Source: an uncultured bacterium (GTDB lineage Bacteria; Cyanobacteriota; Vampirovibrionia; Gastranaerophilales; Gastranaerophilaceae). Taken from it: a stretch of DNA of 58,449 bases. Below are positions 1 through 58,449 of this stretch, in pieces (the first letter of the stretch is position 1; every line of letters starts with the position of its first letter). The translations under genes were made by a program, and so were the position numbers. The DNA is taken from contig CADBQW010000079.1 of NCBI GenBank assembly GCA_902796925.1, positions 1 to 58,449 on the forward strand, in the 5' to 3' direction. The notes beneath the pieces were generated by a model that saw only the letters and a list, made by a program, of their open reading frames with translations, was not told the origin of the DNA and ran no database searches.

Positions 1-143
1 CAAATACAAAATTTCTTACAAAATTTTGTCCACCCCATAAATTGTAGGAGCGAACAAAATTTTATACCATATAATAGAAATATCAAACAAAGATAGATTT
101 TTAAAATAATCAACTGAAATATCTACTAGTCTGGATAATCTGG

Positions 144-170
144 TTAATCTGGATGTTGACAGATCGCTAT
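144..170 (-). repeat. 9-bp tandem repeat across the pilin stop codon
   Basis: On the minus strand the end of the pilin gene reads CCAGATTAA, CCAGATTAT, CCAGACTAG: three near-identical 9-bp units whose first contains the TAA stop. Read-through would add Pro-Asp-Tyr-Pro-Asp and then meet TAG. Seen directly; significance unknown. Confidence 0.5.
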
Positions 171-932
171 GCCATCCCAATATCTTGTACCCACTGTTCC
201 TCCGGCCGCAGTGCATATATCCCTTTCTTCTTGTGTTCCGCCATTAGGGAATGAAACATAATAACCATTCGTATCATCATATCCTAACCCTAGATCCGCT
301 AGACATTCTGTCCATTGAGTATCATACTCATAATCCTGCTTTCTGCTGGTCAAATTTTTACATTCAGAACCCGGTTTTGGAACGAGAGTTGGTGTAACAT
401 CTACAACTATACCGTTCGATTTTACTTGTAGTGCATAAAGGTCTTGAGAAATTTTATTCGGTTTATTTTTTGAAGTTGTGTCAACGATTAATTTTAAACC
501 CTCGTCGCTATTTGCATATCCAAAGGTCATAGCATCACCTGTTGTGAAGGCATAATATACATCTCCCCATGGATTTGGTATTTCATTATAATTAACTGTT
601 TTCATCTTGTTGATTAAGGTGTCATCGTCTAATGTAATACCCTTAAATAATTTCTTTGTTTCTGTTTTATAACAAGCTTTTACATTCTCTTTATTTTTAC
701 AGTTCCATAAATCCGTAAAAGTCATGTTTCCCGGACTATCTACTTCTGCCATAGCAAGTTGGGCGGCTTGAGATAACATTGATACAGCCTTTTTGTACCT
801 TGCCTCATTAACCCTGTTTTGGTTTGCTTTCACTAATGTAGGTAATGTCATTGCTGCAACTGCCCCAACAATCCCCAAGGTTATTAACGTTTCTGCCAAA
901 GTGAAGCCATTGGTTCGCGTTTTGTTTTTCAT
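144..932 (-). CDS. type IV pilin-like / pseudopilin protein
   Basis: Prepilin-like protein of 262 residues. The N-terminus is a class III signal: a short basic leader, Gly9 before Phe10 as the predicted prepilin peptidase site, Glu at mature position 5, then a hydrophobic helix to about residue 32. The rest is a globular, secreted C-terminal domain with about six cysteines that could form disulfides. The role is probably an extracellular pilus or pseudopilus subunit; no partner pilus genes are in the window. The ATG is preceded by a purine-rich AAGGAAGGAAG ribosome site at 941-950. The 5' region is long and carries repeats and a poly-G promoter cassette. The stop codon lies in a short 9-bp tandem repeat. 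Confidence 0.8.
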   Translation of the reverse strand: MKNKTRTNGFTLAETLITLGIVGAVAAMTLPTLVKANQNRVNEARYKKAVSMLSQAAQLAMAEVDSPGNMTFTDLWNCKNKENVKACYKTETKKLFKGITLDDDTLINKMKTVNYNEIPNPWGDVYYAFTTGDAMTFGYANSDEGLKLIVDTTSKNKPNKISQDLYALQVKSNGIVVDVTPTLVPKPGSECKNLTSRKQDYEYDTQWTECLADLGLGYDDTNGYYVSFPNGGTQEERDICTAAGGTVGTRYWDGIAICQHPD

Positions 933-1028
933 AATTATTCTTCCTTCCTTTTGCTAAAGTATTTATTTTATCTTTCTTATGTTTTTGGATTATTGTGGTG
1001 CATATAAACGCATCGTACGGGCTGGCTT

Positions 1029-1062
1029 CTTATTGCCTTATTGCCCCATTGCCTTATAGCCC
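1029..1062. repeat. degenerate TTATTGCC tandem repeat, array 1
   Basis: About four imperfect 8-10 bp units of the form TTATTGCC / CATTGCC / TTATAGCC lie in the 593-bp gap upstream of the pilin gene. A second array with the same unit follows about 40 bp further on. No function is assigned. Confidence 0.6.
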
Positions 1063-1102
1063 TCAATAAAACCCCCGTGGCAAGAAAGGTGACATCCCCT
1101 CT

Positions 1103-1140
1103 CTTATTGCCCTATTGCCTTATGGCCTTATGGCCTTTTA
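1103..1140. repeat. degenerate TTATTGCC tandem repeat, array 2
   Basis: Second array of TTATTGCC / CTATTGCC / TTATGGCC units, about four copies. Together with array 1 it sits in what would be the 5' leader of the pilin transcript. Such arrays can vary in copy number by slippage. Confidence 0.6.
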
Positions 1141-1299
1141 TTAAATTATTCCAATCAATTATCCTGTCATTTTAAAAATCCTCATATATAGTCATTTTAA
1201 CATATTGCATCATGTTATTCAAGTGTATTATACAATTGTAAAAACATTGCATTTTGTGCTTCAAAAACCCAAAAATCCCGGATTCATCGCAAAAACCGT

Positions 1300-1411
1300 C
1301 ATTTTTGTAAACTTTTGTGAAGCTCAATTTTTAGCACTTTGGAATCCTCGAATCCCCCGCCCTGAGCGGGATCTGTTTTCATTATACGTCACCCCCCCCC
1401 CCGCGGGTCAA
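1300..1411 (-). repeat. intergenic poly-G promoter cassette, copy 1
   Basis: First copy of an element also found at 13418-13530. On the minus strand it has TTGACC (1406-1411), an 11-base G run (1392-1402), TATAAT (1381-1386), a small hairpin CCCGC-TCAGG-GCGGG, the string GATTCGAGGATT, and a 24-base block at 1300-1323 identical to the second copy. The element lies between cstA and the pilin gene, pointing at the pilin gene. The last three bases of the block form an ATG that would open a 13-residue peptide ending at 1261. The rest of the 933-1525 gap holds only the two tandem arrays and no convincing gene. Confidence 0.7.
1381..1411 (-). promoter_or_regulatory. promoter with poly-G tract in the spacer (copy 1)
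   Basis: TTGACC and TATAAT hexamers on the minus strand are separated by 19 bp, of which 11 are consecutive G. Gain or loss of one or two G would move the spacer towards or away from the 17-bp optimum. Inferred to drive the downstream pilin gene through a leader of over 400 nt. Confidence 0.55.
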
Positions 1412-1525
1412 CCCTTTTTTAACAAATCGTTACGTTTCTTAACCATTCGTAACCAAATTCTTTTGGAATAAATTCGGATAAAAAAGTAAGAAAAATAGAA
1501 TAGGTAAAGACAGACTTATTATTGT

Positions 1526-2965
1526 TTAATTTGTATTCCTTTCATTTTGTCTTTTTATTATAAAAAGTAAAATAACAAACGTCAAAAGTAAGCCAATTAT
1601 TTCTGCGCATTTAAGCGGTAAATTAAAACCAATTTTTTCACTAAATATGAATGACATCGTTATGAACACATAAAACAATGCAGGTAACAATGCTACAAAA
1701 TAGTTTTTCTTTGCTTCTGCCAAAAATACTGTAGCACAACACAATGTCGGAATTGCGATTAATTGATTGAAAAAGGTAAAGTATCGCCATATCAAAGAAA
1801 AACTGTTTGCATTTGTTTTAGCCCAAACAAGTATACCAAGAACACAAATAACAATAGGAATAACTATGAGAAGTCTTTTCATAATATTTTTTTGCTCAAT
1901 ATTTAAAGCTTCTGCTATAGTGATTCTCAAACCTCTTAAAGCTGTATCACCTGATGTTATAGGAAGAATAATAATTGCAATTGTTACTAAAAATGCCAAA
2001 TTTAACGGAACAAATTTGTTTGCAATAATATTTACAACATTAACAGTTCCGACAAGATTTTGCGGAACAAGGCTTGTACTGTATACATCCATTGCTGCTG
2101 CTGCCCATATAATGGCGATTAAAGACTCTAAACACATCATTCCGTAGAAAATTCTCCTGCCGTCTTTTTCTTTATCGACAGTTCTTGAAATTATTGTAGC
2201 CTGAGTTGAATGAAAACCTGACAATAAACCACAGCTTACTGTCATAAAAAACATCGGAATAAGGTGTAAATTATCAGGATGAATATTAAAATTTGAAAGG
2301 TTCAGATTTTGCAGATTTACTCCGTTTATCACAAAACCTACAAGAACAAAACCAGTACCGATAATCAGCATTAAACCTAATATCGGATAAAATTTTCCGA
2401 TAATTTTATCAATAGGAAAAAGAGTTGCAATTACGAAATATGAAAGAATCACAATATATGTTCCCAAAATTTTCGGATCCGTAATTACAAAATCTTTCAC
2501 GCCCATAAACCTTTCTGCAAAAAGATCCCCTGCAGTATAAACAAAAACAGTTGCAAGTAAAAGAAGCATTATAGAAACAATAACCATAAAAATTTTAAAG
2601 GCTTTTTTACCTAAATATTCGTGAATTAGACCGGTAATCTGAGCTCCCCGATTTCTTATTGAAAGCATTCCTGCAAAATAATCGTGAACTCCGCCTGCAA
2701 AAATACAACCTAAAGGAATTAGTATAAACGCAATCGGCCCGAATAAAATCCCTTGGATTGCTCCAATAATAGGACCCATGCCTGCTATATTTAAAAGATG
2801 AATAAGAGCATTACGATTTTTTGACATAGGAACGAAATCAACACTGTCATGATATTTATGAGCGGGAGTTGGTGTGTCCTCAGGTGAAAATATACTTTCT
2901 ATGTATTTTGAATAAAAGATATAACCTAAAACTAATATTATTATGCCTAAAATAAAAGTAATCAT
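1526..2965 (-). CDS. CstA-family carbon starvation / peptide-pyruvate transporter
   Basis: Integral membrane protein of 479 residues of the CstA family, members of which import peptides or pyruvate during carbon limitation. The N-terminal conserved block is clear: the segment from the NIAGMGP motif through GGVHDYFAGM and the following RNRGAQ, about residues 58-110. Many hydrophobic helices follow. It is shorter than E. coli CstA (about 700 residues) and matches the compact branch of the family. It stands alone on the minus strand. A TTTACA-17-TATAAT promoter ends 6 bp before the ATG, so the mRNA may be nearly leaderless; no Shine-Dalgarno is seen. Substrate cannot be told from sequence. Confidence 0.85.
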   Translation of the reverse strand: MITFILGIIILVLGYIFYSKYIESIFSPEDTPTPAHKYHDSVDFVPMSKNRNALIHLLNIAGMGPIIGAIQGILFGPIAFILIPLGCIFAGGVHDYFAGMLSIRNRGAQITGLIHEYLGKKAFKIFMVIVSIMLLLLATVFVYTAGDLFAERFMGVKDFVITDPKILGTYIVILSYFVIATLFPIDKIIGKFYPILGLMLIIGTGFVLVGFVINGVNLQNLNLSNFNIHPDNLHLIPMFFMTVSCGLLSGFHSTQATIISRTVDKEKDGRRIFYGMMCLESLIAIIWAAAAMDVYSTSLVPQNLVGTVNVVNIIANKFVPLNLAFLVTIAIIILPITSGDTALRGLRITIAEALNIEQKNIMKRLLIVIPIVICVLGILVWAKTNANSFSLIWRYFTFFNQLIAIPTLCCATVFLAEAKKNYFVALLPALFYVFITMSFIFSEKIGFNLPLKCAEIIGLLLTFVILLFIIKRQNERNTN

Positions 2966-2971
2966 ACTTAC

Positions 2972-3000
2972 ATTATAAAAGAAAATTTATTCTGTGTAAA
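2972..3000 (-). promoter_or_regulatory. promoter of the CstA-family gene
   Basis: On the minus strand TTTACA (2995-3000) and TATAAT (2972-2977) are separated by exactly 17 bp. The predicted start point falls at or within a base or two of the ATG at 2965. Confidence 0.6.
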
Positions 3001-3079
3001 ATATTTACCATTACTTAATTTTCTATGCTGAATAATTAAAAATAGACAAATTATTTATTGACATCACCGATACAATTCC

Positions 3080-4060
3080 CTATGCCAGATAGGCTTGCGG
3101 ATAATTGTAATCTTCTTTGAATCCGATATGACGGTACAACTTTAAGGCTTGGAAGTTGTTTGTTTCCGTACAGGTATTAACCTCTAAGAGTCCCTTTTCA
3201 CCTCGTTCTTCCCACTCAATCATTTTGTCAATAGTAAATTTTAACATATATTTTGAGAGACCTTTATTCTGGTGATTTTTACTTAAAGCAACAATTGGAA
3301 TATTAGCAATTTTTCCGCCGGTAGCGTTTGCGAAACAAAAACCGACAGGCAAGCCGTCGCATAGAATTACTGACGTAGCCTCAGGTAAAAATTGCGCATA
3401 TACATCTTGTGTAATCTTTTCCAAAATATCTTTTACTCCGTCTCTTGTTTTAAACCTTGGATCAAAGAGCGAATCTGAACTATTTTCGAAAGCTTCTCTT
3501 ACAACACTGACTGCATCGTCAAAATATTTATCATCCCAACTTGTTATTGTATAACAACTTTCAATGTCACCGATTGGCATATATTTCAAAATTTCTTTCG
3601 AATTTGTACCTTCAAAGAAAAATCTCAACACTGCTATTCCAATAAACTTAAATCCGAATTTTGCAACTTCCGAAATTAATTCTTTTTGAGAACCCAGCAT
3701 TGGATAACATACAACACGGGATTTCCGTTCATTTTTGGTTAGCTCAATAAACTTTTTCAATAAAACATCCACTCTCCTATTTCGATTTTCAATATTAATA
3801 TTATGGATAATATTAAGCTCAATTGCTTCAGAAATACAGGTTGTATAAACCAAAAAAGCAGAAGGTTTTCCGTTTTCACGAAGCATTATGCATTTTATTA
3901 GACCTTTATCAACTGAAGATTTAAATTCTTCATAATCGAGCGGTTGAAGTTCAAAACGATATTCTGAGTATGCACGATTTTTAAAATCATTATAAAGCGG
4001 TTCAAAATCTGCGTAATCCCTTACTTGTAATAATTCAGCTTCCTGTATAAGTTCTGCCAT
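3080..4060 (-). CDS. GNAT-family acetyltransferase (tandem-like)
   Basis: Protein of 326 residues whose C-terminal half, about 165-326, fits a GNAT N-acetyltransferase: a beta-strand/loop region with NKGLSKYMLKF as the acetyl-CoA pyrophosphate loop region, and an ending of NNFQALKLYRHIGFK, the usual last helix and strand. The N-terminal half may be a second, degenerate GNAT fold. The substrate is unknown. The gene starts 11 bp after ribBA with an AAGGA ribosome site and is probably co-transcribed with the riboflavin genes, though nothing ties it to that pathway. Confidence 0.75.
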   Translation of the reverse strand: MAELIQEAELLQVRDYADFEPLYNDFKNRAYSEYRFELQPLDYEEFKSSVDKGLIKCIMLRENGKPSAFLVYTTCISEAIELNIIHNINIENRNRRVDVLLKKFIELTKNERKSRVVCYPMLGSQKELISEVAKFGFKFIGIAVLRFFFEGTNSKEILKYMPIGDIESCYTITSWDDKYFDDAVSVVREAFENSSDSLFDPRFKTRDGVKDILEKITQDVYAQFLPEATSVILCDGLPVGFCFANATGGKIANIPIVALSKNHQNKGLSKYMLKFTIDKMIEWEERGEKGLLEVNTCTETNNFQALKLYRHIGFKEDYNYPQAYLA

Positions 4061-4071
4061 TAATCAATCCT

Positions 4072-5280
4072 TTATATCATGTGTTCCATTTTTTCTTTTT
4101 TGGTCATCATATAACGTTCATTATATGAATTTATTTGAGGTTCTATCTTTACTATATCATTTACAGTCAATCCGTAACCGTTCAAACCGATGATTTTTTT
4201 CGGATTATTAGTTATCAAGTTAAATGTTTTAAACCCAATATCCCTGATAATTTGCGCCCCAATACCGTAATTCCTCAAATCAGGTTTAAAACCTAAACTC
4301 AAATTTGCTTCAACGGTATCCTGGCCGAGCTCTTGAAGATGGTATGCCTTAATTTTATTAACAATACCTATCCCACGACCTTCGTGGCCCCGCATATATA
4401 TAATCGCACCTTTTCCCCAATCCGATATCATTTGCATTGCGGTATGCAATTGATAGTTGCAATCACATCTGAGACTCGAAAAAATGTCCCCGGTCATACA
4501 TTCAGAATGTACACGTATAAGCGGGATTCTATCTGAACCGTCATCCTTAACGAGTGCGACCTGTTCCATATTATGAAGATGATCATAGTACCCGTAAATT
4601 TTAAACTCTCCAAATTGCGTCGGCAAATTCGCTTCAGCTTCTCGAGTAATGAATTTTTCTGATTTCAATCTGTAAGCAACCAAATCTGAAACCGTTATAA
4701 ACTTAAGATTATGTTTTTGTGCAAATTTAAATAAATCATCTCTGCGAGCCATATGCCCATCTTCATTCATAATTTCGCACATAACTCCGGCAGGTATGTG
4801 GCCCGAAAGTTTTGCCATATCAACTGTAGTTTCCGTATGACCGGTTCGAACTAAAACCCCACCGTCTTTCGATACACAAGGAAAAATGTGTCCGGGTCTC
4901 CGTAAATCAGAAGGAACGGCATCCGGTGCAATTGCAACCTCTACGGTCTTTGCCCTGTCATAGGCAGAAATTCCTGTTGTTACCCCAAACTTTTCTGCAC
5001 CATCTATACTTAATGTGAATGCAGTTTTTGAACTTTCTGTATTTTTTTCGACCATTTGAGGAAGATTTAATCTATTTGCAATCTCTCTTGATATTGCAAG
5101 GCATATAAGCCCCCGGCATTCTCTTGCCATGAAATTTATAATATCAGGGGTCACGCATTGCGCAGAACAAATAAGGTCACCTTCATTTTCTCTGTCCTCA
5201 TCATCGGCAACGAGTATCGGTCTGCCTGATTTAAAATCCTCTAATGCTTCTTCAATAGTATTAAACTTGAATTCTTCCAT
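4072..5280 (-). CDS. ribBA: bifunctional DHBP synthase / GTP cyclohydrolase II
   Basis: Two-domain riboflavin enzyme. The N-terminal RibB domain makes 3,4-dihydroxy-2-butanone 4-phosphate from ribulose 5-phosphate; the acidic metal motif DDEDRENEGDL is near residue 30, and RRPGHIFP and GHTETTVDMAKLSG follow. The C-terminal RibA domain opens GTP; it has the zinc motif GDIFSSLRCDC and the RGHEGRGIGI active-site segment. I chose the ATG at 5280, one base after the riboflavin synthase stop, because DHBP synthases begin shortly before this point; an ATG at 5295 would add five residues. Gene order ribE-ribBA on one transcript; ribD and ribH are not in the window. Confidence 0.95.
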   Translation of the reverse strand: MEEFKFNTIEEALEDFKSGRPILVADDEDRENEGDLICSAQCVTPDIINFMARECRGLICLAISREIANRLNLPQMVEKNTESSKTAFTLSIDGAEKFGVTTGISAYDRAKTVEVAIAPDAVPSDLRRPGHIFPCVSKDGGVLVRTGHTETTVDMAKLSGHIPAGVMCEIMNEDGHMARRDDLFKFAQKHNLKFITVSDLVAYRLKSEKFITREAEANLPTQFGEFKIYGYYDHLHNMEQVALVKDDGSDRIPLIRVHSECMTGDIFSSLRCDCNYQLHTAMQMISDWGKGAIIYMRGHEGRGIGIVNKIKAYHLQELGQDTVEANLSLGFKPDLRNYGIGAQIIRDIGFKTFNLITNNPKKIIGLNGYGLTVNDIVKIEPQINSYNERYMMTKKEKMEHMI

Positions 5281-5281
5281 T

Positions 5282-5920
5282 TTACATAAACCCATTTTCT
5301 TTCAAAAAATTTTCGTCAATTCTGCTTTCATTACCGCTGCCTAATATTTTTTCCGTATACCTCGCGATAATATCAGTTTCAATATTAACTTTATCACCTA
5401 TTTTTAAAAAATGCAAAGTCGTATTCTCAAAAGTGTGAGGAATTACGGAAACCCTAAATGTTGATGATGTTTCATCGCTTACAGTAAGGCTAATTCCGTC
5501 TACAGTAATAGAGCCCTTTTTTGCAATGTACCTTGATAAATTAGTAGGAACCTCAAAATACAGATCAAAAAAGTCGCCAAGAGAAATTACTTTTCTAAGA
5601 ACAGCAACCCCGTCAACATGTCCTTGAACTATATGCCCGCCAAGTCTGGAATTTGGAGTAACTGCACGCTCAAGATTTACACTGTAACCGACTTTTAAAT
5701 CTGAAAAAGTAGAGATTTTCAATGTTTCTTGACTCAAATTCGTTTTAAAATAATTTTCTCCAAATTCTACAACAGTTTGACAACATCCATTCACTGATAT
5801 GCTGTCACCTACTTTCACATCAGATAATATTTTCTTGCAATCTATAACAACATCTAACCCGCTGCCATTTGGATTTAAAGCACGAATTTCTCCAATTTCT
5901 TCAATCATCCCTGTGAACAT
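5282..5920 (-). CDS. ribE: riboflavin synthase, alpha subunit
   Basis: Catalyses dismutation of two 6,7-dimethyl-8-ribityllumazine molecules to riboflavin. The family start MFTGMIEEIG is at 5920; a longer frame to 5953 exists but the extra 11 residues are not family-like. Two lumazine-binding repeats are visible, the second with the GHIVQGHVDG segment and the ITVDGISLTV strand. Length of about 212 residues is usual. A TATAAT box lies 6 nt before the ATG and no Shine-Dalgarno is present, suggesting a leaderless mRNA. No FMN riboswitch is recognisable in the short upstream gap. Confidence 0.92.
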   Translation of the reverse strand: MFTGMIEEIGEIRALNPNGSGLDVVIDCKKILSDVKVGDSISVNGCCQTVVEFGENYFKTNLSQETLKISTFSDLKVGYSVNLERAVTPNSRLGGHIVQGHVDGVAVLRKVISLGDFFDLYFEVPTNLSRYIAKKGSITVDGISLTVSDETSSTFRVSVIPHTFENTTLHFLKIGDKVNIETDIIARYTEKILGSGNESRIDENFLKENGFM

Positions 5921-5926
5921 ATTTTC

Positions 5927-5932
5927 ATTATA
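5927..5932 (-). promoter_or_regulatory. -10 box of ribE-ribBA
   Basis: TATAAT on the minus strand, 6 nt before the riboflavin synthase ATG. The -35 region is weak. Predicted start of transcription is at or next to the ATG. Confidence 0.4.
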
Positions 5933-6037
5933 ACATAAAATAAAATTTGCCATTTTGTAATATACAATTTGTTACGGTTTGATAAGATTTGTTTTTGTAG
6001 TAGAATTAAAATTAATTACAAATAAGGAATTAACAAC

Positions 6038-6754
6038 ATGGTTACCATATTTTCTGACTTTGACGGGGTGTTATATGATACATTAAAAGAATCATACGCA
6101 CTCTGCAGGAAAGTACTGTATAACATTGAGGTAAATAAATATATTGAAAAAAATAAATTTGACAAATTTACACGATATAAGTTCCTTGTATTTAATGTAT
6201 GGCAATATCTGTATTTAATGAAAGTGCTTTCAGATAAACATATAAAAACTGATGATGAATTTATCAGAAACTACTGTTACCTTTTAAAAACAAGAGATTT
6301 TGCCGAAGAAAAAGAATTCGATAAAAACTTTACCGAAGCAAAGAGAAAGCTTATCGAAGAAAATAACGTCCTGCTTCTGGAAAAACTTGAAACCAAACTT
6401 CCTTTTTTCGATATGATTTTTAGCCTTAAAGATAAGATTGAAATAGTTATAGTATCCAAAAGTAATAACTTTGACATTAAATCAAAACTCAATAAAAACG
6501 GAATAACTGATGTAAAAATTATTGGAAAAGAAGACCTCACGAGCTTTCGCAACAAGGGTGAATTTATAGCTGATTATATAAACAAAAACAATATTGATAA
6601 GGCATTTTTTATTGATGATAATACTTACAATTTAAAATCTTGTCTGAATATTCCAAATCTAGAATGCATCCTCGCGGGTTGGGGTAATATCGCAATCGGA
6701 GAAAAAGGGAAAAACGCAGAGGAAGTAATAAAGCTTATTGAAGAAAATATTTAA
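6038..6754 (+). CDS. HAD-family hydrolase
   Basis: Protein of 238 residues with haloacid-dehalogenase phosphatase motifs: motif I FSDFDGVLYDT near residue 6 with the nucleophile Asp and acid Asp, motif II VSKSN with Ser/Lys, and motif IV FIDDN near residue 199. A helical cap of about 100 residues follows motif I. Likely a small-molecule phosphatase; the substrate cannot be read from sequence. It has an AAGGA ribosome site 8 bp before the ATG and is transcribed divergently from ribE, alone. Confidence 0.8.
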   Translation: MVTIFSDFDGVLYDTLKESYALCRKVLYNIEVNKYIEKNKFDKFTRYKFLVFNVWQYLYLMKVLSDKHIKTDDEFIRNYCYLLKTRDFAEEKEFDKNFTEAKRKLIEENNVLLLEKLETKLPFFDMIFSLKDKIEIVIVSKSNNFDIKSKLNKNGITDVKIIGKEDLTSFRNKGEFIADYINKNNIDKAFFIDDNTYNLKSCLNIPNLECILAGWGNIAIGEKGKNAEEVIKLIEENI

Positions 6755-6790
6755 TTTAATCTTATAAAAGATTCTCTGTTCTCTCAATAT

Positions 6791-6817
6791 AAAAAACAAA
6801 AACGCCGCGTTTCGGCG
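6791..6817 (-). terminator. intrinsic terminator of the 593-residue gene
   Basis: Minus strand: CGCCG stem, short loop, CGGCG, followed by TTTTTGTTTTTT. Lies about 90 bp past the stop of the gene at 6907-8688. Confidence 0.75.
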
Positions 6818-6906
6818 GCGAAAAAAGTTACGTTTATTAGGGAAAATATATAGGGGGAAATGAATTATGTCTCTCTTTCTTATTTTTAGTTTCAAGTCAT
6901 CCAAAT

Positions 6907-8688
6907 CTATGCATTGAATGTCTTGAATGAATTTTGTACATTCTTAGAAATTATATTCTTTACTGCGTCGTATTCTGTTTGAAGTGCATTGTGTTCAGTA
7001 TCAAGCTTTTTGAGTTCCAAATCAAAACGTTTGTCTCGCTGTTCCAATGCTTTCAAATCTTGTTCATACTTAATTTCAGCTTTTGAAATAGCAGATTCGT
7101 CTTCAACTTCCGTTACAGTATCATCTTCACCAACTGTTGTTGATTTAAATTTTTTGTCTGTTGCAGAATAGAATTCCAGATATAATTCACCTGTTTTGAT
7201 TTTTTCCATCAAAAGTGCACTGTCTTTTATTACCGTAGTTGATAAATCCGTTACTCGAATATGATTTTCATCACCTGCGCCTGAATTTGTGTAAGTATAA
7301 TAACCATTCAACATCATCTTGTTGAATAAATTCGTATAATAGCTTATTGCACTCTTATTATCATTATCAGCAAGTGTTTTTAGTTCGATATCATCATTTG
7401 CACCTTTTTGCCTATATGAATTACCAACAATATAAGATTTTGTTAAAGCTACAGCCTTATCATACAGTTCACGCTGTTCCGAGGAAGTACCTTCGTAATT
7501 TACGGGTTCAAATTTAGATTCATCCAATATAGGATTTGTACTAGGCGACATATATTGTCCTATACCGGTGGTTGAATTCACATTTATGGCTCCGATATTT
7601 ACACCGTAATAATACCCGTTGGTATTACTTTGCCAGGTTCCGCTTGGCGCATATTGGTTACTGGTTGTTTGAGTTCCATTGTCATCGTAATAATTAACAA
7701 ATTCATAATAATGACCATCTGTACTTAAATAAAAATCATTGTTATTAACGTAACCATTATACATGTATCCGTCAGGTTCATTTGTTCCCAGATCATTCAC
7801 ACAGAATTTGTAATATTTATGCTCTTTGTAATTGTAATAATACAAGTTTGAATCAGCATTAGCAGGCAATGAGTTAATCGGATGATTAATATCTATAGCA
7901 TTATATTTGGTTTCTCCAACTACGACATCATGGTATGTGTCAGGATCATCATTTTCCGAAACTTGCTCATAATTACCTGTAGAATAGTCATACTTATATT
8001 TACAATCTTGCCTGTTTGAAATAGTTGCCCAAGTTTGAGACGATCCTCCTTGCACTGTCGTAGATTGCGTATCTATACTGTATGGCGTAAACATTTGTAC
8101 ATACGGATTTGTTTGAGTCGCTCTCAGTGCATATCCATAGCTACCGCTATTTTTATTAAAACTAAACAATAGTAAATCACTGGAATTGTTATGTTCATCA
8201 TCAGGGAATTTGATTCCAACAGAATCATAATATTTGTCCCAGGCGTTTTCAATTTCCTGAACCATAGCGGCTTTTGCCGTTTCATCGGTAGAATTAATTG
8301 TTACAGAGTTATTTGTAGTTTGTGAATACCCCATCTCTGCTAAAAATACATTCAAATCTCCGTGAGCAAAATTAAAAGCATTAGCAACATCGCTTTCAAC
8401 AAGAACACGACCTTTTGTATCGGTAATTACGTATTGCTTACCGGTACGCATTCTCTCGTCTGTCAATAATGCATACGAAATATCCTCTAAAATCGCACCT
8501 GAATCATTGTAACCTGTTATTGCAGAGAGTTTAGTCTTCATTAGAGCCTTATTGTAGGCTTCATTTATCTGCTGTGTCTCATCTGCCAATCTCTGCTTTG
8601 CATAGGAAACTGACTGCGCACACGCTTCATTATCACTCAAACGTGCGGTAATGCTTAACAATCTGGCTTGTGATGCTGACATTCCCAT
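6907..8688 (-). CDS. conserved lineage protein, Tyr/Asn/Ser-rich, coiled-coil ends
   Basis: Protein of 593 residues that I cannot assign to a named family. The first 60 residues form a predicted helical segment beginning MGMSASQARLLSITARLSD. The middle, about 190-410, is low-complexity and rich in Tyr, Asn, Ser and Thr. The last 60 residues are a charged coiled coil ending in NSFKTFNA. There is no signal peptide or membrane helix. The helix-core-helix plan recalls surface filament or secretion-needle proteins such as flagellin-like proteins, but no motif proves this. It has its own promoter region, an AAGGAAA ribosome site and a terminator, so is a single-gene unit. Confidence 0.75.
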   Translation of the reverse strand: MGMSASQARLLSITARLSDNEACAQSVSYAKQRLADETQQINEAYNKALMKTKLSAITGYNDSGAILEDISYALLTDERMRTGKQYVITDTKGRVLVESDVANAFNFAHGDLNVFLAEMGYSQTTNNSVTINSTDETAKAAMVQEIENAWDKYYDSVGIKFPDDEHNNSSDLLLFSFNKNSGSYGYALRATQTNPYVQMFTPYSIDTQSTTVQGGSSQTWATISNRQDCKYKYDYSTGNYEQVSENDDPDTYHDVVVGETKYNAIDINHPINSLPANADSNLYYYNYKEHKYYKFCVNDLGTNEPDGYMYNGYVNNNDFYLSTDGHYYEFVNYYDDNGTQTTSNQYAPSGTWQSNTNGYYYGVNIGAINVNSTTGIGQYMSPSTNPILDESKFEPVNYEGTSSEQRELYDKAVALTKSYIVGNSYRQKGANDDIELKTLADNDNKSAISYYTNLFNKMMLNGYYTYTNSGAGDENHIRVTDLSTTVIKDSALLMEKIKTGELYLEFYSATDKKFKSTTVGEDDTVTEVEDESAISKAEIKYEQDLKALEQRDKRFDLELKKLDTEHNALQTEYDAVKNIISKNVQNSFKTFNA

Positions 8689-8822
8689 TTTTCAGTCATT
8701 TCCTTTCATTAATTCGTAACTTATACTCCTTTTATCGGAATTTATTTCCGTAACTTTAGGGTTTTGCGAATATTTGTTAAGAAATCTTTACATAAATTAA
8801 TTACAATTTTATCTTTATGAAC

Positions 8823-8854
8823 AAAAAAAACAGTGAGTATACGATTACACTCAC
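8823..8854 (-). terminator. intrinsic terminator after kdsC
   Basis: Minus strand: GTGAGT, 10-nt loop, ACTCAC, then a run of eight T. It ends the GT2-apt-yajQ-kdsD-kdsC operon. Confidence 0.75.
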
Positions 8855-8890
8855 CGATCTTATATTTATTTAACAGGATATTAATCAAAT

Positions 8891-9436
8891 TTATTTACTG
8901 CTTGTTTCAGAAACAGTGTATTCCCTTTTTATGCCTTGTGCATCGAGAATAAAATCACAAAGTTCTCTCACCGCGCCTCTGCCGCCGTTTTTAGTCGAGA
9001 CAAAATTACAAATATCAAGTACTTCATCAACGGCATCAGCAGGGCAACATGCCAGAGCAACCTTTTCTAAAATGCAAATATCAGGAAGATCGTCTCCCAT
9101 ATACGAAACATTTTCAAAGGTACAATTATACTTTTTCATAATTTCTTCAAGAACAGGTAGCTTATAAATCTTTCCTTGATGAATTTCTTTAAATTTCAAA
9201 TTTTCCGCCCTATGCTGAACAGTTCCGTTATTTCTGGCAGTAATTATTGTCGTAATAAACCCTGCGTTATTCATTCTTACAATACCGTGACCATCCTTTA
9301 CGTTAAAAGTTTTGTATTCAACTCCATTTTCATCATAAGTTACGCCGCCTTCTGTCATGACACCATCAACATCAAATGCCAATATTTTTATTTTTTTTGC
9401 CTTATCTACAAGATCTTGGCTGTATTCTCTTTTCAT
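8891..9436 (-). CDS. kdsC: 3-deoxy-D-manno-octulosonate 8-phosphate phosphatase
   Basis: Removes phosphate from Kdo 8-phosphate to give Kdo, the inner-core sugar of lipopolysaccharide. A 181-residue HAD phosphatase of the KdsC subfamily with motif I FDVDGVMTEGG near residue 20, KDGHGI, TARNN (motif II), and GDDLPDI (motif IV). Length is normal for the family, which acts as a tetramer without a large cap. It directly follows kdsD, supporting the assignment. This is evidence for an outer membrane with LPS. Confidence 0.92.
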   Translation of the reverse strand: MKREYSQDLVDKAKKIKILAFDVDGVMTEGGVTYDENGVEYKTFNVKDGHGIVRMNNAGFITTIITARNNGTVQHRAENLKFKEIHQGKIYKLPVLEEIMKKYNCTFENVSYMGDDLPDICILEKVALACCPADAVDEVLDICNFVSTKNGGRGAVRELCDFILDAQGIKREYTVSETSSK

Positions 9437-10423
9437 TTACGCAACTCCTGCTTTTAGTATATCATGTATATGAATAACTCCTATCGGACAGTTGTTTGAA
9501 TCTACAACAGCAAGTGCGGTAATCGAATATTTTTCCATCAAATTAAGTGCGCTTGCCGCATAATCAGTTTCCGATATTTTTTTAGGGTTAACGGTCATAA
9601 CATCCTTAACCTTTATATTTTCAACATTATGATATTTAATTAATGTTCTTCTGATGTCACCGTCTGTTAAAACCCCTGTAAGTTCGCCAGAACTATTTAC
9701 AATCATTGACATTCCAAGCTTGTGAGAAGATATTACTTCTATTGTATCCGTAAACAAAGTATCTTCTCCTGTGATAGGAAGACTGTCCCCCGTAATCATC
9801 AGGTCCTTAACTTTATACCTAAAGCCTTTACCTAAAGCACCGCCCGGATGGAAGATTAAAAAGTCTTCTTCAGTAAATCCGCGGGATTTTAATAAACACA
9901 CAGCTAACGCATCCCCCATTGCAAGGGTAGCTGTTGTACTTGCCGTTGGAGCTTTATTTAAAGGACAGGCTTCACGTTCTACAGATATATCCAAAACTAC
10001 ATCTGAAGATGTTGCAAGGGTGGATTCCATCTTGCCGGTCATCCCTATCATTTTTACCCCAAATCTTTTTATTAAAGGTAAAAGATTTAACAGTTCTTGG
10101 GTTTCTCCACTATTTGAAATCGCAATAACTACATCTTCGCGTGTAATAATCCCGCTATCACCGTGGGTACTCTCTGCCGGGTGCAGAAAGTAAGACGGGG
10201 TGCCGGTTGATGTTAATGTTGCTGCGATTTTGCGCCCGATATGACCGGATTTTCCCATCCCTGTAACAATTACACGACCTTTACAATTTAGAATTATATC
10301 TACGGCCTTATCAAAATCTTCTCCGACTTTTTCTTTCAATTTTAATATTGAATCGGCTTCTATATCAAAAACTTGTTTGGCTAATTCTATTACTTCATTT
10401 TTTTGCATATATATTGTTCCCAT
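9437..10423 (-). CDS. kdsD: arabinose 5-phosphate isomerase
   Basis: Interconverts ribulose 5-phosphate and arabinose 5-phosphate, the first step to Kdo. A 328-residue protein with an N-terminal SIS domain (VTGMGKSGHIGRK near residue 53, SNSGETQE near 107, the PTASTTATLAMGDALAV segment near 160) and two C-terminal CBS domains from about residue 210. The start at 10423 has a GGGA ribosome site; an internal ATG at 10408 also would fit. It is adjacent to kdsC, with no spacer. Confidence 0.93.
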   Translation of the reverse strand: MGTIYMQKNEVIELAKQVFDIEADSILKLKEKVGEDFDKAVDIILNCKGRVIVTGMGKSGHIGRKIAATLTSTGTPSYFLHPAESTHGDSGIITREDVVIAISNSGETQELLNLLPLIKRFGVKMIGMTGKMESTLATSSDVVLDISVEREACPLNKAPTASTTATLAMGDALAVCLLKSRGFTEEDFLIFHPGGALGKGFRYKVKDLMITGDSLPITGEDTLFTDTIEVISSHKLGMSMIVNSSGELTGVLTDGDIRRTLIKYHNVENIKVKDVMTVNPKKISETDYAASALNLMEKYSITALAVVDSNNCPIGVIHIHDILKAGVA

Positions 10424-10440
10424 TATTATATCCCTTGTTT

Positions 10441-10941
10441 TTATCTGTAATTTGTAAATTGTAGCGGATAGTCATATTTTTCTTCATTTAATCTTAGAAG
10501 TTTGATTACATCTTGGAGTGTATCTTTATCCTTACCTGAGACCCGAACACTATCCCCTTGGATTGATGCTTGAACTTTCATTTTAGAATCTTTTATATCG
10601 GCAACAATCTTTTTTGAAAGCTCCTGTGTTAACCCTTTCTTAAGATTAAAAGCACGTCTGACTTTTCCTCCAAGTGCATTTTCAATTGGCTGAGCATCAA
10701 GAATTCTTATACTGATATTTCTTTTTACCAGCTTTGACTGTAAAATATCAACAATATTTTTTAATTTCATTTCATCCGGAGCTGTAATCGTTATGGCTTT
10801 GTCTGCCTCAAGCTCAACTTCAGCCCCTGAATCCTTTAGGTCAAAACGTGACATTATTTCCCGTTTCACCTGATCCACAGCGTTAACCATCTCTTGTTTA
10901 TCAAATTCTGATACAACATCAAAACTACAATCTTTTGCCAT
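10441..10941 (-). CDS. yajQ: YajQ-family nucleotide-binding protein
   Basis: Protein of 166 residues starting MAKDCSFDVVSEFDKQEMVNA and ending with the typical DVIKLLR...YPLQFTNYR segment of the YajQ family. Members bind nucleotides, in some species cyclic di-GMP, and act in gene regulation; the precise role here is unknown. Family length is normal. It lies between apt and kdsD in a same-strand run with 11-17 bp gaps. Confidence 0.92.
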   Translation of the reverse strand: MAKDCSFDVVSEFDKQEMVNAVDQVKREIMSRFDLKDSGAEVELEADKAITITAPDEMKLKNIVDILQSKLVKRNISIRILDAQPIENALGGKVRRAFNLKKGLTQELSKKIVADIKDSKMKVQASIQGDSVRVSGKDKDTLQDVIKLLRLNEEKYDYPLQFTNYR

Positions 10942-10952
10942 CGTTATCTCCT

Positions 10953-11483
10953 TTAATATTTTAACATTGAAATAATATTATCACAATTTTGTTTCAATTT
11001 TTCTCTGCCGCCCAATTCGGAAAGTTCAATCAGGAATGCTATACCAACAAGGTTTGCGCCTGTTTTTTTAACAAGTTTACAAGCTGCATCGGCGGTTCCT
11101 CCTGTTGCAAGAAGATCATCAACTATCAATACGTTATCGCCCACGCCAAATGCATCTTTATGCACTTCTATAGTATCTGTACCGTATTCCAAATCATAGC
11201 TTTGCGAATAAGTTTCTGCAGGTAATTTTTTTGGTTTTCTTATTGGCACAAAGCCTGAATTAAGCTTATATGCCATTGGCATTCCCAAGATAAACCCGCG
11301 GCTTTCTATTCCTGCAATATAGTCTATTTTTACATCTTTAAATTGCTCACACAAATAATCAATAATAGAACGCATGGTCTCAGGCTCTTTCAAGGCCGTT
11401 GTAATATCTCTGAACAATATTCCTTTTTTAGGATAATCCTGAATTTCTCTAATTTTTGATTTCACATCTAATAGTGTTTGCAT
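10953..11483 (-). CDS. apt: adenine phosphoribosyltransferase
   Basis: Salvages adenine to AMP with PRPP. A 176-residue protein beginning with the family's DYPKKGILFRDIT motif, then GIESRGFILG, and the PRPP-binding motif VLIVDDLLATGGTA near residue 120. Length is normal. Co-directional with the glycosyltransferase upstream (15-bp gap) and yajQ downstream (11-bp gap). Confidence 0.95.
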   Translation of the reverse strand: MQTLLDVKSKIREIQDYPKKGILFRDITTALKEPETMRSIIDYLCEQFKDVKIDYIAGIESRGFILGMPMAYKLNSGFVPIRKPKKLPAETYSQSYDLEYGTDTIEVHKDAFGVGDNVLIVDDLLATGGTADAACKLVKKTGANLVGIAFLIELSELGGREKLKQNCDNIISMLKY

Positions 11484-11498
11484 TATATTTTCTCCAAT

Positions 11499-12932
11499 CT
11501 ATCTGTTCCTAATTACATCTTTAATTTTATCCTGAGCGGCTTTAATATTTTGTTTTGCAATAATCTTGGCCGCTTTTAGACTTTCTTCAGCTTTTATCTT
11601 TGCCTGCTTTAAGTTTTCTTTTGCTTTAATCAATGCATGCTCACTTCTGACAAGTCCGTGAGTTGTTTTTCCCCACTTCATATCCTTTTTTGTAAATAAT
11701 ATCTTAGCACCAATAAAGAGAACTAAAGGAAACCATATTACAAATAAATATAACGTTGTTTGAAAAGCCTGAATAAAAGCCTTAGGTAGTTTCACGTTAT
11801 CATAAGTCCTTAGAGCATAAACTGCAGCTATCAAAAAACCTGCACCAATAATTCCACCGAGAATAAGGGAAGAAAACCAAATTTGCGGAGGTGCATTTTT
11901 TACAATAAATTTATACGCAATAATTGCGACCTCTATAAAAAACCATGCCGGCATTATAAATTCAGAAATATAAGCTGTCATATCAAGCCCTGCCCTTAAT
12001 GACATTTTTTTAGATGTTAAAACGGGAATAAAATATTCCAAATATCTTCTTATCGTTCCCTCTAACCATCTTCTTCTTTGCCTAAATAGCGGGAAAAGAT
12101 ATATTACGCCTTCCTCATAAACCTCAACATCAGGGCAAAATCTTATATCCCAGCCGTTTATGTGAAGTCTCGTTGACATATCAAGATCATCTGTTATCGT
12201 GTAATTGTTCCAGCCGCCAATATCGTCAAGTGCAACACGTTTTATTAACTCACCGTTTCCTCTTAATTCAACGGCACCTTTAACAGCATCACGCCCAACT
12301 TGGCAGTGCGTATCTATTGTATACTCGTCGTTTTGGCAACGAGTTAAGAAATTTGCATCTTTATTTCTTATAATTTTTCTTGCCTGAACTGCACCTACAT
12401 CTTTCGGTTCAAGTGCTGGAACCAACTTTGATAAGAAATCCGGCTTAACTGTCGCATCAGCATCAAAAACAAGAATAGCTTCACCTTTTGTGAGCGGCAG
12501 CGCATCGTTCAGAACCGCTGATTTACCCGGGAAAGCATCTTTATCTCTTACAAGCGCTTTAACATTTTCATATTTTCGTTCCAAATCCTTTATTACAGAG
12601 GCTGTATTGTCTGTACTTCTGTCATCTATAACTATTATTTCAAAGTTTGGATAATCCATACTTAAAATATTTTCAACCGTATTCGTTATAACGGACTCCT
12701 CGTTATGTGCAGGAACCATCACCGAAATAAACGGTTTAAAATCAGGATTTTGAACCTGTGGATTCTTGCTTAACCTCCTGCTTTTTATTTTATACGCGAG
12801 GTTGAGAGTAATTGCATATGCGGCCATCAAACCAACAAGAATACCTAACCCCCATGAAGTATAACTTTGAAACCAATATACAAAAAGAGTTAAACACCCA
12901 ATTATTATAAATAATAAAATTCTTTCCTTCAT
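11499..12932 (-). CDS. processive family 2 glycosyltransferase, membrane-bound
   Basis: Protein of 477 residues. Two N-terminal membrane helices (about 1-45), a GT2 catalytic domain (about 65-300) with IDDRSTDNT, DADA, TDDLDMS and QRRRW, the D, DxD, ED-like and Q/RxxRW motifs of processive synthases such as cellulose, hyaluronan and PNAG synthases, then three or more C-terminal helices to about residue 415. The product cannot be named. The last 60 residues are an unusual Lys/Ala-rich amphipathic helix with a repeating pattern of KAKENLKQAK type. First gene of the five-gene operon ending at kdsC. Confidence 0.85.
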   Translation of the reverse strand: MKERILLFIIIGCLTLFVYWFQSYTSWGLGILVGLMAAYAITLNLAYKIKSRRLSKNPQVQNPDFKPFISVMVPAHNEESVITNTVENILSMDYPNFEIIVIDDRSTDNTASVIKDLERKYENVKALVRDKDAFPGKSAVLNDALPLTKGEAILVFDADATVKPDFLSKLVPALEPKDVGAVQARKIIRNKDANFLTRCQNDEYTIDTHCQVGRDAVKGAVELRGNGELIKRVALDDIGGWNNYTITDDLDMSTRLHINGWDIRFCPDVEVYEEGVIYLFPLFRQRRRWLEGTIRRYLEYFIPVLTSKKMSLRAGLDMTAYISEFIMPAWFFIEVAIIAYKFIVKNAPPQIWFSSLILGGIIGAGFLIAAVYALRTYDNVKLPKAFIQAFQTTLYLFVIWFPLVLFIGAKILFTKKDMKWGKTTHGLVRSEHALIKAKENLKQAKIKAEESLKAAKIIAKQNIKAAQDKIKDVIRNR

Positions 12933-13060
12933 TAATATCCCTCAGCTACTCTTTACTCTTTTATTGTACCAGAATTATCTGAAAAATACTAAAAGTTTTC
13001 AAAAATCATTACTTTTCTTTAAACTATTGAGAATAAATTTTTTATAAAGCTGCTTGTAAT

Positions 13061-13090
13061 AAAAAATCCGGAGGTTGAAATCCTCCGGAT
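13061..13090 (-). terminator. intrinsic terminator of the 103-residue gene
   Basis: Minus strand: perfect 9-bp stem ATCCGGAGG / CCTCCGGAT with a 7-nt loop, followed by TTTTTTATT. Ends the transcript of the gene at 13109-13420. Confidence 0.8.
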
Positions 13091-13108
13091 GCTACATTTT
13101 AACGAAAA

Positions 13109-13420
13109 TTAAGACATATTGAAACCTTTGCCACCATTATCGTAGAATTCTTTAACTCTTTCAAAGCTATCTAAATTATTGTTGTCCCGATAATTTTTAT
13201 TATTTTTTTCGACCATATGCTTTACTACAATACTATCAAGCCCATTTGGACTCGGATTTGGATTTGTAATATCCAACGTATGTGTCATCCAACCGGTGGG
13301 ATTTAACATCGGATTTGTCAGAATAAGACGATTCATATCTTGAGTTGCCTTTTTTCTGCTTGTAGTCAAAGCTTTTCCTAAGATTAAACCACCGACAAGA
13401 CCTCCTGCAACAACTACCAT
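13109..13420 (-). CDS. small hypothetical protein starting in the poly-G cassette
   Basis: Unrecognised protein of 103 residues. A Gly/Val-rich hydrophobic segment at 1-18, possibly a membrane helix, is followed by a polar, Asn-rich tail. Its ATG is the last triplet of the conserved block of the second poly-G cassette, so the cassette supplies promoter and leader directly. There is no clear Shine-Dalgarno. An overlapping 69-codon frame starts 25 bp earlier; I preferred this frame because its hydrophobic N-terminus and composition look more protein-like and a good terminator follows its stop. Real status moderately uncertain. Confidence 0.5.
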   Translation of the reverse strand: MVVVAGGLVGGLILGKALTTSRKKATQDMNRLILTNPMLNPTGWMTHTLDITNPNPSPNGLDSIVVKHMVEKNNKNYRDNNNLDSFERVKEFYDNGGKGFNMS

Positions 13421-13530
13421 TTTTGTAAACTTTTGTGAAGCCCATTTTTCAACTGTCTGAAATCCTCGAATTCCCCACCCTGTGTGGCGGACCTACCTCC
13501 ATTATACGTCACCCCCCCCCTGCGGGTCAA
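13418..13530 (-). repeat. intergenic poly-G promoter cassette, copy 2
   Basis: Second copy of the element at 1300-1411. Minus strand order: TTGACC (13525-13530), a 9-base G run (13512-13520), TATAAT (13501-13506), hairpin CCAC-ACAGG-GTGG, GAATTCGAGGATT, and a 24-base block (13418-13441) identical to copy 1. The hairpin stem differs from copy 1 by a compensated pair (A:T here for G:C there), while CAGG in the loop is kept. Confidence 0.7.
13501..13530 (-). promoter_or_regulatory. promoter with poly-G tract in the spacer (copy 2)
   Basis: TTGACC and TATAAT separated by 18 bp including nine consecutive G. Directed at the 103-residue gene. The tract is two G shorter than copy 1, and the spacer one bp shorter, as expected if tract length changes by slippage. 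Confidence 0.6.
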
Positions 13531-13577
13531 GCATTTATTAAGAAATTGCTACAATTGGAAACAACTGTGCCCGCCAT

Positions 13578-13994
13578 TTATACCTTTGGAACAGAAATTA
13601 TCGGGGTGTTTTGGACATTCAGATCAATATATTTAAACATGTTCAGAACAATCCCGGGTTGAAAATAATATACGTTATTAACCGGACTAATTTTTATCAT
13701 CGCGCTGGAACTTGAAAATTTAGCAATAGTCGCAAGATATTGTTTGCCTACTGCACTAAATAATATATAACCGGTTTTTGATTGGATTTCATCTATTTTA
13801 AAATTATTTGCATTGATACCGGCAAGAGTAAGGTAAAATAATTTTTCAGTAGATGTTTGGTAAAGTTTTGTACAAATATCAGGGGACACATTCTGGTTGG
13901 TTGTAAAATTACTCAAACTCCCGCCCTCAGCTTTTACACATGAAGGATAAAACATTAGGGACAAAAAGATAAATATGTATACAAATTTTTTCAC
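13578..13994 (-). CDS. secreted hypothetical protein coupled to polA
   Basis: Unrecognised protein of about 138 residues with a clear signal peptide: two lysines, a hydrophobic stretch to about residue 16, and a likely cleavage after VKA. The mature part has no motif I know. I chose the GTG at 13994 because a GGAGG ribosome site inside the end of polA lies 7 nt upstream, and the polA stop TAG overlaps this GTG by one base, giving translational coupling. A TTG five codons earlier is possible but lacks such a site. It is probably a periplasmic or surface protein; the coupling with polA says nothing obvious about function. Confidence 0.7.
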   Translation of the reverse strand: MKKFVYIFIFLSLMFYPSCVKAEGGSLSNFTTNQNVSPDICTKLYQTSTEKLFYLTLAGINANNFKIDEIQSKTGYILFSAVGKQYLATIAKFSSSSAMIKISPVNNVYYFQPGIVLNMFKYIDLNVQNTPIISVPKV

Positions 13995-16849
13995 TATTTT
14001 TCCTCCCAAGTTTCACCGATATTGACATCAACGACCAAAGGTACCGAGAAAGGTTGATTCAATTCCATTGATTCTTTTAGGTATCCTTTTACTTGTTCAA
14101 GTTCATCTTTAGCGACCTCGACGACCAGTTCATCGTGAACTTGTAAAATTAATTTTGACTTAAGATTATTTTCTTTGAGTTTTTTCTCAAAATCAATCAT
14201 AGCAATTTTTATTAAATCTGCTGCCGTGCCTTGAATAGGCTGATTAGAGGCCGCACGTTTGGCAAACTCTCTGATCATAGAATTTGAACTGGAAAGTTCT
14301 GTTGAAAGATACCTGCGCCTACCGAATATTGTCTGTACAAAACCGTTTTTTTCAGCTTTTGTGACTATTGAATTCATATATGTCTTGATACCGGGATAGG
14401 TAGCAAAATATTTTTCTATAAAATATCCGGCTTCATCGTTTGATATCGATAAATTTTTAGCTAACCCATATTTTGTTTGACCGTAAATTATACCGAAATT
14501 TACAGCTTTTGCCTTATAGCGCATTTCTTTTGTAACTTCATCAACAGGGACTTCAAAAACTTTTGAGGCGGTCATTGTATGGATATCCACTCCGGAATTA
14601 AAAGCTCCTATAAGGTTCTTGTCGCCGGAAATATGGGCGAGCAACCTGAGTTCAATTTGTGAATAATCTGCAGACATAATAAGATAATTTTCTCTATCCT
14701 TCGGAACAAATGCCTTTCGGATTTTTCTCCCTTCTTCAGTTCTTATAGGAATATTCTGTAAGTTAGGATTAGAGGAAGAAAGTCTGCCCGTTGCAGTTGT
14801 TGCCTGATTGAATGTGGTATGAATTCGATTATCAACCTTGTCAACAAGATCTTGGAGTGCATCTGTGTAGGTTGATTTTAATTTTGAATACTTTCTGTAG
14901 CTCAAAATATATCTTACAATTTCATATTCATCCGCTATTTCTTCTAAAACCTCGGCGCTTGTAGAATTTTTAAACTTGCCATGCGTTTTCTTTCCGCGGC
15001 AGCCTAATTTTTCAAAAAGGATTCTGCTTACTTGTTTTGGCGAATTTAAATTAAATATTTCATCTGCGAGATGGAATATTTTATCTTCTGCGAGTTTTAC
15101 TTCTTGTCCCATTTCTTTAGAAAGTGTTTTCAAATAGTCTATATCGACTGAAACACCATTATATTCCATATCTGCCAAAACAAATGACAATGGGACCTCA
15201 ATATTATAAACAAATTTCAATTCTTCATCAGCCAACTCATCAAGCCAGTATTTTGTAAGATGAACTATCGTGCAAATTCTATCTGCACAATACTCAAGGA
15301 CATTTGTTATGGGCGCATTTTTCAAAATTATTTGTTTTTTCTTGTCAATTTCAAATTGCGCGTATGGTGTTATCGAGTGATCAATATTTTCCATTGCTTG
15401 AATCTCAAGGGAATGCTTTCTTGTAGGATTTTTAACATAGCTTGCAAGCATAGTATCAAAAATACAACCTTTCAAATATATCTCGCAGTTTCTCAATACG
15501 TTGTATTCTATTTTAACATTTGTTGTAACTTTTTTAATTTTTTCATCTTCAAATATTGGTTTTAATTTTTCAAGTACAAATTTTTCTTCAAGCTGGTTTT
15601 CAATTGAAGAATGATTTATTGGGATATAAAATGTGTGCGTAAAAAGTTCCTTTTTAGGATTGTTTAACAGCTCTCCCGCAGAAAAAGAATCATCAAAAGC
15701 TATATTTATTCCAATAATTTGAGAGTTTACAACACTTGTTATTTCTGATTCTATTTCAAAAAATATACAGGTTTTATTTTTCAAATCATTTACTAAATTC
15801 TCAAAATCAACCGTATCCGTAATCAACTTTTTATCGTATTTGAATTCGACTTTATTTAATTCGGACTGCACAGCTTGAGTGAAAAGCCCCAATTGCCCTT
15901 CTTGAACGTCAGAATCCTCAATGAACTCCGTTTTAGATGTGTCCTCATCTTTATTAAACGATTGTAATATCTCATTAATATTTTTTATAAAACTGTAAAA
16001 TTGCATTTTTTTGAGAAATTCAGTTACAACAGAAATTTCCGGCAAATTAATTTTTGCATGGTCAAAATCAAATTCTATATCCAGATTCCTGACTATTGTT
16101 GCCAGATATTGACTCATTAATGCATCATCTTTTCCGTTCTGAATTTTTTCCCTGATTGATTTCTTTTCTATTTCATCAGAATGAGAAAGGACTCCTTCTA
16201 AAGTATAAAATTTGCCAAGCAATTCTTGAGCCGTCTTTTCACCAATCCCCTTAATCCCCGGAATGCAATCCGAAGCATCACCGCGTAACGCTTTGTAATC
16301 AATAACCTGATCCGGATAAACTCCTAATTTTTCGTATATAGTTTGCCAATTATATTCTTTTAATTCCCCCTTTGTCGGTAATATAACTTTTACACAACCA
16401 TCTTTGTCAACAAGCTGAAATGCATCCTGATCACCTGTCAAAATTAGAACCTCCAGCCCTTTTTCACAAGCTGTCTTTGATATTGTTCCTATAACATCAT
16501 CCGCTTCATAACCCTCTTTGGTATAAATTGGAATATTGAAAGCCTTTAATCCTTCATAAATAAGCCCCATTTGAACACGCATAGGATCAGGCATCGCACT
16601 GCGGTTTGATTTATATTCAGTATACTTCTCTGTCCTAAATGTATGATGAGAAACATCAAACGCAACCGCTATAGAATCAGGCTTCAATTTGGGATTTTTC
16701 AAAAGATCAAATATCGCTTTAAAAAATCCATAAACTGCCCAAGTCGGAGTGCCGTCAGTCGTTTGCATATTAGAACGCTCTAATGCATAATATTCCCTGA
16801 ATGCTAATGCATGTCCGTCAATTAAAATTAAAGTCTTTTTCTTGTCCAT
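13994..16849 (-). CDS. polA: DNA polymerase I
   Basis: Repair and Okazaki-fragment polymerase. N-terminal 5' nuclease domain with LILIDGHALAFR, YEADDVIGT, GDQDAFQLV and the helix-hairpin-helix GIPGIKGIGEKTAQ; a central 3'-5' exonuclease-like domain; a C-terminal polymerase domain with MSADYSQIELRLLAH (motif A), the YGQT region of motif B and QVHDELVVE (motif C). The start at 16849 (MDKKKTLILIDG) matches the family; the frame runs open to an ATG at 16867. The exonuclease domain seems to have lost canonical acidic residues: FEIESE replaces the DTE-type motif, NVKIE the KYD motif, and CADRIC the AAED-A-D motif. Proofreading is therefore doubtful, as in several bacterial Pol I enzymes. Confidence 0.95.
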   Translation of the reverse strand: MDKKKTLILIDGHALAFREYYALERSNMQTTDGTPTWAVYGFFKAIFDLLKNPKLKPDSIAVAFDVSHHTFRTEKYTEYKSNRSAMPDPMRVQMGLIYEGLKAFNIPIYTKEGYEADDVIGTISKTACEKGLEVLILTGDQDAFQLVDKDGCVKVILPTKGELKEYNWQTIYEKLGVYPDQVIDYKALRGDASDCIPGIKGIGEKTAQELLGKFYTLEGVLSHSDEIEKKSIREKIQNGKDDALMSQYLATIVRNLDIEFDFDHAKINLPEISVVTEFLKKMQFYSFIKNINEILQSFNKDEDTSKTEFIEDSDVQEGQLGLFTQAVQSELNKVEFKYDKKLITDTVDFENLVNDLKNKTCIFFEIESEITSVVNSQIIGINIAFDDSFSAGELLNNPKKELFTHTFYIPINHSSIENQLEEKFVLEKLKPIFEDEKIKKVTTNVKIEYNVLRNCEIYLKGCIFDTMLASYVKNPTRKHSLEIQAMENIDHSITPYAQFEIDKKKQIILKNAPITNVLEYCADRICTIVHLTKYWLDELADEELKFVYNIEVPLSFVLADMEYNGVSVDIDYLKTLSKEMGQEVKLAEDKIFHLADEIFNLNSPKQVSRILFEKLGCRGKKTHGKFKNSTSAEVLEEIADEYEIVRYILSYRKYSKLKSTYTDALQDLVDKVDNRIHTTFNQATTATGRLSSSNPNLQNIPIRTEEGRKIRKAFVPKDRENYLIMSADYSQIELRLLAHISGDKNLIGAFNSGVDIHTMTASKVFEVPVDEVTKEMRYKAKAVNFGIIYGQTKYGLAKNLSISNDEAGYFIEKYFATYPGIKTYMNSIVTKAEKNGFVQTIFGRRRYLSTELSSSNSMIREFAKRAASNQPIQGTAADLIKIAMIDFEKKLKENNLKSKLILQVHDELVVEVAKDELEQVKGYLKESMELNQPFSVPLVVDVNIGETWEEK

Positions 16850-17006
16850 AATAAACCATTCTTTCATAATTCAATATAAATTTCAAATATGTAAACCTTT
16901 GCAAATAAAACTTAAGTGTATTTTATACTTATAACATAAATATTCAAGAATTTCTGTTACAACAAATAACATAATGCTTGATTTTTTTCTTTTAGCATAT
17001 TAATAT

Positions 17007-17040
17007 CACTCCTGTAGAGTGCTTACGCCAATAATCACTC
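17007..17040 (+). promoter_or_regulatory. rpsO leader with alternative hairpins
   Basis: CACTC (17007-17011), GAGTG (17017-17021) and CACTC (17036-17040) lie just before the S15 ribosome site. GAGTG can pair with either copy, so two exclusive structures are possible. S15 genes in other bacteria are autoregulated through such leaders; assigning that here is inference. Confidence 0.35.
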
Positions 17041-17059
17041 AACAAGAAAAGGAAAAAAT

Positions 17060-17329
17060 ATGTCAATCAATTTAAAAAACAAACAAGAAATCGTTAAAAA
17101 TTTCGGTTCAAACGAAAAAGACACTGGTTCAACCGCTGTTCAAGTAGCTATGTTAAGCCAAAAAATCAGCGATTTGACCGAACATTTGAAATCTAACAAA
17201 AAAGACTTTGCAACAAAAAGAGGCCTTTTGATGATGGTAGGTAAAAGAAAAAGATTACTCGCTTACCTAAAATCCAGAAACCTCGAAGAATACAGAGACT
17301 TGGTTAAGAAACTCAAATTAAGAGGTTAA
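17060..17329 (+). CDS. rpsO: 30S ribosomal protein S15
   Basis: 89-residue protein with the S15 hallmarks: GSTAVQVAMLSQKISDLTEHLK near residue 21 and the HKKD-type segment replaced by NKKDFATKRGLLMMVGKRKRLLAYL, ending in the usual LGLR-like LKLRG. It binds 16S rRNA in the platform. An AAGGA ribosome site lies upstream. It is a single-gene unit with a terminator directly after it and a structured leader before it. Confidence 0.97.
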   Translation: MSINLKNKQEIVKNFGSNEKDTGSTAVQVAMLSQKISDLTEHLKSNKKDFATKRGLLMMVGKRKRLLAYLKSRNLEEYRDLVKKLKLRG

Positions 17330-17350
17330 TTGTTTAAAAAGACATACGAC

Positions 17351-17379
17351 AAAAAGCTAGCCTGATGGGCTAGCTTTTT
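17351..17379 (+). terminator. terminator of rpsO, bidirectional
   Basis: AAAAAGCTAGCC, TGAT loop, GGGCTAGCTTTTT: a strong stem with T tract on plus and, by symmetry, on minus, where it can also end the converging gene at 17400-18062. Confidence 0.85.
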
Positions 17380-17399
17380 GCTATTACACAGATATGAGT

Positions 17400-18062
17400 T
17401 TAGAGTTCTGCATATATTTCACCTATAAAATATGTGTGACATACTATCTTATTAGTTTTTTGATCATATTTACCAATCATACCCATGGAGCCATCTTGCT
17501 GTAAAAGAATTTTAACTTCTTTTGTTTTGAAGTTTTCAGTTTTCGAATATAAAAATTCTCCTTTCTTATTATAATAAGTGTTTGTTTGGTTACCCTTTGA
17601 ATCAATTTTTGTTTCTGTTTTCTTTGAATCAATATCCCTATTGCACAAGAGCTGAATATTTACTAAATCATTAGCCATTTTACTGGCACCGCCCGGATAA
17701 CCATGATCTTTGTCATTTGCATTTACTGTTCCTACAGTGCCTCTATTTCTTTTAGTAGTGTTGAAATTTACAGATGAATTACCATCACCAACAATCCTAT
17801 CAAGAGATCGTTCTCTGTAAATTTCAATAGACGCCATCGCATTTTTAGCACCGATGCGTGATTTAATGTGTTTACCGCCATGCTCATCGGCGTACTTGTT
17901 CCAAATATCAGCAGAAATAAACCCATCTTTCTTGCCATCCATTGCATCTAATTCGTCAAAAATATTTTGGATTTCTTTTTTTTCAGGTGCTCCTGTTTCC
18001 GGCCTTTTTTGAGCATTTCTTTGTTCGTATGCTCCATTAACGTTGTTAACTTTGTCTACCAT
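17400..18062 (-). CDS. hypothetical protein with EF-hand-like loop
   Basis: Unrecognised protein of 220 residues. Near residue 35-55 it has LDAMDGKKDGFISADIW, which resembles a calcium-binding EF-hand loop (D-x-K-x-D-G-x-I), though the final acidic ligand is not in place. The C-terminal 80 residues are Lys/Thr-rich and contain a YNKKGEFLYSKTEN segment like a repeat of an extracellular wall protein. No signal peptide. An AGGAG ribosome site precedes the ATG. A poly-C tract lies 77 bp upstream. Likely lineage-specific; function unknown. Confidence 0.65.
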   Translation of the reverse strand: MVDKVNNVNGAYEQRNAQKRPETGAPEKKEIQNIFDELDAMDGKKDGFISADIWNKYADEHGGKHIKSRIGAKNAMASIEIYRERSLDRIVGDGNSSVNFNTTKRNRGTVGTVNANDKDHGYPGGASKMANDLVNIQLLCNRDIDSKKTETKIDSKGNQTNTYYNKKGEFLYSKTENFKTKEVKILLQQDGSMGMIGKYDQKTNKIVCHTYFIGEIYAEL

Positions 18063-18138
18063 AATTGATTCTCCTTTTCTTTTTTTATGTACACTATGTT
18101 CGACACTAGCTATATCGGCGCGTTTGAATATTTCTGCA

Positions 18139-18149
18139 CCCCCCCCCCC
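18139..18149. repeat. third poly-C/G tract, 11 bases
   Basis: A run of 11 C on plus, upstream of the EF-hand-like gene. On the minus strand a TTGACA (18180-18185) with a weak ATTAAA 17 bp on lies just before it, which would place the G run near the start of the transcript instead of in the spacer. It lacks the other conserved blocks of the two cassettes. Confidence 0.5.
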
Positions 18150-18263
18150 AGCAGGTTTTAATCACAAAAAAGGCCCGCATGTCAAGCTATACAAGGGTTT
18201 CAGAAATTTTTAAACTCATGTTTACAAAACTTTATAATATTTCAGAAAATTTACATCTTGTAT

Positions 18264-18293
18264 AAAAAAGGCGGGAAGAACAATCTCCCCGCC
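18264..18293 (-). terminator. intrinsic terminator of nifJ
   Basis: Minus strand: GGCGGG stem, 12-nt loop, CCCGCC, then TTTTTTATA, starting 23 bp past the nifJ stop. Confidence 0.8.
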
Positions 18294-18316
18294 ACTAATA
18301 GCTTCACTTTATCAAA

Positions 18317-21300
18317 TTATTTGATAAGTTCACCCACTTGTTTATAAACTGCCATTCTTGCTTTGGCATCTTTTTCTGCCTGAGCATAGAGTTCTTCTGC
18401 AGCTTCAGGATTTGTTTTAACAAGTGATTTATATCTGCCTTCAGACTTAATAAAGTCTTGATAGCTTTCTGTAGGATCTTTGCAATCCCAGCTAAACGGA
18501 ACTTCCAATGTTGGATTGTATCTGTATAGCGGGAAGTATCCAGCTTGTACTGCACGTTTTTGTTCTGTCTGTGTTTTAGACATATCAATACCGTGAGCGA
18601 TACAAGGTGCATATGCAAAGATTATTGACGGACCGTCATAGGCTTCAGCTTCTTGGAACGCTTTTAGAGTTTGAGCTCTATCCGCTCCCAGGGCAACTGA
18701 TGCTACATAAACATAGCCATATGCCATACTCATCAAGCCCATGTTTTTCTTGTAAGTTCTCTTACCACCTGTTGCAAATTTTGCAACAGCGCCGGTTGGA
18801 GTTGACTTAGAAGCCTGACCGCCGGTATTTGAGTATACTTCTGTATCAAGCACGAGGATATTAACGTTTTGACCTTGAGCAAGAACGTGGTCAATACCGC
18901 CGTAACCGATATCGTTTGCCCAACCGTCACCACCGATAATCCAGATAGATTTATCTGTGAAGTAATCTGAAAGTTCTTGAATTTTCTTACAAGTTGGACA
19001 CATATCGTCAGAGTGACGAGCCATAACTTCTTTTACTTTGTTTTGAGCTTTAACAGCTTCCGGAGTTTTTGAGTTATCCCAATGTGCCATAGCATTTTCC
19101 AAAGCTTCTTTTACATCAGGCTTAGCGTTTGGATTAGAAAGAACTTTTTCAACGTTTTCTTTCAATAATGCTCTGTTTGCATCTACCGCTAATCTCATAC
19201 CAAAACCGAATTCTGCGTTATCTTCAAATAGTGAGTTAGCCCAAGCCGGACCCCTGCCTTCCTTATTTTTTGTGTAAGGAATTGTCGGGAAGGTTCCTGA
19301 GTATATTGAAGAACAACCTGTTGCATTTGCTACAATTGCGTTTTCACCAAACAATTGAGAAACCAATTTTACATAAGGTGTTTCGCCGCAGCCTGCGCAA
19401 GCGCCGGAGAATTCAAATAACGGAGTTCTCAACATTGCGCCTTTAATTGTTTTAGTTGTATTTTTACCCATAACGTTATCAGGCAATGCATCAAAGAATT
19501 CAGCATTTTCTTTTTGTCCTTGTGCAAGTTCTTCTTCGATAGATGACCAAACAAGAGGAGATTTTTCAGGATTTTTAGCCATAGGGCATTGATCCAAACA
19601 AACTCCGCAGCCGGTACAATCTTCGCAATAAACCTGAATTCTGAATTTTTCACCGTGATCGTTTGGTTTTGCATCAACGGTATTGAATGATTGAGGTGCA
19701 TCTTTCAGATTATCCTGTTCAATCAATTTGGTTCTTATTGCAGCATGAGGGCATGCTGATGCACAAATTCCGCATTGAATACAATATTCACTTCTCCAAT
19801 GAGGAACACGAGGTGCAATACCGCGTTTTTCAAGTTTTGCGGTACCGGTTGGAATTACACCATCAACACTCATAGCAGAAACAGGGATATCGTCACCCTT
19901 TTGTCTCATTGATGGTTCAATAATGCGTTTTGCAAATTCATCTGCGTTATCAGGGATAAGTTTAACGTCGTCTGCGTGAGCTACACCGTCTAGGCTTGCA
20001 GGAATTACAACTTCTTCAGTTGCGTTAACTGCTGCATCAATAAGCGCAAGGTTCATATTAACAACATCATCACCTTTTTTCTTGAAGGTTTTCTTAGTCA
20101 TTTCTCTCATACCTTCGAGAGCTTGTTCAAACGGAATAATGCCTGAAACTTTAAAGTATGCAACCATCATAACTGTGTTTGCACCTTTGCCTCTTAAGCC
20201 CGGTTGCTCCTTGATTAATTTTTCAGCATCAACATTGTAGAATTTAACCTTCTTATTGATAATTGTTTCTTGCATATCACGTGTCAAGTGTGAGAATGCT
20301 TCTTCTTTTGACCAAGGAGAATTGAGAAGGAATGTTCCGCCTTCTTTAATTCCTTTAAGAATATCATACCTGCCGATATACGCATGAGCAGAGCAAGAAA
20401 CAAAGTCAGGTGCAGTGATTAAATAAGTTGATTTAATCGGTTTGTCACCAAAACGAAGGTGAGAAACCGTAACACCAAATGATTTCTTAGAGTCATAAGC
20501 AAAGTATGCTTGAGCATCTTTATCTGTGTATTGACCGATAATTTTGATTGAGTTTTTGTTAGCACCAACTGTACCATCTGAACCCAAGCCCCAGAACATA
20601 CAGTTTGTAGTTCCTTCGGGTTCTGTTACGATTTGTTCATCGATTGGTAAGGATTTATGAGTTACGTCATCTTCGATACCAACTGTGAATCCGTGGAACC
20701 CGTCTTTTTCAAGATGTTTGTAGATTGCAAGAACCATTGACGGAGTAAATTCTTTAGAAGATAAACCATATCTGCCACCGATTACTCTGTAATTTTTACC
20801 TGCGACTGCAGCTACAACATCCATAAACAAAGGTTCACCAATTGAACCAGGTTCTTTTGTTCTGTCAAGAACCGCAATTCTCTTAACGCTTGAAGGAAGT
20901 GCTTCGTTAAATCTCTTAACGTCAAACGGTCTGTATAATCTAACTTTAACTAAACCATACTTAGTGCCTCTTTTAGCATTCAAGTATTCGATTGTTTCTT
21001 CGATAGTTTCGCAAGAAGAACCGATTGCAACGATTACATCTGTTGCATCAGGTGCACCAACATAATCGAACGGATGATATTGACGACCTGTAACTTTTGC
21101 AACTTTGTCCATATATTCTTGAACAATATCAGGTACTGCATCATAGTATTTGTTAACTGTTTCACGACCTTGGAAATATACGTCAGTATTTTGAGCACCA
21201 ACTTTTGTAACAGGAGCTTCAGGTCTCAACGCTCTGTTTTTGAATTCTTCAATATATTGAGGTTCAACTAATGATGCTATTTCTTCATAAGAAATTTCTT

Positions 21301-21850
21301 CAATCTTGTGGATTTCGTGTGAAGTTCTGAATCCGTCGAAGAATTGCAAGAACGGAACTTTAGCTTTGTAAGTTGAAAGATGTGCAACGAGAGCCATATC
21401 CATTTCTTCTTGAACTGAATTTGCCGCCAACATCGCATACCCTGTATTACGACAACCCATAACGTCTGTATGATCACCGAAGATTGCCAGTGATTGAGCC
21501 GCTAATGCACGTGCTGATACATGAATTACGTGAGGAAGCATTTCCCCTGCAACCTTGTGCATTACAGGAATCATCAATAATAATCCTTGCGAAGCAGTGT
21601 AAGTAGATGTTAAAGCTCCTGCCGCTAAAGAACCGTGTACTGCACCTGCGGCACCTGCTTCTGATTGCATTTCTGCAACTTTTACTTCTTTGCCCCAGAT
21701 GTTTTTCTTTCCTTGTGATGCCCATTCATCAACCCATTCTCCCATCGTAGAAGAAGGTGTGATTGGGTAAATTGCGGAAACTTCAGATAATGCGTAAGCA
21801 ACATGCGCGGCTGCGTAGTTTCCGTCAACTGTTATTGTTTTCTTTGGCAT
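18317..21850 (-). CDS. nifJ: pyruvate:ferredoxin (flavodoxin) oxidoreductase
   Basis: Single-chain PFOR of 1177 residues, oxidising pyruvate to acetyl-CoA and CO2 with reduction of ferredoxin: the core of anaerobic fermentation. Domain order is standard: N-terminal pyrimidine-binding domain (YPITPSSTMGEW near 30), gamma domain, two 4Fe-4S clusters (CIQCGICASACPHAA and CTGCGVCLDQCPMAK, about 700-770), then the TPP domain with GDGWANDIGYGG and VYSNTGGQ. CAGCGETPYVKL contributes to the proximal cluster. A strong AGGAGGG ribosome site precedes the ATG. Single-gene unit with its own terminator. Confidence 0.97.
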   Translation of the reverse strand: MPKKTITVDGNYAAAHVAYALSEVSAIYPITPSSTMGEWVDEWASQGKKNIWGKEVKVAEMQSEAGAAGAVHGSLAAGALTSTYTASQGLLLMIPVMHKVAGEMLPHVIHVSARALAAQSLAIFGDHTDVMGCRNTGYAMLAANSVQEEMDMALVAHLSTYKAKVPFLQFFDGFRTSHEIHKIEEISYEEIASLVEPQYIEEFKNRALRPEAPVTKVGAQNTDVYFQGRETVNKYYDAVPDIVQEYMDKVAKVTGRQYHPFDYVGAPDATDVIVAIGSSCETIEETIEYLNAKRGTKYGLVKVRLYRPFDVKRFNEALPSSVKRIAVLDRTKEPGSIGEPLFMDVVAAVAGKNYRVIGGRYGLSSKEFTPSMVLAIYKHLEKDGFHGFTVGIEDDVTHKSLPIDEQIVTEPEGTTNCMFWGLGSDGTVGANKNSIKIIGQYTDKDAQAYFAYDSKKSFGVTVSHLRFGDKPIKSTYLITAPDFVSCSAHAYIGRYDILKGIKEGGTFLLNSPWSKEEAFSHLTRDMQETIINKKVKFYNVDAEKLIKEQPGLRGKGANTVMMVAYFKVSGIIPFEQALEGMREMTKKTFKKKGDDVVNMNLALIDAAVNATEEVVIPASLDGVAHADDVKLIPDNADEFAKRIIEPSMRQKGDDIPVSAMSVDGVIPTGTAKLEKRGIAPRVPHWRSEYCIQCGICASACPHAAIRTKLIEQDNLKDAPQSFNTVDAKPNDHGEKFRIQVYCEDCTGCGVCLDQCPMAKNPEKSPLVWSSIEEELAQGQKENAEFFDALPDNVMGKNTTKTIKGAMLRTPLFEFSGACAGCGETPYVKLVSQLFGENAIVANATGCSSIYSGTFPTIPYTKNKEGRGPAWANSLFEDNAEFGFGMRLAVDANRALLKENVEKVLSNPNAKPDVKEALENAMAHWDNSKTPEAVKAQNKVKEVMARHSDDMCPTCKKIQELSDYFTDKSIWIIGGDGWANDIGYGGIDHVLAQGQNVNILVLDTEVYSNTGGQASKSTPTGAVAKFATGGKRTYKKNMGLMSMAYGYVYVASVALGADRAQTLKAFQEAEAYDGPSIIFAYAPCIAHGIDMSKTQTEQKRAVQAGYFPLYRYNPTLEVPFSWDCKDPTESYQDFIKSEGRYKSLVKTNPEAAEELYAQAEKDAKARMAVYKQVGELIK

Positions 21851-21974
21851 GATAAAATTACCCTCCTTATTCTATTCTTATTTACGTGTTATTTTAAAAT
21901 ACCATTAATAAAAATGTATCCCAAAAAAAGTGAGATTACAAGTTTTTGTTAAATTGGGGATTATATTAATTAAT

Positions 21975-22808
21975 TTATTTACTTTTTTCTTTTGTTACGA
22001 CAAGAAAAGATTTCAAACTGCGGCCGGCGCCGTCACCTTTAATTGAAATGACATTATATTTGTTAAGATAATTCATTGATGTTGAACTTCCGCCGTCAAA
22101 AGCCATTGCACGATCAAAACCCAAATTTTTGCACAATTCGTGAACTTCCGGTAGGGTCATAGGGTTATCATCTGTAATAACAAGTATATGTACATCATCA
22201 CCCTTAAGCCCGATAATAGTACGAGACGTTTTGTGTAATACGCTTGCAGATTCACGAATTACGTTCCCATCCTTATCATATACAACAAAAAATTCTTCCT
22301 CTAATTTTAATTCCGGATACACTAAAGGCCCGCCTTGCGCGGAAGTTACAACCGTGCAAGTGAAATCAACCGGCGATTTGTGAGGTATGATTTCATATCT
22401 GTATCTCGTCTTATCATCATTGCATTCGACAATCCTGAATTCGGTACGATTTAAAATTTTATCAATATTCATTCGTAAATTTGGGTCTGTATATAAACTT
22501 GGTGTAAGCATAGGGTCTTCTGATGTATTTCTGTCTGTAACAATGTAAGACATAGATTTTTCAGTTTTTGGATCAAAAAAACCTGCGTTTACAGTTAAAT
22601 ACGACCTCATTCTATGATGAGCTTCTTTATTAGTTATAAGACTGTCTGATGAAACAAACTTTATGTGTCGCTTAATTTTTTCGCCTTTTAAAACTATATG
22701 ATAAATACCGTCATTATATGTTATATCAATATCAGGACAATATCCTAACGAAATTGTACTTGTTGCTAAAAATATTAGTATTGATAAAATTAATCGTCTC
22801 ATCATCAC
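21975..22808 (-). CDS. phosphodiester glycosidase (NAGPA-like) family protein, secreted
   Basis: 277 residues. Signal peptide at about 1-22, then a domain ending in FDGGSSTSMNYLNKY and a GDGAGRSLKSFLVV stretch, the signature of the phosphodiester glycosidase family (NAGPA domain). Family members hydrolyse sugar phosphodiesters in periplasm or outside the cell; the exact substrate is not known. It overlaps the 3' end of the LPS-permease gene by 4 bp, so it is co-translated with lptB-lptG. A role in trimming or modifying LPS or wall glycans is possible but is inferred only from context. Confidence 0.8.
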   Translation of the reverse strand: MMMRRLILSILIFLATSTISLGYCPDIDITYNDGIYHIVLKGEKIKRHIKFVSSDSLITNKEAHHRMRSYLTVNAGFFDPKTEKSMSYIVTDRNTSEDPMLTPSLYTDPNLRMNIDKILNRTEFRIVECNDDKTRYRYEIIPHKSPVDFTCTVVTSAQGGPLVYPELKLEEEFFVVYDKDGNVIRESASVLHKTSRTIIGLKGDDVHILVITDDNPMTLPEVHELCKNLGFDRAMAFDGGSSTSMNYLNKYNVISIKGDGAGRSLKSFLVVTKEKSK

Positions 22809-23920
22809 AGATCCTTAGACTTGTAGAATGCCCCGATTGCACACATAAACGCTACTGGTGGAAATGTCGCTGTAATAAGCGGAGGCAAAACACCCTTTTC
22901 TGCAAGAAGATCAAAAAATGGCAGAGTAATATAATATAAAAATATACAACCAATTGCAATGGTAAAACCCACAAGTCTTTGTTCTCTTGGTTTACTGAAT
23001 CCGAGTAAAGCCCCGAGAATCGCAAGCAGAATACACACAAACGGATGTAAAAAGCGTTGAAGATATTTATTCAACATATAATGATATTCTTCTTCCAATT
23101 GTTCAGATTTTAACAAATTTACGTACTTTTTCAAGTCAGCATTTGTAATTTCACGTTCTTTTTTTGTTGCATTCGTCATTAAAGTAAAAGCGTTTTGTGA
23201 TGCTTGCCCCTGCAGAATATCCATTGTCGGAATCTTTCCTATGTCTACAAAAATACCATCTGATGAAATTTGATATCTTGTAACATCTTTGATAACCCAT
23301 TTTGATTTTTCTATCGTTCCCGTTTTAGCAAAATAAATATCCGATAATTGGTGCACATCATCATACTTTTTGCTTGAAAAATCAAGTACGATAACGTTTT
23401 CCATTTTTCCCCTGAAATATCTTGATACAATTACAGAATTCATAGGGATATCATTTTGATCTTTTTGTGTATAGATATATTGAGTTAAGATTGAATCATT
23501 TTTAACCCTTGCCATTTTATCTGCAGCAAGAGGAACCAACCTGTCACTTGTAATATAACATAGTACTGTAAATATCAGACTCAAAACAATGACAGGTGCA
23601 ACAATCCTTTTAAAAGACATTCCAACAGCCCTGAAAATAGTAAGTTCTGAATCTTTGCTTAATTTATCAAAAGTAAACAAAGAACCTAACAGAAGTCCGA
23701 CCGGAAACGCTTTACTCAATATTAAGGGTAGTTGACATACTAAGATTAAAACCCCTGTTTTTGGAGAATATTGTCCCGCCAGTACGGCCTTAATTGTATT
23801 TAATAACATTTCAGGAGCAATCCAAACAACAGTAAATAAAAGGATTGCAACAACTGAGGTTGTTAAAACCTGGTTAAATATATATTTATCGTATATTTTT
23901 AGTTTAGGAAATTTTATCAA
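22805..23920 (-). CDS. LPS export permease LptF/LptG family
   Basis: 371 residues of the YjgP/YjgQ family, the inner-membrane part of the Lpt machine that moves lipopolysaccharide to the outer membrane. Three N-terminal helices, a periplasmic beta-jellyroll domain at about 130-275, and three C-terminal helices with FLHPFVCILLAILGALLGFS. Overlaps lptB by 4 bp (ATGA). Only one permease is present; LptF and LptG are hard to tell apart, and a second one is not in the window. Confidence 0.9.
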   Translation of the reverse strand: MIKFPKLKIYDKYIFNQVLTTSVVAILLFTVVWIAPEMLLNTIKAVLAGQYSPKTGVLILVCQLPLILSKAFPVGLLLGSLFTFDKLSKDSELTIFRAVGMSFKRIVAPVIVLSLIFTVLCYITSDRLVPLAADKMARVKNDSILTQYIYTQKDQNDIPMNSVIVSRYFRGKMENVIVLDFSSKKYDDVHQLSDIYFAKTGTIEKSKWVIKDVTRYQISSDGIFVDIGKIPTMDILQGQASQNAFTLMTNATKKEREITNADLKKYVNLLKSEQLEEEYHYMLNKYLQRFLHPFVCILLAILGALLGFSKPREQRLVGFTIAIGCIFLYYITLPFFDLLAEKGVLPPLITATFPPVAFMCAIGAFYKSKDL

Positions 23921-24642
23921 AGTTCAAAATCCTTTCCTAAATAAAATTCTTTTGCAACCGGATCTACTGCAACATCTGTACTTTTTCCTTGAATTTTTAT
24001 CTTACCGTCAAAAATAACATATGCCCTGTCTGTAATCGACAATGTTGCCTTTGGATTGTGGTCTGTTATCAAAACACCTAAACCCTTTTCTTCCGAAAGC
24101 TTTCTTATATTATCTTTAATTTCACCTATAGCAATTGGGTCAATACCCGTAAATGGTTCATCTAACAAAATAAAATCAGGACTCGCTGCAAGTGCCCTTG
24201 CAAGTTCTACCCTGCGGCGTTCCCCGCCTGACAGTGAAATCGCAGAAGCTGAACGTAAGCGTTTTACCCCGAATTCGCTTAACAATTCTTCTAATTTTTT
24301 CCGCTTCTCATTTACTGTAAGTTTGTCGTTCATCTCCAATACTAACTTAATATTATCTTCAACAGAAAGCTTACGGAAAATAGAGGCCTCTTGAGGTAAA
24401 TAACCAATACCCATTTTTGCCCGCTCATTCATCGGGCACGATGAAATATCTTTGCCATCAAGAAGAATCTGTCCGCCGTTTGGTTTGATTAAACCCACTA
24501 CCATATAAAATGTCGTTGTTTTACCGGCTCCATTTGGACCAAGTAAACATACAACTTCCCCCTTGTTAACATTAAATGTAACATCGTTTACTACACTTCT
24601 GTCTCCATAAATTTTTATAAGATTATTTGCTTCAATTATCAT
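23917..24642 (-). CDS. lptB: LPS export ABC ATPase
   Basis: 241-residue ATPase with Walker A GPNGAGKTT near residue 36, Q-loop YLPQEASIFRKLSVEDNI (diagnostic of LptB), signature LSGGERRRVE near 138, Walker B FILLDEP with EPFTGIDP, and the switch histidine TDHN. Powers LPS extraction with LptF/G. First gene of the three-gene overlapping operon. Confidence 0.96.
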   Translation of the reverse strand: MIIEANNLIKIYGDRSVVNDVTFNVNKGEVVCLLGPNGAGKTTTFYMVVGLIKPNGGQILLDGKDISSCPMNERAKMGIGYLPQEASIFRKLSVEDNIKLVLEMNDKLTVNEKRKKLEELLSEFGVKRLRSASAISLSGGERRRVELARALAASPDFILLDEPFTGIDPIAIGEIKDNIRKLSEEKGLGVLITDHNPKATLSITDRAYVIFDGKIKIQGKSTDVAVDPVAKEFYLGKDFEL

Positions 24643-24911
24643 AATTCCCTCATCTTAAAACAACTATATTTTATACAAAACATATAATTGTTTCAAATAT
24701 TGCAATAAAACTTTAAAATAGGTTTTACCATAAATTGATAAGTGTGCATTAAGGCACATTATGATGCACCTTTAGAATTTCAATGTAACATAACGCTTAT
24801 AACAAGAATTTACAAGCGTAATAAATACACTTATTTTTACGTAAACAACTTTGGATGCCCTTTTTTGGGGAACAAATTTTTCCTATCTTCGTCTTTTGTT
24901 TTGTGGTTTGT

Positions 24912-25004
24912 TTATTCCGAAGTTAGTTCTTCCCAAATGCTTGGCAAAACAACCAGTGCATTATAAACAATAAACCCGAATAGAATTAAGTTAATAGCAT
25001 CCAT
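24912..25004 (-). CDS. 30-residue single-helix membrane peptide
   Basis: Short ORF with strong translation signals: AGGAG, 10 nt, ATG, then 30 codons and TAA. The product begins MDAINLILFGFIVYNALVV and ends in a charged PSIWEELTSE tail. It is one transmembrane helix with short ends, like small membrane regulators. A TATAAT box lies 26 bp before the ATG. It is divergent from the zinc-ribbon gene. I do not recognise it; the signals and helix make coding likely. Downstream, 24643-24911 holds no gene I can support. Confidence 0.55.
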   Translation of the reverse strand: MDAINLILFGFIVYNALVVLPSIWEELTSE

Positions 25005-25030
25005 ACTAAACTCTCCTGATTCACATTCAT

Positions 25031-25051
25031 ATTATACCCACCTGTGGGATA
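25031..25051 (-). promoter_or_regulatory. -10 box overlapped by inverted repeat
   Basis: TATAAT on minus (25031-25036) abuts the near-palindrome TACCCACCTGTGGGATA (25035-25051) in the short gap between the divergent 30-residue and zinc-ribbon genes. Placement fits an operator; the regulator is unknown. Confidence 0.35.
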
Positions 25052-25121
25052 AATATAACATTGATTTGAGTTATAATTCAAAATATAGTACAAAAGTATT
25101 ATTAAAAACGAAAGAGGATTT

Positions 25122-25439
25122 ATGAAAAAGGAAAAGATTAAAAAATTATTTTCAAACCTTTGTTGCTCTAATTGCAAATCTGATTTTGATGAAGAATCAA
25201 TTGAAGTTGTAAGAGACGAAGGTGATTTGAAGGTGATTAAATTAAGGTGTCAAAATTGTGGCAAGAGCTTTGGTATAGCATTCTTGGGCGAGGCAAATGT
25301 CGAGATTAAAAATTATGAGCCGTTTGTTGTTCAACAAGGTGAAGAACCCATAACCTACGATGATGTTATTGATGCCCATCGTTTCATTCAAAGTTTAGAC
25401 GAACACTGGCAAGATTACCTTCCTGACGATTATCAATGA
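25122..25439 (+). CDS. small zinc-ribbon protein
   Basis: 105 residues. Two CxxC pairs, CSNC near residue 15 and CQNC near 44, separated by about 28 residues, make a zinc ribbon. The C-terminal half is acidic with no motif known to me and ends in a helical DAHRFIQSLDEHWQDYLP segment. An AGAGGA ribosome site precedes the ATG. It could be a nucleic-acid or protein-binding adaptor; no function can be assigned. Confidence 0.75.
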   Translation: MKKEKIKKLFSNLCCSNCKSDFDEESIEVVRDEGDLKVIKLRCQNCGKSFGIAFLGEANVEIKNYEPFVVQQGEEPITYDDVIDAHRFIQSLDEHWQDYLPDDYQ

Positions 25440-26168
25440 TTACCTTAATCGCAAGAAAGCTTCTATCTTGGCCTTAACTGAATTTGTTGCAATATCGTCT
25501 ATATCAATGTAGAGCCCATTATATTTATCTGCAAGGTATTTTGCCAATTGGCATTTTGCACAAAAAGCCTGTGAATAAAATACTGTCGGAACATTTTTAT
25601 CAACATACATCTCAAGATCCAAATTTGCAGGTGCCCCCATTTCAACACACCTAATCCATCCGTATACATGGGTAGTATCCGGAAAAAGTTTAAGTATTTC
25701 TAAATCGTTAGGAGGAACCCCCCAAAATCCAAATTGAGGTTCTGTTTTTATATAAGAAGGATTATTTTCCCGCTTAAAACTTAATACCCCGTTCATTATA
25801 TTATTAACTTTATCAAATAACGGCAAATTGCTTTGAGAAATTATTGGTTTATAAATTGGTGTCTGATTTTCGTAAATGCTTTCTTCAACGCAAAACCCAA
25901 GATCTTTTAATATTTGGGCGGCAAACCAACCACTGTCACATTTATCCTTTCCTATTGGTGCAATGATTTTTACCAAATCATTTTGCATATATATTGCATT
26001 GTCAATAATATTTTTTATTATTCTACAGTAGTTATCCGGCAGAATATTTGTCTTTGGGACATCATAAGAAATATCCAAATCGATCCATTCAAAATTAGGA
26101 TATTCCTTTCGTATTTTATCTACAATGTCAGGGTTAGGATACCCCCAAAAACCTATTTTTTTTGTCAT
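25440..26168 (-). CDS. hypothetical protein with internally duplicated GFWG motif
   Basis: Unrecognised soluble protein of about 242 residues. IGFWGYPNPD near the start recurs as FGFWGVPPND near residue 150, each followed by a Leu/Ile-rich helix and a tyrosine/tryptophan strand, which suggests two copies of one fold. FYSQAFCAKC, with a CxxC pair, is near residue 202 and recalls thioredoxin-like or metal sites. The start at 26168 (MTKKIGFWG) is preferred over a TTG four codons earlier. It follows the symporter gene by 19 bp and may share its transcript. Confidence 0.65.
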   Translation of the reverse strand: MTKKIGFWGYPNPDIVDKIRKEYPNFEWIDLDISYDVPKTNILPDNYCRIIKNIIDNAIYMQNDLVKIIAPIGKDKCDSGWFAAQILKDLGFCVEESIYENQTPIYKPIISQSNLPLFDKVNNIMNGVLSFKRENNPSYIKTEPQFGFWGVPPNDLEILKLFPDTTHVYGWIRCVEMGAPANLDLEMYVDKNVPTVFYSQAFCAKCQLAKYLADKYNGLYIDIDDIATNSVKAKIEAFLRLR

Positions 26169-26186
26169 TTTGGTACACAATTAAAA

Positions 26187-27509
26187 CTATGCAATATCCT
26201 CATATGCTGCAGGATTGTTGAACAGTTCATAATTAATTTCGTTTTCATTATCTGCAATTGCCGCAACTACAACTGTGTCTGATGCAACATTTACGAGGGT
26301 TCTCATCATATCCGTAATTCTTTCAATTGTGAACAAGAATGCGAAACCTGCTACAAGTTGTTCAGGGCTCAGCCCCATACCGTTAAGGATTAATGCAATT
26401 GTAATCAATCCGGCACCCGGAATTCCGGCACAAGTGCTTGATGCAATCATTGCGAGAAGGGCTATTTGTATAATCAAAAATGGAGTAAGAACAACCCCGT
26501 AAGCTTGAGCAAGGAATATTACCGCAACAACTTGAAGTAAAGCTGTACCATCCATATTTAACGTTGCCCCTAACGGCAATACAAAACTCGATATCTTATG
26601 AGAAATTCCCCGTTTTTCACAACATGCTATTGTCAAAGGCAATGTTGCCGATGAACTTGCTGTTCCAAATGCAACCATCAGAGCTTCAGCAACGGCCGAA
26701 TAAAGGACCCAAATAGAAACCTTTGAGAAACATTTCAAAAATACAGGATAAACAACGAACAATTGAATTAAAAAACCTATGGCAAGAACTCCCAAATATT
26801 TAGAAATGCTTGCAAAAATGTCAATACCAAAACTGGAAACGGCAGTAGCTGTGAGTGCAAATACGCCCGGCGCAGCCAAGAACATAATCCAATCGGTAAT
26901 TTTCATTGTCGCCGCAAAAACAGATTCAAAGAAGGACACAATTGGTCTGTTTACATCTCCAACTTTTGATAATGCAATTGCGAAAAGAACAACAAATACT
27001 ATGATTGCAACCATATTGCCGCCGGCAAAAGCTTCAATGGGGTTGCTAGGTATAAAACTTAAAAAAGTATTCAGAACATTACCCTGTTGCTCTGTCATCG
27101 CAGTTTGAACAGCATTTTGAACAGTTTCCGCAACGGAAGAATTGATATAGTGACCGGCACCCAGTCCCGGTTTCATTAACAAGGCAAGAGCTGAACCTAT
27201 AGCAACTGCGGCAGTTGTTATTATACCGTAGTAAACTATCATTTTGGAACCGAATTTTCCGAGCTGTTTGTTATCTCCAATGCTCGTAATACCAATTATA
27301 ATTGCAGATACAACTAACGGGATAACAACCATTTGTATTAATCTGATAAATACCTGACCTATAAAAGTCAAAATAGGCATAATCATTGGTATAGTATGCG
27401 AATGCATAAATACTCCGACAAATATACCGGCTATGATTCCGAAAAATATGTGCCAATTTCTTTTTAATCCTAATCCCAACGCTATTAGTATCTGCATATG
27501 TAGTTTCAT
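26187..27509 (-). CDS. dicarboxylate/amino acid:cation symporter (DAACS)
   Basis: 440 residues of the glutamate/aspartate/dicarboxylate symporter family. Eight helices, a serine-rich re-entrant loop (FGTASSSATLPL, near 280), NMDGTALLQ near 315 and ASSTCAGIPGAGL near 355 are the substrate and sodium sites. Imports glutamate, aspartate or C4-dicarboxylates with Na+ or H+. A GAGGA ribosome site precedes the ATG. Which substrate is not determinable here. Confidence 0.92.
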   Translation of the reverse strand: MKLHMQILIALGLGLKRNWHIFFGIIAGIFVGVFMHSHTIPMIMPILTFIGQVFIRLIQMVVIPLVVSAIIIGITSIGDNKQLGKFGSKMIVYYGIITTAAVAIGSALALLMKPGLGAGHYINSSVAETVQNAVQTAMTEQQGNVLNTFLSFIPSNPIEAFAGGNMVAIIVFVVLFAIALSKVGDVNRPIVSFFESVFAATMKITDWIMFLAAPGVFALTATAVSSFGIDIFASISKYLGVLAIGFLIQLFVVYPVFLKCFSKVSIWVLYSAVAEALMVAFGTASSSATLPLTIACCEKRGISHKISSFVLPLGATLNMDGTALLQVVAVIFLAQAYGVVLTPFLIIQIALLAMIASSTCAGIPGAGLITIALILNGMGLSPEQLVAGFAFLFTIERITDMMRTLVNVASDTVVVAAIADNENEINYELFNNPAAYEDIA

Positions 27510-27670
27510 GCTCTATCCTCTCGATTGCTTCAATACCAAATTAGTATACAATATTTTTTATAAAATTTCAATTATTTTAATAAATTAGCAATTTTGTTAC
27601 ATAAAGGCTTATTGAGTTTTTAATATTTTTAATATAATATTAAGAAAAAGGTTATTTAAGGGAGTAGGCT

Positions 27671-28975
27671 ATGCTATTATTAGACGAATTAAAAATTGTA
27701 AATGATATTATTCAAGATATCGCAATGTTTGTTCAACAAGATGCTTTTGTAAGTCCTGATTTTAAAGAATATTTGAAGACAATGGGAATAAATTCAAATA
27801 CTTCAGAAAAATTTCAAAGTGCTTGTTTTAATTACATATTTGAGCGTAATTTGGGGGATAACAGAGATTCAATTATTGACATATACAAAAATAGCCCTCA
27901 TTTCAATGTTTTTGAAAAAACTGATGATAGAATATCTTCTGTCGTTGATGCCTTAAATGATTCAATATCTTCAGTCTTTGAAGTGAAACGCGTTCTTAAA
28001 AACGGTTTCAAATTTTTCAATATAATAAATGAAAAAACTTACGATGTAACTTCACTTGTTAAAATGTCATCATTTAAAGGTATAGGTGTCGGACAATTTA
28101 TTGTTGCCAGAATTTGCAATTGGAATGGGGCATCATATCTTTTAGAAATTTCCGGAGTTCTTCCAACCTATAGAACAAGTGATGCCTTAAGATTCGCTGT
28201 TGCGAAAATTATTCAAAATCCGGAACTTGTATATATTGATAATCCTGAAAAAGAGGAAGAAATTAGAATAGAAGTAGAAGATTTATATAAAAAATTCACG
28301 GATTTCTTTGGTAAAGATGAGATTATAACAACTAATAAATATGCTGATGATATTATAACCATGTTTAATGATTATGCAGAAACCGGAGAAAAAGCTGAGT
28401 TTGAAGATAAAATTCAAAAACCTGAAACTTATAAATTTATAAATGTCTCAGAATTTAATAATCAATACAGCAATTTTTTGGAAAATTCATTGGGAGGTTT
28501 TTCATCCCACAAAGAAACCTATGACGTAGCAGTTATATATGACAAAGAACTCGGGCTTTATGCGGTGCCATTCTATGCAACGTTTAACAAAATCTTTTCG
28601 GTCAAAAACTACAAAGATATTGAGGGTTATGACAGATGCATTGACTATTTTTTAAATAACGACAAGTTTCCTGCAAATATAATCAAACGCGTCGCAAAAA
28701 AACATAAAAATTTCACAGAGGTTGTAAATGCTGTTTATAATACGAATTTAACGCTTGATGAAATTCTTAAAAAATATAAGGCGAGATACTTAAAAAAGAA
28801 AATTTATTCTTCCACGACTGTTCTTTATAAATCCAATGTTTTCTCGCGAACACTTGGCATAGTTGAAGAAAACGAGGAAAAACCGAAAATTGACTTTTCC
28901 GGTGTCGGCAGAAATGATCCATGCCCTTGCGGGAGCGGGAAAAAGTTTAAAAAATGTTGCGGCGCAAATTTGTAA
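27671..28975 (+). CDS. SEC-C motif protein, large unknown N-domain
   Basis: 434 residues. The last 22 form a classic SEC-C zinc motif, [19 protein letters not shown], as at the end of SecA and many adaptor proteins. The remaining 400 residues are helical, rich in Asp, Asn and Lys, with no signal peptide and no other domain I recognise. SEC-C motifs bind zinc and dock to ribosomes or SecB-type partners; a regulatory or stress role is possible only by analogy. GGGAG ribosome site; ended by its own terminator. Confidence 0.75.
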
Positions 28976-28981
28976 TTAGAT

Positions 28982-29010
28982 AAAGGAAGATTAAGTCTTC
29001 CTTTATTTTT
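28982..29010 (+). terminator. intrinsic terminator of the SEC-C gene
   Basis: AAAGGAAGA, TTAAG loop, TCTTCCTTT, then ATTTTTGC. A 9-bp stem starting six bases after the stop codon. Confidence 0.75.
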
Positions 29011-29068
29011 GCTTGCTAAGATGGTTTGTTTGTGTTATTTTTTACTGAAAATAGGAGATTGACAAAGT

Positions 29069-31558
29069 ATGAAAGAAGCATATTTTCCTCAGGAAATAGA
29101 AAAGAAATGGCAGAAAACTTGGGAAGAAACGGGAGCATTTAAAACTCCGGAAAATTCAGAAAAACCCAAGTATTACGCGCTTTCTATGTTTCCGTATCCA
29201 TCCGGAAAATTGCACATGGGGCATGTGAGAAATTACACAATAACAGACGTTATTGCCAGGTATAAAAGGGCACAAGGATTTAATGTTTTACATCCGATAG
29301 GTTGGGATAGTTTTGGTTTGCCTGCGGAAAATGCCGCAATGAAACACAATGCAGATCCTGAAAAGTGGACTGATGAAAATATTTCGTATATGAAAGGCCA
29401 ACTTAAACGCCTTGGTTTATCCTATGATTGGGATAGAGAAGTTGCAACCTGTAAAGAAGATTATTATAAATGGACACAGTGGCTATTTTTACAACTTTAC
29501 AAAAAAGGACTTGCGTACAAAAAAGAAGCTGCAGTAAATTGGTGTGATAATTGCGCAACAGTTCTAGCAAACGAACAAGTGATTGATGGAAAATGTTGGA
29601 GATGTGATAGTGTAGTAGAGAAAAAGTATCTTTCACAGTGGTTCTTAAAAATTACTGATTATGCAGAGGTTTTGTTAGAAGATTTAGATAAACTTCCGGG
29701 CTGGGGTGACAATGTAAAAACTATGCAGGCAAACTGGATTGGTAAATCTCAGGGAGCAATATTTAATTTTGAGGTTATAGATGCACCATCAGGAGAAAAA
29801 CTGACTGTTCCTGTTTATACAACAAGGCCGGATACAGTATACGGAATAACCTATCTTGTTGTTGCACCGGAATACAAAGATATTGAAAAACTTACAACAG
29901 AAGAAAATAAACAGGCAGTTGAAGATTACCGTGCTAATGCAAGGAAAATGACGGAAATTGAAAGACTTTCAACAGATAGAGTCAAAACCGGAGTTCCACT
30001 CGGCACCCATTGCAGAAATCCGTTTAATGGCGAAGTTTTCCCATTGTGGACTGCGGATTATGCACTTGTAGAATACGGAACAGGTGCTGTTATGGCGGTT
30101 CCTACACACGATACAAGAGATTTTGATTTTGCAAAAAAATATAATCTGCCTATGAAAATTGTTATTTCAAAAGACGGAAATATCGAAAATAATTTGGCTG
30201 AGGCATATACAGAAGAAGGTATTCTCGTAAATTCAGGTGAGTTTAACGGGATGAAAAATACCGAGGCTAAAAAGGCAATAATTCAAAAAGCTGTAGATGA
30301 AGGTTTTGGAGAATTCAAAACTCAATACAGGTTGAGAGATTGGCTGGTTTCTCGTCAAAGATACTGGGGGGCGCCAATTCCGGTGGTTTACTGTGAAAAA
30401 TGCGGAATTCAGCCGGTACCGGAAGATCAGTTACCGGTGAAATTACCTACAGATGTTGATTTTTCGGTTGTCGGCAAATCTCCTATTTTAACTTCACCGA
30501 CCTTCCAAGACACTGTTTGTCCTGTTTGCGGCGGGCCGGCAAAACGTGAAACCGACACTATGGATACATTTATGTGCTCCAGTTGGTATTACTTGAGATA
30601 TGCTGATGCAAGAAACAATGAAAAATGTTTTGATAAGGATAAAGTAAATAAATGGCTACCGGTTGACCAGTATGTTGGCGGAATTGAGCATGCCATATTG
30701 CACCTTTTATATTCAAGATTTTTTACAAAGGCATTAAGAGATTGCAGCCTTTTGGATTTTGATGAACCTTTTAAGAATCTTTTAACACAAGGAATGGTGC
30801 TCAAAGATGGTTCAAAGATGTCCAAGTCGAAGGGCAATACTGTTGATCCTGATGAAATATTTGAAAATTATGGAGCAGATACGGCGAGATTGTTTATTCT
30901 GTCAGATTCGCCTCCGGCAAGAGATTTTGACTGGTCCGATGCGGGTGTTGAGGGTTGCTACAAATTCTTAAACAGAGTTTGGAGGCTTATGTCAACAAAT
31001 TCTGATAAAATTGATTTAAACAACACAGTTATGAATGTTGGAAAACTTACTAAAGTTAATGACGATCTGGTGAGAATAGTTCATATGGCAATCAAAAGTA
31101 TTACCAACGATATCTCAAATGATTTTCAATTTAACACAGTAATCTCAAAATACAGAGAACTGGTTAATGCTATCTATGATTGGACTTCTAAAACCCAATG
31201 GACAGATGAAGATAAGACTGTATTCTCGTTTGCTATAAAGTCATTATTGATACTTATGGCTCCGGTTGCCGTTCACTTAACAGAAGAAGCCTGGTCACAA
31301 CTTGGCGGAAAAGGCTCTGTTCATGAACAAGAATGGTGCAAATGGGATGAAAACCTTGCAAAGATGAGTTCAATAACGTTGGTTGTTCAAATTAACGGTA
31401 AAGTAAAGGATAAAATAGAGGCAGACGAATCTTCTTCGCAAGAGGAACTTAAATCAATTGCTCTATCGAGTGAAAAAATAAAAGAACTCATTTCCGGAAA
31501 AGAAATTATCAAAACAATTGTAGTTCCCAAAAAACTTGTAAATATTGTTATTAAATAA
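29069..31558 (+). CDS. leuS: leucyl-tRNA synthetase
   Basis: 829 residues. Class I synthetase: HIGH-type PYPSGKLHMGHVRNY near residue 40, zinc cysteines in WCDNCATVLANEQV, the CP1 editing domain (TTRPDTVYGITYLVVAPEY near 250; the GTGAVMAVPTHDTRDFDF segment near 340), KMSKS as GSKMSKSKGN near 585, anticodon-binding helices and the C-terminal domain ending VNIVIK. Normal bacterial length and layout. Good AGGAGA ribosome site. Confidence 0.97.
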   Translation: MKEAYFPQEIEKKWQKTWEETGAFKTPENSEKPKYYALSMFPYPSGKLHMGHVRNYTITDVIARYKRAQGFNVLHPIGWDSFGLPAENAAMKHNADPEKWTDENISYMKGQLKRLGLSYDWDREVATCKEDYYKWTQWLFLQLYKKGLAYKKEAAVNWCDNCATVLANEQVIDGKCWRCDSVVEKKYLSQWFLKITDYAEVLLEDLDKLPGWGDNVKTMQANWIGKSQGAIFNFEVIDAPSGEKLTVPVYTTRPDTVYGITYLVVAPEYKDIEKLTTEENKQAVEDYRANARKMTEIERLSTDRVKTGVPLGTHCRNPFNGEVFPLWTADYALVEYGTGAVMAVPTHDTRDFDFAKKYNLPMKIVISKDGNIENNLAEAYTEEGILVNSGEFNGMKNTEAKKAIIQKAVDEGFGEFKTQYRLRDWLVSRQRYWGAPIPVVYCEKCGIQPVPEDQLPVKLPTDVDFSVVGKSPILTSPTFQDTVCPVCGGPAKRETDTMDTFMCSSWYYLRYADARNNEKCFDKDKVNKWLPVDQYVGGIEHAILHLLYSRFFTKALRDCSLLDFDEPFKNLLTQGMVLKDGSKMSKSKGNTVDPDEIFENYGADTARLFILSDSPPARDFDWSDAGVEGCYKFLNRVWRLMSTNSDKIDLNNTVMNVGKLTKVNDDLVRIVHMAIKSITNDISNDFQFNTVISKYRELVNAIYDWTSKTQWTDEDKTVFSFAIKSLLILMAPVAVHLTEEAWSQLGGKGSVHEQEWCKWDENLAKMSSITLVVQINGKVKDKIEADESSSQEELKSIALSSEKIKELISGKEIIKTIVVPKKLVNIVIK

Positions 31559-31575
31559 TTCCGAAGGCGAAAGGT

Positions 31576-32886
31576 CTATAAAACTTTACCGAACAAATCG
31601 TACTCGTCAGAATTTTCAACAATTACTTTTTCAATGTCACCGGGAACAACAGGTTTATCAGACTTCGCATAAACAAGCCCGTCAATTTCCGGAGCATCAT
31701 GTTCTGAACGCATAATTATAACGCCATCATCGGTAAATCCCTCTACTATACAATTGATCGTTTTACCTATATAAGATTTGTTAATTTCGGTAGAAATTTG
31801 CATCTGCAAAGACATCAGCTTGTTATATCGTTCCTTTTTTATCTTATCAGGAACTTGATCCTGCATATCATATGAAATAGTATTCTTTTCTCGAGAGTAC
31901 TCGAAAACTCCCATTCTATCAAATCTGACTTCTTTAACGAAATTATACAGATTCATAAATTGTTCGTCAGTTTCGCCGGGATACCCAACAATAAAAGCTG
32001 TTCTGATAGCCACATTAGGAACCTTTTTTCTTATTTTTTTTATTAATTCTCTGTAATCGAAATCAGGGCGTCTCATAGATCTTAAAACATTAAGATCAGA
32101 ATGCTGCAAAGGTAAATCTATATATTTTACAACTTTATCAAGGTTAGCCATTGCATCAAGGAGTTCATCAGAAACTTGTGATGGATAAGCGTACATAAAT
32201 CTTATCCAAGAAATGTTTTCTATTTTATTTAATTCTTTAAGCAATTCCGGCAACATTTGTTTTCCATACAAGTCGATTCCGTAACTTGTTGTATCCTGGG
32301 CTATCAATATGATTTCACTAACACCTTTATCGGCAAGCATTTTTGCTTCTGCGACTATTTTTTCTATCGGTCTTGAATGGTATTCTCCCCTTAGTTGCGG
32401 AATAATACAGTAACCGCAATGGTAATTGCAGCCGTCAGCAATTTTTATGTAAGATCCTGAGCCAACCGTTATCTGCTGACGTTCAACAGATTCCGGATAA
32501 ACATACTCCGGTTTTTCAGAAACCCTTGAAATATATTTTTCGGTATGATTATCTTGAATTTTGTCAACAAGTTCAGTTATTTTATCTAATTCAGAAACCC
32601 CAATAATTCCCGAAATTTCCGGCATTGCATCCTTTAATTCGTCTTTATATTTTTGCGCAAGACAACCGGTTACAATAATTTTTTTGCCCTCTTGCGCCAT
32701 TTCTAATATAGAATGTACGGATTCCTCCTCTGCATCATGAATAAAAGAACAAGTATTTATAATTACTATATCGGAATCCTCAGGATTTAAAGTTATATCA
32801 TGACCTTTTTTCACAAGAAAACCAAGCATAAGTTCACTGTCAACTAAATTTTTTGGGCAACCATGGTTTATTAACGCTATTTTCAT
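31576..32886 (-). CDS. rimO: ribosomal protein S12 methylthiotransferase
   Basis: 436 residues. N-terminal methylthiotransferase domain with cluster cysteines (NHGCPKN, NTCSFI, GCLAQKY), a radical-SAM domain with CNYHCGYCIIPQLRG near residue 155, and a C-terminal TRAM domain from about 370. The IPQLRGEYHSR segment favours RimO, which adds a methylthio group to an S12 aspartate, over MiaB. Convergent with leuS; AAGGA ribosome site. Confidence 0.93.
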   Translation of the reverse strand: MKIALINHGCPKNLVDSELMLGFLVKKGHDITLNPEDSDIVIINTCSFIHDAEEESVHSILEMAQEGKKIIVTGCLAQKYKDELKDAMPEISGIIGVSELDKITELVDKIQDNHTEKYISRVSEKPEYVYPESVERQQITVGSGSYIKIADGCNYHCGYCIIPQLRGEYHSRPIEKIVAEAKMLADKGVSEIILIAQDTTSYGIDLYGKQMLPELLKELNKIENISWIRFMYAYPSQVSDELLDAMANLDKVVKYIDLPLQHSDLNVLRSMRRPDFDYRELIKKIRKKVPNVAIRTAFIVGYPGETDEQFMNLYNFVKEVRFDRMGVFEYSREKNTISYDMQDQVPDKIKKERYNKLMSLQMQISTEINKSYIGKTINCIVEGFTDDGVIIMRSEHDAPEIDGLVYAKSDKPVVPGDIEKVIVENSDEYDLFGKVL

Positions 32887-32925
32887 AATAATTTCCTTTT
32901 CTACAGATTATATCATAAAATTAGA

Positions 32926-35022
32926 TCACTTTTTCAATGCAATAGTATTTTTAAGATCGTCTATAAATTCTTTTCTGTAGAGGAACCCTAAATGTCCGCC
33001 ATTATCTAATAAAACAGTTTTAGAACCGGTTGATTGCTTCAAATTGATTATTTGTGAATCATTTGTTAAATAATCATTTATAGAATGATAAATTTTGTAG
33101 TTATCGTTGTTCACTAGATAATCTTGTATTGCCCCGAGACTAACTTCATAACTCAAATCATCAGGTGAATCAGATTGATCTGTCAAAAGGTACTTTTGCA
33201 CATAATCTTGGTAATTCATATTATTTATAGAATTGTAAATTGATTTATCTTTATTATTTTGCGTATTTTCAATTGTATAAATAAGATCAGAAAGTTTTTG
33301 GTGCATTACGAATCCTGTTATAAGCTTTCCTTCATCTTCAGTGAAAGGAAGGTTATTAACCTCTGTCTTGATATTGTCCTTTGATTGATATAATTTAACA
33401 ACTTTGGCTGCTGTCATTGCGACTTTTTCTTTAAGATCTGATGATGATTTGTTCCAATCCTCAGAATTCTTATCAACCTGTTTCATTGCATAAATCAAAT
33501 CAATTGGCGGACAAATTGAAATATATTTTGTGCTGCCTAAAGTATTATTTTTAGATTCGTTCGCAGCAAGAAAAAGTGAAGTTAAAGCTCCGAATGACGT
33601 TCCGATAAAAACCTTATTTTCAAATACACAACTATATTTATCTTGTAATTGTTTAACAATTTTACCGGTTACCATCTGAAGAATCTCGGCATCCTTTGCA
33701 GGCAGACCGGGATGATATCCTATTGGCATACTTTTTACAAACTCCCATTGAAAATGACTTCCTTGAATTACAACAGAATAACCGGAATCATAAAATAATT
33801 TTGCCAAAGTTGTAGAGTGACTTGACATAATACCCTCACCAATTGAAGGGTAGATAATTGCCAGCGGAGCGCTTTTATCCTTTTGCATTATATACCTATA
33901 TTTATAATTTTCTCTGTCAGGAAATAAATTTACAGATGATGTTTTAATTCTTTTCGAAAAGCTTCTGTTCCATATAGATAACTCGTTCCATATTGATTCA
34001 TCTACCCCGGGTAATTCGAATAACGCAGTTCTCATTGAATCTATGACAGGAGATTGAGAATTAAAACTTGGGAGTTTTATATCCGGATTTAATCTGTTTC
34101 CTTCACAAGTTATAACTTCATCTAAATTTGTTCCACCATAAAGCATATCCGATGAAACCAATTCCGAAGAAACCTCCATTTTCACAAAATTATTTTTAAT
34201 CTCCTCCTTTTGGGATGATACATTTTTTACGGGAATTTTATTATTATCTTTATTATCAACAGTTACCGATTCATCTTTTGATTTAACATTTAAATTTGAT
34301 AAGACATCAATTCTATCGTAATTTGATTGTTTTATGTAATTATCTATACCGTATGCTTTTTTATGAATATCGTATGGATCTGCATAATTTGATTCAACCA
34401 TCTGTAATAGCGGCTGCATATATGAAGTTCTGTTTATAGTCATGCCTGCCTTTACCATAGCCAGAACCGGAGTACCTATATATGATGAAGGATTAAGGGC
34501 GGTATCAAGCAGACGACCCAATATTCCGCGCATATTTGTGAACGATATAACAGGTGCTACAAAATATTGTCCCGGTTTAACCTTGCATTTAGCAAGAGCC
34601 TGTTCCATATTTTCTCGTGATTGCTCAAGTTGAAACAAATGTTTGGCCGGATCAAACATACCGCCAAGACCAAGTATTGTGTTTGTAAAAAATCTTATAG
34701 TCTCATTTTTAGACGTAGTAAAATCTTTTTGGATAAGACTGCTAACCAGTCTTATCGGATATTCAATATTATTTGTAATCCCATTTATCCTATCCATCCC
34801 ATATTCAGGCATGATAGATGACCAGATAGTATGTATCGGTCTTATAGCATATTTATTAACTTTTTGATTAAAGTTAAACATTTTTCGATTAAAATTCTCC
34901 CACTTATCAGCACCAAGAAATTCGTAACTATAATCAGGATACTTTGTTTCATATGCAAAACCATTATTTACGCCAAAAACAAAGCAGAATAAAAGTATTA
35001 TCGAAACAATTTTATTTTTCAT
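32926..35022 (-). CDS. MlaA (VacJ)-like domain fused to alpha/beta hydrolase
   Basis: 698 residues. Signal peptide about 1-23. Residues 36-200 match MlaA/VacJ: WENFNRKMFNFNQKVNKY, then FFTNTILGLGGMFDPA. MlaA is the outer-membrane part of the phospholipid retrieval system. A low-complexity linker spans about 245-320. Residues 385-690 form an alpha/beta hydrolase: strand ALAIIYPS, nucleophile GTSFGA with Ser near 476, and GGHLGF with His near 678 as the likely catalytic base. No lipobox cysteine follows the signal peptide, unlike proteobacterial MlaA. A phospholipase or acyl-transfer role is inferred. GAGGAG ribosome site. Confidence 0.8.
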   Translation of the reverse strand: MKNKIVSIILLFCFVFGVNNGFAYETKYPDYSYEFLGADKWENFNRKMFNFNQKVNKYAIRPIHTIWSSIMPEYGMDRINGITNNIEYPIRLVSSLIQKDFTTSKNETIRFFTNTILGLGGMFDPAKHLFQLEQSRENMEQALAKCKVKPGQYFVAPVISFTNMRGILGRLLDTALNPSSYIGTPVLAMVKAGMTINRTSYMQPLLQMVESNYADPYDIHKKAYGIDNYIKQSNYDRIDVLSNLNVKSKDESVTVDNKDNNKIPVKNVSSQKEEIKNNFVKMEVSSELVSSDMLYGGTNLDEVITCEGNRLNPDIKLPSFNSQSPVIDSMRTALFELPGVDESIWNELSIWNRSFSKRIKTSSVNLFPDRENYKYRYIMQKDKSAPLAIIYPSIGEGIMSSHSTTLAKLFYDSGYSVVIQGSHFQWEFVKSMPIGYHPGLPAKDAEILQMVTGKIVKQLQDKYSCVFENKVFIGTSFGALTSLFLAANESKNNTLGSTKYISICPPIDLIYAMKQVDKNSEDWNKSSSDLKEKVAMTAAKVVKLYQSKDNIKTEVNNLPFTEDEGKLITGFVMHQKLSDLIYTIENTQNNKDKSIYNSINNMNYQDYVQKYLLTDQSDSPDDLSYEVSLGAIQDYLVNNDNYKIYHSINDYLTNDSQIINLKQSTGSKTVLLDNGGHLGFLYRKEFIDDLKNTIALKK

Positions 35023-35121
35023 ATTGGAATCTCCTCATTTATCAATTACAAATATTTATCCAAATAATTGAATAAAAACATTGGACAACGAGGGGAATAT
35101 ATTTGTTATATTAACCTAATT

Positions 35122-35146
35122 AAAAAGCGGCAAAGAACTTGCCGCC
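35122..35146 (-). terminator. intrinsic terminator of fabD
   Basis: Minus strand: GCGGCAAG, short loop, CTTTGCCGC, then TTTTTAA, 28 bp past the fabD stop. Confidence 0.75.
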
Positions 35147-35174
35147 CCTTAATTATATGCTTATTTTATACTAA

Positions 35175-36122
35175 TTATACTGCCGACATTTGAGAATCAA
35201 GGGATAAAATAGTATCGTTTAATGATTCCAAATCATATACATTATAAACTTTAACCTCCGGAGATATCTTCTTAATCAGGCCGGAAAGAACTTTTCCCGG
35301 ACCAATTTCAATAAATGTATCAACGCCTTCAGATACCATCTTTTTAATCGATTGAGTCCATTTAACAGAGGAATATATTTGTTTTGGCATTTTATTTTCA
35401 AAATCAGATGCCAGAGTCGTAAATTCGGAATCTACATTCGTCACCACAGGATAATTTGCATCTTTAATTTTGACACTATTCAGAGCCAAAGAAAATTCTT
35501 TTGCCGCATCTTTCATCATCTCTGAATGAAATGCTCCTGATACAGCAAGAGGAACAACCCTTCTTGCCCCGGCTTCACTCATTAGTTCAGAAGCATATTT
35601 TACAGCCTCATCTTCACCTGTAATTACTATTTGAGCTGGTGAATTATAATTTGCAACATCTACATAGCCCTTAGTTTTTGCCATTTCTATGCACTCTTTC
35701 AATTTTGATTCCTCAAGGTTCAAAACTGCTGCCATTGAGCCGCCTTTAACTTTACTCATGGCATTTGCTCTTTGAGAAATCAAATATATTGTGTCCTCAA
35801 GTGATAAAACCCCTGCTGAATACATCGCACAATATTCTCCAAGACTATGTCCTGCACTGAACGAAGGTATAATTCCTGTTTTTGCTCTTAACACTTCCAA
35901 TATAGCTATTGAAGTTGTTACTATTGCCGGCTGAGTATTAATTGTTTGTCTTAAGTCCTCTTCAGGACCTTCAAAACATATTTTTGAAATATCACGTTTC
36001 AAAACTTCATCTGCTTTATTAAAAACAGATTTCGCTTCTTGATAATTATCGTAAAAATCTTTTCCCATACCGATAGCCTGTGCTCCTTGTCCGGGAAATA
36101 CAAATGCTACTTTACCTGTCAT
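35175..36122 (-). CDS. fabD: malonyl-CoA:ACP transacylase
   Basis: 315 residues. FPGQGAQAIGMGKDF near the start, catalytic GHSLGEY near residue 92, QRANAM and the GAFHSEMM histidine near 200. Loads malonate on acyl carrier protein for fatty acid synthesis. Unusually for many bacteria it is not next to other fab genes. GAGGA ribosome site. The gap to the divergent HEPN gene holds an 11-bp inverted repeat. Confidence 0.95.
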   Translation of the reverse strand: MTGKVAFVFPGQGAQAIGMGKDFYDNYQEAKSVFNKADEVLKRDISKICFEGPEEDLRQTINTQPAIVTTSIAILEVLRAKTGIIPSFSAGHSLGEYCAMYSAGVLSLEDTIYLISQRANAMSKVKGGSMAAVLNLEESKLKECIEMAKTKGYVDVANYNSPAQIVITGEDEAVKYASELMSEAGARRVVPLAVSGAFHSEMMKDAAKEFSLALNSVKIKDANYPVVTNVDSEFTTLASDFENKMPKQIYSSVKWTQSIKKMVSEGVDTFIEIGPGKVLSGLIKKISPEVKVYNVYDLESLNDTILSLDSQMSAV

Positions 36123-36142
36123 AAACCTTGTTCCTCTTTGAT

Positions 36143-36178
36143 TTTATAGTATATTTACAGTGTCCACTATACTATAAA
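36143..36178. promoter_or_regulatory. perfect 11-bp inverted repeat between fabD and the HEPN gene
   Basis: TTTATAGTATA (36143-36153) and its exact reverse complement TATACTATAAA (36168-36178) are separated by 14 nt, in the 106-bp divergent gap. A related ACTATAGTACTAT sits next to the HEPN start. The place and symmetry fit a dimeric repressor or TA autoregulation site; fabD control is equally possible. Confidence 0.4.
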
Positions 36179-36228
36179 CCCACAAAAAAGTAAATTGATT
36201 TTTTTTTATAATATGCTACTATAGTACT

Positions 36229-36633
36229 ATGGAAATTGATAATTCTCATTTGAAAAATGCCTTGAATACATTAGAGTCAAGCATCGCTATTTTAGAAGAT
36301 AATAAGCACGAAATATTTGCTGATATGTTGGAAGATGCTTGCATAAAAAGATTTGAATACACCCTTGAAATATCAAGAAAACTTATGAAACGCATATTAA
36401 AAAAAATATACGGAAAAACTGAAGAAGAATTGACAGTTAATAACGTTTTTAGGTATATGCAAGGATATGGATTAATCCGTGATTGGGAAATTTGGCGCAT
36501 GTACTATGAAAAACGCAATAATACAGCACACGAATACAATCTTTCCAAATCAAGAGAATTGGTGAACCTTATTCCGGAATTTCTCAAGGATACAAAATTT
36601 TTTATTAATAAAATGGATGAAATGCAATTATGA
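36229..36633 (+). CDS. HEPN-family protein (HI0074-like), probable HepT toxin
   Basis: 134-residue helical protein of the nucleotidyltransferase substrate-binding/HEPN family. RNNTAHEY near residue 100 is the RX4HXY motif, R and H of which form the RNase site and whose Tyr is AMPylated by the partner in characterised HepT/MntA pairs. The stop overlaps the partner start (ATGA). Start without a Shine-Dalgarno; a weak TTGATT-16-TACTAT would put transcription at the ATG. Confidence 0.85.
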   Translation: MEIDNSHLKNALNTLESSIAILEDNKHEIFADMLEDACIKRFEYTLEISRKLMKRILKKIYGKTEEELTVNNVFRYMQGYGLIRDWEIWRMYYEKRNNTAHEYNLSKSRELVNLIPEFLKDTKFFINKMDEMQL

Positions 36634-36911
36634 TTCCGGGAATAACTGACAAAGAAATGGAAATTATAAAATCAATCCTTAAGGATTATGATGTAGATTT
36701 TTATCTTTACGGTTCAAGAGTTAAAGGTGATTTTTCTCCGCTTTCTGACTTGGATGTGCTTGTAAAAAGTAAATTTTACGAAGATATAATCTATGATCTA
36801 AAAGCAAAATTTGATAACAGTTCACTTCCCTATGTTGTTAATTTTACAAATTTTTATGATGTTGATGACAAATTTTATAATCTTATAAAAGACAACTTAA
36901 AAAAAATATAA
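36630..36911 (+). CDS. MNT nucleotidyltransferase, probable MntA antitoxin
   Basis: 93-residue minimal nucleotidyltransferase: YLYGSRVKGDFSPLSDLDVLV near residue 27 is the GSX10DXD motif with both metal aspartates, and a third strand with VNFTNFYDVDD follows. In type VII toxin-antitoxin systems such a protein neutralises HepT by adding AMP to its tyrosine. It overlaps the HEPN gene by 4 bp. The pair is a two-gene module; a mobile origin is not evident. Confidence 0.85.
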   Translation: MIPGITDKEMEIIKSILKDYDVDFYLYGSRVKGDFSPLSDLDVLVKSKFYEDIIYDLKAKFDNSSLPYVVNFTNFYDVDDKFYNLIKDNLKKI

Positions 36912-36922
36912 ATTTTCACAAA

Positions 36923-36951
36923 TTTACAAAAGTTAATTTTGTGCTTATATA
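36923..36951 (+). promoter_or_regulatory. promoter of the nagA operon
   Basis: TTTACA (36923-36928), 17 bp, TATATA (36946-36951), about 57 bp before the nagA ATG. Reasonable match; not proven. Confidence 0.4.
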
Positions 36952-37008
36952 GTAGCAAAATAAAATTTTAGGGATTTTAATACATTATTAAACTGTATCG
37001 GGATTATT

Positions 37009-38238
37009 ATGATAAATTCAAATAATAATATTTCATTTTGTGCAAACATTAGAAATATACCAAAACTTAATATACCCAAAAGAGTCTTGAAACTCAATGA
37101 TGCAAAACTCAACGGCTACACAGCTTTTATTAATGGGAAAATTTATGATAGTTCTAATAAAATTAAATTCGGAGATATCTTACTAAAGAATAACCAGATT
37201 ATTGCAATTAATGAATTTGATGAAAATAGTATAAATGGAATAATCAAATATGTTGATATAAAAGATAAAATTCTTACTCCAACACTTATTGATGAGCATA
37301 TTCATGGTGGTTATGGTGTAAATTTTCATAGTTCCGATGAAAAATCAATACGAAAATTTTTAAAGCAATTAGCAAAAGAAGGTACCGGAGCCATTCTTGC
37401 AACAACTTTGCCGGGAACCCTTGAACATTTAAACAAGCAGTTAAAGTTACTTAATTATATAATCAAAAATCCGGACAAGGGTGCCACAAAAATACTCGGA
37501 ATACACCTCGAAGGCCCATTTTTAAATCCTAAAAAGGCAGGAATACACCCGCCAGAAGCCTTGCTCAAACCGAGTATAGAAAACTTTGAAAAATTGGATT
37601 CTGAAAATGTGAAAATTGTAACTCTGGCACCTGAATTAGATCAAAATTATGAGCTGTCAAAATATCTGAAAAATAGAGGAATAATTCCATCTGCAGGTCA
37701 TAGTACGGCCGATGCCTCTGATATAAAAGAGTCCGGAATAACGCAAGTTACACATTTATTTAATGCAATGGCACCGTTTCATCACAGATTGCCAACTGTC
37801 GCCAATGAAGGCCTCTTAAATCCTAAAATTACAGCAGAAATGAATACCGATACCTCTCTGTTGGTTCCTGACACAATGAATTTGATAATGAGAGAAAAGC
37901 CAAAAGATAAGTTAATATTAATATCTGATGCACTTCCTCAGGCCGGAATAAAAAAAGACTTTTTATTAAACGGAATTAGAATTCACGTAAATCCTGATTG
38001 GATTGCAACTAGTGATCGCGGAATTCTTGCCGGAAGCATGAAATTCCTTCACGAGGTTGCAGCCAAGCTAATTAAAGAAACAAACATGACTTTTGAAAAA
38101 TTTATAAGATACGCATCTGTTAATCCCGCCAAAAACCTTGGAGTTGAAAATGATTATAAAATTGCAAAAGGTTCAAAACCGGATTTTGCAATATGGGATA
38201 AAAATTCTTTAAAGGTAGAAAAAACATTTATTAACTAA
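37009..38238 (+). CDS. nagA: N-acetylglucosamine-6-phosphate deacetylase with N-terminal leader
   Basis: 409 residues. Removes acetate from GlcNAc-6-P in amino-sugar catabolism. Metal and substrate motifs: DEHIHGGYGVNF (H97, H99), EGPFLNPKKAGIHPP, AGHST, THLFNAM, and SDALPQAG. It begins with a 35-residue leader absent in usual NagA (which starts at about residue 38 of this protein). The leader carries ISFCAN at 8-13, like the leaders of the next two genes. First gene of the operon with the SIS-domain gene 11 bp on. Confidence 0.9.
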   Translation: MINSNNNISFCANIRNIPKLNIPKRVLKLNDAKLNGYTAFINGKIYDSSNKIKFGDILLKNNQIIAINEFDENSINGIIKYVDIKDKILTPTLIDEHIHGGYGVNFHSSDEKSIRKFLKQLAKEGTGAILATTLPGTLEHLNKQLKLLNYIIKNPDKGATKILGIHLEGPFLNPKKAGIHPPEALLKPSIENFEKLDSENVKIVTLAPELDQNYELSKYLKNRGIIPSAGHSTADASDIKESGITQVTHLFNAMAPFHHRLPTVANEGLLNPKITAEMNTDTSLLVPDTMNLIMREKPKDKLILISDALPQAGIKKDFLLNGIRIHVNPDWIATSDRGILAGSMKFLHEVAAKLIKETNMTFEKFIRYASVNPAKNLGVENDYKIAKGSKPDFAIWDKNSLKVEKTFIN

Positions 38239-38249
38239 GGAGAAATATA

Positions 38250-39530
38250 ATGAAAGTACAACCAGTATTCTATACACAAACCAACGCAACCAGATTTCAT
38301 TACAACCGAAACGAAAACCGTAACGTAAATTATCTAGACAATTCAATGCAAAGTGTATACTCAAAAGGTTTACACAATCTAACATTCGGAGCTAATATTC
38401 AAAAATTAGGTACAAATTTCAGCAAAGAAATTGCAGAACAATCTTCTGTACTTCAAAAATTAATTGACAAATACTTTTTGAACCCCGGCACGGTAAATCT
38501 GGATTTGAATATTTCAAAAGAAGCTTTGAATAATATTAAACGCATAAGAATATTCGCCTCCGGCTCATCAAAAAATGCCGCTGAAATGGCACAAGGTTTT
38601 ATTGAAAATACAACTGATATTCCTGTATTCGTTGAAAGTGCAAGTGAGTTTATGTCTAATAGGAGAATCCTAAATTCAAAAGAAGACTTAGCTATTTTTG
38701 TATCACAATCAGGCAGTACCGCAGATACCTTAGCAGCATTAAATATTGCAAAGGGCAGACGTGTCAACACTATTGCTCTAACAAATAATCCAAATTCTGT
38801 TATTTCAAAAAAGGCTGATTCAAATGTTACTCTCGATGCAGGAGAAGAAAAGGCTGTTGCTGCAACAAAAACAGTGACAAGTTCCATATTTAACCTGATG
38901 GCTATTGGATTAAAACTTGGTGAAATTAAAGGTACTCTTAAATCTTCAGATATAGATAAATTAGTACCGAATTTCAGGCTAATTCCCGGGAAAATTAACG
39001 ATATGTTGGAAGACACATTAGTCGTTAAAAGGGCTGCAAAAATAATTGCTAATTCCGATAATCTTTATTACTATGCAAAAAATAATAATCTCGGTGCAGT
39101 AAAAGAAGGCGCCCTTAAACTCACTGAAACCACAGGTAAAAGAGTTATTGCAGATTCCTCAAGCGAGGCTCTGCATGGAACATTTGCATCAATTAAACCA
39201 GAAGACCCTATGATTCAAGTAATTACCGGTGAATACGGTCAAAACTCATATAAAATGTCTGTTGATAATTTTAAAGAAATTATAAAAAAACGAAACGTTC
39301 AAAACCCAATTGCTATAAAAATTAAAAGCAACAACACATTGAATGAAGTCCTTGGTAAAGATATTGATCCAATATTCATTGATATACCGGCCACTAAAGA
39401 GGAATATACCCCTATATTATCTACCGTAAGGTTCCAACAAATTACTGATGAAGTTACAAAAATTCTGGGTATTAATCCTGATAATGGCGGCGGATTTCTA
39501 ACTAAATTCAGACAAAATATTTCAATGTAA
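38250..39530 (+). CDS. double-SIS sugar-phosphate isomerase/deaminase with leader
   Basis: 426 residues. Two SIS domains: FASGSSKNAAEMAQGF near 103, SQSGSTADTL near 152, AATKTVTSS near 203, and a second domain with SSEALHGTFASI near 308, like the isomerase half of GlmS and the type II glucosamine-6-P deaminase NagB-II/AgaS group. Next to nagA it probably turns glucosamine-6-P into fructose-6-P and ammonia. There is no glutaminase domain. The first 43 residues are an Asn/Tyr/Arg-rich leader starting MKVQPV and ending in LTFGANI (44-50), not part of SIS proteins. Start AAGGAG ribosome site. Confidence 0.8.
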   Translation: MKVQPVFYTQTNATRFHYNRNENRNVNYLDNSMQSVYSKGLHNLTFGANIQKLGTNFSKEIAEQSSVLQKLIDKYFLNPGTVNLDLNISKEALNNIKRIRIFASGSSKNAAEMAQGFIENTTDIPVFVESASEFMSNRRILNSKEDLAIFVSQSGSTADTLAALNIAKGRRVNTIALTNNPNSVISKKADSNVTLDAGEEKAVAATKTVTSSIFNLMAIGLKLGEIKGTLKSSDIDKLVPNFRLIPGKINDMLEDTLVVKRAAKIIANSDNLYYYAKNNNLGAVKEGALKLTETTGKRVIADSSSEALHGTFASIKPEDPMIQVITGEYGQNSYKMSVDNFKEIIKKRNVQNPIAIKIKSNNTLNEVLGKDIDPIFIDIPATKEEYTPILSTVRFQQITDEVTKILGINPDNGGGFLTKFRQNISM

Positions 39531-39549
39531 GCAAAATAAAGGAAACAAC

Positions 39550-40473
39550 ATGTATATTTCACCTATAACACAATACAACTATAATAAAAATAATAATTAT
39601 AATTATGTACCTACATTTTGTGCTAGAACACGGCCTAACTTTAGTGAGTTAGTAAGATGTATTAATCAAACATTCGAGAAAAAAGTTGAAAGAATTCAAG
39701 GAAATATTTTTAATATAAATAAATCAGAATTTCAAGGTTACACCTTTGAAATGCTGGAGAATAAAATAAACAGTATTAAAAATAATTTAAAAAAAATAAA
39801 AAACAGACAATTTGTGACAGCCTTTAAAGAAATAGAACTTAATGGCAGGAATATAGAATTGGCCGATAAAATTCTTCGAAATGATTCCCTTTACTTAAAT
39901 AAAAATATGATATTACAATTTAAGTCAATCCTAAAAGTTACAAAAACTCCTGACGAAGCCGAAGCGAAATTTATTATTATAAAAAAAGTATTAAATAGTA
40001 AATTACTAAAAAATAATGATAAAATTCAGTCGAACATAGGTGATATTTTGTATTTTACCAATAATACAGAACAAGCACGAGCAAGAGTTAAAGTGATGGA
40101 TTGTTATGAACAAATATTAAAATCCGGAAAAGACAACGCTTTAGCCGGTGATATAATAACGTATACACATTCACTTCCGGCTTCTGACGTTGCAAATTCA
40201 ATTCTTCAAAGCAAATGGTTAGAAAGAAACCCTTATATAAATGATTGCGTGGGCGATATTCTTGATACAGCAGAGAATCCAAAATCAGCAAAAATTTTAA
40301 AAGTATTTTTTGCAAATCCAAAATTTTATAGAAATATTACATTACTTAAAAATTGCGAGAAAATTGCTTCTCAAGAAATTAATTTGTTCGACGGAAATGT
40401 GCTAGAATCAAGTGACGAGGTGATTAAAAAGAGTATTATAAATCATCTGAAGAACAGAGAATATAAATTTTAG
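39550..40473 (+). CDS. orphan helical protein with shared leader
   Basis: 307 residues, function unknown. Leader MYISPI... to about residue 20 is Tyr/Asn-rich and ends with PTFCA at 21-25. The remaining 280 residues are helical, Lys/Asn-rich and basic. A leucine-rich repeat-like or ARM/HEAT-like helical solenoid is possible. The gene follows the SIS gene by 19 bp, with an AAGGAAAC ribosome site, so it belongs to the amino-sugar operon. No catalytic motif is seen. Confidence 0.7.
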   Translation: MYISPITQYNYNKNNNYNYVPTFCARTRPNFSELVRCINQTFEKKVERIQGNIFNINKSEFQGYTFEMLENKINSIKNNLKKIKNRQFVTAFKEIELNGRNIELADKILRNDSLYLNKNMILQFKSILKVTKTPDEAEAKFIIIKKVLNSKLLKNNDKIQSNIGDILYFTNNTEQARARVKVMDCYEQILKSGKDNALAGDIITYTHSLPASDVANSILQSKWLERNPYINDCVGDILDTAENPKSAKILKVFFANPKFYRNITLLKNCEKIASQEINLFDGNVLESSDEVIKKSIINHLKNREYKF

Positions 40474-40480
40474 TAAGCAA

Positions 40481-40527
40481 AAAAAGCCCCGAATGCCTTA
40501 ACACAAAAAATTCATACAGGCATTCGG
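40481..40527 (-). terminator. orphan terminator-like hairpin
   Basis: CCGAATGCCT (40489-40498) pairs perfectly with AGGCATTCGG (40518-40527); on the minus strand GGGGC and seven T follow. There is no annotated minus-strand gene ending here, so it may end a small RNA, or protect the plus-strand transcript from 3' decay. Confidence 0.4.
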
Positions 40528-40551
40528 AGTTGTTCTGAGCAATCAGAAAGA

Positions 40552-40588
40552 GTTGAGGATTTACAATGTCATCCTAACTTTATTTTTG
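40552..40588 (+). terminator. probable plus-strand terminator
   Basis: GTTGAGGAT, 10-nt loop, ATCCTAAC (one bulged G), then TTTATTTTTG. Would end the nagA operon. Confidence 0.45.
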
Positions 40589-40740
40589 CAATAAAACATT
40601 ACCGGAAATATTGATATTTTATTTTTTTAAATACCTCCTTTGTATTACTTATAAGTTCTAATTTATAGAGTATATACAACTTTACTATGGACAAATATTT
40701 GAGTTTTACATATTATTAAAAGCAAAGAAAGGAGTACTTT

Positions 40741-41319
40741 ATGGAAGAAAACAACGAAAATATTACGGTAAACGAAAATCATGAACATCACCATTTTGGA
40801 AAAGGAGGGTGTCCGATATGCGGATCTCACGTAATGCGACACATAATAACGGGCCTTTTAGTATTTTTAGGTGCGTTTATGGCATTCTACACCCTTGGAG
40901 ATCTCTACATGAAAACGATGTTTAATCCAATGCATCAAATGCATCAACAAATGAACAAAATGGACAGAGAATTTATGAGAGAACAACAAAGGATGAACCG
41001 GGATATATCAAGAAATTTCGACAGTATGAACAAAATGTCGCTTGCTGAAAATAATGTGGTTAACCTTAGACAGTCTGACGATAACTATCAAATAATGATT
41101 GATCTCAAACCTTTTGATAATAACGAAAAAAATGTAAATATAACAGTAAGCGGCCAAACCTTGACAATCAATGGTGCAGGAATATCCAGCTCAAAACATG
41201 GAGAAAAAATGGTTAAATTTTCTCAATCATATATGTTCGGAAAAAATGTTAAATTAAGTAATCTTACAAAACGACAAGAAGGCAACCTACTTGTTGTGAC
41301 AATACCTATTGAAGATTAG
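40741..41319 (+). CDS. membrane-anchored Hsp20/alpha-crystallin-like protein
   Basis: 192 residues. His/Asn-rich N-terminus with CPICGSH at about 28 (a CxxC pair near His residues), one transmembrane helix at about 39-60, a Met/Gln-rich linker, then a C-terminal alpha-crystallin-like domain (about 115-192): beta strands YQIMIDLKPF, VNITVSGQTLTING, FSQSYMF, and LLVVTIPIED, with the usual spacing. Small heat-shock proteins are soluble holdases; a tethered form is unusual and would act at the membrane surface. AAGGAG ribosome site; own terminator. Confidence 0.7.
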   Translation: MEENNENITVNENHEHHHFGKGGCPICGSHVMRHIITGLLVFLGAFMAFYTLGDLYMKTMFNPMHQMHQQMNKMDREFMREQQRMNRDISRNFDSMNKMSLAENNVVNLRQSDDNYQIMIDLKPFDNNEKNVNITVSGQTLTINGAGISSSKHGEKMVKFSQSYMFGKNVKLSNLTKRQEGNLLVVTIPIED

Positions 41320-41329
41320 ACTTCATCAT

Positions 41330-41375
41330 AAAATGCGACTCCGGTAAAAGAGTATTTTTACCGGAGTCGCATTTT
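41330..41375 (+). terminator. bidirectional terminator
   Basis: AAAATGCGACTCCGGTAAAA pairs over about 18 bp with its complement after a short loop; T tracts lie on both strands. It sits between the converging Hsp20-like and phosphorylase-like genes. Confidence 0.85.
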
Positions 41376-41387
41376 ATATTTTGTTAT

Positions 41388-43100
41388 TTATTTTATATTA
41401 GAATAAGTCCAAGCTTCGCTAGGAGAACCGCCTGCTGGCTTTTCCATTTCAATCTTGAGATCCTTGTCTTCATCTTCGCCCGCACAAATACCACCATGAG
41501 CTATAGGCTTATACAGTCTATTAAAGTATTCAATAACCATACGGTCGGAGTTGAAATAAGCTTCAGAAGTTCTGATAGCTTGGCGCATAATCTGAGCCCA
41601 TTTCATCTTATTATCATAATATGTAGGGATAATTTCATTTTCGATCTTACCCATCATACATTCATAATCTTTTAGGTTACGCTGATATGAATCCATTTCG
41701 TCATCAAGCCCTTCGTATTCGATTGTGTAACCGTTCAAACCGTCGAAGGTTCCCTCAACTGTCCAACCGTCAAAAATAGATAAGTGAACTGCACCGTTAG
41801 CGTTAGCACTCATTCCGGAAGTACCTGATGCTTCTAATGGTCTCATAGGAGTATTCAACCAAATATCTGATCCGCGTTTCAGCATGCCTGACAATTGCAA
41901 TTCGTAACCCGGTAGAACAACGACATTTTTCATAGAATGAGAACGTTTTAAAATTTTGTTAAACATTTCTTTACCCATGACGTCATCCGGGTGGAATTTG
42001 CCGGCAAAAATAATTTGAACTTTGTTACTTTCGAGAAGTTTTAATATACGTTCTTCATCAAGAAGAATAAGCCAAGCACGTTTGTAATCCGCAAAACGTC
42101 TTGCCCAAGTGATAGTTAAAACATCCGGATCGAAACGTTTACCGGCGACATTTGCAACATACTTGAACAATTCGGCCTTCATTTCCCGTTTTACTTCCAG
42201 AATTTTTTCCAAAGAATTTTCTGCAGCCTTCATCCGTGGGTCTTGCCAATAATGAAGATTTACGGCATTGGTAATAGCTCGGATAGGACATCTTCCTTCA
42301 ACCCATTCCCACATTTTGTTAGATACGAGGCCATGTAACTGAGATACGGCATTTGCGATTCTACTCATTCTAAGAGCTGCAACTGTTAGGGAGAAGTTTT
42401 CGCCGCCTAATTCTATTGCGGTTTCACGTTTGCAACCTGCAAAGAATCCTCCTTCCATAAGCGTATCTACCCAGTGGACTTCGTTACCTGCTGCAACAGG
42501 GGTGTGAGTTGTAAATACAGTCTTTCTTTTGACTTCTGCAAGGTTACCGTTATATTGTCTCAAAAGTTCAAAAGCTGCCGGCAGGGCATGACCTTCGTTC
42601 ATATGAATCACATCAAATTTGTAATTCAATTCTTGTAAGATTCTAACCCCTGCAATACCCAGAACTGTTTCTTGCGCAATTCTTATTTTTTCATTACCGT
42701 CATATAGCTTATGTGAAATACTTCTTGCCCACTCGCTATTTTCCTCTATATCCGTGGTCAAAAGGTAAACCGGACAAGAACCAAACAATTCAGGTTTTAC
42801 AAGATAAGCTTTAACCTTAACTTTTTCACCAAAAATGTCGACCGTTGTAGATACTCCGGTATCGGTCAGAAAATCATAGTACTTTCTTATGTATGCAACC
42901 TGGACCTGGCCATCGTCGCCAATTCTTTGGTCATAATAACCGTATGACCATAAAATTGTAACCCCGACAATTGGCAATCCTAAATATCCTGCGGATAACA
43001 TATGCGAACCTGCAAGAAATCCAAGGCCGCCTGAATAAGTACTCAAAGATTGATCTAAAGCAATCTCCATTGAAAAATAAGCTACGTTTGGTAATGACAT
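41388..43100 (-). CDS. alpha-glucan phosphorylase-like protein lacking the PLP lysine
   Basis: 570 residues, the short bacterial form of alpha-glucan phosphorylase. Family landmarks: VAYFSMEIALDQSLSTYSGGLGFLAG at the start, HMNEGHA, VFTTHTPVAAGN, WARRFADYKRAWLIL, and MRPLEASGTSGM. But the PLP-binding lysine, which in active enzymes follows GTSGM or GTGNM, is serine (Ser431, codon AGT at 41808-41810) in GTSGMSANANGA. Known active members need PLP bound by that lysine, so catalysis may be lost or different. AAAGG ribosome site; single gene with the palindrome CTTTACATTGTAAAG upstream. Confidence 0.8.
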   Translation of the reverse strand: MSLPNVAYFSMEIALDQSLSTYSGGLGFLAGSHMLSAGYLGLPIVGVTILWSYGYYDQRIGDDGQVQVAYIRKYYDFLTDTGVSTTVDIFGEKVKVKAYLVKPELFGSCPVYLLTTDIEENSEWARSISHKLYDGNEKIRIAQETVLGIAGVRILQELNYKFDVIHMNEGHALPAAFELLRQYNGNLAEVKRKTVFTTHTPVAAGNEVHWVDTLMEGGFFAGCKRETAIELGGENFSLTVAALRMSRIANAVSQLHGLVSNKMWEWVEGRCPIRAITNAVNLHYWQDPRMKAAENSLEKILEVKREMKAELFKYVANVAGKRFDPDVLTITWARRFADYKRAWLILLDEERILKLLESNKVQIIFAGKFHPDDVMGKEMFNKILKRSHSMKNVVVLPGYELQLSGMLKRGSDIWLNTPMRPLEASGTSGMSANANGAVHLSIFDGWTVEGTFDGLNGYTIEYEGLDDEMDSYQRNLKDYECMMGKIENEIIPTYYDNKMKWAQIMRQAIRTSEAYFNSDRMVIEYFNRLYKPIAHGGICAGEDEDKDLKIEMEKPAGGSPSEAWTYSNIK

Positions 43101-43183
43101 TTTTTCAACCTTTCTTATTTATTATTGTTCATTCAATTCTATACACTATAACAGAATACCACAAAATCAGTATAGTCAAAAAA

Positions 43184-43198
43184 CTTTACATTGTAAAG
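43184..43198. promoter_or_regulatory. palindrome upstream of the phosphorylase-like gene
   Basis: CTTTACA, one base, TGTAAAG: a perfect 7-bp inverted repeat, just upstream of a TTGACT on the minus strand and 84 bp before the ATG. Could be a repressor site; unproven. Confidence 0.3.
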
Positions 43199-43244
43199 GG
43201 GACAACTATTTAATTCTGCGGTATTCATATCTTAAGGTTTTTTA

Positions 43245-43658
43245 TTATTCAAAAATATTTTCCATTTCGGCAGCAAATTCTTCTCTTGGAACATCTTTAT
43301 GACGCTGGATGCAGAACTTGTAATTAACCTCATAAGGGTTTACATCGCGTAACTTGAATCTTAAATTTTCTAAACTTTCTGCAGATTTACTGTTGTAATG
43401 ACCTAGATAAAACTTATAATCAGATTTTGGAGATGAAATAAAGACATCGTAAACTCCGCGAATATAGACTTTTGACTGAACAGCATCAAGTTGTGCTGAC
43501 AAAGGGAACCCCTTCATTTTGTCATTAATTGCACTCCAATCGCCTTTTACGTATTTACCCTCGACTTTTGAAAATACTTTTTCAAATTTTGGAGATATAA
43601 AACCTGTAAAATTTTGTCTTTGTTTATTTTGATTGCAAGAAATTGGTTGAATGTTCAT
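43245..43658 (-). CDS. small orphan with shared N-terminal leader
   Basis: 137 residues, unrecognised. It starts MNIQPI..., an Asn/Gln-rich leader, and has NFTGF at 16-20, as in the leaders at 38250 and 39550. The mature part is a compact, charged domain with no catalytic motif; KFYLGHYNSKSAESLENLRF is near residue 80. It follows the membrane-protein gene by 3 bp and is probably translated with it. Confidence 0.7.
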   Translation of the reverse strand: MNIQPISCNQNKQRQNFTGFISPKFEKVFSKVEGKYVKGDWSAINDKMKGFPLSAQLDAVQSKVYIRGVYDVFISSPKSDYKFYLGHYNSKSAESLENLRFKLRDVNPYEVNYKFCIQRHKDVPREEFAAEMENIFE

Positions 43659-43661
43659 AAC

Positions 43662-45224
43662 TTAAACCCTTTCACTTGTATTTTCATTCGTATTTTTATC
43701 TATGTCTTTTGTTCCCGGGAACCCGTCAGATCCCGTTCTCCATTTTGTATAAGCGTATTGAGCTTTTGGAATTATTGTTGACAAGAACAAGGCTGATACA
43801 CCAAATCCGGATATAATATTGAAGGCATTACATCTCTTATTGGATTTTTCAACTCTCTTAACGATATCGGAGGTCAATTCGTTGATTCCTTCTTTCTTAG
43901 CTTTATTTATCATTGATTCCACATACAATTCCGCGTTCTTTTTAACCTTGTCTATAGATGATTGACTTATAAACTTAAATGGCGCAAATACATCATCACC
44001 CAATGCGATATCGTACAATTCTTTTAGATATTGAGGATTGTTGATGGCACCGCCTCTAAATAAGTCATTAATTTGACCTTTAGTTAAGATTCCGACACCT
44101 TTGACTTTTGGCTGCAGTTCAGACATAGCTCTTGCTACATCAATAAGATCTTCTCTGCCGGAAGCTTTGAGTGCTTTTTCTATATCGGCAAGATTTGCGG
44201 TATCTTCTTTAATTAAGGCAGATATGTTGTCAGGAACTTTTGCATTCTTGTCACCTAAAAGACCTTTTTCCATATCTTGTAATGTCATATTTTTATTATT
44301 TTCCAGAACTTGATTGATATAATCAGCGGTATATTTACCGGAAACAGAATCTAATCTGGAAGTTCTATAACCTTTTGGTTTGTCATTATGTTGTTGCAGC
44401 CAATTCAATCCCTTATACATCAAACCCATGTTAAACGTATAGAAGAAGATTGAAGATGCGTCTCTTATAGCGATTTCTGCGCGTTCGTCATTGTTACGAG
44501 CAGAATATGTTCTGCCGGCGAGGGTTCCAGCATCTATTGAGAGCAGTTTAAAGTTTCTGTTATTTTCGCAGAAATTAGCTAAAGTCAAAAGACTCTGTGC
44601 TGATCCGAAAGATACCTTTCCGTCATTAGTTGATTGATTTTTATCATTTGGAGTTACATTATCCTGAGTTTTATTATCCTTAGAGGTTTCTTGCGGTTTA
44701 TTTCTGTGGTACCAACGTGTAATTGCCTGGTTGCATTTAGGAACTATAAATCCGATGAATGCGTTTACAACAATAACTCCGGCTATAGCCTGAGCAAGCT
44801 TGAATCCGGCAATCTTATTTTCTGTAATCTTGCTGCCTTGTTTTTTCATCATATCAATGAAGTTGTCGAGAGGTTTTCTAACTTTATCTTTTTCAAGTGA
44901 GAATCTTTTATCTTTTGTATCAGGCAGACTCAAGAATTTTTTACCTACTTTGTTAAATATCCAGTTGAAAGCCGGGATACCGCCGAGCCAGAACAGAGCT
45001 CCTGAAAATTCTTCAGTAATACGCTCTCTTGCCTCATCGAAACCTCCGCGTTTATAAGCTTGAAAGGTTCTTCCTGCTTCAACAAAACCTTCTAAAAGTA
45101 TAACAGGAAGGTATGAATTCGGGTTTGCAAGACGCTTTACAATGTCACGGGAAGTGTATTTTTTAGATGCACGACTCGCCAAATTTTTTATTGTTTCGGT
45201 ATTTGGGGTAATAAGCTTTATCAT
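43662..45224 (-). CDS. orphan multi-helix membrane protein, paralogue of 53647-54903
   Basis: About 520 residues with several hydrophobic segments: near 57, 145, 265 and 475. Unrecognised family. It resembles the protein at 53647: both have an N-terminal helical part with an FxxxxFWxxGxP/FFFAYP-type segment, a central LAGRTYSARNNDERAEIA / LLGYSAAANDRGKLDKK motif followed by a hydrophobic stretch, and a final membrane helix ending near YTKW/WTQY. Start at 45224 (MIKLITPN) chosen for an AAGGA ribosome site 7 nt upstream; a longer frame begins at 45284. Probably a lineage-specific inner-membrane family. Confidence 0.7.
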   Translation of the reverse strand: MIKLITPNTETIKNLASRASKKYTSRDIVKRLANPNSYLPVILLEGFVEAGRTFQAYKRGGFDEARERITEEFSGALFWLGGIPAFNWIFNKVGKKFLSLPDTKDKRFSLEKDKVRKPLDNFIDMMKKQGSKITENKIAGFKLAQAIAGVIVVNAFIGFIVPKCNQAITRWYHRNKPQETSKDNKTQDNVTPNDKNQSTNDGKVSFGSAQSLLTLANFCENNRNFKLLSIDAGTLAGRTYSARNNDERAEIAIRDASSIFFYTFNMGLMYKGLNWLQQHNDKPKGYRTSRLDSVSGKYTADYINQVLENNKNMTLQDMEKGLLGDKNAKVPDNISALIKEDTANLADIEKALKASGREDLIDVARAMSELQPKVKGVGILTKGQINDLFRGGAINNPQYLKELYDIALGDDVFAPFKFISQSSIDKVKKNAELYVESMINKAKKEGINELTSDIVKRVEKSNKRCNAFNIISGFGVSALFLSTIIPKAQYAYTKWRTGSDGFPGTKDIDKNTNENTSERV

Positions 45225-45315
45225 TGAACATTCCTTCACACTTTTTGTTAAACATCCTGAATAATTTTTATTGCCATATTTCAAAGTTTATTTAATATTT
45301 TTTAACAAATGCGCA

Positions 45316-45810
45316 TTATCCGGCAAAACCTGTGTCGTCAATCAAATTTACCAAATCATCTGCAGCAGTTGTTGCCAAAAGATCGCAACGCTCATTATAA
45401 GGATGTCCGGCATGACCTTTTATCCAATGAAAAGTAACCTTATGAGGTTCCATTGCTTTCAGGAGTCTTTTCCATAGATCAATATTTTTAACGGGGTTTT
45501 TGGTATTTAATTTCCAATTTTTAGCAAGCCAGCCCTCTATCCATTTTTGATTAAAGGCATCGACAAGATATTTTGAATCTGATTGAATCTCAACAATACA
45601 AGGTCTCTTTAAGTTTTCCAGACCGACAATTGCACCAATGAGTTCCATCCTGTTATTTGTTGTAACTCTGTATCCGCATGAAAACTCTTTTTCGTGTTTT
45701 TCCCCTTTAGAATCAACACAAACAAGAATAGTTCCATACCCTCCGGGCCCCGGGTTTCCCCGAGATGAACCGTCAGAATATAAGTTGACTTTCACTCTTT
45801 GTTCTTCCAT
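45316..45810 (-). CDS. rnhA: ribonuclease HI
   Basis: Degrades RNA in RNA:DNA hybrids. Motifs: YSDGSSRGNPGPGGYG with the first Asp near residue 12, RMELIGA with Glu, SDSKYLVDAF with Asp, and HWIKGHAGHPYNERCD with His and the last Asp: all four catalytic residues are present. The start at 45810 (MEEQRVKVN) is chosen because the longer frame runs into a terminator of the gene upstream. TATAAT lies 7 nt before this ATG and no Shine-Dalgarno is seen, so the mRNA may be leaderless. Confidence 0.93.
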   Translation of the reverse strand: MEEQRVKVNLYSDGSSRGNPGPGGYGTILVCVDSKGEKHEKEFSCGYRVTTNNRMELIGAIVGLENLKRPCIVEIQSDSKYLVDAFNQKWIEGWLAKNWKLNTKNPVKNIDLWKRLLKAMEPHKVTFHWIKGHAGHPYNERCDLLATTAADDLVNLIDDTGFAG

Positions 45811-45825
45811 AAATTTCATTATACA

Positions 45826-45864
45826 CGAAATAAAAAGAAAAGGCTCCACAATTGATGGAGCCTT
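45826..45864 (-). terminator. terminator after the 50-codon ORF
   Basis: Minus strand: AAGGCTCCA, 7-nt loop, TGGAGCCTT, then TTCTTTTTATTT. It ends the transcript coming from 47386, downstream of the ORF at 45931-46083. Confidence 0.8.
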
Positions 45865-45930
45865 AACATTCACCTAACCTACTATTTTTTCTAATTTACC
45901 TATTTATTACGAAGAATCAACTATACATCT

Positions 45931-46083
45931 TTATTCTGTCGGCATTTCAAGACCGTCTTTTTTAAGCTGCTCAGCCAACTCTATGTAACTCTTGCCCGTA
46001 TAATCCTTACCTTTACGTCTGCAAGTAAATACAACATCGTTACCTTTGAGTTCTGCTTTTATCCCTGCCGGCATTTTTGTCAT
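45931..46083 (-). CDS. 50-residue ORF overlapping the annexin-like gene 3' end
   Basis: ATG at 46083 lies in the last bases of an A8 run inside the end of the 46040 gene, in the +1 frame. The product starts MTKMPAGIKAELKGND and contains VFTCRRKGKDY and IELAEQLKKDGLEMP, a compact beta-then-helix domain. It has no Shine-Dalgarno of its own. Two readings are possible: a separate coupled gene, or the true C-terminus of the upstream protein, which would be in frame if the run had seven A. The downstream terminator supports a real coding end at 45931. Confidence 0.55.
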   Translation of the reverse strand: MTKMPAGIKAELKGNDVVFTCRRKGKDYTGKSYIELAEQLKKDGLEMPTE

Positions 46084-47386
46084 TTTTTTTGCCGGTTATA
46101 TCTTTATAATCTTGCATGAAAATCTTTTTCGCATCATCTATTTTCTTTTGTTTTTCGGCTTCTTTTGCGTTTTCAGCATAAATTTTTTCTTGTTCTTTGT
46201 CTTTTACTTCTTGGTCTGCTTTATCGCGCAAACCTTGTTCAAGTTTTTTCATCTTATTTACAAGAGTATTAATTGCCTTTTGGATTTTGGTATCATTTCG
46301 CCAACCCCAGAAATTTTGAATAAGTGAAGATCGAGCTGCGGTTATTTCATTTTGAACCTCTGAAAGGATACCGTCTTTTTCAGCTCTTTCCGCCAGCAAA
46401 TCAATTATTTTTCCGCCAATTTCTTCTTTTTGATCACCTTCACAATCGTCCATTAACGATTCTATGAAACCATCTTTGTCATCTGCATAGTAACCTTCTT
46501 TGCCGATTGTTGAATTCCAATGATCAAATAGTTCTATAATATTATCAGCATTTACTCTTTTTGAATTATTGATTATATTTTTTAGACCACTGCCGTCTGA
46601 TTCATCGTATTTTGTACCCCAACCATCAATAGCACGTTTTATAGCTATTGCAGCATCACACATAACACGTCTATCTGTATCGGACATTTCTCTTGTAGCC
46701 GGAATTTTTCCTGAGTTCTCGTTGCTTGTGCCGTCAGTATCGTTTGATCCATCTGTATCATTTTTGTTGGATGAATTGGTATTATTTTTTATTTGGCTTA
46801 GAGTTTCATCAGTTTCTTTTAGTAGTTTTTCGCATTCCTTTTTAATAGCATCTAATTCTTCATTATCTTTATATACATCTTTGCTTGTGGCATTCTTTTT
46901 AATTGCTTCTTCAAAAAACTTTTCCTTTTCTTCAGCTTCAATTTTCAATTTTTCAAGAGCATCTATTTTTTCCTGAATTTTGGCCAAATCATCAGCAGAT
47001 AATTTGCCGTCTTTATTTTTCAGCAAGTTCTCCAAATATTTAATCTTTGCATCTAAAGAAGTTACAAGCCCTTTTGCTTTATCTATACTACTTTTATGAA
47101 AGTTATTATTAAGTCCATTTACAGCTTTATTAGTAATATCTTCAGTGTTGCCGCCTGCAGCACCACAATATGTCCTATAATAATTTGCAGGATCAATTAT
47201 TCCGTTATTCATCCCAGTCCAACCATTTGCAAGCATAGCTCCTATCGGACTTGTAGAATAGTTATTAAGAACTAAAGAATTGTAGTTTCCATAACTGTAA
47301 GCGCCTGTGTATGGATAGTTCATTGCCCACAAAGATGGACTGCCAGAACCTGCTGTTAGTTGTGAATTTAGATTCATTGGATACAT
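46040..47386 (-). CDS. annexin-like, EF-hand-like orphan protein
   Basis: 448 residues. Gly/Asn/Tyr-rich start, a coiled coil (about 95-200), an Asn/Asp/Thr-rich linker (about 205-230), then AIKRAIDGWGTKYDESDGSGL near 255, which resembles an annexin repeat (K-A-x-x-G-x-G-T). YYADDKDGFIESL and NKDGKLSADDL are EF-hand-like loops. A second coiled coil ends the protein. Both matches are weak. Calcium-linked binding is a guess. The end may be altered by a frame slip at an A8 run; see the overlapping ORF. Confidence 0.6.
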   Translation of the reverse strand: MYPMNLNSQLTAGSGSPSLWAMNYPYTGAYSYGNYNSLVLNNYSTSPIGAMLANGWTGMNNGIIDPANYYRTYCGAAGGNTEDITNKAVNGLNNNFHKSSIDKAKGLVTSLDAKIKYLENLLKNKDGKLSADDLAKIQEKIDALEKLKIEAEEKEKFFEEAIKKNATSKDVYKDNEELDAIKKECEKLLKETDETLSQIKNNTNSSNKNDTDGSNDTDGTSNENSGKIPATREMSDTDRRVMCDAAIAIKRAIDGWGTKYDESDGSGLKNIINNSKRVNADNIIELFDHWNSTIGKEGYYADDKDGFIESLMDDCEGDQKEEIGGKIIDLLAERAEKDGILSEVQNEITAARSSLIQNFWGWRNDTKIQKAINTLVNKMKKLEQGLRDKADQEVKDKEQEKIYAENAKEAEKQKKIDDAKKIFMQDYKDITGKKNDKNAGRDKSRTQR

Positions 47387-47548
47387 TTCTTTAATTCCCC
47401 TAATTTTTATCCCCTGTACTTATATAAAAAAATTTTTTATTACAGAATTGCTTTTTTAAAGCAGGTTCAATTACATCTGAGTTAAAAAAACAATAACCAT
47501 AAGGAATTTCAAGGTTAACAAAACTTAATAATAAGAAATATGGAGGAA

Positions 47549-48856
47549 CTATAGCAAAAATTGAGTTCCTATAACTATACGGTGACTATCAGGGGAATTC
47601 TGGTTCATACAGAACACGTAATTAAAGATAAAACGTATTGCCTGCCCCTTTACAAACCAATTTACACCGGCAGTTATCTCTCGCCGCAGGTCGTTGATTT
47701 TTGATTTATCCGGATCAAACTGGTCATATCGAGCTACAATTTGAACTTTAGGGGTAATTTTATAACCAATTGTACTGTAAAATCCCGATGCTCTTTTGTC
47801 GCTTACATAGTAGCCATTGTAGCCATCTGCGGCTGCACATTCGAAATTCGCAAATAATCTTTTGTATTTGTAACCTACATACAGACCGCCAACAGTATAT
47901 CCATCTTGATTTTTACCGGTATTTATACCGCCGCCAACTGTCAATTTTCCATATCTTCCATCAGTTTTTCCAAGCGGTTTCAAATTCACCCAACCTGTGA
48001 ATTCACCTCCTGGGAAAAATTCGTGAAAATTCCTATCTGAACTACTTGCACCTATACTGTAATCTACAAGTGAATAATCTCCGATTATTTTTGCACCTGT
48101 AGCTCTATTATTACCAAATGTTCTGGAAATTTGCGAGCGCGAAGCAAGCGGTAAAATGTAACCACTCATTGAGCCTTCAAAACCCGTTGAATTACAAGAA
48201 TGGCCTACAATAACTTTGTGGTGAGGAATTCTGTTATTTACCAAATAGGCATCCGCTACAAAACTTTGCATATAGTTAAGTCCCTTTGAAGGGCGCAAGT
48301 TGAACAAAACTTTAAAATCAGTTTGATTATCGGCAAATTTTCCAAGGGCACCTATTTGTGTAAATCCGAAGTCATACTCCGTTGAATCATATGTAAATTG
48401 ATCATAATGAGACGAAAAATTCATATTAAGTTTACCGCTAAACGCTCCTATAGTCTGAATCTTTCTAATCGGACCCCTTTCAAAAAACATAGTTGTTTCA
48501 TTCTTTAAAAGGTATGACGGCATGTCCGTTCTCGTAATTTCTTGTTTCATTATACGCGCAAATAATGGTTCTTCAGATTTAATAAAAGCTTCTTTTGGCA
48601 TTCTGTTAAAGTTATCAAAAATTGTGTATTCCACTTCCATGCTATCGTCAACTTCGTCTTGTATCAACACGAAATTTTTATTATCCAAATGGTTAACGGT
48701 GTCATTTGTCTCAGTAATGGTTTCGTGCATTTCTTCTATCACAGAATCATAATCGTTTTCAATAACATTAAGTTCTTCTGCACAACAAGATAGGCTCGCG
48801 TACGAAAAAAACATTAACATAGCTATTAAATTAATTCTAAGAAATTTTTTAATCAT
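47549..48856 (-). CDS. outer-membrane beta-barrel, porin O/P-like
   Basis: About 435 residues. Signal peptide to about residue 26 (ends in CCAEEL). From about residue 120 on, alternating beta strands with aromatic ends run to the C-terminus, with FIFNYVFCM and a last strand IVIGTQFLL, as in outer-membrane barrels; the [17 protein letters not shown] segment recalls phosphate-selective porin O/P. An acidic N-terminal part (about 30-115) has no clear fold. It overlaps the lepA stop by 8 bp and so is translated with it, an unusual pairing. Confidence 0.75.
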
Positions 48857-50648
48857 CATTCAAACTCAATACTGCCATGAACGCCTCTTGCGGAATTTCG
48901 ACCCTTCCAACCGACTTCATACGTTTCTTACCTTTTTTCTGCTTTTCAAGAAGTTTACGTTTGCGAGTTATATCGCCCCCGTAACACTTGTCCAAGACAT
49001 CTTTTCGCATTGCTTTTATATTTGTTCTTGCTATAACTCTGCCTCCAATAGCCGCCTGCACAGGAACCTCAAACAACTGTCTCGGAATAATTTCTTTTAA
49101 TTTAGCAGTAAGTTTTTGTCCAATATAAAAAGCACTGGAATCATGACAAATCACCGAAAGTGCATCTACAACTTCTCCTGCCAACATTATATCAAGCTTT
49201 ACAAGTTTTGAACGCTTGTAATCCTTGAATTCATAATCCAAACTTGCATATCCCTTTGTCCTTGATTTTAATTGATCATAAAAATCTGTGATAACCTCAT
49301 TTAAAGGTATTTCATATTCAAGATTTACTCTGGTTTTATCAAGATAAGACATATTTTTAAATATTCCCCTCTTATCTTGAGAAAGCTCCATCAATGTTCC
49401 AACGTAATCCTGCGGGGTTATTATCGAAACTTTTACGTAGGGTTCCTCGATGTAATCAATCAACTGAGCTCCCGGCAAATTGGCAGGATTGTCAATATCA
49501 AGAACTTCCCCATTTGTCTTGTGAACCTTATAGACAACTGATGGGGCTGTAGTTACAAGGGTTAACCCGTATTCTCGCTCAAGTCGCTCCTGGGCAATTT
49601 CCATATGCAGCATTCCCAAAAAACCACATCTGAACCCAAATCCCAATGCCGAAGATGTTTCAGATTCAAAAGTTATACTGCTGTCGTTTAGTTTTAACTT
49701 TTCCAATGCCTCTTTTAAATCTGCGTAATCTTCATTATCAACCGGATACATCCCCGAAAATACCATTGGCAAAGCTTCTTTATATCCCGGCAAAGGTTCT
49801 TTTGCAGGATTATCAACCGTCGTCAAAGTATCTCCAACAAATCGTGTCAATTCCTTTATGCTTCCAGCAAAATAACCAACATCCCCACATGTCAGTTCAT
49901 TTACAGAAACTCTCGCCGGGGTTTGATATCCAAGTTCAATTACATCATACTCCTTGCCGGATGCCATAAAACGTACTCTGTCGCCAACTTTGATTTTCCC
50001 ATCCATAATTTTAAAATGACAAACAGTACCTAAGTACTGATCATAAGCACTATCAAACACAAGCGCCCTCAAAGGCTTGTCTGAATTATCCTCAGGAGGA
50101 GGGATTAACTCTACAATGGACTCTAATACCTCATCGACTCCTTCGCCGGTTTTTGCACTGACAGGAATTGCTAGGGAAGCATCAATTCCTAAATCTTCTT
50201 CAATTTCAGCTTTCACCCGCTCTACATCCGCCGACGGCAAATCAATTTTGTTTATGACAGGAATAATTTCTAAATCTTGTTCTATCGCCAAAAATACATT
50301 TGCCAATGTTTGTGCCTCAACCCCCTGAGTGGCATCAACAATAAGTAAGGCGCCTTCACACGCAGCAAGAGAACGTGACACTTCGTATGAAAAATCAACG
50401 TGCCCCGGAGTGTCTATAAGATTTAAGACATATTTTTGACCGTTACGTGCTGTATAATTCATCCTCGCAGAATTGAGTTTAATCGTAATTCCACGTTCAC
50501 GTTCAATGTCCATTGAATCCATTATTTGGTTCTGCATATCGCGCTCAGCTACAGTCTGCGTTTTTTCCAGTAATCTGTCTGCAAGCGTAGATTTGCCATG
50601 GTCAATATGTGCTATTATACAAAAATTTCTTACATTGTCTCTCGTCAT
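48849..50648 (-). CDS. lepA: elongation factor 4 (LepA)
   Basis: 599 residues. GTPase with AHIDHGKST (G1), DTPGHVD (G3), NKIDLP (G4), SAKTGEG; then domains II, III and V, and the LepA C-terminal domain ending in [19 protein letters not shown]. Back-translocates stalled ribosomes. The ATG at 50648 is preceded by TATAAT 6 nt upstream with no Shine-Dalgarno, like several genes here. Confidence 0.97.
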
Positions 50649-50791
50649 AATAAAATTATATATTAAATAAAAATTTATATGTGTAAATTTTTATGTTGAA
50701 ATGTTTTAGTCTTGTATACTATTTGCAATTAAACATAGAATATTATATAATATTTGCGGCGATTACACAAAATTTGATAGGGAGTAAATTT

Positions 50792-51073
50792 ATGACAGAA
50801 GAAGTTAGAGCAAGTCACATTTTGGTAAAAACAGAAAATGAAGCCAATGAACTATTGAGCAGAATAAATTCAGGAGAAAACTTTGAGAATTTGGCTCAAG
50901 AAGTTTCAATGTGCCCTTCAGGAAGAAGCGGCGGAGATTTGGGGTTTTTTCCAAAAGGAGTCATGGTAAAAGAATTTGAAGATGCTGCTTTTTCCCTTGA
51001 AAAAGGTCAAATTTCACAACCTGTTCAAACCCAATTTGGTTGGCATTTAATAAAACTTGTTGACAAACACTAA
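50792..51073 (+). CDS. parvulin-type peptidyl-prolyl isomerase
   Basis: 93 residues, a lone parvulin domain: RASHILVKTE at the start, FENLAQEVSMCPSGRSGGDLGFF in the middle and GWHLIKLVDKH at the end. Catalyses proline cis-trans isomerisation; no signal peptide, so cytosolic. The start at 50792 has a GGGAG site 8 nt upstream; the frame extends up to 50693 but that part is not family-like. Followed after 8 bp by the aminopeptidase. Confidence 0.9.
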   Translation: MTEEVRASHILVKTENEANELLSRINSGENFENLAQEVSMCPSGRSGGDLGFFPKGVMVKEFEDAAFSLEKGQISQPVQTQFGWHLIKLVDKH

Positions 51074-51081
51074 AGGTCATT

Positions 51082-52662
51082 ATGAATAATAAAATTGCAG
51101 AAGCCCGCGAATTTATGAAATTAAACGGTCTGGATTTTCTTCTGGTTAATTCAACAAATGAATGTCTTGTTGAATATAATGAATTAGACGAAAATTCCAG
51201 ATATGCTTTAACTGGCTTTACCGGCTCAACAGGAGATGCAATTTTGTCAAAGGATAAACTTTATCTTTTCGTTGACGGCAGATATCATATTCAGGCAGAT
51301 AACGAAGTTGACAAAAATATCGTTACTGTCGTTAAGCTCCAGACCGGACAAAATTTTATTGATGAATTTGCAAAAGTTTTGGATAATGATTCTACTTTAG
51401 GAATTTTTTCAAGGAAAAACAGCCTTGCCAGATTTGAAAAGTTGGTTCAAGCCTCATCTGCAAAGAACATAAAAATAATATTCTTAAAAGAAGATCCTTT
51501 TTCTAAGCTAAAAAGGGAGCCCGTTCTTGGTCTAAAAAAAATTTCAAAAACACTAACTGGCAAATCTATTGAAAGTAAACTTGAAAAAATCTTATCAGAA
51601 ATTCCTGAAGATAGCGCTATTCTGGTAACAAACCTCGAAGATGTGTCCTACCTCTTTAATTCGAGAGACTTCTCAAAACAATATTCATCAAAAATTATTG
51701 CAAAAGCATTTATTTCGCACAAAAAGGTATTGCTTTTTACTCCGGATAAAGCTGAACAATTTGAAAAATATATAAAATCTTTTGATGGCGAAATATACAT
51801 AGATAAGTCTACAATATCATTATATGATTACGAATTAATAAAAGATAAGGCCAAATTTTTCTATACAAACCCTATTGCAAAAATGCGTTCGGTTAAAACA
51901 CAAGAAGAATTGGACCATTACAGTAAATGTTTTCAAATGACAGATAAAACTATGTACGCAATAAGAAATTACATAGAAAATGGTGAAAATTTGTCAGAGT
52001 ATGATATTGCAAAGAAATTGGAAGAATATATCTATGAATATGGTGCAAAGAGTTTAAGTTTTAAATCAATCGTTGCAATCGATCAAAATTCTGCCCTGGC
52101 TCATTATTCAAAAACTGATAAGGATGTAATCTTAAAAGATGGAGGGTTAGTTCTTATTGATTGTGGTGCATACTATGATGGCGGGCTTGCAACCGATATA
52201 ACACGAGTGTTCGTAAAAGGACAACCAAATGAACTCCAAATAAAGGTTTACACTACAGTTTTGAAAATGTTTCTTGCCGCATATAACTATGAACTAACTA
52301 AAGAAACATCAGGCTATGAGATAGATGAATTGGCCAGAAAAATAGAGAACGAAAACAAAGTTGAAGGATTTGAATTTAATCACGGATTAGGCCACGGAAT
52401 AGGAATCAGTGTACACGAATATCCGCCAAACTTAAGCAAAAATGAACTTGCCAAAGTTAAAATAGAAGATAACATGTGCTTTACTATTGAACCCGGACTA
52501 TATTGTGCAAAACATTTTGGAGTAAGACTGGAAAACTCTTGTTTCAGGCAATATGGTGTTATAAATTCATTTACAAATATGTGTTTTGAGAAAAAATTAA
52601 TCAATTTTAATATGTTATCCTCCAAAGAAAAAGAACAGTTGAAGGAGTTTAGGGTATTATGA
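51082..52662 (+). CDS. Xaa-Pro aminopeptidase (M24B), long form
   Basis: 526 residues. Two N-terminal creatinase-like domains (about 1-300) and a C-terminal pita-bread domain with metal ligands: DCGAYYDGGLATDITR (two Asp near 365), GLGHGIGISVHEYP (His near 445), IEPGLY (Glu near 480) and the VRLENS Glu near 495. Cleaves N-terminal residues before proline. Ends in ATGA overlapped with the methyltransferase. Confidence 0.92.
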   Translation: MNNKIAEAREFMKLNGLDFLLVNSTNECLVEYNELDENSRYALTGFTGSTGDAILSKDKLYLFVDGRYHIQADNEVDKNIVTVVKLQTGQNFIDEFAKVLDNDSTLGIFSRKNSLARFEKLVQASSAKNIKIIFLKEDPFSKLKREPVLGLKKISKTLTGKSIESKLEKILSEIPEDSAILVTNLEDVSYLFNSRDFSKQYSSKIIAKAFISHKKVLLFTPDKAEQFEKYIKSFDGEIYIDKSTISLYDYELIKDKAKFFYTNPIAKMRSVKTQEELDHYSKCFQMTDKTMYAIRNYIENGENLSEYDIAKKLEEYIYEYGAKSLSFKSIVAIDQNSALAHYSKTDKDVILKDGGLVLIDCGAYYDGGLATDITRVFVKGQPNELQIKVYTTVLKMFLAAYNYELTKETSGYEIDELARKIENENKVEGFEFNHGLGHGIGISVHEYPPNLSKNELAKVKIEDNMCFTIEPGLYCAKHFGVRLENSCFRQYGVINSFTNMCFEKKLINFNMLSSKEKEQLKEFRVL

Positions 52663-53411
52663 TCGAAATAAACAGTGTAAATAATGAACTGGTCAAGGAA
52701 ACTGCAAAGCTTCAACAGAAAAAATTCAGAAATCTTGAAAACAAATTTATCCTAGAAGGTTATAAGGTCATAAAAGAGGCTTTCGATTCCAATATAAAAA
52801 TAGACAAAATATTTGTTCAAAAAGGCTTTGAAGGCAAATATTCTTTTTTAAGGGAAAAATTAATTCTCACAACAGAATCCGTTTTAAAAAAAATTTCAAC
52901 AACGGACACCCCTCCTAATGCCGTTGCTATTGCATATCAAAGACATTATACTATTGACAATGTTAAAAATTTAAAAAAATTTGTACTGCTTGAAAATATT
53001 AAAGATACCGGAAATCTCGGTACTATAATAAGAACGTCTACTGCTTTTAACGCCGATGCCATTATACTTTACGGCAAAGAGTCTGTTGATTTGTATAATC
53101 CAAAATGCGTACGTTCTGCGGTTGGTAATTTATGGAAAATTCCTGTTATAACAATTCAAGATTTCGAGACTTTGAAAAAATATTTTTCCGGGTATAATCG
53201 CATTGCAACTCTGCCAAAAGCAAGCAAACTGCTAAAAAATTTTAAAACAGAATTACCCGTTTTAATTATGTTTGGCTCAGAAGCCGAAGGGTTGAGCGAT
53301 GAGCTTATAGATTTTTCAACGGATTCTGTTAAAATAGAAATGAAGGATAACGTAGAATCACTTAACTTAAGCATTTCTTGTGCCGTTATTTTATATAAAT
53401 TATTTTTATAA
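52659..53411 (+). CDS. TrmH/SpoU-family RNA methyltransferase
   Basis: 250 residues. N-terminal RNA-binding domain and C-terminal SPOUT knot: ENIKDTGNLGTIIRTS near 108, FGSEAEGLS near 200, and VESLNLSISCAVILY near 228, the SAM-binding motifs 1-3. Acts on 2'-O of a nucleotide in rRNA or tRNA; target unknown. Overlaps the aminopeptidase by 4 bp. Confidence 0.92.
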   Translation: MIEINSVNNELVKETAKLQQKKFRNLENKFILEGYKVIKEAFDSNIKIDKIFVQKGFEGKYSFLREKLILTTESVLKKISTTDTPPNAVAIAYQRHYTIDNVKNLKKFVLLENIKDTGNLGTIIRTSTAFNADAIILYGKESVDLYNPKCVRSAVGNLWKIPVITIQDFETLKKYFSGYNRIATLPKASKLLKNFKTELPVLIMFGSEAEGLSDELIDFSTDSVKIEMKDNVESLNLSISCAVILYKLFL

Positions 53412-53436
53412 TACTTAATTTATTGTAACAAGTGAA

Positions 53437-53466
53437 TTGACAAACGAACGTATTTCTACTTTAATA
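53437..53466 (+). promoter_or_regulatory. promoter of the 22-codon ORF transcript
   Basis: TTGACA, 17 bp, TTTAAT about 24 bp before the 22-codon ORF. Perfect -35, fair -10. Confidence 0.45.
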
Positions 53467-53487
53467 CAGTAACAGAAAGATTGTATT

Positions 53488-53556
53488 ATGACAAAAAACT
53501 TTTCAAAAAAATTGATGATGATGTGCATGTGTGCTGGTAAAGGCAGACAGGCATAA
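53488..53556 (+). CDS. 22-residue Met/Cys-rich peptide ORF
   Basis: Short ORF of 22 codons with a promoter before and a strong terminator after, no other gene between. Product: MTKNFSKK then LMMMCMCAGKGRQA. A weak AGAAAG site lies before the ATG. Three Met and two Cys in a row is unusual; a leader peptide that senses Met or Cys supply, a signalling peptide, or a small RNA with a chance ORF are all possible. Confidence 0.4.
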   Translation: MTKNFSKKLMMMCMCAGKGRQA

Positions 53557-53588
53557 TTTTTGTCAGTAAAAAAGGTTTACAAAAAAGA

Positions 53589-53626
53589 GCGGTCTGTTTA
53601 AATAAGTTAAACAGACCGCCTTTTAA
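53589..53626 (+). terminator. strong terminator after the 22-codon ORF
   Basis: GCGGTCTGTTTAA, 5-nt loop, TTAAACAGACCGC: a perfect 13-bp stem, then CTTTTAATT. Only 21 bp before the next gene's ATG, so it may also act as an attenuator for the gene at 53647. Confidence 0.8.
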
Positions 53627-53646
53627 TTAGATAAGAAAGAATAAAA

Positions 53647-54903
53647 ATGATATCACTGTTAAATAATCAAAATACATTTACTTCAAAAGAAAAAATAATT
53701 TCCGAACAATTTAGCAAAAATGTAAAATTACATAAAGCGTTTATAAAATCACAAGAAAACTTATCCTCAACAAGGTTTATACAAAACACTGTTACAAACT
53801 GGGTTCCAAAAGCTGTATTTGCAAGAAGTTTGGCCGATCTTGGCGATATAACTTTTCTGGAATTCTTTGAATCTATAATATTTTTCTTTGCATACCCGCT
53901 ATTAGGAGAAAAAATCGCCAGAAATAAGATATTTTCAAAATTTTTACCAAAAGAAAATCGCCAAGAATTAAATAAAAACCTCGCAAGAAGTGCAGATGAC
54001 CTATTAAAGGATTCAAAGCTTGTCAAATCCGGCGCATCTAAAAGGTTGTTGCCTGTAAAAGCCGCAATCATTCTCAGTTGTGCAACAATTCCGGCTTTAG
54101 AATATGGTCTGAGTTTTGCCAAAAATTTATTTACCCTCAAAGTTTTTAAAAAAAGTAACTTTAATAATATTGCAAGTCTTAATAAATCAGAAGGTGAAAC
54201 TTCAGAACAACAAGAAAGAGTAAGAAAAAGTGCGATAAAAAACCTTAAAAAAGTAGGAATTTTTTCCGGAGGATCAATTTTGGCAAGTCTCTTACTAGCA
54301 GGTTACGGTCATAAATCAAAAATTCTTCAAAACATTAGTAGAGTTATTCTTCAGCCGGGGCTTGAAATATCAAAAGTTCTAAAGATTAAATCGCCTAAGG
54401 TTAAAAAGGTCCTTGACACATACATAAATACCGATTTCAACTTTTCCAACGGAAAGTTTAGCCTTGGGAAAGGCCAGCTTGCAATAACTGCTATAACCGG
54501 ACTTTTAGGATACAGTGCTGCCGCAAACGACAGAGGGAAACTTGATAAAAAAGAAGTTTGGACAAGGGTTCCTGTTGTAATGCTTTACACAATATTCGGA
54601 AGTGCACTGTTTGATAATGCATTCAAAAGAATTCTCTATAAACAAGGCAAATATCCGGAACTTATACAAAAAGATGCTAATGGTGATTTTAAAGATGTCC
54701 CAGCCCTAAAAGATCTTCCTGAAATTGCACAAAAAATAGCCAAGAAAAATAACTCTAATTATAACAAAGAACTGGAAACACTTATCAAGCAAAAATCTAA
54801 AATTATGGCGGTACCATATGGCTTTAGCCTTATATTCATGGGTTTTTTACTTGCGGGAATCTCAAGAATCTGGACTCAATACAGATATAACCACAGCAAA
54901 TAA
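53647..54903 (+). CDS. orphan multi-helix membrane protein, paralogue of 43662-45224
   Basis: 418 residues with about four to five hydrophobic stretches (near 75, 140, 205, 280, 315, 400). Unrecognised. The layout and several motifs follow the protein at 43662: the ITAITGLLGYSAAANDRGKLDKKEVWTRVPVV segment here is like LAGRTYSARNNDERAEIAIRDASSIF there, both followed by a hydrophobic stretch and ended by a helix with an aromatic/basic tail. Identity is low, so this is a remote paralogy. Likely inner membrane. Confidence 0.7.
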   Translation: MISLLNNQNTFTSKEKIISEQFSKNVKLHKAFIKSQENLSSTRFIQNTVTNWVPKAVFARSLADLGDITFLEFFESIIFFFAYPLLGEKIARNKIFSKFLPKENRQELNKNLARSADDLLKDSKLVKSGASKRLLPVKAAIILSCATIPALEYGLSFAKNLFTLKVFKKSNFNNIASLNKSEGETSEQQERVRKSAIKNLKKVGIFSGGSILASLLLAGYGHKSKILQNISRVILQPGLEISKVLKIKSPKVKKVLDTYINTDFNFSNGKFSLGKGQLAITAITGLLGYSAAANDRGKLDKKEVWTRVPVVMLYTIFGSALFDNAFKRILYKQGKYPELIQKDANGDFKDVPALKDLPEIAQKIAKKNNSNYNKELETLIKQKSKIMAVPYGFSLIFMGFLLAGISRIWTQYRYNHSK

Positions 54904-54905
54904 AT

Positions 54906-55601
54906 CTATGAATTCGATTTGATTTCTTTTCTCCATTGGTATAAAAAATATATTCCCAAAAAGAAGTATGTCATCCACATCAGAACCGTTGCAAGGCAAT
55001 TGGAACCGTTCATATAAGCTCCTATCCACATTATTGCAGAAAGTCCGTTTACAACAAACCAAACATACCACTGCTCCATGCATCTTTTTACAGTAAGCAG
55101 CAGCCCTAATATCGAAAATATTGATGTTATTGAATCAAATACCGGGTTTGCATCATTAAGACTCAACAATACAAAATAAAGACAAATAACGGCTAACATT
55201 GCCGATAAAAAATATATAATTCTCTTTTTTGAACTCAAACAAGTTTTATATATTTCTTGTTTTTCTTTATCTAAATGAGACCTCCACCTAAAAATCCCAA
55301 TAATTTGCATTGGCATGCAATACAAAAGATACAACGCAAGATTTCCCCAAAACGCATTGCGATAAGAAATATATGAATAACAAAACGTTCCGATTAACCC
55401 TACAAAATAACAGGATATCTTCCCTTTACCCGCCAAAATTGTATAACCTATCCCGCAGATTGCAGAAATCAAAGCGATTTTATTGTCGTGCATTACGAAT
55501 GATAGGATAATGATAAAAATTAATATGGCAGGAAAAATTACTCTCTCATATTTTCCCCAACCGTTAAATTCTTTTCTAATAAACTCTTTAATTTCCATCA
55601 A
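54906..55601 (-). CDS. pnuC: nicotinamide riboside transporter, PnuC family
   Basis: 231 residues, seven to eight helices; the aromatic-rich FCYSYISYRNAFWGNLALYLLYCMPMQIIGIFRW segment near 75-108 is the PnuC core that binds the riboside. Takes up a nicotinamide or other vitamin nucleoside by facilitated diffusion. It overlaps the ATPase gene by 4 bp. No NadR or kinase is next to it, so the exact vitamin (PnuC, PnuT or PnuX type) is open. Confidence 0.85.
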   Translation of the reverse strand: MMEIKEFIRKEFNGWGKYERVIFPAILIFIIILSFVMHDNKIALISAICGIGYTILAGKGKISCYFVGLIGTFCYSYISYRNAFWGNLALYLLYCMPMQIIGIFRWRSHLDKEKQEIYKTCLSSKKRIIYFLSAMLAVICLYFVLLSLNDANPVFDSITSIFSILGLLLTVKRCMEQWYVWFVVNGLSAIMWIGAYMNGSNCLATVLMWMTYFFLGIYFLYQWRKEIKSNS

Positions 55602-56590
55602 CGATAAATCCTGTTGCCGGTCTGTTTGTCAAAAAGATATATATCGTTCTCATCAATACTTATTTCTATTTTATTACCAACCTTGTATTCGGAATCGAGT
55701 TTTGCACAAGATCTTTTATTCCCGATATTGAAATAAACAACTTGCTCACTACCCAAAAGCTCTTTCATATCGACATCAACTTCAAGTTTTATCTTACCAC
55801 CCGTAATCATTTTTTCAGGCCTGATACCTACAGTATAATCACCTATGCCTAAAATATTTCCGTCAATAAAATTCATCTGAGGAGATCCGATAAATCCTGC
55901 AACAAATGTGTTTGCAGGGTTATTGTAAATATTTTCAGGGGTATCCGCTTGTTGTATTTTACCTTCATTCAAAACAACAATTCTATCCCCCATCGTCAAT
56001 GCTTCAGTCTGATCATGAGTTACATATATAAATGTTGTCTGTAATTTTTCGTGTAATTTCTTTATTTCAGAACGCATTTGGACTCTTAATTTTGCATCTA
56101 AATTTGAAAGTGGTTCATCCATCAAAAAAACTTTTGGATTTCTAACTATTGCACGACCAAGCGCAACACGTTGCCTTTGACCGCCTGATAGCTGTTTTGG
56201 TTTTCTATCTAAATATTCACCCAAATCAAGAATTTCTGCGGCTTCTCTTACTTTTTTGTCAATAGTATCTTTGTCAACTTTCCTCATCTTTAGACCAAAG
56301 GCGATATTTTCTCTAACCGTCATATGCGGATACAATGCATAGCTTTGAAAAACAAAGGCAATGTCTCTATCCTTTGGATGAACTTCATTAACGCATTTGT
56401 CACCAATATATATTTCACCTGACGTAATATTTTCTAGGCCTGCAATCATTCTCAAAATAGTTGATTTTCCGCAACCTGAAGAACCTACAAGAACAATAAA
56501 TTCCTTATCTTTTATCTCTAAATTTATATTATTTATAATTTTCTTCTTATCGTAAACTTTAACTAAATCTTTTAATATAACATTACTCAT
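55598..56590 (-). CDS. MalK/UgpC-type ABC transporter ATPase
   Basis: 330 residues. Walker A GSSGCGKST near 36, Q-loop FQSYALYPHMTVRENIAFGL, signature LSGGQRQRVALG near 134, Walker B FLMDEPLSNLD, switch His in THDQTEAL; C-terminal TOBE-like domain from about 235. This clade powers sugar ABC importers. No permease or binding protein is nearby; such orphan ATPases can serve several transporters in other bacteria. Overlaps both neighbours by a few bases. Confidence 0.92.
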   Translation of the reverse strand: MSNVILKDLVKVYDKKKIINNINLEIKDKEFIVLVGSSGCGKSTILRMIAGLENITSGEIYIGDKCVNEVHPKDRDIAFVFQSYALYPHMTVRENIAFGLKMRKVDKDTIDKKVREAAEILDLGEYLDRKPKQLSGGQRQRVALGRAIVRNPKVFLMDEPLSNLDAKLRVQMRSEIKKLHEKLQTTFIYVTHDQTEALTMGDRIVVLNEGKIQQADTPENIYNNPANTFVAGFIGSPQMNFIDGNILGIGDYTVGIRPEKMITGGKIKLEVDVDMKELLGSEQVVYFNIGNKRSCAKLDSEYKVGNKIEISIDENDIYLFDKQTGNRIYR

Positions 56591-57728
56591 TATCTATATC
56601 TTTATCCTTTGCAATCGGTAACAATATCGTAAAAGTTGATCCTTTCATAATTTCTGATGACATTTTTATAACACCACCGAGTTTGTTTATAATATATTTA
56701 ACAGTTGACATCATAACAGAATGCGCTATGGCCTTCTTGTTCGAAGATTCCATTAAAGCATAGGGATTAAATATATTTTTCATTTCGGTTGATGATATTC
56801 CCATTCCTGTATCTTTAATTTTTATTTTTACATAATCCGAATTTTCTTCATTTACGTAACGATAAACCCCGGAAGATTGAATATCAATCATTTCCGGCGT
56901 GGAAACTTCTATGGATATCACCCCGGCTTCAGTTAACATAAGGGATAAATTAATAATTTTTTGTAGCGCAAGTCTAATTGCACTTTCATCAGAAAAAATA
57001 GTTTTTGATTTCAAATTTTCTACATCGACAGTAAATGCAAGCTTTTTCCCTTTAAGATTCAATTCATACTCGCGACAAGTATTTTGAACCATCATGGCGA
57101 TATCAAATATTCTTCGCTTTATCTTGAACGCAGAAGATTCTACAAAAGAAAAATCGAAGAAATTTTCAAGATAATCCAATAATTCCTTTGAATTCTTATT
57201 TATTATTTGTAAATATTTTTCTTGCTTTGCAGTTAAACTTTCTTCCTTAACGGAATCAATCATTGCCTGGGAAAATCCGACAATAGACTGCAATGGAGAT
57301 GTAAAATCTCCGGAAAGTTTATATAACAAAAGATTTTTTTCTTTATTCATCTGACCTGTTTTTTCAGATTGGGATAGAATTGATGTCATATTTGTTGTAT
57401 CTCTTAATGTTACGAAATATTGCATACCATATCTTTTTGCATTAATTTCGACGAAGAACTCTCTATTTGAAGGGGTTATAGCACCTGTTACAATAGAAGT
57501 TTTTCTAACGTGAGACTTTTCAGCCAAATTTATTCCATCAACAACTATATCCTCAAAATTCACACCCAAAATGCTGGCTCTATCTACCCCAAAAAGGCTC
57601 AATGCCCTATTATTAACCCATGAAACTGTTCCATCCTCCTCCACAATAAATACAGCATCAGGTAAATTTGTGAGGACTTCTTTTGTATTAACTGTACTAA
57701 ATAAATTTGAGAAATTCATAGGTTGCAT
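56583..57728 (-). CDS. PAS domain plus degenerate histidine-kinase-like protein
   Basis: 381 residues. N-terminal PAS (about 15-115) with PDAVFIVEEDGTVSWVNNRALSLFG. About 120-200 is a dimerisation helix pair whose H-box reads KLSGDFTSPLQSIVGFS, where active kinases have SHELRTPL: the phospho-acceptor His is Gly. The C-terminal HATPase-like part has KDTGMGISS (G1 box) but the N-box is altered (NLSLMLT) and the G2 box GxGLGL is absent. It is probably a sensory pseudokinase or a signal-binding protein. No response regulator is near. First gene of the operon with the ATPase and pnuC. Confidence 0.75.
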   Translation of the reverse strand: MQPMNFSNLFSTVNTKEVLTNLPDAVFIVEEDGTVSWVNNRALSLFGVDRASILGVNFEDIVVDGINLAEKSHVRKTSIVTGAITPSNREFFVEINAKRYGMQYFVTLRDTTNMTSILSQSEKTGQMNKEKNLLLYKLSGDFTSPLQSIVGFSQAMIDSVKEESLTAKQEKYLQIINKNSKELLDYLENFFDFSFVESSAFKIKRRIFDIAMMVQNTCREYELNLKGKKLAFTVDVENLKSKTIFSDESAIRLALQKIINLSLMLTEAGVISIEVSTPEMIDIQSSGVYRYVNEENSDYVKIKIKDTGMGISSTEMKNIFNPYALMESSNKKAIAHSVMMSTVKYIINKLGGVIKMSSEIMKGSTFTILLPIAKDKDIDNE

Positions 57729-57901
57729 TACTTTCTATCATGTTATATAATGAATAATAACATAAAATTTCGTGTTCAAAAAAAATATATTAAATTTTGT
57801 AATTTTTTGTTTACAAACTAGCAAAAAAAAATTTTTTCGGGGTTTAGTATAACAGACCAACGCGAAATGATAGATAAGCATAAGAGTAAAGGATGTGATC
57901 T

Positions 57902-58264
57902 ATGAGAGATTCAGTTGATAAAATTAATAGCGGGCTGAACCAGCAACCACTAAAAACACAAAATACAGATAGTATAAAAGAAATTAAAGACGAAGAATTG
58001 AAATCTTCTACTGAACTTGAATCATCAAATGAAACAACCGATTTGTCAAAAATGCCATCAGAAGTGTTGGGCCGTTCACAAGTAGCAAAAGATAATATAG
58101 AGAATGATATGAAAATTTTATTAGAAAACCCGGATGTAGTAGAAAATTCAAATAAATTTTATGATATGGCAGAAGAAGTTCTCCGTGCAAACGGTGATGA
58201 ACATCCTGCTGAAAATGCCGCTGTTTTAACAGAAGCTTTTAGAAAAGAATTTTTATCTAAATAA
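57902..58264 (+). CDS. small acidic hypothetical protein
   Basis: 120 residues, unrecognised. The first 50 are polar and disordered (Ser/Thr/Glu-rich); from about 50 on is a helical domain: SKMPSEVLGRSQVAKDNIENDM and NSNKFYDMAEEVLRANGDEHPAENAAVLTEAFRK. No signal peptide. AAGGA site 8 nt before the ATG. Followed by a terminator. May be a lineage-specific regulatory protein or effector; nothing shows which. Confidence 0.65.
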   Translation: MRDSVDKINSGLNQQPLKTQNTDSIKEIKDEELKSSTELESSNETTDLSKMPSEVLGRSQVAKDNIENDMKILLENPDVVENSNKFYDMAEEVLRANGDEHPAENAAVLTEAFRKEFLSK

Positions 58265-58288
58265 AAAATTTATCCAATCCTTTCTAAA

Positions 58289-58324
58289 ATTCAAGGGTCA
58301 TATACTCTTGAATTTTTCTCTTTT
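58289..58324 (+). terminator. intrinsic terminator
   Basis: ATTCAAGGGT, 5-nt loop, ACTCTTGAAT, then TTTTCTCTTTT. Ends the acidic-protein gene. Confidence 0.75.
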
Positions 58325-58359
58325 AATTTATTATATGTTAAGATACTCCTGCCCTAATC

Positions 58360-58449
58360 TTAATCAACAAAATCCATTCTCATAAGGTTCCCGGAAAATT
58401 TATCATAAGTGAAATGCAACTTATCGTTGTATAGATCAAAAATTTTACG
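58360..58449 (-). CDS. C-terminal fragment of a gene running off the window
   Basis: Open frame on minus from the right edge to TAA at 58360: 29 residues, RKIFDLYNDKLHFTYDK and then FSGNLMRMDFVD. Too short to name. Codon use fits the neighbours and the stop lies just before the converging terminator. Coding status is probable but unproven. Confidence 0.4.
   Translation of the reverse strand, partial: RKIFDLYNDKLHFTYDKFSGNLMRMDFVD

Follow-up and report, generated by a model that had tools for sequence, protein, structure and literature searches.

A dispersed cassette with a poly-G tract in its promoter-like spacer: a candidate slippage-tuned promoter in an uncultured Gastranaerophilales bacterium

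The window analysed here, a stretch of 58,449 nucleotides from an uncultured Gastranaerophilales bacterium, holds two copies of a cassette in which a run of G stands between the hexamers TTGACC and TATAAT. Can the length of such a run tune a promoter, and can the tuner be copied from gene to gene? In Neisseria meningitidis the poly-G tract between the −35 and −10 elements of porA controls transcription (PMC2791445, PMC7864442), and Treponema tp0126, with a tract in the same position, is expressed best at 17 bp (PMC7864442). We suggest, with a probability of about 0.6, that the cassette is a porA-like slippage-tuned promoter, which was multiplied as a mobile-promoter-like repeat. Its anatomy suggests that it works like porA, and we do not count it as a proven member of that class. 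Promoter activity, slippage within the population, switching and active mobility are what we infer from the sequence.

Parts of the cassette in the window

The cassette at 13418–13553 and its partner at 1300–1433 are both on the minus strand and share one order: TGTARC...TTAATAAA..., TTGACC, CGC[A/G], the G run, TGACG, TATAAT, a short leader that may form a hairpin, and the block GCTTCACAAAAGTTTACAAAAATG. The features are as follows.

13531–13553, minus strand: the element's conserved 5′ terminus, TGTAGCAATTTCTTAATAAATGC in this copy (consensus TGTAACAATTTCTTAATAAAGGC); AT-rich, with a sharp boundary (19-copy alignment)
13525–13530, minus strand: −35-like hexamer TTGACC; together with the −10 hexamer, 11 of 12 consensus matches
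13512–13520, minus strand: G9 homopolymer within the 18-bp spacer; 9–18 G in other copies
13501–13506, minus strand: −10 hexamer TATAAT, invariant where the long-G-run copies reach it
13474–13491, minus strand: possible leader hairpin CCGCC-loop-GGTGG, a wobble form of CCGCC/GGCGG (from the alignment)
13418–13441, minus strand: 24-base block GCTTCACAAAAGTTTACAAAAATG, identical at 1300–1323; it has the ATG of the next ORF at its end
13109–13420, minus strand: 103-aa ORF behind the 13418 cassette, with its ATG at 13418–13420
1300–1433, minus strand: second promoter/leader copy; G11 at 1392–1402, spacer of 19 bp, TTGACC and TATAAT within 1381–1411
963–1299, minus strand: long-form 3′ tail with many GGCAATAA-like units, which are also dispersed on their own
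144–932, minus strand: pilin-like gene (NGFTLAETLITLGIVGAVAA) that follows the 1300 copy

The preliminary description of this DNA had reported two copies sharing TTGACC, runs of 9 and 11 G, spacers of 18 and 19 bp, TATAAT and the 24-base block, and all of these are found at the positions given. Its two targets are also there: the 13418 copy ends at the start codon of a small ORF, of 103 aa, and a pilin-like gene follows the 1300 copy about 370 bp downstream. The hairpin that it listed fares less well. A stem is possible, and the copy on contig C97 has both sides of one stem pair altered (CCGCC/GGCGG to CCACC/GGTGG), but the leader RNA hairpin is no stabler than shuffled sequences (z from 0.28 to −0.86). 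A search of the leader for a terminator gave none, the window has no match in Rfam, and the upstream TTAAGAAATGTAA-like motif is not more frequent in the window than expected by chance. No convincing terminal inverted repeats frame the module, which thus lacks this hallmark of a MITE.

The element reaches about 23 bp upstream of the −35 hexamer, and its long copies run on downstream for several hundred bp. The GGCAATAA-like units of the tail (window 1020–1145) are dispersed separately on contigs C36, C112, C85, C74, C30 and C73 of the source genome (G000), so the long element is composite. The long copies (window 1249–1330; C43, C84 and C60a) also hold a small leader ORF, MTFTKVYKNGGFCDESGIFGF..., of a length that varies among copies; this ORF may encode a leader peptide or be fortuitous.

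As for the two downstream genes, the whole protein of the pilin-like gene at 144–932 matches N_methyl with E = 7e-4, which is 1.6 bits under the curated cut-off; the genome search scores it above that cut-off. In the relative G009 a homologue of the 103-aa protein is longer at the N terminus by about 28 residues and has an upstream region of its own, so the element apparently took the place of the 5′ part of the 103-aa gene and supplied its ATG. No Shine-Dalgarno sequence is evident close before this ATG.

Copies and G-run lengths across the genome

The genome-wide statistics rest on searches of the source genome (1.57 Mb in 123 contigs). Far from being limited to the two copies first described, the cassette, with 9 or more G in its run, occurs at 17 loci (next best match, E = 4e-48), and two degenerate copies are without a long G run (C97, with a spacer of 9, and C23). 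Contigs C43 and C115 start inside the 3′ part of the repeat. The cassette is repeated far beyond chance. The 17 upstream flanks have no 20-mer in common, hence the copies occupy separate genomic places. The homology sets in abruptly: every copy begins sharply at TGTAACAATTTCTTAATAAAGG (TGTAACAATTT) and continues with the consensus TTGACC-CGC-Gn-TGAC[A/G]-TATAAT and the hairpin leader. Genome-wide, G runs of 8 or longer occur 26 times, versus about 7 expected under a dinucleotide model from the window composition; 16 of the 26 sit in the element, and one more element run lies at the end of contig C62.

In all long-run copies the G run lies inside the −35/−10 spacer, as had been claimed for the two in the window. 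TTGACC deviates once (TTGCCC). One could consider the element a REP/BIME-like structural or recombination repeat, with TTGACC and TATAAT present by chance and no promoter function. Its sharp boundary, its repetitive tail, the many contig ends within it and the antisense copies described below would agree with that. We find this improbable, given the 11 of 12 consensus matches, the invariance of TATAAT, the lack of a terminal inverted repeat around the module and the co-directional bias of the downstream genes.

Ten intact copies stop at contig ends, and about a dozen contigs begin or finish inside the element. In an assembly of 123 contigs this pattern might come from chimeric joins at a collapsed repeat or from poly-G read errors, and two-colour sequencing can create poly-G. 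Yet in seven poly-G copies the assembly continues into downstream genes (five of these copies lie deep within contigs), the same conserved bases always flank the G run, and the upstream flanks are all different; an artefact of assembly is thus highly improbable.

The length of the G run is the most variable feature of the element, 9 to 18 G, these numbers being approximate consensus values of a metagenome-assembled genome and the variation being that between copies. The spacers measure 15, 18, 18, 19 (five copies), 20 (five copies), 21, 24 and 24 bp. A few come near the porA-type 17 bp (18 in two copies and 15 in one, the rest 19–24), none has exactly 17, and most, at 19–21 bp, are off the usual optimum, which speaks against the slippage-promoter reading. 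There are 33 near-identical copy pairs, with no more than 4 substitutions over about 85 aligned positions of the flanks, and in 22 of them the number of G differs. Pairwise divergence is 7–8% in the flanks versus 2.4% in base in the G block, which is strongly variable in length; hence the G run is kept pure. The copies that lost the long run (C97 and C23) are also the most degenerate. The genome has MutS1, so there is no general mismatch-repair defect, which also speaks against the slippage-promoter reading; missing mismatch repair was rejected as a cause.

No copy of the element turned up in 98 relatives (two of them of the same genus), in a representative-genome collection or in IMG/VR, collections in which genomes very close to the source may be missing; the sole match among the 98 relatives is a chance 27-nt match in G010. 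Among the collections searched, it is found only in this Gastranaerophilales genome. The proteins of the window have their best matches in Candidatus Gastranaerophilales. The term portable in the preliminary description agrees with the unrelated upstream flanks and the species-specific occurrence. Its phrase “in this lineage” was too wide, as the element was seen in this genome only and the relatives carry poly-G mostly in coding leaders.

In the same-genus genome G001, recJ adjoins der, while here the element comes after recJ; gene order around polA and around the glycosyltransferase gene is likewise interrupted at the element relative to G001. The recJ–der junction is intact in G001, yet synteny there is rearranged too. 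The breaks would fit insertion, or rearrangement at the repeat, and contig chimerism is a possible explanation of them.

These sites bear on the main rival to the slippage-tuned promoter, namely a mobile-promoter- or MITE-like repeat with a real promoter that is not phase-variable and with a G run that mutates in no regulatory role. Such a repeat would be dispersed, species-specific and composite with separately dispersed tail repeats, as the element is; its sites match the synteny breaks versus G001 (recJ|der, polA region|glycosyltransferase), and antisense genes lie behind some copies. We nevertheless regard an idle G run as the less likely reading, since the run is essentially pure in all 17 carriers and is placed exactly where length matters, and since the genome and the family have poly-G at other contingency-type sites.

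Downstream genes and the proposed switch

Behind 9 of the 11 copies with a readable 3′ side the downstream gene is co-directional (p = 0.03, one-sided). Pilin-like genes follow copies C79a, C1 and C20 and are found on contig C115; behind C5 a pilin remnant precedes a flippase-like gene. An operon of an ECF sigma factor and a zf-HC2 anti-sigma factor lies downstream of C60a, pgk behind C43, a 108-aa ORF behind C23 and the 103-aa gene of the window behind C79b. Antisense genes face two copies: a phage terminase gene (C52, intact copy) and gltX (C97, degenerate copy). The proposal that the promoter is used for surface genes therefore stands for about half of the readable copies, those with pilin-like genes, and does not extend to the sigma/anti-sigma operon, pgk, the antisense terminase or, at the degenerate copy, the antisense gltX. 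The terminase gene is convergent to its element copy (C52:24144–30000), and a prophage probably adjoins it. This intact antisense copy, like the ten whose downstream side is cut off by contig ends, weighs against the slippage-promoter reading.

Near-identical sequences thus precede non-homologous genes (pilin-like, ECF sigma, pgk and the 103-aa gene), as in the definition of mobile promoters. That definition, to our knowledge, contains no slippage tract.

We suggest that the cassette would act as a sigma-70-type promoter with a leader, in which a slippage-prone G homopolymer sets the −35/−10 spacing, and that it was copied to about 20 intergenic sites within one genome. When replication adds or drops a G, the spacing would shift around the 17-bp optimum. 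Each shift would raise, lower or silence transcription of the facing gene, copy by copy, as at porA. A copy placed before an unrelated gene would create a new contingency locus, and pilus-like and other genes would perhaps be turned on and off at random. As assembled, most copies, at 19–21 bp, would be silent or weakly active, and the copy at 13418, with 18 bp, would be on or intermediate; these expectations follow the 17-bp rule of porA and tp0126, and the preference of the host sigma factor may differ.

We tentatively go further, at somewhat less than even odds, and propose that the element is a phase-variation module that can be moved between genes: a mobile promoter that carries its own slippage switch and turns any gene it precedes into an independently switching locus. 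If this is true, one genome would hold about 17 independent tuners, before pilin-like genes, a sigma factor operon and a metabolic gene. Phase-variable promoters have so far been known singly or as sets belonging to a single gene family; a cassette dispersed in this way would illustrate wholesale creation of contingency loci, with the switch copied instead of the gene. In the literature searched there was no earlier report of slippage-based phase variation in Gastranaerophilales, and the element would be a first sign of it in these uncultured gut relatives of cyanobacteria.

In Mycoplasma gallisepticum the vlhA/pMGA promoters were multiplied together with one gene family, and the trinucleotide repeat lies upstream of the promoter. 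They resemble the element in that the promoter is present many times and every copy has a variable repeat to itself, there (GAA)n (reference cited in PMC2791445). With porA the element shares a G homopolymer in the core promoter spacer and the expected effect on the spacing for RNA polymerase (PMC2791445, PMC7864442); however, porA is a single locus, while here the cassette stands about 20 times before unrelated genes and its switching is predicted. Treponema pallidum (tp0126, tprE/G/J/L) likewise has several poly-G promoters in one genome (PMC7864442), but these belong to their own genes, and no dispersed cassette is described for them in the work cited. In the gut commensal Bifidobacterium breve pili are controlled by poly-G slippage (PMC9187656). 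Its tract is intragenic and acts on the reading frame, like the tracts of the Gastranaerophilales relatives and unlike the element. Mobile promoters (Matus-Garcia 2012; van Passel 2014; both cited in PMC8049555) are short dispersed repeats assumed to be promoters; the element differs in its slippage tract, and its own mobility is presumed.

Poly-G tracts elsewhere in the genome and the family

Runs of at least 9 G occur in 16 of the 18 family genomes searched, some of which have very many. The relatives’ tracts are mostly within coding leaders, often of pilin-like genes. Of 29 tracts from 0.77 Mb of ten relatives, where a few regions were chosen for holding a tract and none for a pilin gene, 8 lie at most 450 nt upstream of a prepilin motif, versus 1% of random positions. 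The prepilin-associated tracts are mostly just past the start codon, and both in-frame and out-of-frame cases occur. Pilin-like genes with a tract placed between start codon and prepilin motif are seen in G011, G015, G009, G006, G012 and G008 (L206, L207, L217, L240, L244, L236 and L239). This makes translational phase variation of pilin-like genes a candidate mechanism across Gastranaerophilales.

The source genome has coding tracts as well, in acetyltransferase-like, pilin-like and other genes. Coding-region runs of 8–11 G, in or out of frame, are at C9:918, C14:2549, C51:4086, C65:4768 and C111:1493, and they look like those of classical contingency genes. With poly-G tracts across both the family and this genome, it is plausible that slippage is a general habit of the group and that its promoter-spacer form expanded in this species.

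The pattern TTGA-G7-TATAAT is only weakly enriched among other family members, with 23 matches in 14 other genomes versus 14 for the reversed pattern, which counts against the slippage-promoter reading. As to whether other family members share the promoter arrangement, most matches are coding (pilin leaders in genus g14 and the “LIGGEPLLHK” gene in g22 and g7), but a few promoter-like cases are present in genus g41. Among them is a near-identical pair in one genome, G289 (C39:12403 and C43:1083; L277 and L289), in which the G run from TTGTTT to TATAAT counts 9 in one and 11 in the other.

Finally, the source genome contains a second poly-G leader family with 8 to 11 G, at 18139–18149 on the minus strand of the window and at C97:6470, C43:88 and C24:4810. 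Its tract in the window apparently does not lie between −35 and −10 hexamers. This family precedes genes whose products start with MV[DN]K[VI]N, and GTGCAGAAATATTCAAACG...GAACATAGTGTACATAAAAAAA follows.
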